A stretch of 26,958 nt of DNA from a virus, in the IMG/VR virus record IMGVR_UViG_3300042894_001226, positions 1 through 26,958 of that record. One strand, given 5' to 3'. Both the position numbers and the translations under genes were made by a program. The notes beneath the pieces are model-generated. The model was not told the origin of the DNA, did no database searches, and saw only the letters and a program-made list of their open reading frames with translations. This document shows, piece by piece, positions 1-26,958 of the stretch. Every line of letters begins with the position of its first letter. Position 1 is the first letter of the stretch.

Positions 1-45
1 AGTCTTTATAAAGAAAATACAAAAATATCAATGTACAAATAATCG

Positions 46-336
46 TCATTCTAAATTCCTAAACTTAATATAAACAGGACGTACCGACCTCGCCCGATCC
101 GGCAACCTCTTACAAACTCCCATTTCACATAACCTCTTCACTATCCTATGGACATTCCCTCGACCCCTGTCCCCAGTCATATACATAATGTCATCAATGG
201 ACGGCCCAAACCCATACCTAATCCACCACTCATCAATCACCAAAAATATCTCTTTTTGCTTAGGAGTCATCAGTCTTTCCAAACACTGGTCTTTAGAAGC
301 GAATTTCTCAAAAAATATACCCCCCACCCCTGTCAT
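46..336 (-). CDS. LexA-type winged-helix DNA-binding protein without peptidase domain
   Basis: A 96-residue protein that from about residue 23 (MTPKQKEIF) to its end reads like the N-terminal DNA-binding domain of LexA: a first helix with KQKEI, the segment GFGPSIDDI matching LexA's G-x-PPS-x-x-EI, a recognition helix GNVHRIVKRL and a closing wing with DRARSVRP. LexA's autoproteolytic Ser-Lys domain is absent, so it would bind DNA but not respond to RecA by self-cleavage. I start it at the ATG at 336, which overlaps the stop of the terminase-like gene as ATGA; a TTG at 342 is also in frame. It is co-transcribed and probably translationally coupled with that gene. Target unknown; a packaging or late-gene regulator is an inference. 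Confidence 0.75.
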   Translation of the reverse strand: MTGVGGIFFEKFASKDQCLERLMTPKQKEIFLVIDEWWIRYGFGPSIDDIMYMTGDRGRGNVHRIVKRLCEMGVCKRLPDRARSVRPVYIKFRNLE

Positions 337-1241
337 TTCCAATTACCTACCGGGGGGTCTTCCTCAGAATCTAAGCCCTTCTCAGCCCAGAAATCATCAT
401 TGGGGTACCCCTCTTCAGGTGGAAACGTTACCACGTCTTTTTTTTCCTCATTGAAATCAACATCTTGCGGAGGCGAATCCTTACACGGGGCTGACTCTGT
501 GGAATTTGAGTCGGATTGTTTGTGTGGAATAGTATGTATTACAGTCCCCCCATGCGACGCGTCAATATCGGGGCCTACCCCCACGGTGGGGTCGCCAGGC
601 TCGCGATCGATTGCAGCCGAAAACTCCTCAGAATTTTGCGGAGCGGTTAGTTCTGCCAGTAGGCTCTCTGCACTTCCCTCTGTAGATATCTCTCTGCTCT
701 CTACATCTATCACGGCTTTTAATTGATTAAGCAAGCGGGCTTTTATATCTCCGCTCTGATGTATTACAGTGGTTTCTTTTCTATCCATGAAGACATCTAC
801 TCCCGCAACCTTGCCCAGTAGCTCCAACGATTTGATGCGTTGAGCGGGGTTTATCTCCCCGTCTAGTGCGTGTTGCGTTAGCTGATGGATTACAAGCCTC
901 CTCAAGTCTGCGGGATTACGATAATCCTCCGCCTCTTTTGCCAGCTTGTAAGCCTCTATTTCCACTTGGATTCGGGTATCCTGTGCAAGCCTACTAGCGT
1001 TATTGCCTACCGTCTTAGTGTTCCCCTCTGTATCGTATGCCTCTCTATATGCATCTGCCTTAGTTTTACCTAGTGCAACATGGCGGGCGAATTGCTTTTG
1101 CTTGTGGGTGAGTTCCTTAGATTTACCTACTCCGAGAAGGATCGTATCCATTGGAATGCTATCTAATCCCTCTCTTATTTGCTTCCTAGATAAGCGAGGC
1201 AACTTCGGAAGATTAGCGGGCTTTTTGGTTTTCTCTGTCAT
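333..1241 (-). CDS. Terminase small subunit-like protein
   Basis: A 302-residue protein. Residues about 44-100 (LTHKQKQFARHVALGKTKAD through the AYREAYD and NNASRLAQD segments) match the pattern of Terminase_2/XtmA-type small subunits: a helix-turn-helix that opens with LT-x-KQ-x-F and continues with A-x-x-AY-x-x-AY. A helical middle region follows (residues about 110-170), and the last 100 residues are acidic, low-complexity and probably disordered. Small terminases recognise the packaging site and load DNA into the TerL motor. The large subunit is not in this window but may lie off the left edge in the same direction. The start lacks a clear Shine-Dalgarno. The family assignment is by motif only; another DNA-binding packaging accessory is possible. 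Confidence 0.6.
   Translation of the reverse strand: MTEKTKKPANLPKLPRLSRKQIREGLDSIPMDTILLGVGKSKELTHKQKQFARHVALGKTKADAYREAYDTEGNTKTVGNNASRLAQDTRIQVEIEAYKLAKEAEDYRNPADLRRLVIHQLTQHALDGEINPAQRIKSLELLGKVAGVDVFMDRKETTVIHQSGDIKARLLNQLKAVIDVESREISTEGSAESLLAELTAPQNSEEFSAAIDREPGDPTVGVGPDIDASHGGTVIHTIPHKQSDSNSTESAPCKDSPPQDVDFNEEKKDVVTFPPEEGYPNDDFWAEKGLDSEEDPPVGNWK
419..434. repeat. 16-bp near-palindrome GTGGAAACGTTACCAC, copy 1
   Basis: This 16-mer occurs identically at 1337-1352 and with three changes at 12734-12749 (CCGGTAACGTTACCAC). A related 11-mer, AACGTTACCAC, is at 7764-7774. The centre AACGTT with flanking near-symmetric arms resembles operators of LacI-family regulators. Copy 1 is inside the terminase-like gene, so it may partly reflect coding. 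Confidence 0.4.
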
Positions 1242-1336
1242 ATCTTTTATATGGGTATAAAACGGGAATATCTGAACAATACCAAAGAATCAACCGAACG
1301 CAAAAAATTGATTCTCATCACCTGGCGACCTGACAA

Positions 1337-1352
1337 GTGGAAACGTTACCAC
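1337..1352. repeat. 16-bp near-palindrome GTGGAAACGTTACCAC, copy 2
   Basis: Identical to 419-434 and placed between the divergent terminase-like gene and the plus operon, about 170 bases upstream of the promoter at 1524. An operator for a phage or host repressor is the simplest reading, but no binding protein can be named. Confidence 0.45.
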
Positions 1353-1523
1353 CCAAACGAGTGTTTTACCCTCTGTTATCCCTCTACTGGATTAGTAAAA
1401 AGGCCACAAAATAAGCGGGCTTTTTTCATCAACAATAACCCTCCAGATCACTCAAGTATTTATATAATCTACAACTACAGAGCCTTATAAACAAAGGGAT
1501 TGAATGAAATGTAAAATAAATAC

Positions 1524-1553
1524 TTGCACAATTTAAAACTATTTGACTATAAT
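1524..1553 (+). promoter_or_regulatory. Sigma70-like promoter of the first small-gene operon
   Basis: TTGCAC at 1524-1529, an 18-base AT-rich spacer and a perfect TATAAT at 1548-1553, 28 bases before the start codon of the first plus-strand gene. The context TGACTATAAT recurs exactly at the second promoter near 3342. Confidence 0.7.
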
Positions 1554-1581
1554 TAAAAGGCAACAACTAAACGGAGGATTT

Positions 1582-1806
1582 ATGCAACATTTACACAACT
1601 CAACGATTGAAGAATTGCACGAGCTAACACGAGAGCAACTCATCACAATGTTAGTAAACCATGACCGAGACGGAGAGTATTCGGACGAGCAACGCACCGC
1701 ATTGGGTGAAGACATTTTGAACCATCAAGAGGCGTTAAGCCTTGCGGTTTTACATTTGAACGAAGTAATAGACGGGGAAATTTTGAACCAACTGGAGGGC
1801 AAGTAA
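1582..1806 (+). CDS. Small acidic phage protein of unknown function
   Basis: A 74-residue protein, mostly helical by composition, with the segment TIEELHELTREQLITML near the N-terminus and an acidic middle. I recognise no domain. The start at 1582 is chosen because ACGGAGGA lies seven bases upstream; a longer in-frame start at 1543 falls inside the -10 region and can be discarded. It is the first gene after the promoter at 1524 and its stop overlaps the next start as TAATG, so the two are translationally coupled. Confidence 0.75.
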   Translation: MQHLHNSTIEELHELTREQLITMLVNHDRDGEYSDEQRTALGEDILNHQEALSLAVLHLNEVIDGEILNQLEGK

Positions 1807-1982
1807 TGAACATAATACAGAGGACAAAGCCAAGCGATTCACCTTATATGGTGGAAGACAATGGCACGCTTATATTTTGGTGCAACTACAAGCATGAGGC
1901 GGAGGCGTTCATTCGTGGCGTTAATCATGCCAAACGCAAGCACGCTCAAGAATCATTAAACAAACCAACGGAGGCAGTATGA
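1806..1982 (+). CDS. 58-residue hypothetical protein
   Basis: A short gene that fills the gap between its neighbours: it starts in a TAATG overlap with the gene before and ends in an ATGA overlap with the gene after. The product has a predicted beta-like centre (GTLIFWCNYKHEAEAFIRG) and a basic C-terminal half. No domain recognised. The last codons contain the ACGGAGG ribosome binding site of the next gene. The perfect fit at both ends is the main evidence that it is real. Confidence 0.7.
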   Translation: MNIIQRTKPSDSPYMVEDNGTLIFWCNYKHEAEAFIRGVNHAKRKHAQESLNKPTEAV

Positions 1983-2317
1983 AAACGACAGTATATAGAA
2001 GCGAATTTCACGACTATTTCAAGCAAGCGGGCAGAGACACCCAGTTCAGCTATGAAGCCAAAGACTTGCTATTTGACTACTTTGAGGAATACGAGGAAAG
2101 CACAGGCGAGGAAATAGAGCTAGACATTATTGCCATTTGTTGCGACTACGAAGAGACTCATTACACGGACATCATTGGGCAATACGATACCGACATTGAG
2201 GACGAAGAGCTAACGGACGAAGACGAAAAAATAGAATATATCCGCAACTGGCTAAACGATAACACTCAGCTTGTGGGCGAATCGTCCGAGGGTGTTTTTG
2301 TATATCAGCAATTTTAA
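1979..2317 (+). CDS. Acidic conserved phage protein (FSYEAKDLLFDYFEEYE type)
   Basis: A 112-residue, strongly acidic protein. The block QFSYEAKDLLFDYFEEYEE followed by TGEEIELDIIAICCDYEE is a pattern I know from small hypothetical proteins of many tailed phages, although no function is established. The Cys-Cys pair in AICCDY is typical of that group. Its high negative charge could suit DNA mimicry or binding to a host protein, but that is speculation. It has a good ribosome binding site (ACGGAGG) inside the preceding gene. The first hammerhead ribozyme starts four bases after its stop codon. Confidence 0.75.
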   Translation: MKTTVYRSEFHDYFKQAGRDTQFSYEAKDLLFDYFEEYEESTGEEIELDIIAICCDYEETHYTDIIGQYDTDIEDEELTDEDEKIEYIRNWLNDNTQLVGESSEGVFVYQQF

Positions 2318-2321
2318 TCAG

Positions 2322-2370
2322 TCCGTCTGATGAGTCCTAAAGAGGACGAAAACCCGCAAGGGTTCACGGA
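2322..2370 (+). ncRNA. Type I hammerhead ribozyme, copy 1
   Basis: All parts of a hammerhead are visible. Stem I: 2322-2326 (TCCGT) pairs with 2366-2370 (ACGGA), open-ended, hence type I. Core CTGATGA at 2327-2333. Stem II: 2334-2338 with 2343-2347, loop AAAG. Core GAA at 2348-2350 with A2351 pairing U2364. Stem III: 2352-2355 with 2360-2363, capped by the GNRA loop GCAA. The cleavage triplet is UUC, so cutting falls between C2365 and A2366, 23 bases before the start codon at 2389. A possible distal extension of stem I (2313-2316 with 2372-2375) would create the internal loop that natural hammerheads use for tertiary contact with loop II. It sits between two genes and would leave the downstream mRNA with a 5'-hydroxyl. 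Confidence 0.93.
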
Positions 2371-2388
2371 ATAAACAACGGAGGTAAT

Positions 2389-2544
2389 ATGGCAACATTT
2401 CAAGAGGCTTTAGAGTATATAAAGCAAGATATAAAAGACGGTTTCACCTTATCTTATTACATTGAAGACGGAAAAATTTACGCTGAAACCGACCAAGGTT
2501 TTATAAGGTGGTTTCCCGTTTTAAATTCAGAAGAAATTCTTTAA
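2389..2544 (+). CDS. 51-residue hypothetical protein between the two ribozymes
   Basis: A short gene with a strong ribosome binding site (ACGGAGG, then four bases, then ATG) that remains intact on the RNA produced by the first hammerhead. The product has an N-terminal amphipathic helix (FQEALEYIKQDIKDGF) and a beta-rich C-terminal half with several aromatic residues (SYYIEDGKIYAETDQGFIRW). No family recognised. It is followed 12 bases later by the next gene. The two lie together on the 440-base segment between the ribozyme cut sites. Confidence 0.75.
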   Translation: MATFQEALEYIKQDIKDGFTLSYYIEDGKIYAETDQGFIRWFPVLNSEEIL

Positions 2545-2556
2545 GGAGCTAAACAA

Positions 2557-2760
2557 ATGAAGAAAATTTACGAATGCTTTTGGGGCGAAGGCTACCATCA
2601 AAACAACCGCTCAACTTTGGAATGGCACGAAGAAGAGTTTTTCACGGAGGAAAAGGGATACGACCCCGAAGATATAGAAAGCATACAAGCCATGAGCGTT
2701 GGGCAATCGCTTAACCTTTCATGTATCACTGGCGAGCATTGGATTAGAAGGGTTGAATAG
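2557..2760 (+). CDS. Small conserved phage protein (FWGEGYHQNN type)
   Basis: A 67-residue acidic protein starting with a run of aromatic and polar residues (KKIYECFWGEGYHQNNRS), then a glutamate-rich centre, and closing with GEHWIRRVE. I recognise the pattern from hypothetical proteins of other phages but know no function. The start has an AAGGAG site nine bases upstream. Its TAG stop is immediately followed by the first base of the second hammerhead ribozyme, so ribozyme cleavage leaves this gene with a compact folded 3' end. Confidence 0.75.
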   Translation: MKKIYECFWGEGYHQNNRSTLEWHEEEFFTEEKGYDPEDIESIQAMSVGQSLNLSCITGEHWIRRVE

Positions 2761-2811
2761 TCCTTACTGATGAGCCTATAAAGGCGAAACGCTCGGGCGA
2801 GCGTCTAAGGA
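2761..2811 (+). ncRNA. Type I hammerhead ribozyme, copy 2
   Basis: Stem I: 2761-2766 (TCCTTA) with 2806-2811 (TAAGGA), six pairs, open-ended. Core CTGATGA 2767-2773. Stem II: 2774-2777 with 2782-2785, loop ATAA. Core GAA 2786-2788, A2789 pairing U2804. Stem III: 2790-2794 with 2799-2803, loop GGGC. Cleavage triplet GUC, the commonest natural triplet, with the cut between C2805 and U2806, 24 bases before the ATG at 2830. All three stems differ in sequence from copy 1 yet pair completely, which is strong internal evidence for a selected structure. It begins on the base after the upstream stop codon. Confidence 0.95.
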
Positions 2812-2829
2812 TAAACAAACGGAGGAATT

Positions 2830-3117
2830 ATGCAATATTTTAAACCCATGCACGATTTAAACGATTCAATTTTAGCTAGGCAGCCCGCCCTAGAATTTCC
2901 AAGAGTTGCAGATGCAGTCCTAAAAGGCATTTTTGAGGGATTGATTGAGCAAGGATATACCGAAGAGATGGCAACCAGTTTTATCACTTCTAGCATTCTT
3001 AGGCATGAGCTAGACGGAAACTTGGAAGATGGTCTCGCAGACTTTGGGAAGTTTTACGCTCGCACAATCGCCCACTCATACAGAGCCGATTGCAAACGCT
3101 ACGCAGAAGAAACCTAA
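2830..3117 (+). CDS. 95-residue hypothetical protein downstream of ribozyme 2
   Basis: A helical-looking protein with a recognisable rhythm of helices (VADAVLKGIFEGLIEQG, MATSFITSSILRHELDG, GKFYARTIAHSYRADCKRYA). No known domain identified. It has an ideal ribosome binding site, ACGGAGGA, inside the 24-base leader left by ribozyme 2. It is the last gene of this transcription unit: a clear intrinsic terminator follows 12 bases after the stop codon. Confidence 0.75.
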   Translation: MQYFKPMHDLNDSILARQPALEFPRVADAVLKGIFEGLIEQGYTEEMATSFITSSILRHELDGNLEDGLADFGKFYARTIAHSYRADCKRYAEET

Positions 3118-3129
3118 GCAAACCAATCC

Positions 3130-3148
3130 CCCGCATTGAGCGGGTTTT
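3130..3148 (+). terminator. Intrinsic terminator ending the first plus operon
   Basis: Hairpin CCCGC (3130-3134), loop ATTGA, GCGGG (3140-3144), followed directly by TTTT. It lies 12 bases after the stop at 3117 and separates this unit from the one starting near 3347. Confidence 0.8.
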
Positions 3149-3262
3149 CAATCCTTAAATGGAGGGGAGTTTTTGACACTTTTTTTTGACCTTGCCAGAT
3201 CAGGGCCGCCGAATGCATTTTTTCGCGAGCGTTCGCCTGGAAGAGCTTTGGAAAAATTTCAG

Positions 3263-3300
3263 CCTAAAAGGGTCACGCTTGCCCTAAAAGGGTCATGCTT
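3263..3300 (+). repeat. Tandem CCTAAAAGGGTCAYGCTT repeats
   Basis: Two 18-bp copies at 3263-3280 and 3283-3300, 20 bases apart (two helical turns) and differing only at the Y. Shortened copies recur at 5701-5713 (inside a gene) and 6022-6035 (between convergent genes). Placement just upstream of a promoter suggests a protein-binding site. Confidence 0.6.
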
Positions 3301-3319
3301 ATTTATTTTGAAATTGCTA

Positions 3320-3347
3320 TTGTTTTTACAATTATTATGACTATAAT
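3320..3347 (+). promoter_or_regulatory. Sigma70-like promoter of the second plus operon
   Basis: TTGTTT at 3320-3325, a 16-base spacer and TATAAT at 3342-3347, preceded by the same TGAC as the promoter at 1548. The first start codon is at 3371. Confidence 0.6.
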
Positions 3348-3370
3348 GTAATTTACATACAGGAGGATAT

Positions 3371-3484
3371 ATGCGTTATGTATGCGGAGGCAGACTGTTT
3401 AACACGCTTGAGGAGGCGATACAGTATGCAAACTTTATTCACAAGGTAAGTCGTTTAATTATAAGTATCACGGAGGAAGTATGA
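3371..3484 (+). CDS. 37-residue micro-protein
   Basis: A very short gene with a textbook ribosome binding site (AGGAGG, six bases, ATG) directly after the promoter at 3320, and an ATGA overlap with the next gene. The product contains a TLEEAIQYANFI segment of the kind seen in other small phage proteins. No function known. Its final codons carry the ACGGAGGA site that serves the next gene, so one role may be to couple translation. Confidence 0.7.
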   Translation: MRYVCGGRLFNTLEEAIQYANFIHKVSRLIISITEEV

Positions 3485-3702
3485 AATTTAATTTAGTTCT
3501 TTATGTTCCTGATGAAGCCATTGAGCAAGCATCAAAAGAATTTGAGATGCCTACTGATGAACTCATCAGCAAGATTGGTAACACTTGTTATCTAGGTCTT
3601 GATTGTATCAATGCCATGCTTGGTCGCCAGTATGAATTAGAGGCGGGCGATTGGTATGTCTCTTCCATCATGGGAGATGACGATACTGTTCATGCAGATT
3701 AA
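3481..3702 (+). CDS. 73-residue hypothetical protein
   Basis: An acidic protein opening with a beta-strand-like MKFNLVLYVPDEAIEQAS and closing with a DDDTVHAD tail. No domain recognised. It starts in an ATGA overlap with the 37-residue gene before it and is followed 10 bases later by the next start, whose ribosome binding site begins right after its TAA. Confidence 0.7.
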   Translation: MKFNLVLYVPDEAIEQASKEFEMPTDELISKIGNTCYLGLDCINAMLGRQYELEAGDWYVSSIMGDDDTVHAD

Positions 3703-3712
3703 CGGAGGAAGT

Positions 3713-4144
3713 ATGAAGATATATTTAGCACAAGGCGAGAGCCGTAGTTTTGAATTCTCTGCTATCGGATTGACCGAGGCGGAGGCAGAACACGCAATCA
3801 TTGAAACTTTCAAGGCCCATGCTCGGCATTACTCATTACCTACCAACTGGTGGAAAGAGAATGCGGACTATTTCATTATGGAAATGGAAACTGGTAAAGC
3901 ATACCGTGACCGCTCAGAAATAAATGCGAAATGGCTAGAGCCTACCGAATTGACGGACGAAGAGCTAGACCAAGGCTTGAACATTTGCGACTGTTGCGAG
4001 AGCAAGGTCACGAGCATTGATATGTTTTGGAGCGTGGGCGAGTGCGAAACTGATCGTCAGAGACAAGGTGTGCAATACATGGAGACCCACGGTTACGAGG
4101 CGATTTGCCAAGACTGTTATGAAAACATTGAAGGAGATTTTTAA
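3713..4144 (+). CDS. Putative zinc-binding hypothetical protein
   Basis: A 143-residue protein. The C-terminal half holds two CxxC pairs (CDCC near residue 90 and CQDC near residue 133) spaced like a zinc ribbon, so metal binding is likely. The N-terminal part contains a GLTEAEAEHAIIETFKAHAR helix. I choose the start at 3713 because ACGGAGGA lies upstream; an in-frame ATG at 3656 lies inside the previous gene with no ribosome binding site. No specific family recognised. GAAGGAG in its last codons serves the next gene, which begins on the base after its stop. Confidence 0.7.
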   Translation: MKIYLAQGESRSFEFSAIGLTEAEAEHAIIETFKAHARHYSLPTNWWKENADYFIMEMETGKAYRDRSEINAKWLEPTELTDEELDQGLNICDCCESKVTSIDMFWSVGECETDRQRQGVQYMETHGYEAICQDCYENIEGDF

Positions 4145-4336
4145 ATGCCTAAATTTACGATTGAAATTCATGAAACCCAACAATGGACTTACTCATACGA
4201 TGTAGAAGCCAAGAGTAGCGAAGAAGCCCATCACCTGGCAGAGTCCCGCCATTTTGCGGGAGAACAGTCAGAAGACCAATGGTTGTGTGAGTCAAACATT
4301 ACAGGAACATACGCAAAGGAGAAAACAGATGCCTAA
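4145..4336 (+). CDS. Small beta-alpha protein, MPKF type, copy 1
   Basis: A 63-residue protein starting MPKFTIEIHETQ and continuing with YSYDVEAKSSEEAHHLAE, the common phage small-protein pattern of a beta hairpin followed by a helix opened by EEA. It resembles the next gene and the one at 5390, suggesting duplication. The start is preceded by AAGGAG. Its stop codon lies inside the ATGCCTAA that opens the next gene. Function unknown. Confidence 0.7.
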   Translation: MPKFTIEIHETQQWTYSYDVEAKSSEEAHHLAESRHFAGEQSEDQWLCESNITGTYAKEKTDA

Positions 4337-4484
4337 ATTTGAGGTTACTTTTAAAGACGAGATAGAAGTAGAGAACGAGGAAGAGGCGATTGACGCACTA
4401 ATCCAGTATCTAAATGATTGTGTGAAGTTTCAAGATGTATCTGTATTTAACATTGATAAGCTAAAGGAGAACGAAAATGCCTAA
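4329..4484 (+). CDS. Small beta-alpha protein, MPKF type, copy 2
   Basis: A 51-residue acidic protein starting MPKFEVTFKDEIEVENEEEA, clearly similar in layout to the preceding gene and to the product at 5390. The start at 4329 is set by AAAGGAG upstream and by the ATGCCTAA overlap in which the previous gene stops; a longer frame from 4254 lies wholly inside the previous gene. It ends in the same kind of ATGCCTAA overlap with the next gene. Function unknown. Confidence 0.7.
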   Translation: MPKFEVTFKDEIEVENEEEAIDALIQYLNDCVKFQDVSVFNIDKLKENENA

Positions 4485-5049
4485 CTGGTGCAACAATTCA
4501 TTAGAACTACAACACGACAACCCTGAAATGATTACTAGGGCGGCCAAAGCTTTGAAAGAAGATAGATTCTTCTCTGAATTCGCTCCATGCCCTAAAGCCC
4601 TATCAGAAACCACATCAGGATTCTTTGGCGAAGGAACTCCTGAACAGTTGGAGCTTCAACGAAAGCAGAAGGAAAACATCATCAACCACGGATACTCAGA
4701 CTGGTATTCATGGTGCAATGCCAACTGGGGGACTAAGTGGGAAGTATGCGAGCCATTCTTGAGCGGGCATGATAAGAACTTTATGTCAGCCAGTTTTGAT
4801 ACGGCTTGGAGTCCACCAATTCCATTCTATGAGAAGTTACAAGACTTAGGCTTCGTTGTAAAAGGTTACTACTTTGAGGGAGGCATGGGTTACTGCGGAC
4901 TTTGGGACGATGGAGACGATCAGTATTACGACATTCAAGGTAATGCAGAGTGGGTCATGGAGAACATACCGAGCGAGATTGACCTTGAGTTTTGTATCAG
5001 CGAAGGCATGGCGGAGTGGGAAGAACAAGAGCGGGAGGAGGCACAATGA
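4477..5049 (+). CDS. Api92/YubB-like protein (DUF1281 family)
   Basis: A 190-residue protein opening MPNWCNNSLEL, the hallmark of the Api92/YubB group, followed by a ferredoxin-like fold region with SWCNANWGTKWEVC, SFDTAWSPPIPFYEKL and GYYFEGGMGYCGLWD. These motifs are conserved among phage and plasmid proteins of this family, whose function is not established. The start lies in an ATGCCTAA overlap with the previous gene and has AAAGGAG upstream. The C-terminus is highly acidic and ends in an ATGA overlap with the next gene. Confidence 0.8.
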   Translation: MPNWCNNSLELQHDNPEMITRAAKALKEDRFFSEFAPCPKALSETTSGFFGEGTPEQLELQRKQKENIINHGYSDWYSWCNANWGTKWEVCEPFLSGHDKNFMSASFDTAWSPPIPFYEKLQDLGFVVKGYYFEGGMGYCGLWDDGDDQYYDIQGNAEWVMENIPSEIDLEFCISEGMAEWEEQEREEAQ

Positions 5050-5393
5050 AATATGAAGAATCAGGTCGGGTCTCAGTAAAAATAACCATGCTTGATGGAC
5101 GGTCAGCCGTCTTCCCTATGGAGTTTGTCCCCCAATGCTATATGCGGGGTGGCAGTTGGTTGCCAGGCATCAGCCTTGAAAAAGGCATAGAAGAAGTTAC
5201 GGAACTGACTGGAGAAGATTGGGTTTTTGAGGGAGTTGGATACCACTATGCCGAAGGTAAGGTCATTGAAAACACGATTGAAGATGACGACTGTAACCTT
5301 ATTGGGTCATGGCAAATACTTTTGGACGGTCAGCCAACCACCTATGAAGACATTGAAGAAATCGCTTTTGGTTTATACACGGAGGAAGAATGA
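5046..5393 (+). CDS. 115-residue hypothetical protein
   Basis: An acidic protein rich in beta-type segments (RVSVKITMLDGRSAVFPMEF, GEDWVFEGVGYHYAEGKV) and a C-terminal YEDIEEIAFGLYTEEE helix. No domain recognised. The start is the ATG at 5046, in an ATGA overlap with the previous stop and preceded by GGGAGGAGG; an in-frame ATG at 4992 lies deep inside the previous gene. The final codons carry ACGGAGGA for the next gene. Confidence 0.7.
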   Translation: MKYEESGRVSVKITMLDGRSAVFPMEFVPQCYMRGGSWLPGISLEKGIEEVTELTGEDWVFEGVGYHYAEGKVIENTIEDDDCNLIGSWQILLDGQPTTYEDIEEIAFGLYTEEE

Positions 5394-5620
5394 TTAACCC
5401 TTGGCAGCCCCTATTTGACGCTTGGCTTAACCAATTATCAGGAGAGAAACACGAAATGAAAAAATACGAAGTTACCCTAGTTACACACGCAAAGACCACG
5501 GTTTTTGTAGATGCTAATGACGAAGACGAGGCAGTTGATATGGCCTTTGATTACCTTAATGAAAATGACATTGAACTTGGCGAATGGGAAGTAGAGAATG
5601 TAGAACGAGGAACAGAATGA
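5390..5620 (+). CDS. Small beta-alpha protein, KKYEVTLV type, copy 3
   Basis: A 76-residue product. From residue 23 (MKKYEVTLVTHAKTTVFVDA, then DEDEAVDMAFDYL and WEVENVE) it follows the same beta-alpha plan as the genes at 4145 and 4329. Two starts are plausible: 5390, in an ATGA overlap with ACGGAGGA in front, and 5456, preceded by GGAGAG; the conserved part begins at the second. Both could be used. It ends in an ATGA overlap with the next gene. Function unknown. Confidence 0.65.
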   Translation: MINPWQPLFDAWLNQLSGEKHEMKKYEVTLVTHAKTTVFVDANDEDEAVDMAFDYLNENDIELGEWEVENVERGTE

Positions 5621-5895
5621 ACGGCTATAACAGACGACTGGTCATGAACCAGTATCATATTACTCCCGAACAGGACTTCATTCTCGGCTTGGTCTATGAG
5701 AAAAGGGTCATGCCCGCTACGGATATTCTGTTTGACTGTATAAAACTACAGGTATGCAGTCATGCCACGGCACACAAATACTTTAAAAGTCTTGTAGTCC
5801 GTGACTTTCTTAGAACAGAACAAGGAAAAGACTCTCGTCACAAGAATGTATTTCTCAGTTCCAAGGGTGTAGCTTATCTTGAGGAAACGAAATGA
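5617..5895 (+). CDS. Small winged-helix regulator (MarR-like fold)
   Basis: A 92-residue protein with a layout typical of a minimal winged helix: ITPEQDFILGLVYEKRVMPA, a possible HTH in DILFDCIKLQVCSHATAHKY, a further helix FKSLVVRDFLRTEQ, and a wing (SRHKNVFLSSKGVAYL). The C-terminal LSSKGVAYL is characteristic of MarR-like folds. The start at 5617 is an ATGA overlap with the previous gene. The gene carries an internal AAAAGGGTCATGC at 5701, the same sequence as the intergenic repeats at 3263 and 6022, which raises the idea of autoregulation. Confidence 0.6.
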   Translation: MNGYNRRLVMNQYHITPEQDFILGLVYEKRVMPATDILFDCIKLQVCSHATAHKYFKSLVVRDFLRTEQGKDSRHKNVFLSSKGVAYLEETK

Positions 5896-5981
5896 ACCAA
5901 GGCCCAACCTCTGACGATATTGTTGCGGGCCTAGTTTTTATTGCCGTGATTATCCTTTTATGTTTAGCACCTGATCTGTAA
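5892..5981 (+). CDS. 29-residue membrane micro-protein
   Basis: A tiny gene with GAGGAAACGAA before the ATG and an ATGA overlap with the previous stop. After a short polar N-terminus the product has one hydrophobic segment (IVAGLVFIAVIILLCLA) long enough to cross the membrane. It is the last gene of the operon. Its role is unknown. The overlap and clean transmembrane segment support that it is real. Confidence 0.55.
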   Translation: MNQGPTSDDIVAGLVFIAVIILLCLAPDL

Positions 5982-5985
5982 CCGA

Positions 5986-6017
5986 GTAGCCTGGAGACCA
6001 AAAAATCTTCAGGCTAC
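5986..6017. terminator. Strong hairpin between convergent operons
   Basis: A 12-pair stem, 5986-5997 with 6006-6017 (GTAGCCTGGAGA / TCTTCAGGCTAC, one G-T pair), loop of eight bases. It lies five bases after the last plus-strand gene and 17 bases from the end of the converging minus-strand gene. There is no T-run on either side, so it may be an mRNA end-protecting or bidirectional terminator-like element rather than a standard intrinsic terminator. Confidence 0.5.
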
Positions 6018-6021
6018 CCAC

Positions 6022-6035
6022 AAAAGGGTCATGCT
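6022..6035 (+). repeat. AAAAGGGTCATGCT repeat copy
   Basis: Matches the tandem repeats at 3263-3300 over 14 bases. It lies between converging genes, directly after the hairpin at 5986, and overlaps the stop codon of the minus-strand gene by two bases. Confidence 0.5.
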
Positions 6036-6297
6036 AGATATCATTCAGCCACAAAGATATATCCCTCTTGCGTTCCTCTTCTACCTTGGCGGTCAGCATA
6101 GTATTTAGCTCCGCCATTTCTTTTATCATCAGCATCATTTTCTTTTCAATCCGCCCGTTCACGGACGCAATGCCCATGCTTTGCATACCGTGCAGATACT
6201 CTTCGTAAGTTGTCATTGCTGCCTGATTGTTCTTCCGGACACCGTTTAGGTAACTGAATTCATACCAGTTCAGTATCTTAGGTTGTTTCTTTACCAT
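6034..6297 (-). CDS. 87-residue hypothetical protein with C-terminal helix
   Basis: A basic N-terminus (MVKKQPKILNWYEFSYLNG) followed by a long helical region (IEKKMMLMIKEMAELNTML and AKVEEERKRD) that could form a coiled coil. No family recognised. The start overlaps the end of the PAPS-reductase-like gene by 20 bases and has GGAGGAAG upstream. It is the last gene of the long minus-strand operon. Confidence 0.65.
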   Translation of the reverse strand: MVKKQPKILNWYEFSYLNGVRKNNQAAMTTYEEYLHGMQSMGIASVNGRIEKKMMLMIKEMAELNTMLTAKVEEERKRDISLWLNDI

Positions 6298-7030
6298 TCA
6301 AATCTTCCTCCGCCATTTGGCAAAAAATACCGCACTCTATGCTCTGTTCTTTTGGATACTCACCCGCATCAGGAGGCAAGTCGTCTAAGAAAATCCGTTC
6401 TCCCTTGTGCTTGAGAATCTTCACACCCAGTTGCTTCTCAAGATTAGCCATCTTGGTAAATGCATCAGGAAAGTCAGCGCGAATCTTATTCCAATAACCG
6501 AGACCGCCTTTAACGCAGCCGACACAGTTATTGTTTTGATACCCAAGCTTATACATCTCAGGTAACTCAATACCTGCACGGGAAAGTATCGCCAGGCAGT
6601 CAGACTTTTTAAGACCTTTGTCCAACAAGATAGACCACAACTTAACATCATTGTTTGCATCAATGAAACGGTTTACTCGGTCTTCTTCTTCAGCCGTGTA
6701 GCCAAACACTTGCGTATCTTCAGGTCTTTCATACTTTTTACGGACTTCCTTCTTAAGAAACATGGTGCATGGTGCGCCTTGAATACCAACTATGTATTTT
6801 CTTTTGGTAAAAACCTCATAGATACTGCCGTTGTATTTGTCATCAGTCAGCACTTTTATCTCTTGTCCAAACCATTTCTCACAGTCTTTTAGAAACCTCA
6901 TGTTATCGGGGTGTTCTTCTTTGACATGACAATAGACTACCTCTACTGGAGTTTTGCTTTCTGATATCGCTAACTTTGTGGCAACTGCCGAGGCCGCCCC
7001 ACAACTGAACCAACTAATTACTCTGCTCAT
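6278..7030 (-). CDS. PAPS reductase-like PP-loop protein
   Basis: A 250-residue protein. The N-terminal SWFSCGAASAVATKLA is a PP-loop-type nucleotide-binding motif. Further blocks VEVVYCHVKEEHPDN, IQGAPCTMFLKKEVRKKY and NNCVGCVKGGLGYW match the phosphoadenosine phosphosulfate reductase superfamily, with Cys residues in PCT, CVGC and the C-terminal ECGIFC that could hold a cluster or metal. Superfamily members reduce PAPS or activate nucleotides for sulfur transfer (DndC is one). I choose the start at 7030 because AAGGAGTTGAAG precedes it; an in-frame ATG at 7057 lacks this. It overlaps the methyltransferase stop by 17 bases. Substrate unknown; sulfur metabolism or DNA modification are both open. 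Confidence 0.75.
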   Translation of the reverse strand: MSRVISWFSCGAASAVATKLAISESKTPVEVVYCHVKEEHPDNMRFLKDCEKWFGQEIKVLTDDKYNGSIYEVFTKRKYIVGIQGAPCTMFLKKEVRKKYERPEDTQVFGYTAEEEDRVNRFIDANNDVKLWSILLDKGLKKSDCLAILSRAGIELPEMYKLGYQNNNCVGCVKGGLGYWNKIRADFPDAFTKMANLEKQLGVKILKHKGERIFLDDLPPDAGEYPKEQSIECGIFCQMAEEDLNGKETT

Positions 7031-8633
7031 CTTCAACTCCTTGTATTCTTTTACCAATCCATGCCATCACGGGGACAGCCATCGAGTTGCCCATTGCCTT
7101 GTATCGTGGTGCATCGGGAGAGTCAGGCTTGCCTCGCCAAGGTATGTTTGTATAGTTATCAGGGAAGCCTTGCAATCTTTCGCACTCTGTTGGAGTAAGT
7201 CTACGCACCGCCATGTTCTGCATCACGCCCGCGCTCTGACTACGGGTTAGCGTTCCTGATAAATCAGCCTCAAACTTCATCTCATCAGGTCTAGCGTTCA
7301 CATTGAATGCAATCTGTTGGTCTTGGGTCACGCTTAGAGTAAACGCTTTCTCATCTGAACCAAGGTATCCCTTACCGCCACCCTCACAACCACCCCTAAC
7401 CTTGAATGCGTGGGCAATGAATGTCTGAGCATGGTGCGACTGGACAGACGGACGCAATGCTTGAAGAGCGGGGGTTACATCAAGAGGGGTAGCACTGAAG
7501 TTGTTTGCCTGGGCATCTTCTCTAATTGAATAGGCTACAGAATGATTAGGATATCCACCGTCACCGCCAGAGCGAAGGGTCGGGCTTACATCATTACCAA
7601 CATCTCTTGCTGCATCCGACTGAGTAAAGCCAATAGAGTAAGCAACTCCTTGGGTGGCGGCGGCATCTAAGGTATACATAACCTCATCATCATTCCATCC
7701 TCGCCCGTTCTGCTTCTTATCTCTGCCTGATACATCTTGAATAGCAATAGACTGCACGAGCGGAACGTTACCACCACCAGTCCCCCATCTTGAGGTTACT
7801 GTCTGACATACATCGCCCATCTCTTTTACTCTTGAGTCTGCGGGGTGAGTCTCGTAAACAATCAAGTCTGTATGGTCTTTATAATCACGGGCTTTCAATG
7901 TGCTTGCCGTGCCATCGTCTGCGTATTCACCGAACGCAACCAAACGGTTAGTCGTTACTAGAGTTTCTGATCCTCCTCCGAGGTCTCCTCCGTCTCGTCT
8001 AAGTGTTCCGACTCCTTCACTGTAGTTTCCAAAGCTGCTTGGAGAAAAGGCGGGAGTTTCTTCCCTCTTTTGTCTGCTCGGCGCAGTATTCCTGAGCAAG
8101 CTTTCCCGCTCAAATAAAACTTTTGCGGGAGATAGCCAGTCTCCAAGACATCCGACAACAAACACACGTCTACGTCTTTGTGGAACTCCGAAGTATTGAG
8201 CGTCAAGCACCCGATATGCGAACCCATACCCGAGTTCTGCCACCGCCCCGAGGAAGGAACCAAAGTCCCGTCCATCATTTGAACTGAGGACACCTGGCAC
8301 GTTTTCCCAAACGAACCACTTGGGTCTAAACTTGTCAAGAATTCCACAATAGACGAGGGCAAGGTTGCCCCTTGGGTCTTCAAGTCCTTTACGGAGACCT
8401 GCGACTGAGAAGGACTGACACGGGGTTCCTCCGACCAAAAGCTCAACTGTTCCATTTGTATTCCACTCCTTGTATTTAGTCATGTCGCCAAAGTTTGGCG
8501 TGTTTGGGTAATGATGCGCCAATACTTCTGACGGAAACTTCTCTATTTCTGAATAGCCAACTGCCTCCCAACCTAGGGGATGCCAAGCCACACTTGCTGC
8601 CTCAACTCCTGAACATACTGATAGATATCTCAT
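7014..8633 (-). CDS. DNA (cytosine-5) methyltransferase with long repetitive insert
   Basis: A 539-residue protein with the ordered motifs of C5 methyltransferases: motif I VCSGVEAASVAWHPLGW (AdoMet binding), motif IV GGTPCQSFSVAG with catalytic Cys72, motif VI ENVPG (110-114), motif VIII QRRRRVFVVG (152-161), and C-terminal IX/X (RRLTPTECERLQGFP, AMGNSMAVP). Between about 175 and 475 lies an unusually long region with degenerate repeats of the type TL-x(4-9)-G-x-x-x-x-V-x-x-x-I (for example TLKARDYKD, PTLRSGGDGGYPNHSVAYSI, GTLTRSQSAGVMQNMAV), where target recognition would be. Typical single-specificity enzymes are 330-400 residues. It starts in an ATGA overlap with the helicase gene. Probably protects phage DNA from restriction. 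Confidence 0.92.
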   Translation of the reverse strand: MRYLSVCSGVEAASVAWHPLGWEAVGYSEIEKFPSEVLAHHYPNTPNFGDMTKYKEWNTNGTVELLVGGTPCQSFSVAGLRKGLEDPRGNLALVYCGILDKFRPKWFVWENVPGVLSSNDGRDFGSFLGAVAELGYGFAYRVLDAQYFGVPQRRRRVFVVGCLGDWLSPAKVLFERESLLRNTAPSRQKREETPAFSPSSFGNYSEGVGTLRRDGGDLGGGSETLVTTNRLVAFGEYADDGTASTLKARDYKDHTDLIVYETHPADSRVKEMGDVCQTVTSRWGTGGGNVPLVQSIAIQDVSGRDKKQNGRGWNDDEVMYTLDAAATQGVAYSIGFTQSDAARDVGNDVSPTLRSGGDGGYPNHSVAYSIREDAQANNFSATPLDVTPALQALRPSVQSHHAQTFIAHAFKVRGGCEGGGKGYLGSDEKAFTLSVTQDQQIAFNVNARPDEMKFEADLSGTLTRSQSAGVMQNMAVRRLTPTECERLQGFPDNYTNIPWRGKPDSPDAPRYKAMGNSMAVPVMAWIGKRIQGVEDEQSN

Positions 8634-10108
8634 GCTTGATTCCTTAATTTAGACTTGGAGTAAGCAATGGCGCGAGACTTAATCCAGTTTAATGTTTGTC
8701 TTGATGGGTCTTTAGAGTCGTTGCTCAACCCGCGAGGGAAGACTCCAAACTTTTCCTTATACTTATGTGCGGCCCATCCCTCTTTGTATCCCTTGACTCT
8801 TGAGTAAGCCAACAACTCTGACCAAAACGCTTGGTTAGTTATGTGTAGCTTTTGATTAGCCTCTTGGAGTTCTCTCAGTTCGCCAGGCACTGCCTCAATC
8901 ATGGCTCTACGCTCACGAACATGACCGCAACCTAAGCAAACATCCCCACCCGTCCACAAAATACCACACGAAGGACACTTAGATTCTTTCTTCTCCCGTT
9001 CAGTAAGTTCTTTCTTGGCCTTCTCTCCACCCTCCTTTAGCTCACGAACACCGTCCGCATACAAGCTATCCCAGTCATTACGGAATCGAAGGTAGTTGCC
9101 TGAGTGATCCAACCAAACACCAAACTCTTTAGAGTCATGAGGTCTCATCACACGTCCCAACTGCTGGACATGGGAACTAAAAGATTTAGAAAAGGGTCGG
9201 GCTGACACGCCAATCATTACATCAGGCACGTCAAACCCACGAGTCAGGATGTCAGTAGCTACCAATCCGTGAATGTTTGTATCAGGCTTAGCAAAGTCCT
9301 CGATGGTAGTCCGCTTGAATTCATCGTCTTCCTTGTAGGATATGGAAACAAAGTTGTAGCCCGCATTAGCAAACTGTGCAACCAGATCTCTGCCGTGAGC
9401 AACTCCTGAACAGAACACGATTGTCTTTCTCGGGCCTCCAAATATCTCATGAGTTTTCTTTACCCACTCGGTAACGATATCGCCAGTAATCTTCATGCCT
9501 CGCTCAGATACTTCGTCCTGAGACCACTCGCCCGCTACCTTTTTGGCGCCCGTCATGTCAATCTCTTTGGCAATGTAAATCTTGAGCGGTGCTAACCAAC
9601 CCTTTTCAATCAGGTCTCCGGTAGATGTAGCGCCCACCACATGGCTATAGGTATCGCCCAATCCCTTAGTGAACGGGGTAGCAGTTAAACCAATGACTTT
9701 AATCTGTGGGTTTTGTTTGACAAACTCTACTGTCTTACGGCGGGTGACATGGCACTCGTCAATAATCAATAGGTCTATATCAGGGAAAGCCTGTCTCTTT
9801 TCTAATGTCTGAGCTGAACAAATCTGAATGCGTTCATGCGGGCGATACCGCCAGTGACCTGACTGCATAACCCCATGTTCAATACCATACTTACCTAACC
9901 TAAGACTGGTCTGCTCAACCAATACAATGCGGTCAAGAACCATGGCCGTGCGTTTAAAGTTCTCAGAAACGCTCTTCATAATCTCCATCGCTACCTCAGT
10001 CTTACCGAATCCAGTGGGTGCGTATAAGAGTTGGCAGCGGTGTCCTCCCTCAAAGCCGAGTCGTAACTTCTCAACGACATCCGCTTGATGCTCACGTAAC
10101 TGTAGCAT
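8630..10108 (-). CDS. SF2 DEAD/DEAH-box helicase with C-terminal zinc ribbon
   Basis: A 492-residue helicase of the COG1061 (SSL2) type. Motif I APTGFGKT (30-37), motif II DECH (117-120), motif III TATP (142-145), motif V VATDILTRGFDVPDV (283-297) and motif VI QQLGRVMRP (315-323) are all present. A zinc ribbon follows with Cys pairs at 378/381 and 391/394. Such phage helicases act in replication, recombination or transcription-linked DNA processing. The start has AGGAGGA upstream and a nearby second ATG out of frame. It is followed in an ATGA overlap by the methyltransferase, so the two are made together. Confidence 0.92.
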   Translation of the reverse strand: MLQLREHQADVVEKLRLGFEGGHRCQLLYAPTGFGKTEVAMEIMKSVSENFKRTAMVLDRIVLVEQTSLRLGKYGIEHGVMQSGHWRYRPHERIQICSAQTLEKRQAFPDIDLLIIDECHVTRRKTVEFVKQNPQIKVIGLTATPFTKGLGDTYSHVVGATSTGDLIEKGWLAPLKIYIAKEIDMTGAKKVAGEWSQDEVSERGMKITGDIVTEWVKKTHEIFGGPRKTIVFCSGVAHGRDLVAQFANAGYNFVSISYKEDDEFKRTTIEDFAKPDTNIHGLVATDILTRGFDVPDVMIGVSARPFSKSFSSHVQQLGRVMRPHDSKEFGVWLDHSGNYLRFRNDWDSLYADGVRELKEGGEKAKKELTEREKKESKCPSCGILWTGGDVCLGCGHVRERRAMIEAVPGELRELQEANQKLHITNQAFWSELLAYSRVKGYKEGWAAHKYKEKFGVFPRGLSNDSKDPSRQTLNWIKSRAIAYSKSKLRNQA

Positions 10109-10146
10109 TCATTCCTCCTGTGCAACCAGATACCCTCTGGCGTGGG

Positions 10147-10263
10147 TTAATCGTTTTGTTCTTTTCTCTTGGTCAAGTCTAGCTTTTCCTTGAGCATTTG
10201 TCTTTGGATACGGGCTAACTGTTCTTTAAAGTCTTCCCGTATCCGCCGTTTCTCTTCTGTCAT
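10147..10263 (-). CDS. 38-residue charged helical micro-protein
   Basis: A short gene that starts in an ATGA overlap with the ParB-like stop. The product is almost entirely charged and helical (TEEKRRIREDFKEQLARIQR onwards), able to form a coiled coil. No function known; it could be an accessory of the ParB-like protein before it. The 38-base gap to the helicase start contains a small hairpin (10126-10140) and the AGGAGG site. Confidence 0.55.
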   Translation of the reverse strand: MTEEKRRIREDFKEQLARIQRQMLKEKLDLTKRKEQND

Positions 10264-11081
10264 GCGTCTACTTTTTCGTATTTCTCTAGTTGTTTCTTGA
10301 GATACTTAATCTGTCTAAGCATGTCTGCGTTCTTAGATTGGTATGTATCACGGCTTGCTTTCAGTGCTTTTACTTCTGCTTCCAATGCCTTGATGCGGGC
10401 ATCCTTTTCTTCCATTGACACGAGAGCTTCTTCTCTCTCTTCTTCAGTAGCATCCATGTTGTGGACTGCTAACTTGTTCATCAACTTCTGATTCTCTTCT
10501 GCCATACTCTGATGTTCTATAGCCAATGCGTGGAGTTCGTCATTCTCAGGCTCTTCATCTTCGGCTTCAACTGGTTTAGCGTCCACCGTTTTGGCGGGCT
10601 TATCGGCTTTTGCTTTGGTTTTAACTGGTGTATTCTGTGTCGGAGAATTGACATTCTTAAGGCCCTCTCTTATCTTCGCAACGAACGGATGGGATACTTT
10701 ACAGATACGAGCAATCTCACGGTCTGAATAATCACCCCACTCAAAGTCCTCAGCCATACGAAAAACACTGCGTCTCTTTTCTTCAACAGTTCTACGCATT
10801 CCGTGGTCATCATTAGCACCAAAAGAATAGAGTTGTGCATCACGTTGTGTGCCTTCTTGAACGTCTGCCTCAATCTCTTTTGTTGCGTTGGCTTTATGTC
10901 CATGGTAACGGTGGAATCCATCCGCTAACCAGTAGCTTGCACCGTCAAAGAATACTGTAACGGGCGGAAACTTAACGCCATCACGCATCTTCTCTGCATA
11001 CTCAGTGACCAATGAATAATTGATTTCAGGACGGGCTTGTGTATCTCCGTCAATACGGATTTTATTTAATTGAACTTTCAT
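10260..11081 (-). CDS. ParB-like DNA-binding protein
   Basis: A 273-residue protein. Residues 1-85 form a ParB/Sulfiredoxin-type domain: KIRIDGDTQARPEIN, the segment KFPPVTVFFDGASYWLADGF and the HRYHGHKANA motif resembling ParB box I/II (G-x-HR). The helix-turn-helix follows around 115-140 (YSDREIARICKVSHPFVAKIRE). The C-terminal 100 residues are a long charged coiled coil (EENQKLMNK, EEKDARIKALEAEVKALKAS). The domain order matches phage ParB-like proteins often found in replication or regulatory regions rather than true partition systems; no ParA is seen nearby. The start has AGAGGAAA upstream. Confidence 0.85.
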   Translation of the reverse strand: MKVQLNKIRIDGDTQARPEINYSLVTEYAEKMRDGVKFPPVTVFFDGASYWLADGFHRYHGHKANATKEIEADVQEGTQRDAQLYSFGANDDHGMRRTVEEKRRSVFRMAEDFEWGDYSDREIARICKVSHPFVAKIREGLKNVNSPTQNTPVKTKAKADKPAKTVDAKPVEAEDEEPENDELHALAIEHQSMAEENQKLMNKLAVHNMDATEEEREEALVSMEEKDARIKALEAEVKALKASRDTYQSKNADMLRQIKYLKKQLEKYEKVDA

Positions 11082-11090
11082 TTTTTCCTC

Positions 11091-11276
11091 TTATGTGAAT
11101 CGTTGCATTTCCTCAAACGCACGCTTTAATTCTACAGCGGTTGTCCTCGGATTACTAGCTAATTTATGCGCTTTGCTTGCTCTTTCTTTCCACAATGCTG
11201 CTTGCATTACGCCCCCTTCTACTACTGACTTAGGGATTGTCCCAGTCATTTTATTTAATTCTTTTCTGTAATCCAT
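11091..11276 (-). CDS. 61-residue hypothetical protein
   Basis: A basic, helical protein with segments MQAALWKERASKAHKLAS and TAVELKRAFEEMQRF. No domain recognised. It begins three bases after the DUF6378-like stop, with no strong ribosome binding site of its own, so it probably relies on translational coupling. The ParB-like gene follows nine bases downstream. Confidence 0.6.
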   Translation of the reverse strand: MDYRKELNKMTGTIPKSVVEGGVMQAALWKERASKAHKLASNPRTTAVELKRAFEEMQRFT

Positions 11277-11279
11277 TAT

Positions 11280-11531
11280 CTATTCATCACATCTTTCTAT
11301 AAGGGCTGCATAACCACAGATGTCCACCACTGAATCACGATGATTGATGTCATTGCGAAGGCGAGCTGCCTTTAACAACACCATCATCACGGCTACATCC
11401 TTGGCTGACAACTTAGTGCCAATGTATTCTCCCCAAAAAACCGCAATGGTCTCCAGGTTCTTGCTTGGCTTGCCGTAGGTCTTCTCTCGATCACCGTAGA
11501 TTATATCTTTTGCTTCATCCAATACACTCAT
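11280..11531 (-). CDS. DUF6378-like protein
   Basis: An 83-residue protein following the DUF6378 pattern closely: EAKDIIYGDREKTYGKPSKN (G-DR-x-x-x-YG-x-P-x-x-N), a middle AVFWGEYIGTKLSAKDVAVM, and MVLLKAARLRND followed by HRDSVVDICGYAAL. This is a short helical family common in phages and of unknown biochemical role, sometimes likened to nucleotide-binding all-alpha folds. The start lies in an ATGA overlap with the upstream gene. Confidence 0.8.
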   Translation of the reverse strand: MSVLDEAKDIIYGDREKTYGKPSKNLETIAVFWGEYIGTKLSAKDVAVMMVLLKAARLRNDINHRDSVVDICGYAALIERCDE

Positions 11532-11779
11532 TTCCCACTCGCTTTCTTTATTGCGGTTTCTGCAAGTTTTTTGTAATCTACTTTTAATGCAAAACCATCA
11601 TCGCCTGATACTTGATGTTCTGCCTTTATCAAAGAGTCCGTTCTATACCAACGAGCAACTAACGTCAGTCCGCCCACATCTGTTGGCATTCCATCTTCTC
11701 CAATAACTAAATATTCGTATGGTTTAGGTTCTTTACCTTTGATGTAAACCATGTCGCCTGGCTGTAGTTTTTCTTTCAT
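11528..11779 (-). CDS. 83-residue hypothetical protein
   Basis: A protein with an SH3-like N-terminal look (LQPGDMVYIKGKEPKPYEYL), a beta-rich centre ending in LVARWYRTDSLIKAE and a lysine-rich C-terminal helix. No family identified. It is joined to both neighbours by ATGA overlaps (11776-11779 and 11528-11531), so it is part of the same translationally coupled series. Confidence 0.65.
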   Translation of the reverse strand: MKEKLQPGDMVYIKGKEPKPYEYLVIGEDGMPTDVGGLTLVARWYRTDSLIKAEHQVSGDDGFALKVDYKKLAETAIKKASGK

Positions 11780-11973
11780 TTCTTCATCGCCTTTCTAATC
11801 GCATCTTCAGCACCTATCTGAACTTCCATGGCGGCGCGCGTCCTTGTAAGAGCGTATATCCAGTTATTCAACAACTCAACTCGAATGTTTGGGTCAAGAT
11901 TGAACCAGTCAGGCGGGAAAAGGATTAAACCCATGCCCGTCTCAAAGTCCGCTTGTAGTTCTGGTATGTTCAA
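11776..11973 (-). CDS. 65-residue hypothetical protein with TTG start
   Basis: A small protein with an N-terminal acidic part, a FPPDWFNLDPNIRVELLNNW centre and a C-terminal basic helix. No domain recognised. The start is a TTG at 11973, in a TTGA overlap with the HTH gene's stop and with GAGGA seven bases upstream; an in-frame TGA just before excludes any earlier start. The first internal ATG is residue 14, which would lose this coupling. Confidence 0.6.
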   Translation of the reverse strand: MNIPELQADFETGMGLILFPPDWFNLDPNIRVELLNNWIYALTRTRAAMEVQIGAEDAIRKAMKK

Positions 11974-12134
11974 AAGAAGTCCTCACGTTTTATTTTCCTC
12001 TTAGCAAGCAACCTCATAATCTTCTTCATCGCTTGCCTCTCCAATTGCTGCACTAATGACCTACTTACTCCAAGAGCTTCAGCGACCTCCCGCTGATTCA
12101 TGCCCCCGTTCTTTCCTTCTGTCTCCATCATCAT
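11970..12134 (-). CDS. Small sigma region 4-like helix-turn-helix protein
   Basis: About 54 residues. The core NQREVAEALGVSRSLVQQLE followed by RQAMKKI closely follows the sigma-70 region 4 HTH (REVA-x-x-LG-x-S-x-x-x-V-x-Q-x-E-x-x-AL-x-K), so DNA binding is likely. The C-terminus is short and basic. The start is uncertain: three consecutive ATG codons at 12134-12126 or the ATG at 12101; the frame stays open further upstream to a TAG near 12200 and reads protein-like (ALAWEQC) without another good start. It heads the minus operon and ends in a TTGA overlap with the next gene. It may regulate this operon. Confidence 0.6.
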   Translation of the reverse strand: MMMETEGKNGGMNQREVAEALGVSRSLVQQLERQAMKKIMRLLAKRKIKREDFF

Positions 12135-12499
12135 ACATTGTTCCCATGCTAATGCAATAGCTATTTTTATAAAAACGCAATTCCGCTTTCCGCTTTCTGT
12201 CTACTGTAGAAACCCACTGTAGTAACCCACACCCTCTGTGTTCCTGAACGGTGGACGCACCTAGCCTACCTAGATGCGCCTTCAGTTGTTCCGTCACGGA
12301 GCCACAACACCCGCCAGTCGTTCGTAGAATCGGCACTAGCTTCGCCACCGATATGTGCAGTGTTACATCTACTTACCCCCAGTCTGCTTACAACTGATGT
12401 CGCTGGCGTGGTTTGTTCCCCGTCCAACATCAATCGGCTGACTGAAAAGCAAAAGACCGCTAGGATCTGTCGTTTCTAGGATATAACACAGCGTAAATT

Positions 12500-12560
12500 T
12501 ACTGGACAAAACTTACGTTGTGCGAAACAACAGACCATAACGGTCTATATATGTCCAGTA
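12500..12560. other. Three-way-junction inverted-repeat structure
   Basis: Outer stem of nine perfect pairs, 12500-12508 (TACTGGACA) with 12552-12560 (TGTCCAGTA). Inside are two abutting hairpins: 12517-12521 with 12527-12531 (GTTGT/ACAAC, loop GCGAA) and 12532-12536 with 12542-12546 (AGACC/GGTCT, loop ATAAC). It could be a structured RNA, a leader of the minus operon, or a DNA cruciform at an origin. Confidence 0.55.
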
Positions 12561-12624
12561 TACACCAATGTCCCCATCAGCACGACTAGTGTAATACGGA
12601 AAGATTTATTTGTGCAAGTGTTTT

Positions 12625-12678
12625 TGTAAAGTTATTTTCCGTGACTGTAAAGTTATCAGCGGGCGACTGTAAAGTTAT
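12625..12678 (+). repeat. Three phased TGTAAAGTTAT repeats (iteron-like)
   Basis: Exact 11-mers at 12625-12635, 12646-12656 and 12668-12678, spaced 21 and 22 bases, about two helical turns. The last two share a longer GACTGTAAAGTTAT. This arrangement is typical of initiator or regulator binding arrays. Confidence 0.7.
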
Positions 12679-12718
12679 GGGAAACGGGGACGGGGACGGG
12701 AAACGGGGATTGCGGGGG
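12679..12718 (+). other. G-quadruplex motif with six G-tracts
   Basis: Tracts of three to five G at 12679, 12686, 12692, 12698, 12705 and 12714 with loops AAAC, AC, AC, AAAC and ATTGC. This meets the usual G3+N1-7 rule with tracts to spare. It begins right after the third phased repeat. Confidence 0.65.
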
Positions 12719-12732
12719 AAATTCCCCGTTTT
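12713..12732 (+). terminator. Possible plus-strand intrinsic terminator
   Basis: CGGGG (12713-12717), loop GAAATT, CCCCG (12724-12728), then TTTT. No annotated plus-strand gene ends here, so it may act on antisense transcription, or the hairpin may belong to the G-rich element. Confidence 0.4.
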
Positions 12733-12735
12733 ACC

Positions 12736-12749
12736 GGTAACGTTACCAC
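12736..12749. repeat. GGTAACGTTACCAC palindrome, copy 3
   Basis: A perfect 12-bp palindrome GGTAACGTTACC followed by AC; shares AACGTTACCAC with the copies at 419 and 1337. Placed just upstream of the GGAG-loop hairpins, where an operator would be expected if they are transcribed from the left. Confidence 0.5.
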
Positions 12750-12776
12750 TCAACTAAGGGTAAACCCCTAAAGATG

Positions 12777-12861
12777 AAGCCCCCAGCGGAGGACTGAGGG
12801 CTTCTGAGGAAACGCACACTGAGGATGTGCCTACGGAGGACGTAGACTAACGGAGGTTAGT
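12777..12861 (+). ncRNA. Tandem GGAG-loop hairpin array (CsrB/RsmZ-like candidate)
   Basis: Four consecutive hairpins: 12777-12803 (AAGCCC/GGGCTT plus CAG/CTG, loop CGGAGGA), 12814-12830 (GCACA/TGTGC, loop CTGAGGA), 12831-12845 (CTACG/CGTAG, loop GAGGA) and 12846-12861 (ACTAAC/GTTAGT, loop GGAG). A fifth CTGAGGA is single-stranded at 12804-12810. The GGA elements recur every 15-17 bases. The second and third hairpins contain AGGATGT and AGGACGT, close to the CsrA-binding consensus. On the opposite strand the loops read TCCTC, an anti-Shine-Dalgarno. No clear promoter is visible, so expression and strand are unproven. Confidence 0.5.
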
Positions 12862-12877
12862 GCGCCAACTATAACAC

Positions 12878-12907
12878 AAAAAAGGGGGATCTAACACTAG
12901 ACCCCCC
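12878..12907 (-). terminator. Intrinsic terminator of the rusA gene
   Basis: On the minus strand GGGGG-TCTA, loop GTGT, TAGA-(T)-CCCCC followed by TTTTTT (12883-12878). It lies 45 bases beyond the RusA stop codon. The plus strand has the hairpin but no T-run. Confidence 0.85.
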
Positions 12908-12951
12908 AAAGCTCACGTTAAGGAACTAGTAGGAAAATGAAAGTAAACCTA

Positions 12952-13317
12952 CTAGCCATTACAGTTTACCTGATATTCCTTGATTGTTACCTGGCATCCG
13001 CCACCCTTTTTCTTAGGGCCACGCTCCACCGTAATACGCCATACCTGTTGGTCGTCTGTAAAGCAGCCCGCATCCTGGAGGCTATCCCCAAGGCACTTCA
13101 GCATGTTATCTATGTCCATCAGGCGGGAATCGCGGGGATACAGGTAAACATTGAGTTCCACGGGATTGTCCCCAAAACCTGCATGACCTGACTCGCTCCA
13201 TATATGAGCTACTGTTTTCTTAAACTCTACACCCCGCTTGGAAATGTATCGGCGCTTACCGGAGGCTAACCAGTAGGCGTTAACACTGACGGGATATGGC
13301 AGTTCTAGTGTAATCAT
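12952..13317 (-). CDS. rusA: RusA-family Holliday junction resolvase
   Basis: A 121-residue protein matching the RusA family in length and motifs: N-terminal PYPVSVNAYW, the basic RRYISKRGVEFKKTV, the acidic active-site block PRDSRLMDIDNMLKCLGDSL and FTDDQQVWRITVERG. RusA uses conserved aspartates in the D-x-DN-x-x-K and DD-x-x-V segments for metal-dependent cleavage of four-way junctions; all are visible here. It acts with the recombination genes encoded divergently. The start has AGGAACTC upstream and the gene ends at the terminator at 12878. It is transcribed alone, away from the plus operon starting at 13361. Confidence 0.9.
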   Translation of the reverse strand: MITLELPYPVSVNAYWLASGKRRYISKRGVEFKKTVAHIWSESGHAGFGDNPVELNVYLYPRDSRLMDIDNMLKCLGDSLQDAGCFTDDQQVWRITVERGPKKKGGGCQVTIKEYQVNCNG

Positions 13318-13360
13318 GAGTTCCTAAACACAACTGTTGCATTTAATTGGGTACAACCTA

Positions 13361-13389
13361 TTGACATGCAGATTATACGGGATTATATT
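13361..13389 (+). promoter_or_regulatory. Strong sigma70-like promoter of the recombination operon
   Basis: Perfect TTGACA at 13361-13366, a 17-base spacer and TATATT at 13384-13389. The first credible start codon is at 13432. It sits in the divergent gap after rusA. A TATAAT in the opposite direction (13374-13379) could contribute to rusA expression. Confidence 0.8.
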
Positions 13390-13431
13390 GGCGGTGAGGA
13401 AATGTTTTTAACACACACAAACGGAGAAAGT

Positions 13432-13596
13432 ATGGACTATTCAGAGTCAATTATTTACATTCGCACGTTCACTAATCGTTGCGAGGATGAAGTCAACTCA
13501 AAGAGGCTAGATAAAGCCTTGGAAGAGGCGGAACATATAGTTGCTGAAGCCATTCAGCTGCGCTCAACACTTATCAAAATGAAGGAGTTGGCATGA
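13432..13596 (+). CDS. 54-residue hypothetical protein
   Basis: A small, charged helical protein (SKRLDKALEEAEHIVAEAIQ). No family recognised. I choose 13432 because ACGGAGAAAGT precedes it and it lies downstream of the promoter; in-frame starts at 13366 and 13402 overlap the promoter or its expected transcription start. Its stop overlaps the next start as ATGA. First gene of the recombination operon. Confidence 0.65.
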   Translation: MDYSESIIYIRTFTNRCEDEVNSKRLDKALEEAEHIVAEAIQLRSTLIKMKELA

Positions 13597-13697
13597 GAAA
13601 GATTGTAGGATTTTGGACGTTCATTATGTTACCAATAGCAATCATTATTGTTGCCTTTAAATGCGCATTATCTTTCGTTGAGGACACAATCAGATGA
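13593..13697 (+). CDS. 34-residue membrane micro-protein
   Basis: A very short gene with GAAGGAG upstream and ATGA overlaps at both ends. The product is one hydrophobic segment (FWTFIMLPIAIIIVAFKCAL) flanked by a basic N-terminus and a short polar tail, so it is probably a single-pass inner membrane protein. Function unknown. Confidence 0.6.
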   Translation: MRKIVGFWTFIMLPIAIIIVAFKCALSFVEDTIR

Positions 13698-14575
13698 AAC
13701 TAACCAACAAATACAACCTACCTCAGACGTTTGTTAACGTTCTGAACAGACCTTCCTATACCAAAGGCAAGGCACACCTATCAGCCACAGAGATTATCAA
13801 CAGTCCTCGCATTGTGCAGTTGCGCAAGATGCACTGGGATAGCCTTGAGGAAGACGTATCGGACAAGGTATGGGCTATCTTCGGAACCGCCATTCATGCG
13901 GTGCTAGAGCTAGGTAAAGACGACCATCACATAATTGAGCAACGGCTGCATGCCAACGTGGACGGTTGGGATATCTCAGGTGCAATTGACCTTCAGCGTG
14001 TAGAAGATGACGGCATCATCGTGGCTGACTACAAGACCACGGGCGCATGGGCTGTCATGAACGAGAAGTCAGACTGGGAACAACAGTTGAACATCTACGC
14101 ATGGCTAGTTGAGAAGGTAAAGAAAGTTCCTGTTAAGAAGGTAGAGATTATAGCAATCATTAGAGATTGGAGCAGAAGAGATGCGCAGACTAGAGAAGGA
14201 TATCCCGAGGCGCCGATTAAGGTCATTGATGTTCCTCTTTGGTCGTTCGAAAAACGGGAGAATTTTATTAAGGAAAGGATTCACCTACATTCCAATGCGC
14301 ATTTTGCAACCGAGACTGATGAGACTTTACCTGAGTGTTCACCTAGCGAGATGTGGGAGAAACCGACTATGTGGGCAGTACGCAAGATTGGTAACAAGCG
14401 CGCGACAACAGTTTGCCTCACGCAAGACCAAGCGGATGCCAAGATTGAAGAGTTGGGTAAGGGGTACGAGATAGAAGTTAGACCAGGCGAGAGAACTCGA
14501 TGCGCAAACTTCTGCCAAGTAAGAGACTTTTGTGGACAGTGGAAGGAATACAACAGTGGAAAGGAAGAAGTATGA
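13694..14575 (+). CDS. PD-(D/E)XK exonuclease, RecB/Cas4-like
   Basis: A 293-residue nuclease of the PDDEXK_1 type. Visible motifs: SATEIINSPRI, the conserved His in FGTAIHAVLE (His68), GAIDL with Asp99, VADYKTT with Asp112 and Lys114, and QLNIYAWL (motif with Gln131). Three C-terminal cysteines (270, 274, 280) resemble the cluster-binding Cys triplet of Cas4/AddB-like nucleases, but no matching N-terminal Cys is seen, so an iron-sulfur cluster is uncertain. In this operon with ERF and SSB-like proteins it would resect double-strand ends for annealing. It starts in an ATGA overlap. Confidence 0.88.
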   Translation: MKLTNKYNLPQTFVNVLNRPSYTKGKAHLSATEIINSPRIVQLRKMHWDSLEEDVSDKVWAIFGTAIHAVLELGKDDHHIIEQRLHANVDGWDISGAIDLQRVEDDGIIVADYKTTGAWAVMNEKSDWEQQLNIYAWLVEKVKKVPVKKVEIIAIIRDWSRRDAQTREGYPEAPIKVIDVPLWSFEKRENFIKERIHLHSNAHFATETDETLPECSPSEMWEKPTMWAVRKIGNKRATTVCLTQDQADAKIEELGKGYEIEVRPGERTRCANFCQVRDFCGQWKEYNSGKEEV

Positions 14576-14784
14576 AAGATACATTGATGAAGTTAGTAGG
14601 CTTTAAGAACGAAACAAGAAAGAAGAAGATAGACAGGCAAGCACCGATGGCTATAGACATAAATTCTACGTTCGTTTATCAAACAGGCTCTGATGTTCAA
14701 AGGACATGGCGTAAGTATGGATGGACTCCGCCAACAGAATACAGATCAGATTATGAATTTGCTAAGAATAGGGATGGACAATGA
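14572..14784 (+). CDS. 70-residue hypothetical protein between nuclease and ERF
   Basis: A basic protein with a lysine-rich patch (NETRKKKIDRQAPM) and a C-terminal RTWRKYGWTPPTEYRSDYEF block, a pattern I have seen in phage hypothetical proteins near recombination genes. The start at 14572 is the ATGA overlap with the nuclease, preceded by AAGGAAG; an in-frame start at 14500 lies inside the nuclease gene. It ends in an ATGA overlap with the ERF gene. Its position suggests a recombination accessory. Confidence 0.65.
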   Translation: MKDTLMKLVGFKNETRKKKIDRQAPMAIDINSTFVYQTGSDVQRTWRKYGWTPPTEYRSDYEFAKNRDGQ

Positions 14785-15476
14785 GCGTACATAGGAAGTT
14801 AATGGCTGCCCGCCTTGAGTTACAAGGTAGAAAGCTGAACAAGTCAGGCCACAATAAGTTTGCGGGCTACAAATACTTTGAATTAGGGGACTTTTTGCCC
14901 TCTATTCAAGAGATATTCGCTCAGCAAGGACTTTGTGGAGTGGTTTCATACCTACCAGACGTAGCGGTATTAACAATCACAGACATGGATGATGGCACGT
15001 ATATCCATGTCAACAGCCCAATGTCTTCCGCTGCCCTAAAGGGTTGCCATGAGGTACAGAACCTTGGTGCAGTACAGACATACCTACGCCGTTACCTATG
15101 GGTGACAGCCATGGAAATCGTGGAGCATGACGCACTTGATGCGACCACGGGGTCTGAAACCACCAACGCAAAGCAACCATTCAAGCCAGCTACTAAGGCA
15201 GATATTACGCCAGTAGCTCAGGCTCCAAAGGTCTTAGCGGGCAAAGAAGGTGAATGGCAACTGAAGGTAGTGGAAGACGCTGACGGTAACTGGGCAGGTG
15301 CAGTTAAAGCAGCTACGGAAGTTTGCTTAGGTATTGCGGAGAAGGTAGAAGACGTGAACAACATCTTCAAGAACAACCGTCTTATCTATGACAAGCTGAA
15401 GGAAGAAAACAAAGTGGTCTATGACGAAATCTTGGCCCAATTAAAAGCAACTAAAGAAAAACTAATTAAGGAGTAA
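14781..15476 (+). CDS. erf: ERF-family single-strand annealing protein
   Basis: A 231-residue recombinase with the N-terminal ERF domain: KLNKSGHNKFAGYKYFELGD, LCGVVSYLPDVAVLTI and the diagnostic GAVQTYLRRYLWVTAMEIVE followed by HDALDA. ERF proteins form rings on single-stranded DNA and promote annealing, working with a 5'-3' exonuclease to recombine or circularise phage DNA. The C-terminal third is variable and charged. It is coupled by ATGA with the previous gene; an SSB-like gene follows three bases after its stop. Confidence 0.88.
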   Translation: MSVHRKLMAARLELQGRKLNKSGHNKFAGYKYFELGDFLPSIQEIFAQQGLCGVVSYLPDVAVLTITDMDDGTYIHVNSPMSSAALKGCHEVQNLGAVQTYLRRYLWVTAMEIVEHDALDATTGSETTNAKQPFKPATKADITPVAQAPKVLAGKEGEWQLKVVEDADGNWAGAVKAATEVCLGIAEKVEDVNNIFKNNRLIYDKLKEENKVVYDEILAQLKATKEKLIKE

Positions 15477-15479
15477 TAA

Positions 15480-15755
15480 ATGGAATACCCAAATACAGGC
15501 GCACTATTCAGAACCCAAGAGAAGAAACATGAGAAGGCGCCCGACATGTTCGGTGACATGAAGTTTGATAAGGCATTCCTGTTAGATCTCATTGAGAACT
15601 CAACAGACCAGTTAGTAACTGTAAAGCTTGGTGCGTGGACTAAAGAAGGTAAGAACGGCAAGTTCCTATCCCTCAAGGTAGACACATACAAGAAACCAGA
15701 AAACAACGTTCGTCAAGACGCAGCGCCGTCATCAGACGAAGACTTACCATTTTAA
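15480..15755 (+). CDS. SSB-like single-stranded DNA-binding protein
   Basis: A 91-residue protein. The best clue is the C-terminus SSDEDLPF, an acidic tip of the type found at the end of bacterial SSB (usually D-D-D-I-P-F), used to dock partner proteins. The centre (VTVKLGAWTKEGKNGKFLSL) suits a small OB-fold. It is shorter than typical SSB (150-180 residues), so it may be a reduced version. Directly after the ERF gene, with AAGGAG upstream. Binding of ssDNA during recombination and replication is the expected role. Confidence 0.65.
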   Translation: MEYPNTGALFRTQEKKHEKAPDMFGDMKFDKAFLLDLIENSTDQLVTVKLGAWTKEGKNGKFLSLKVDTYKKPENNVRQDAAPSSDEDLPF

Positions 15756-15765
15756 GGAGAACAAT

Positions 15766-16107
15766 ATGCCAAGAACACCAGGTGCAAAAGACAAACAGCC
15801 ACGCAAATCACCAGTACGTAAACCTAAGAGAGTTATGTTAACCAAAACTGAAGTAGATCTTGCTGCTAAGTTGGGCGTAACTCCACAACAGCTTGCGGTT
15901 GAGAAGGTTAAATTACAACGTAAGCCACGTAAGCCACGCACTCCTAAAATTGACTGGGAGAAGTTAGCTAAACAGTTGCAACAGGCTTTGGCTGCTGAGA
16001 TTAAAGAGAACGATGGGTTGCGTAACCACAACACTCAGTTAATTACGCAAGGCATCAAGTTGCTAGGCGCGATTGAATACTTGGAGAGCAAGCGTGGAAA
16101 CAATTAA
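15766..16107 (+). CDS. Basic phage DNA-binding-like protein
   Basis: A 113-residue protein with two strongly basic proline-lysine-arginine stretches (DKQPRKSPVRKPKR and QRKPRKPRTPK) flanking an LTKTEVDLAAKLGVTPQQLA helix pair, and a C-terminal helical region. This layout fits nucleic-acid binding without a specific family. AAGGAG precedes the start. It overlaps the next gene by 14 bases. Confidence 0.65.
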   Translation: MPRTPGAKDKQPRKSPVRKPKRVMLTKTEVDLAAKLGVTPQQLAVEKVKLQRKPRKPRTPKIDWEKLAKQLQQALAAEIKENDGLRNHNTQLITQGIKLLGAIEYLESKRGNN

Positions 16108-16525
16108 GTTCGAAGGCGTCAAGACGGCTCTGAAACAAACCAAGGATGGGTACTCCCTAACCTTGGCTGTTCATCCAGATGACTTGCCACAAGACCTTAT
16201 GCGTGACTTTGTAGGTGCCAGGTACATGGTTGTCATGGTACGTCTCGGAGATAACGAGATGCCCATGAACCGTGAATCATTCAAGAAGGATGACGATAGC
16301 AAGCTCGTATCAATCGCTGGCATGTATTGCAGGGACAAGGAGTTTTGGGACTTTGTTTATGCAATGTCTGAAGGCGAGGACGAGATTGTGACTGAAGGTG
16401 AATGCGCTGAATGGATGAAGTATTACCTAAGCATTGACTCACGCAAAGAAATAAAAACAAACGATGAGGCGAAAGCTAAGTTCGTACAACTGAGAGAAAG
16501 GTTTGACGCATGGAAAAGAAGCTAG
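16094..16525 (+). CDS. 143-residue hypothetical protein
   Basis: A mixed alpha/beta protein with an N-terminal TIKFEGVKTALKQTKDGYSL, followed by VHPDDLPQDLMRDFVGARYM, and a C-terminal LSIDSRKEIKTNDEAKAKF helix. No family recognised. The start is taken as the GTG at 16094 because GGAGAG lies six bases upstream; a TTG at 16073 is further inside the preceding gene. It overlaps the following RHH gene by 16 bases. Confidence 0.65.
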   Translation: METIKFEGVKTALKQTKDGYSLTLAVHPDDLPQDLMRDFVGARYMVVMVRLGDNEMPMNRESFKKDDDSKLVSIAGMYCRDKEFWDFVYAMSEGEDEIVTEGECAEWMKYYLSIDSRKEIKTNDEAKAKFVQLRERFDAWKRS

Positions 16526-16785
16526 TGCCATACTCAATCTATCTGCCCGCTGAGTACATTGATAAGCTAAAGGTATTAGCTCGAGACCGCAAGGCTTCAT
16601 CAATGATCCGTCACTCTATTGGCATGATGATAGAAGGTAACACCAAGAAGGACGGTGCGTACATAAAGGGGCTTAAGGATGCTATCAAGGTCGTTAAGGC
16701 GAACAAGGAATGCCAGATGATTTCCGTTAACGGGAAGGCATTACGGGCTATCTTGGCCGAAGAAATCATACAACTGGGGGAATAA
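16510..16785 (+). CDS. Ribbon-helix-helix-like protein
   Basis: A 91-residue protein. Residues 1-40 (KKLVPYSIYLPAEYIDKLKV, then LARDRKASSMIRHSIGMMIE) fit the ribbon-helix-helix pattern of Arc/CopG proteins: a beta strand followed by two helices with a turn. The C-terminal part (KDAIKVVKANKECQMI, LRAILAEEIIQL) may help oligomerise. These proteins are DNA-binding repressors, often for their own operon. The start overlaps the previous gene by 16 bases; the stop overlaps the next start as TAATG. Confidence 0.65.
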   Translation: MEKKLVPYSIYLPAEYIDKLKVLARDRKASSMIRHSIGMMIEGNTKKDGAYIKGLKDAIKVVKANKECQMISVNGKALRAILAEEIIQLGE

Positions 16786-16895
16786 TGGAATTATTTTGGA
16801 ACATTATATCCACGCTATTCCTTGGCTTAGGCTTTGGCGCAGGAGTATCAATTTCGATACTGTTTGCACTGTGGTACATGGAGAAAAAGCTATGA
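16785..16895 (+). CDS. 36-residue membrane micro-protein
   Basis: A short gene linked by TAATG to the RHH gene and by ATGA to the next. Its product is a single transmembrane segment with glycine spacing (LFLGLGFGAGVSISILFALW), capable of tight helix packing, followed by a basic MEKKL end. GGGGGAATA precedes the start. Function unknown. Confidence 0.6.
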   Translation: MELFWNIISTLFLGLGFGAGVSISILFALWYMEKKL

Positions 16896-17206
16896 ATGAT
16901 TTATTTGGCTATGAAGTTGGTGAACGAATGGCTTCTTTGGCGGCAGATAATGCAGGTGAAGAATGGAAAGCTTTAGCTTATAACGCTCTTGTTTCTTATG
17001 CAAAAACACATGACATATTCACTATAGAAGATGTTAGGAGAGCAAGCCATGATGTTCCTCTTGCTCCAACAGAGAGGGCATGGGGACACATTGCTATATC
17101 AGCAAAGAAAGATAACGTTATCTCTAGACATGGTACAGCTAATGTTCAGAATGGAAGAATGATTGCCGTATTGTGGAAATCAAATATAAAGGCAAAAAAT
17201 GAATGA
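16892..17206 (+). CDS. Conserved phage protein with winged-helix-like layout
   Basis: A 104-residue protein with the block SYAKTHDIFTIEDVRRASHD, followed by APTERAWGHIAISAKKDNVI and a C-terminal ending in MIAVLWKS. I recognise this sequence of motifs (ARTH-x-x-F-x-x-EDVR, RAWG) from proteins in many phages; the role is unknown but the fold looks like a small winged helix. The start at 16892 is the ATGA overlap with the membrane micro-protein; an in-frame start at 16796 is inside the previous gene. Confidence 0.7.
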   Translation: MNDLFGYEVGERMASLAADNAGEEWKALAYNALVSYAKTHDIFTIEDVRRASHDVPLAPTERAWGHIAISAKKDNVISRHGTANVQNGRMIAVLWKSNIKAKNE

Positions 17207-17393
17207 TGATGATTTGAGAGATTGTTTTGCCATGTTTGCATTAGCTGGTGCAGTAATGGCAGATAAAAGTAGAACTGCTACGGAAGTTTGGCAGATTGCG
17301 GATGAAATGATGGAAGCACGTAAAAAGGAGAAAGACAATGAAGAAGACTCTGGCATTGCTGCTGTTGTGCCTAAGCGTTCACGTAAGCGCTGA
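17199..17393 (+). CDS. 64-residue phage protein (FAMFALAGAVMADK type)
   Basis: A small protein opening with a DDD patch, then a helical FAMFALAGAVMADKSRT and WQIADEMMEARKKEK, a pattern shared by many short phage proteins of unknown function. The tail (EDSGIAAVVPKRSRKR) overlaps the start of the next gene by 56 bases in another frame, which suggests that the conserved part ends before that overlap and the tail is an unselected extension. Confidence 0.65.
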   Translation: MNDDDLRDCFAMFALAGAVMADKSRTATEVWQIADEMMEARKKEKDNEEDSGIAAVVPKRSRKR

Positions 17394-17661
17394 AACAATA
17401 GCTACGCTGAACAATAAAGCTGGCGGTAAGATTGTTTTAACTGACAGACCGTGTGTCCACAAAGGTGTTACGCATGATAAGTTGAACTTTGTATACAACT
17501 ACGATCCATCAGGGTACTCGTCAGAGGGTTGCTGGGGAATTGAGGGTGAAGTTGTGGCGGTTGTATGGTTTGATTCCCAGGGAACGATGCGATATCCGTT
17601 AGTTAATTTCACGATAAACCAGAATTACAATACGAAAAAGAACAACGGGTATAAATACTGA
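17338..17661 (+). CDS. Secreted (signal-peptide) phage protein
   Basis: A 107-residue protein with a clear signal peptide: MKKT, a leucine-rich core (LALLLLCLSV) and a likely cleavage site after VSA. The mature part begins ETIATLNNKAGGKIVLTDRP with Cys in DRPC and EGCWGIEG, which may form a disulfide in the periplasm. Similar GGKIVLT and GCW patterns are known to me from phages of betaproteobacteria. AAAGGAG precedes the start. Function unknown; modifying the host envelope is one idea. Confidence 0.75.
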   Translation: MKKTLALLLLCLSVHVSAETIATLNNKAGGKIVLTDRPCVHKGVTHDKLNFVYNYDPSGYSSEGCWGIEGEVVAVVWFDSQGTMRYPLVNFTINQNYNTKKNNGYKY

Positions 17662-18215
17662 TGAAACATAAAACTATCCTGCTTGAAGGTAAAAAGCAAA
17701 TTGACGTGTTTGATAATGTTTTTGACATGCAGTTCATGTCAGACACTTATCTGTACGCCACTATGTCTAACTATCGAATCGGTTGGGGTGATACGGTTGA
17801 CTTCAATGACCAAGTACATAAGTTTCTTCATGCAAGCTACACAGTAGAGGATATAGATGCACTGGGTATATTGGACAAACTAGTTGATACACCGATTGCA
17901 TCTTTGGTTGATGGACTGCAAATGACAAAGGCGGTAATGAATATGTCTGTTCCATCGGACTCTTACTTTACCCACGTTCATCCTGAGTCTAAAATTATTT
18001 TGTATTACGTCAATACCAAATGGCAAGATGGCTGGTTTGGCGACACTATGTTCTACGCTGACAATGGTAAAGACATAGCGTTTGCCTCGCCATATACACC
18101 TAACAGAGTGATTGTGTTTAATGGGCAGATACCTCATGCACTTAGACCGCAATCTCAAACTGCGCCACATTACAGATTTACGTTGGCATTAATCTACGAC
18201 AAGGTTAAATCATGA
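17661..18215 (+). CDS. 2-oxoglutarate/Fe(II)-dependent oxygenase
   Basis: A 184-residue protein with the layout of prolyl-4-hydroxylase-like oxygenases common in phages: YFTHVHPESKIILYYVNTKW (an HPE that would serve as the H-x-D/E iron ligand pair), GWFGDTMFYAD, RVIVFNGQIPHALRPQ with the distal His and the 2-oxoglutarate-binding Arg supplied by YRFTLALIY. These enzymes hydroxylate proteins, nucleic acids or small molecules; the phage substrates are mostly unknown. Start in a TGATG overlap; stop in an ATGA overlap. Confidence 0.78.
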   Translation: MKHKTILLEGKKQIDVFDNVFDMQFMSDTYLYATMSNYRIGWGDTVDFNDQVHKFLHASYTVEDIDALGILDKLVDTPIASLVDGLQMTKAVMNMSVPSDSYFTHVHPESKIILYYVNTKWQDGWFGDTMFYADNGKDIAFASPYTPNRVIVFNGQIPHALRPQSQTAPHYRFTLALIYDKVKS

Positions 18216-18385
18216 ACAAAGAATGGATAGATAAACTAAAGAATTTCTTAACTGTGCTACTGATTGGCTTTGCCTTGGGTACCATTGTGACGAACGCCAC
18301 ATACACTTACCAGATCATGAAGGACTGTGAGCTGATGAAACAGTTCCGTGTTAACAACCTAGCATTTACGTGCATGGTGAAGTAA
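18212..18385 (+). CDS. 57-residue membrane protein
   Basis: A short gene fitted between the oxygenase (ATGA overlap) and the next micro-gene (TAATG overlap). One transmembrane segment (FLTVLLIGFALGTIVTNA) follows a basic N-terminus, with two Cys in the predicted periplasmic tail (KDCELM and FTCMVK). Function unknown. Confidence 0.65.
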   Translation: MNKEWIDKLKNFLTVLLIGFALGTIVTNATYTYQIMKDCELMKQFRVNNLAFTCMVK

Positions 18386-18462
18386 TGGACTGGGCGCTAT
18401 TAATCTGCCTCATCGTGATTGTGTATCGCCTTGAGTGCATCTTGAAGGAGTTGCGGAAATGA
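18385..18462 (+). CDS. 25-residue membrane micro-protein
   Basis: A very short frame with TAATG and ATGA junctions to both neighbours and a hydrophobic ALLICLIVIVY segment followed by a charged LKELRK tail. The last codons hold AAGGAG for the next gene, so its main use may be translational coupling. The fit is good but the length makes it tentative. Confidence 0.45.
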   Translation: MDWALLICLIVIVYRLECILKELRK

Positions 18463-18665
18463 CATCAAAAGATAGGCTTCCAAACCACGAAACAATATGC
18501 GGTCAATGTGGCGCAACAATTTACAAGCCGTTTAAAGAATTAACTGATGATGAGATTCTTGATATGTCAGATGACTATATGGCCAATCAGTTTTGCCTTG
18601 AATTTGATGCAGACAAACTGGTTAAGTATGTCAGAGCTGTGATGAAAAAAGCGAGTGAGAAATGA
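18459..18665 (+). CDS. 68-residue protein with CxxC motif
   Basis: A small acidic protein with ETICGQCGATIYKPF near the N-terminus (one CxxC, perhaps half a zinc site) followed by a LTDDEILDMSDDYM helix and a KLVKYVRAVMKKA tail. The LTDDEI motif recurs as LTDEEI in the gene at 19023 and is widespread in short phage proteins. Start at 18459 in an ATGA overlap with AAGGAG upstream; an in-frame start at 18435 is less well supported. Confidence 0.65.
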   Translation: MTSKDRLPNHETICGQCGATIYKPFKELTDDEILDMSDDYMANQFCLEFDADKLVKYVRAVMKKASEK

Positions 18666-18835
18666 AACCGATACTTAGAATTGAAGATGATGAGTTTATG
18701 AGGATGCGGTATGTTGCTGACAAGTACGAGCCAGTCATTGAATACCGAACCATCAAGCGGGAAAAGGTAGGCACATGGTTGTTTGGTTTGTTGCCCGTGT
18801 ACAGGTACTTTTACAGTGATTGGAGTGAGAAGTGA
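18662..18835 (+). CDS. 57-residue hypothetical protein
   Basis: A basic protein coupled by ATGA to the previous gene and by GTGA to the next. It has an N-terminal acidic part (LRIEDDEFMRMRYVAD) and an aromatic-rich C-terminus (GTWLFGLLPVYRYFYSDW) that may associate with the membrane. No family recognised. Confidence 0.6.
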   Translation: MKPILRIEDDEFMRMRYVADKYEPVIEYRTIKREKVGTWLFGLLPVYRYFYSDWSEK

Positions 18836-19026
18836 AAGTTTCTAAAGAACGCAGAACTCTTTGCCAAGAAGTTTCTAATAGCGTAGAGATTGAAAACTCT
18901 AAGCGTAGGGAAGAAACCTCAAAAGCAAAAGTTGAACATTGGTTAGATATGATTTTTGCGTATGGCTTACTGTTTGCCATGGTGGTTGCTATGATTTCAG
19001 CGTTTATAGATTGGAGTAACGGGTGA
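18832..19026 (+). CDS. 64-residue tail-anchored membrane protein, GTG start
   Basis: A polar, charged N-terminal half (SKERRTLCQEVSNSVEIENS) followed by one transmembrane segment (FAYGLLFAMVVAMISAFIDW) at the C-terminus, the layout of a tail-anchored protein. The GTG start lies in a GTGA overlap with the previous stop, and its own stop lies in a GTGA overlap with the next gene. Function unknown. Confidence 0.6.
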   Translation: MKVSKERRTLCQEVSNSVEIENSKRREETSKAKVEHWLDMIFAYGLLFAMVVAMISAFIDWSNG

Positions 19027-19328
19027 GAAAGGTGAGCATACACACAGTTGAAGGTGATATTGGGTTGGCACGTAGTGTTGCTAATGGGACTACCAAATTC
19101 CCTTTTCTTGGTCACTGCGCAGACCAGATGGCAAGAATGCTTGAAGAGATTAAAGAGACAAGAAAGAAAAAAGAATGGCAGTACCTAACAGACGAAGAGA
19201 TTAAAGAAATTGTTGGTAGCTATGGAGATGGTATGGGTGGCTGTGGAAAAGGTATTGGTGGCTATACCCGTGAACTGTTTGAAAAAATAGAGGCAAAGAT
19301 AAAGGAAAAAAATGAGAGAAGACTTTGA
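19023..19328 (+). CDS. 101-residue hypothetical protein with LTDEEI motif, GTG start
   Basis: An N-terminal region with FLGHCADQMARMLEEIKET, then YLTDEEIKEIVGSYGDGM, a glycine-rich stretch and a charged C-terminal helix. The LTDEEI motif links it to the gene at 18459. The GTG start is in a GTGA overlap. It overlaps the next gene by 17 bases. Function unknown. Confidence 0.65.
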   Translation: MRKVSIHTVEGDIGLARSVANGTTKFPFLGHCADQMARMLEEIKETRKKKEWQYLTDEEIKEIVGSYGDGMGGCGKGIGGYTRELFEKIEAKIKEKNERRL

Positions 19329-19539
19329 AGAGTGGGCAAAAGGTAAGATATCTTTATCAAATTATGACGGTGAATACGCTACCCTTGAGGCGCAGATAGC
19401 TTGGCAAGCATGGCAACGTTCATGGAATATTGCAATCCGTGCGCAGAGACAAAGGGATGAGGCAGAGCTAAATGCCCTCAAGAATAAGATACTAATTGCT
19501 AAGGCTGCGTTAACCACTAAGGTTGTTGGCGCTAGATAG
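19312..19539 (+). CDS. 75-residue phage protein (WQAWQ type)
   Basis: A helical protein with FEEWAKGK at the start, EAQIAWQAWQRSWNIAIR in the centre, and a C-terminal helix. The FE-x-WA followed by an AW-x-AWQ block is common to short phage proteins of unknown role. AAAGGAAAAA precedes the ATG, which overlaps the previous gene by 17 bases. Confidence 0.68.
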   Translation: MREDFEEWAKGKISLSNYDGEYATLEAQIAWQAWQRSWNIAIRAQRQRDEAELNALKNKILIAKAALTTKVVGAR

Positions 19540-19547
19540 AAAGGAAC

Positions 19548-19739
19548 ATGATGTTTAGAAAACCAGACGGAGCTGGCAAAGGAGACATGCCACGCCCTAT
19601 AGCAGACCGTAACAGTTTTGAGAATAATTGGGATAGTATTTTTGGCAATAAAAAGGAGAAAACGGATGAACAAAAAAATTCAAATACTGCATTACATAGC
19701 ACTGAACCCGGGCAAGACAACAAGGGAGATAGCGACTAA
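19548..19739 (+). CDS. 63-residue phage protein with extended, overlapping C-terminus
   Basis: The first 40 residues (KGDMPRPIADRNSFENNWDS followed by IFGNKK) match a short phage pattern of KGD-x-PRP and F-x-x-x-WD-x-IFG. After IFGNKKEK the frame continues another 23 residues, polar and low-complexity, through the start of the next gene (74-base overlap). The conserved part stops where the overlap starts, so the tail probably results from loss of an earlier stop codon. AAAGGAAC precedes the start. Confidence 0.65.
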   Translation: MMFRKPDGAGKGDMPRPIADRNSFENNWDSIFGNKKEKTDEQKNSNTALHSTEPGQDNKGDSD

Positions 19740-19956
19740 GTTAAATGCCAACCCGAAAACAGCACGCACCTACATTTATGAGCTGAGTAAAGATAAAAAG
19801 ATAACCTCTATGGGTCTCCACAAATGGCGTCTATGCGCTCATATATCGGTAGAGTCATTGAATATCCCGCCAGAAGTAGTCAATCCTAAGAAGCCTTGGG
19901 AGTTTGCCTACGAGGGAATTATGAACATGATGAGGACGCATAGTGTACCGCAGTGA
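19666..19956 (+). CDS. Small winged-helix DNA-binding protein
   Basis: A 96-residue protein. Residues 1-50 (KKIQILHYIALNPGKTTREI, ATKLNANPKTARTYIYELS, then KDKKITSMGLHKW) fit a classic HTH plus wing. The start at 19666 is preceded by AAAAGGAG; the in-frame start at 19618 lacks this and lies in the preceding gene. A regulator for this operon or later genes is likely. It overlaps the HNH gene by 14 bases. Confidence 0.7.
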   Translation: MNKKIQILHYIALNPGKTTREIATKLNANPKTARTYIYELSKDKKITSMGLHKWRLCAHISVESLNIPPEVVNPKKPWEFAYEGIMNMMRTHSVPQ

Positions 19957-20230
19957 GAAACTTCTAAAGATTCTCAGACAGTCACCATGCCAGCACTGCG
20001 GTTGCCAAGACGGAACCGTAGTTGCTGCACACAGTAACCAACTCAGGGACGGCAAAGGAAGAGGCATCAAGGCGCACGACTATCGAGTCGCTGCCTTATG
20101 CTACAAAGACCACATGGCAATTGACCAAGGGTCTGTCCTATCTAAAGAAGAACGTTTCCAGTTATGGGATGACGCTCATAGGAAAACAATAGGATGGCTG
20201 TTTGAGAACGGCCACCTTACTATTTCTTAA
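19943..20230 (+). CDS. HNH-type nuclease-like protein (DUF1364-like)
   Basis: A 95-residue protein with the plan of short phage HNH proteins: CQHCGCQDG (zinc knuckle), VVAAHSNQLRDGKGRGIKAH with the catalytic-type His, and ALCYKDHMAIDQG supplying the second Cys and the final His. Such proteins occur at the end of recombination operons, as here. The GTG start at 19943 has GAGGA upstream. It ends convergently, overlapping the stop of the giant minus-strand gene by 11 bases. Confidence 0.72.
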   Translation: MYRSEKLLKILRQSPCQHCGCQDGTVVAAHSNQLRDGKGRGIKAHDYRVAALCYKDHMAIDQGSVLSKEERFQLWDDAHRKTIGWLFENGHLTIS

Positions 20231-23200
20231 GACTAATCCTTGTTTCCTCTGCCAATCTAGTCATCTCTGACATAACTATTTTGGCGCGGGCAATCTCAGC
20301 TTCCTTATCTGCCTTGCTCATATTAGGGTCACGAGTAATTACCTGAATATACTTACGGTATTCAGCTAACTGTTTAGATGTCTTATCGTAAACTTTCTGT
20401 AGAGCAATCAAGTCACCCTTATCTTTGAGAATCTCTGTAACCTTTTCCATCTGACCAGTCTCAGCGTAACGTTTCATATCCGCAAAAGCTTGGTTGATGC
20501 GTTGGTTGTTCTCATAGAATGATGTGACATACTTGGATTGAGTCTGTGGCATGGTCTTGATAAAGCCCATACCAACCGTGTCAATCAACGGTTTACCTGG
20601 CTTCTCAACATCACTCCATGGCTGAACAGCTTTGTCTGACACCGCGGCGGCTGTAGATCCAGCCCAGCCAAAGTAAGCCTTAAGCGCAAAGTCCACCTGA
20701 ACTGGAGACATGCCCTCTGCATTTTTGTCCAGCGTTAATGCCTTAGCCGTACCTTGAGATATGCTTGCAAGAACCTTAGCCAATGCAGTAGTTGATTCTG
20801 TGTAACGCTCTTGCTTAGATAAACGCTTCAAGCTTTCTGACTCAATCGGGGCGCCGGTAAAGCTATCCTTATCAGCATACAAATCAATCAACGGTTTAGC
20901 AGCTTGCGGTATTGGGTTAAGAGAGAATGTTTCCCATAGAATGTTCTGCATACGGTCTGCAAGCACTTTACCTTCTACCTTGTCGTCTGTAACCTGTTCA
21001 AGCGTGCGCTCCATAATCGTACCCAAAGCACCAATCTCAAACGGCTTCGGAATACGGAACTGTGTATCGCCAATCTTGAACCACCAGAAGTTGTCTCTAT
21101 CCCAGTTCTCACGGCGCTTGAAGTCTTCGTCATCCTTGAATGACAAGTATAGGAGCGCAGAAGCCAACATGACCGCACTAGACACAACCATGAAACTCTG
21201 TGCCTTAATCTTGTCAGAAGCCTCTATAGGCTTGCCAGTGGTTGTGTTGTAGATAAGTCTATAGGTTGGGGTGATACCGTCTCTACCGAGCTTATACAAG
21301 CCCTGTAAACGTGCGTTAAAGAACGGTACAAGCTGTGAGATAACCTTGATGGCACGGAAAGAACCCTGTGATGAAAAGTTCATCAAGTCTCTGGCCGCAA
21401 AAGATGATTCCAAATGGCTCTTGCCTTCATCAGTTAACTTCTTAAATAAAGTTAAACGGTTGGCGTTCTCAAAGCGATTACCCTGTTGGTTGTACCATTC
21501 CAGAGCTTTGCTGAGAGCGTCTTTAACTTTCTCAGGTGTATCAAGAATAGTTCCCTGGGAAACGCCTTTCTTGATTAAACGCTTAATCATCTTGGCTTGG
21601 TCGCCCTCATGAGCAACGCCCATTTCAAAAACACCGCCACCTATTAAGGCATCTATAAATGTAGGATTATCACGAGACGATAGAGCAAGACCCTTGGCAA
21701 CGTTATCAAACACATTTAATCCAACTCGGCTGACGGCTGCTGATTGCACAGAATCACGGATTAAGTTGCGAATCTTATAGGCTGGTGACAATGTGACACC
21801 GTAACGCAATGCGTCAGTAAAGCCTTTTGCTATATCAAGGCCTGGGAACTTCGGGCCAAGAGAGCTAATCAAGGAGATAGAGTCCAATAGTAAAGCATCT
21901 TTTACTAGGTAAGCAGACTCGTTACCGCCCTCCATGACCTTAACAATGTCCTTCTTGTCCACAAACGTGCGCTCGCCATCTTCCATGAAGTAGTACTGAG
22001 TAGTACCTTTTACGGTGGTTTGCTTAACTTTCTGAGCCGCATCTAATTGAGCTGCTGACTTCAATGTACTGACAGCCGCGGCGTTCTTCATGGACGCAGA
22101 CAAGATGTGTGACCAATTCATTAGAACGTTTTCCATCAAGTCGTTTGTCTTTCTTTCGCCACCCTTCAGCTTCTTAGAGAAGTACTGATTGGTCAACTTA
22201 GATGATGCGTTAATGGAGCCAACGTCACCGTCTTCCATTTCCGTATAGAACGGGATGTAATAGATATCGTTAGAGAACCGCTCGTACGCTGCGTCATCAA
22301 TCAAGCCCTGGGCTTTAGCAATATCCAAGACTGACCTGTTAAGTTCGTTCTCTTCCTTCAGCGCCTTCTCATAAACCTGTTTACGTTGAACCCCGTTGAT
22401 TTCACCTCTGATTAGCTGGTCTCGATCACCAATTAAATCTTTGAATGAACGCTTATCTGCTGGTAATCGAGCATCACGGTTCAACGCCTTCCAAATCTGG
22501 TACTGGTCAACTTCATTACCCAAAGGCTCAAGGATGTCTAATAAACCCTTGGTTCCCTTTTTGTAAATGAGAGCGCCGTCCTTTAGCTCAACTTGACCGT
22601 AATACAACAAGCCCTCAAGCGCACCGTCTGTAGACTTAGACATAATGGCTTTCATATAGGCTTCTTCAGAATACTTCTTAATAGACCTGAACTCGTCAAA
22701 CAATCCCTGAATCAAACGCTCCGCCATGTTTGGACGCAATTGCTTGAACTTCTCCGTAACTGTTGCAGGAGTTTTGGTGAACTGCTTAAGAATTCTATTG
22801 ACAACATCTGGGTCAACATTACTTAAGTCAGCTTTTAGTTTCTTAGGGGAAGGTATTTCAAGCAACTCATCTTGACTTGGCTTCTTAGCTTCTTTCTTTT
22901 GGATAGGCTTACGCTCAACCTTCACATCCATAGGAGATTTGCCGTCAAAGTTCGCAGCTGTTGGTTCATTACCCAACGGTGCTGGCATATCTTCTGGCTT
23001 GTAATATTCAATACGTCCACGAACAACAGCGTCTGTATCAGAGACCGTCATCTCTTCTGCGGACTTGATGGGCATACCGTTGTCAACCCGCACAAACAAG
23101 TGTTCGCGCAGTGGGTTAAATGTGATACGAACGCCATCCAAACCTTTAACGTTCTGAACAATCTTACCTTGCGCTCCACCCATAGGTGACTTAGCTTCTT

Positions 23201-26200
23201 TACCGCTGGCAATGTTCTCTCTAGCCTTTTGGTTAACAATAAAGTTAACGTCACGGATAGTTACAATGCCGTCATAACCAATAGCCTTCTCAACCTTGAC
23301 GTTATATGAACCATCCTTCTTCTTTGAGAACGGCTCATGAACTGTTACTAGGTGCATCTTGACGCCATCAGGACGCTCAATAGTACCGTTTAGGTTCAGA
23401 CGAATCATTACCTCAGTGCCATCAGGCAACTGGCGGTTAGCAAACTTCTTAGCTTCAATGTTGTCAGCAAACTTCTTACCATTAATCTCGGCATCAGTCA
23501 GTGGTTGTTTGATTGGCTTGATATCCAACATCTCAGACCATTGGCTTGGGGTATCCAGCTGGCTCTCAGCCAACTTACCTTCAGCTGCTTCTTTGAAAAT
23601 GTCCTGAGCTGTACGGAAACCACGCCCACGAAGAACGTTACCAATGCGCTTAAGGATATTAACGATAGAATTAAACAATGACTTTACGGCTGGCGATTGA
23701 GTTTGCATATCGGCAAACGCATCAGCAATAGCCTCTTCAATCCTAATGTCCATAGGCTTATTGCCATATCTTGAACCATCAGGGTCGTATTTATTAATCC
23801 ATTGGCTCTTAGCTAAATCAGACAAGATTGCCCAATCTCTGTTGCTAAAGAACCCTAAGTCTTTCATAGCATGAACAGCTTCGTGGTTCATTGTTCTGAA
23901 GATGTTTGGGCCAGATAATGATAAGTTAATCAGGCTGTCAAAGTAAGAACCGTTTACCTCACTCATTCTGCCGTTTAACATGCGGTACATGCTGTCTTCT
24001 AGGTTCAAGCCAATTTGCTTTAAACCCATGCTATCCAGTGATTTACGTAAAGTAACAGCCAATTCACGAGCTTCTGCCAAAAACTTGTCTGTGTAGTAAT
24101 CCTGGGGAACTCGAGCCTCAAACTTAGCTTCTGGCAATACGCCTTGTTCTACAGCTTGTTTGTATGCAATCTCAAGAGGGGCTGTTTCAGCGGAAATTTC
24201 CTGTGTTATAGGGGCGCCTTCAGGAACGAACTGCTCTTGTGGAACAGCTTGGGCTTGCGCCAGTATGTCCGCCTCTAATTCAGCGCCTTCTAGGGGTGCT
24301 AAATCAGCTTCTGTAGGGGTTGGCTCAGGCTTAATCAATGCACGTCTCTGACGGAACGCCTCCTCTAGCTGGTCAACTTGAGCATAAGCATCCTGCATCT
24401 TTGGAGTAACAACAATTTCCCCGCGGAAAGCGTTTTGAATCATCTCGCTTAGCTTGCGCACACCACCAACATCACCGTCTGCGTCAATGTCAGATTGCGT
24501 CATGAAGCCAGCATCTCTAGCACGGGTAGCCAACTCATCTAATTGCTGTCCGTCAGGACGGAAAAGCTTGCGATTGTCACTGTTAGTGCTGATAACCTTG
24601 TTTCTGTTCTTCTTAGACTCGCCAAGAACGTCCATCATTTGGTCGGCTTTAACGCCTTGTTTGGTCAACCAGTTAGCAAACTCGTTAGTACCAAAGTCAA
24701 TAGTCTTCATGGCATTGTCGTATTCCAACTGAATGATGTCTTCTTCAGTCGGGTCAACCATGACTTTATCCATCTTACGGAAAGCTTGTTTACCGCTTTC
24801 ATCAAAATACTTAAGCCAATCACCGTCTTTACGGGTAACCTTCTCGCCTTCAGTAACCTTTACAGATGACTCGCCTTCAGGAACAAAGCCGAATCGAGTA
24901 ATGTTTTGGCTAGAAACCTCTGGGATTTCTGGCATAGGATTGAACTTGCTCAATACTTCATTGACGCCCTCAGTACCTAGCTGTGGAGCATACTTGGCGG
25001 CAAATGCAGCCTCATCTGATGTGGCAACAGACCCATCAGGGAATACAAAGTATGGCTTGATTGTTGGTTTATATGGCAACAAACCAGCAATAGCTTCTTT
25101 TTCTTCAGGAACAATAACGTTCCCTTCTTCATCAATCTCTGCCGCAGAAAACGCAGATCCCTCAGCCTTACGCAAGTCTTCTTCAGCTTGTTTTTCCTTA
25201 GCTTGTTGGTTTAATTCATCAAGCTTTTGGTATGCCTTAGAGTTCTTTCTAGCCTGTAAATCACGGAACGCCTCAACACGAAGACGGTCAGCGTCATCTG
25301 CATAAGACTCTCGTGTGCCAAGTAATTCAGCATCTATTTCTTCTTCAGGAATTCTATTCTGTTCTTCTTGTAAGCGGGCTTGCTCTGCTTCACGACGCGC
25401 TCTTGCACCCAAAGCAATACCAGCTGGTGCGCCAAACAATGCACCACCTAAACCACCCATGGCTGTAGCTGAACCAACACCTTTTAATAAATCAGTCTCT
25501 GGGAATACCTCTTGGATACCAATGTTACTTGCAAACTTACCGCCACCCTCTTCAAGAGACTCACTACCTATCTCACCAAGCGTACTCTTAAGGAACCCAC
25601 CAGTACCAGGCAATCCTTTACCAAGCATTGCTCTTTCAATAGATGCACCGCCTGGCAACTTAGATGACGCCAAACTTAAGCCTGCTGCCTCAAAAGCAGC
25701 AATACGCCCTTTAGATAATGCAATACCTTGAGCCTCTTCCTCAGGAACGCCTTCTTCTTTTAAGCGCTCATATATCTGACGGTAAGTATCGTAACCAATA
25801 TCTGTGCCTTGCATAACAGCGCCACCAGCAAGTGAAGAGCCAACGCCAACTTTTGCCACAGCTTCTTCAGTAGCATTTTTTAATAGAAGCTTTGCGCCAC
25901 CTTTACCAAGCGCACCAAAGCCGTATGAACCAATTAGGTTAGGGATTTGCTCGGAAAAGAATGATGTTAACAATGCAGGGTCAGAAACCAAACCTTTTAA
26001 CTGAACACCAGCCTCTTCAAAAAAGCCGTCCGCCTTAGCTACATCTCTAGCTAGTAACTGTTCTTTAGCTTTTAATGTAGGGGTCTTAAGTCCTTGCGCA
26101 TACTTCTCAAGATCCTGACCCATGCCTTGAATGCCAGAGTCCTGACGTTCAGGTGATGAAGTGCCAGTTAAAGTTCCAATTTGACCTGGTAACTGTATAA

Positions 26201-26390
26201 GATTACCAAGGCCAGCTAAAAAACTGGCGCCAATATCTTTAGCACCGCTTACTACACCACGGGGAACTTGAGCCTGTAATTCTGGGAACTGAGGAAGTAT
26301 TTCTGTTTCAATTGCCGCCTGAATTTGTTCATTAGACATCTCATCTGGGAAGTTGACTTGGCCAACCCCCTGAATATTTACAATCGGCAT
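20220..26390 (-). CDS. Giant polyvalent inner-virion protein with zincin and LPD38-like regions
   Basis: A 2056-residue protein. The N-terminus (VGQVNFPDEMSNEQIQAAIE) is a short motif often found at the start of phage ejection proteins. Glycine/alanine-rich hydrophobic stretches follow (residues about 120-330). A zinc-metalloprotease-like site HEAVH lies at 836-840, followed by EEAIADAFADM near 885-895 providing a likely third ligand. The C-terminal third (about 1520-1950, containing FTDALRYGVTLSPAYKIRNL and a membrane-like FMVVSSAVMLASALLYL near 1730) matches the LPD38 type of large polyvalent proteins. Such proteins are packaged in the virion and injected with DNA. The start has AGGGG upstream. 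No frameshift seen over 6 kb. Confidence 0.85.
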   Translation of the reverse strand: MPIVNIQGVGQVNFPDEMSNEQIQAAIETEILPQFPELQAQVPRGVVSGAKDIGASFLAGLGNLIQLPGQIGTLTGTSSPERQDSGIQGMGQDLEKYAQGLKTPTLKAKEQLLARDVAKADGFFEEAGVQLKGLVSDPALLTSFFSEQIPNLIGSYGFGALGKGGAKLLLKNATEEAVAKVGVGSSLAGGAVMQGTDIGYDTYRQIYERLKEEGVPEEEAQGIALSKGRIAAFEAAGLSLASSKLPGGASIERAMLGKGLPGTGGFLKSTLGEIGSESLEEGGGKFASNIGIQEVFPETDLLKGVGSATAMGGLGGALFGAPAGIALGARARREAEQARLQEEQNRIPEEEIDAELLGTRESYADDADRLRVEAFRDLQARKNSKAYQKLDELNQQAKEKQAEEDLRKAEGSAFSAAEIDEEGNVIVPEEKEAIAGLLPYKPTIKPYFVFPDGSVATSDEAAFAAKYAPQLGTEGVNEVLSKFNPMPEIPEVSSQNITRFGFVPEGESSVKVTEGEKVTRKDGDWLKYFDESGKQAFRKMDKVMVDPTEEDIIQLEYDNAMKTIDFGTNEFANWLTKQGVKADQMMDVLGESKKNRNKVISTNSDNRKLFRPDGQQLDELATRARDAGFMTQSDIDADGDVGGVRKLSEMIQNAFRGEIVVTPKMQDAYAQVDQLEEAFRQRRALIKPEPTPTEADLAPLEGAELEADILAQAQAVPQEQFVPEGAPITQEISAETAPLEIAYKQAVEQGVLPEAKFEARVPQDYYTDKFLAEARELAVTLRKSLDSMGLKQIGLNLEDSMYRMLNGRMSEVNGSYFDSLINLSLSGPNIFRTMNHEAVHAMKDLGFFSNRDWAILSDLAKSQWINKYDPDGSRYGNKPMDIRIEEAIADAFADMQTQSPAVKSLFNSIVNILKRIGNVLRGRGFRTAQDIFKEAAEGKLAESQLDTPSQWSEMLDIKPIKQPLTDAEINGKKFADNIEAKKFANRQLPDGTEVMIRLNLNGTIERPDGVKMHLVTVHEPFSKKKDGSYNVKVEKAIGYDGIVTIRDVNFIVNQKARENIASGKEAKSPMGGAQGKIVQNVKGLDGVRITFNPLREHLFVRVDNGMPIKSAEEMTVSDTDAVVRGRIEYYKPEDMPAPLGNEPTAANFDGKSPMDVKVERKPIQKKEAKKPSQDELLEIPSPKKLKADLSNVDPDVVNRILKQFTKTPATVTEKFKQLRPNMAERLIQGLFDEFRSIKKYSEEAYMKAIMSKSTDGALEGLLYYGQVELKDGALIYKKGTKGLLDILEPLGNEVDQYQIWKALNRDARLPADKRSFKDLIGDRDQLIRGEINGVQRKQVYEKALKEENELNRSVLDIAKAQGLIDDAAYERFSNDIYYIPFYTEMEDGDVGSINASSKLTNQYFSKKLKGGERKTNDLMENVLMNWSHILSASMKNAAAVSTLKSAAQLDAAQKVKQTTVKGTTQYYFMEDGERTFVDKKDIVKVMEGGNESAYLVKDALLLDSISLISSLGPKFPGLDIAKGFTDALRYGVTLSPAYKIRNLIRDSVQSAAVSRVGLNVFDNVAKGLALSSRDNPTFIDALIGGGVFEMGVAHEGDQAKMIKRLIKKGVSQGTILDTPEKVKDALSKALEWYNQQGNRFENANRLTLFKKLTDEGKSHLESSFAARDLMNFSSQGSFRAIKVISQLVPFFNARLQGLYKLGRDGITPTYRLIYNTTTGKPIEASDKIKAQSFMVVSSAVMLASALLYLSFKDDEDFKRRENWDRDNFWWFKIGDTQFRIPKPFEIGALGTIMERTLEQVTDDKVEGKVLADRMQNILWETFSLNPIPQAAKPLIDLYADKDSFTGAPIESESLKRLSKQERYTESTTALAKVLASISQGTAKALTLDKNAEGMSPVQVDFALKAYFGWAGSTAAAVSDKAVQPWSDVEKPGKPLIDTVGMGFIKTMPQTQSKYVTSFYENNQRINQAFADMKRYAETGQMEKVTEILKDKGDLIALQKVYDKTSKQLAEYRKYIQVITRDPNMSKADKEAEIARAKIVMSEMTRLAEETRISLKK

Positions 26391-26403
26391 AAGAAGCCCC
26401 TAG

Positions 26404-26958
26404 TTATTTAAGTTTTTGTCCTGGTACATAGTTTAATACCGTAGGAGCAGAAGTTCCACCCCCTGATGAAGCAGCCATCAAATCTCTGGCTTTTTGGACT
26501 TTCTCAGTATCAGACAAATTTGCATTCTTCAAGTCAGTCGCAACTATCTTATACGCCTCTTCAAACGTCATGATTCCAGCTTTACCTTGACCTTGAACCA
26601 ATCTAGCCAACTCTGGATTAGTTCTGTATAAATTAGCTAACTCGGCAATAGAGGACGGTTTTGTAGCTGCCAATCTCTGAACTTCCAACATCTTCTCTTT
26701 GTTAGCAACGTCAGCACGTTCTTTTTGGATTTCTATAAGGTCTTTGAGACGCTCACGCTCTTCTTTACGTAGCCCACGAACGTCTTCACCATAACCTTTA
26801 GCGGCAGCTGAGGCGCCTTTTCCTATATTAGTAAGCGCATAAGGTGATTCTCCACCCATAATGTTTAAGCCAGCCTCTAATAAACGCATGTATTTTGCAT
26901 CTTCGCGAGCGTCTTTAGAAGACTCGCCAGCATCCATAAGCATCTTTTCATACTTAGA
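26404..26958 (-). CDS. Virion-associated protein, partial (runs off right edge)
   Basis: The visible part is 184 residues and lacks its N-terminus: the frame is open to the last base of the window, so the ATG at 26943 is probably internal. Composition is helical and charged (YGEDVRGLRKEERERLKDLI, EIQKERADVANKEKML), with a glycine-rich GLNIMGGESPYALTNIGKGA segment before it. This is typical of small internal or ejection proteins placed next to polyvalent proteins. It lies 13 bases before the giant gene in the same direction. Confidence 0.65.
   Translation of the reverse strand, partial: SKYEKMLMDAGESSKDAREDAKYMRLLEAGLNIMGGESPYALTNIGKGASAAAKGYGEDVRGLRKEERERLKDLIEIQKERADVANKEKMLEVQRLAATKPSSIAELANLYRTNPELARLVQGQGKAGIMTFEEAYKIVATDLKNANLSDTEKVQKARDLMAASSGGGTSAPTVLNYVPGQKLK

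Follow-up and report, generated by a model that had tools for sequence, protein, structure and literature searches.

Type I hammerhead ribozymes between small genes of an uncultured phage lineage: a probable role in processing operon mRNA

Hammerhead self-cleavage leaves an upstream RNA that ends in a 2',3'-cyclic phosphate and a downstream RNA that starts with a 5'-hydroxyl. In RiboJ, a hammerhead from a plant satellite RNA is joined to a hairpin and placed after a promoter, where self-cleavage leaves a standard leader before the ribosome binding site. The closest described natural systems are the prophage hammerheads of Perreault et al. 2011 (PMC3088659). According to the sections of that paper considered here, several of them border individual genes or short runs of genes, with neighbors of varying identity; prophage transcripts with multiple hammerheads self-cleave in vitro, as does one cluster in E. 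coli; and processing into short mRNAs was proposed as their role (its Figure 3 covers types I-III). The same sections describe a hammerhead with a variant core in the archaeal haloviruses HF1 and HF2, placed 13 nt before a helicase gene (PMC3088659). Because gene-flanking hammerheads and mRNA processing were already described in these sections, the ribozymes reported below are of a known kind. The role of phage hammerheads has been a question since 2011, and the lineage described here offers a testable case.

The window, meaning the whole stretch of DNA analyzed, is the 26,958-nt viral record IMGVR_UViG_3300042894_001226. Its gene content is phage-like. At the left end, the minus strand encodes a LexA-type HTH protein and a terminase small subunit; small plus-strand genes of unknown function form a divergently transcribed operon from ~1580 to 3117. 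A possible sigma-70 promoter precedes the operon (1522-1553, plus strand; TTGCAC or TGCACA, then TATAAT at 1548-1553), from a consensus scan whose matches were no more frequent than in shuffles, and an intrinsic-terminator-like hairpin (CCCGC ATTGA GCGGG TTTT; 3130-3148, plus strand) lies at its end. Two type I hammerheads, both sense to the operon, divide it in three: the part before copy 1, a middle pair of genes encoding 51 and 67 aa, and a final 95-aa gene. Copy 1 (2322-2370, plus strand; predicted cut between C2365 and A2366) lies downstream of a gene for a 112-aa phage protein of unknown function (1979-2317; PHROG 9974, E 4.5e-9), and its predicted cut is followed by a 23-nt leader with GGAGG (2366-2388) and then the 51-aa gene (2389-2544), an ORF with an ACGGAGG leader. 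Copy 2 (2761-2811, plus strand; predicted cut between C2805 and U2806) stands between the 67-aa gene (2557-2760) and the 95-aa gene (2830-3117). Elsewhere in the window, positions 12309-12434 of the minus strand match the Rfam family RF02932 (Betaproteobacteria-1 RNA) at 91 bits, which may point to a betaproteobacterial host, and positions 20220-26390 of the same strand hold a single 2056-aa ORF, ~23% of the contig, with an HEAVH metalloprotease-like motif; its product is possibly a polyvalent protein.

Copy 2 was first noticed in a sequence-only reading, which described a complete hammerhead cut after position 2805 and starting on the base after a stop codon; the analysis bears out both points. 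The stop codon of the 67-aa gene (TAG, 2758-2760) directly adjoins the ribozyme. Stem I pairs UCCUUA (2761-2766) with UAAGGA (2806-2811) over 6 bp and has an open end, stem II pairs GCCU (2774-2777) with AGGC (2782-2785) over 4 bp around an AUAA loop, and stem III pairs ACGCUC (2789-2794) with GAGCGU (2799-2804) over 6 bp around a GGGC loop. The core consists of CUGAUGA (2767-2773) and GAA (2786-2788), which carry C3 U4 G5 A6 N7 G8 A9 and G12 A13 A14, respectively; H17 is C2805 and therefore not G, and A15.1-U16.1 is the pair A2789-U2804. All three stems lie directly against the core, with stem I open and stems II and III closed by loops, as in the type I topology. Both the MFE and the centroid folds of the 51-mer are the exact hammerhead fold (-16.8 kcal/mol), and the MFE structure of copy 1 is likewise a hammerhead.

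A strict descriptor applied to both strands of the window returned copy 1 and copy 2 only. No match was obtained with it in 400 first-order shuffled windows, nor with a looser descriptor in 1.6 Mb of shuffled sequence, so a chance origin is ruled out by these shuffles. A covariance model (R1) trained on 28 related-phage hammerheads and on no window sequence scored copy 2 at 54.0 bits (E 2.9e-14) and copy 1 at 27.8 bits (E 3.2e-6) and had no other match across the window. At Rfam gathering thresholds, neither window hammerhead was reported. Under relaxed thresholds, copy 1 was the top RF00163 match (29.8 bits versus a gathering score of 34), and copy 2 was absent under RF00163 and appeared below threshold under Hammerhead_3 and RAGATH-1. 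Membership of copy 2 in the type III class (a sub-threshold match only) and in RAGATH-1 (RF03152; 26.4 versus 56.3 bits at gathering, E 0.25) was rejected. The RF00163 gathering score is a cutoff set for a library and does not define the ribozyme biochemically; relatives with perfect cores miss it too. Many perfect hammerheads were seen at 12 loci (L135, L136, L148, L156, L159, L177, L179, L210, L213, L222, L223, and L047) with none at Rfam gathering, and therefore type I hammerheads in phages probably go unannotated on a wide scale.

Tertiary features are less distinct. No clear contact between loop II and stem I was found in the window copies, and no clear pseudoknot in copy 2. In other phage copies, A bases flank stem I on the two sides in 64/80 and 60/80 cases, a pattern that the window copies fit only with an extended stem I. 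When longer flanks are included, the equilibrium probability of stem I is ~0 in copy 1 and about 0.1-0.9 in copy 2; since equilibrium folding in long flanks disfavors stem I of copy 1, activity would depend on co-transcriptional folding.

Both copies are unchanged in three contigs with ~97% identity in the region (3300042465_006257, 3300042542_001572, and 3300042563_000932) and are also present in 3300046820_000587, although such near-identical contigs give no covariation. A pattern search with the copy 2 stem I signature recovered two distant relatives, L135 and L136, whose terminases are 42% and 39% identical to that of the window. In L135, the hammerhead lies directly 3' of an apparent 62-aa orthologue of the 67-aa gene, judged by eye from the protein ends (...RRVE and ...KRIE) and not recovered by tblastn at 1e-4; in L136, it lies 5' of a 110-aa orthologue of the 95-aa gene. 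An alignment search with the terminase small subunit yielded 80 loci, and hammerheads occur in the same divergently transcribed small-gene operon in 23 of them, many of the other loci being incomplete on that side. All lineage matches are on the operon sense strand, the descriptor-placed copies lie 0.6-3.8 kb from the terminase gene, and in the more distant terminase relatives the stems are different in sequence and still paired. A conserved linkage to the 112-aa gene was rejected, as the first diverged homologues (L009-L013) carry no hammerhead in the region covered and the gene order of L135 differs. Among isolated phages, there was no DNA match to the window and no terminase match; the sole match, a weak one, was between the 112-aa gene and Nitrincola phage 1M3-16. 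No relative was found in host genomes by the terminase small subunit.

The stems of copies 1 and 2 differ in sequence, yet they are paired in both. The sequence-only reading took this as an internal covariation test; the differences and the pairing stand, but the two copies are not orthologous, and true orthologous covariation comes from the relatives. In L148 and L150, the 49-nt copy 1 ribozyme differs from that of the window only at C2336->U and G2345->A, which are stem II partners, so that a C-G pair has become a U-A pair by compensatory change. Across 28 distinct lineage hammerheads, all scored pairs are standard, and both sides have changed in 12 of 16 pairs. Because the descriptor used to select these copies requires pairing, a less circular check was made with matches to the bare core, and without selection for pairing all three stems were found in 32 of 33 such matches in lineage loci. 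Disrupted stems, which the earlier reading had named as evidence against a ribozyme, were looked for in the relatives and none were found. The stem III tetraloop is GNRA or UUCG in roughly three-quarters of the 33 distinct sequences (by eye), copy 2 with GGGC being an exception. Two further hammerheads, in L045 (minus strand, 5709-5802) and L132 (7026-7119), have stem III loops of 34-37 nt; that of L132 contains a 17-nt direct repeat, CATGAGTCCGCAAATTG, with a similar motif in L045, and these long loops are possibly regulatory insertions.

The position of the ribozymes relative to start codons is nearly fixed. Among 25 non-redundant lineage hammerheads, the cut-to-start distance is 21-31 nt, and in 24 of them it is 21-27 nt. 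For copy 2, the leader of 24 nt (2806-2829) with GGAGG at 2821-2825 is as first described, and the start codon is the ATG at 2830-2832; calling its ribosome binding site ideal was slightly generous, as the GGAGG-ATG spacing is 4 nt, a spacing common to the whole operon. In a general pattern scan of viral contigs, which gave at least 111 non-redundant type I hammerheads, an ATG lies 18-32 nt after the cut in 53 among the 111 matches listed (48%, versus 8% for random same-strand positions). The short distance could partly reflect tight packing, given that stem I and the ribosome binding site fill ~20 nt. One contig, L047, carries several type I hammerheads (seven with a loose descriptor), most of them 23-26 nt before a start codon, and is a good experimental system.

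On the upstream side, the hammerhead starts 0-4 nt after the upstream stop codon in 12 of the 15 lineage copies with an assigned stop. This abutment would suit a regulated ribozyme, in which a ribosome terminating at the adjoining stop, or a ligand, blocks folding so that cleavage reports translation of the upstream gene, and the long stem III insertions of L045 and L132 would suit it as well. However, abutting stops are expected in compact phage operons and no ligand-binding element was seen in the window copies, and we consider such regulation rather unlikely. The ribosome binding site, in turn, lies just 3' of the cut in all lineage copies, as would be expected if the intact hammerhead hid it and cleavage turned the downstream gene on. 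Stem I nevertheless ends 9 nt before GGAGG and excludes it, and the predicted accessibility of the Shine-Dalgarno sequence barely shifts on cleavage (from 0.51 to 0.55 and from 0.57 to 0.64). With accessibility thus unchanged, an unmasking switch is improbable, and processing into short mRNAs with a standard 5' end, the likely role, is the better reading.

The hammerheads also mark places where genes have been exchanged. When the window is set against L148 or L150, ~75 bp (window 2320-2392) comprising copy 1, its leader, and the ribosome binding site are conserved at 91-92% identity, and the genes differ on both sides, so that another gene takes the place of the 51-aa gene. Compared with L142 and L149, homology runs through copy 2 to position 2825, the last base of GGAGG, after which a different gene replaces the 95-aa gene. 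Similar exchanges distinguish L159 from L156, L158, and L177, L178 from L179 and L180, and L036 from L210 and L223. Homology breaks within 60 nt at 75 of 101 hammerhead junctions compared with 98 of 460 other junctions lying within 3 kb in the same locus pairs, and two-sided homology islands occur at 40 of 101 and 5 of 460, respectively. This comparison carries a bias, since conservation keeps a ribozyme visible where an ordinary junction would be lost from view and so makes islands easier to see, and the ordered pairs are not independent. Hammerheads of unrelated phages match the window cassettes over 25-48 nt around the core only, and therefore matches of 70 nt at 90% identity reflect shared ancestry.

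Since the unit is retained where genes on one side or on both have been swapped, we tentatively suggest, with somewhat less than even confidence, that the ~75-bp hammerhead, leader, and ribosome binding site act in this lineage as a natural portable 5' adaptor, kept in place, or serving as a patch of homology, as the flanking small genes are exchanged, with self-cleavage giving each incoming gene the same mRNA start. If this is true, a self-cleaving RNA would serve phages as an insulator that makes genes interchangeable. Homology islands around the ribozyme could also be expected of an inactive remnant or a mere recombination patch, but the compensatory stem II change with all other ribozyme bases unchanged, together with the intact core and stems of 32 of the 33 lineage core matches, makes a passenger very improbable. 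Least probable of all is that the two same-strand hammerheads release a 440-nt segment (2366-2805) that is closed into a circle, as in retrozymes, by ligation of its 5'-OH and cyclic phosphate ends, which would be chemically right if both cleave, because its 5' end (ACGGA) mismatches copy 2 stem I (UCCUUA) and the cross duplex has no pairs beside the cut, circularization via a shared stem I having been rejected as the copy 1 and copy 2 stems are not interchangeable, some relatives show one hammerhead only, and Perreault and colleagues, in the sections considered, sought spliced or circular products and found none (PMC3088659).

Alongside the observed structure, conservation with compensatory change, fixed start-codon distance, and surrounding gene exchange, we infer cleavage, its end chemistry, and an effect on expression, and we are fairly confident that copy 2, in the 5' untranslated region separating two phage operon genes, is a functional type I hammerhead and processes polycistronic mRNA. 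The RNA would fold as RNA polymerase passes and cut itself after C2805, and with both copies cutting, the polycistronic transcript would become three mRNAs. Each upstream RNA would then terminate behind its stem III hairpin in a 2',3'-cyclic phosphate, and the RNA downstream of copy 2 would carry a 5'-hydroxyl on a minimal leader of 24 nt, barely long enough for ribosome binding. In this way, each downstream gene or gene pair would receive an identical 5' end, with stability and translation decoupled from the upstream sequence, which would explain why hammerhead, leader, and ribosome binding site travel as one unit amid gene exchange. What makes the lineage a testable case is a cut-to-start distance fixed at 21-27 nt, a clean compensatory mutation, and natural experiments where genes change and ribozyme and leader stay.

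Further hammerheads were noted in other settings. In L106 (8394-8525) and L113 (6628-6756), the predicted cut of a type I hammerhead coincides exactly (offset 0) with the mature 5' end of a phage tRNA-Tyr that ARAGORN calls in both cases, and the stem I 3' strand is the tRNA acceptor 5' strand; L113 has this layout a second time (6478-6605), before a Tyr-like tRNA that ARAGORN does not call. Such geometry suggests that these tRNA-Tyr 5' ends are made by a ribozyme without RNase P, and theta ribozymes, which occur near phage tRNAs (PMC10879173), offer a comparison. Six contigs (L018, L020, L049, L053, L110, and L120) share a near-identical hammerhead, CTGTCTCTGATGAGTCCGTAGGGACGAAAC...GTCAGACAG, with no close downstream start codon; as tRNA genes are found on 4 of the 6, it may process a non-coding RNA.

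Set against known systems, the window copies share with Rfam RF00163 (Hammerhead_1) the core, the open-stem-I topology, and the cleavage position, and differ in that neither they nor the copies of their relatives reach its gathering score. Like RiboJ-type insulators, they would provide a standard 5' leader and separate a gene from its upstream context, but they lie between genes of a natural operon and lack an added hairpin. As in the HF1/HF2 halovirus hammerhead, as described in the sections considered (PMC3088659), the ribozyme stands just 5' of the start codon of an early gene. The likeness to the prophage clusters of the same source lies in hammerheads placed between phage operon genes, and the difference in the uncultured phage lineage that carries them here. 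Relative to the sections considered there, this locus adds the exact start-codon spacing, gene exchange directly around the unit, and a compensatory pair between near relatives; the spacing and the persistence of the unit through gene exchange were also not found in the open-access full texts searched.
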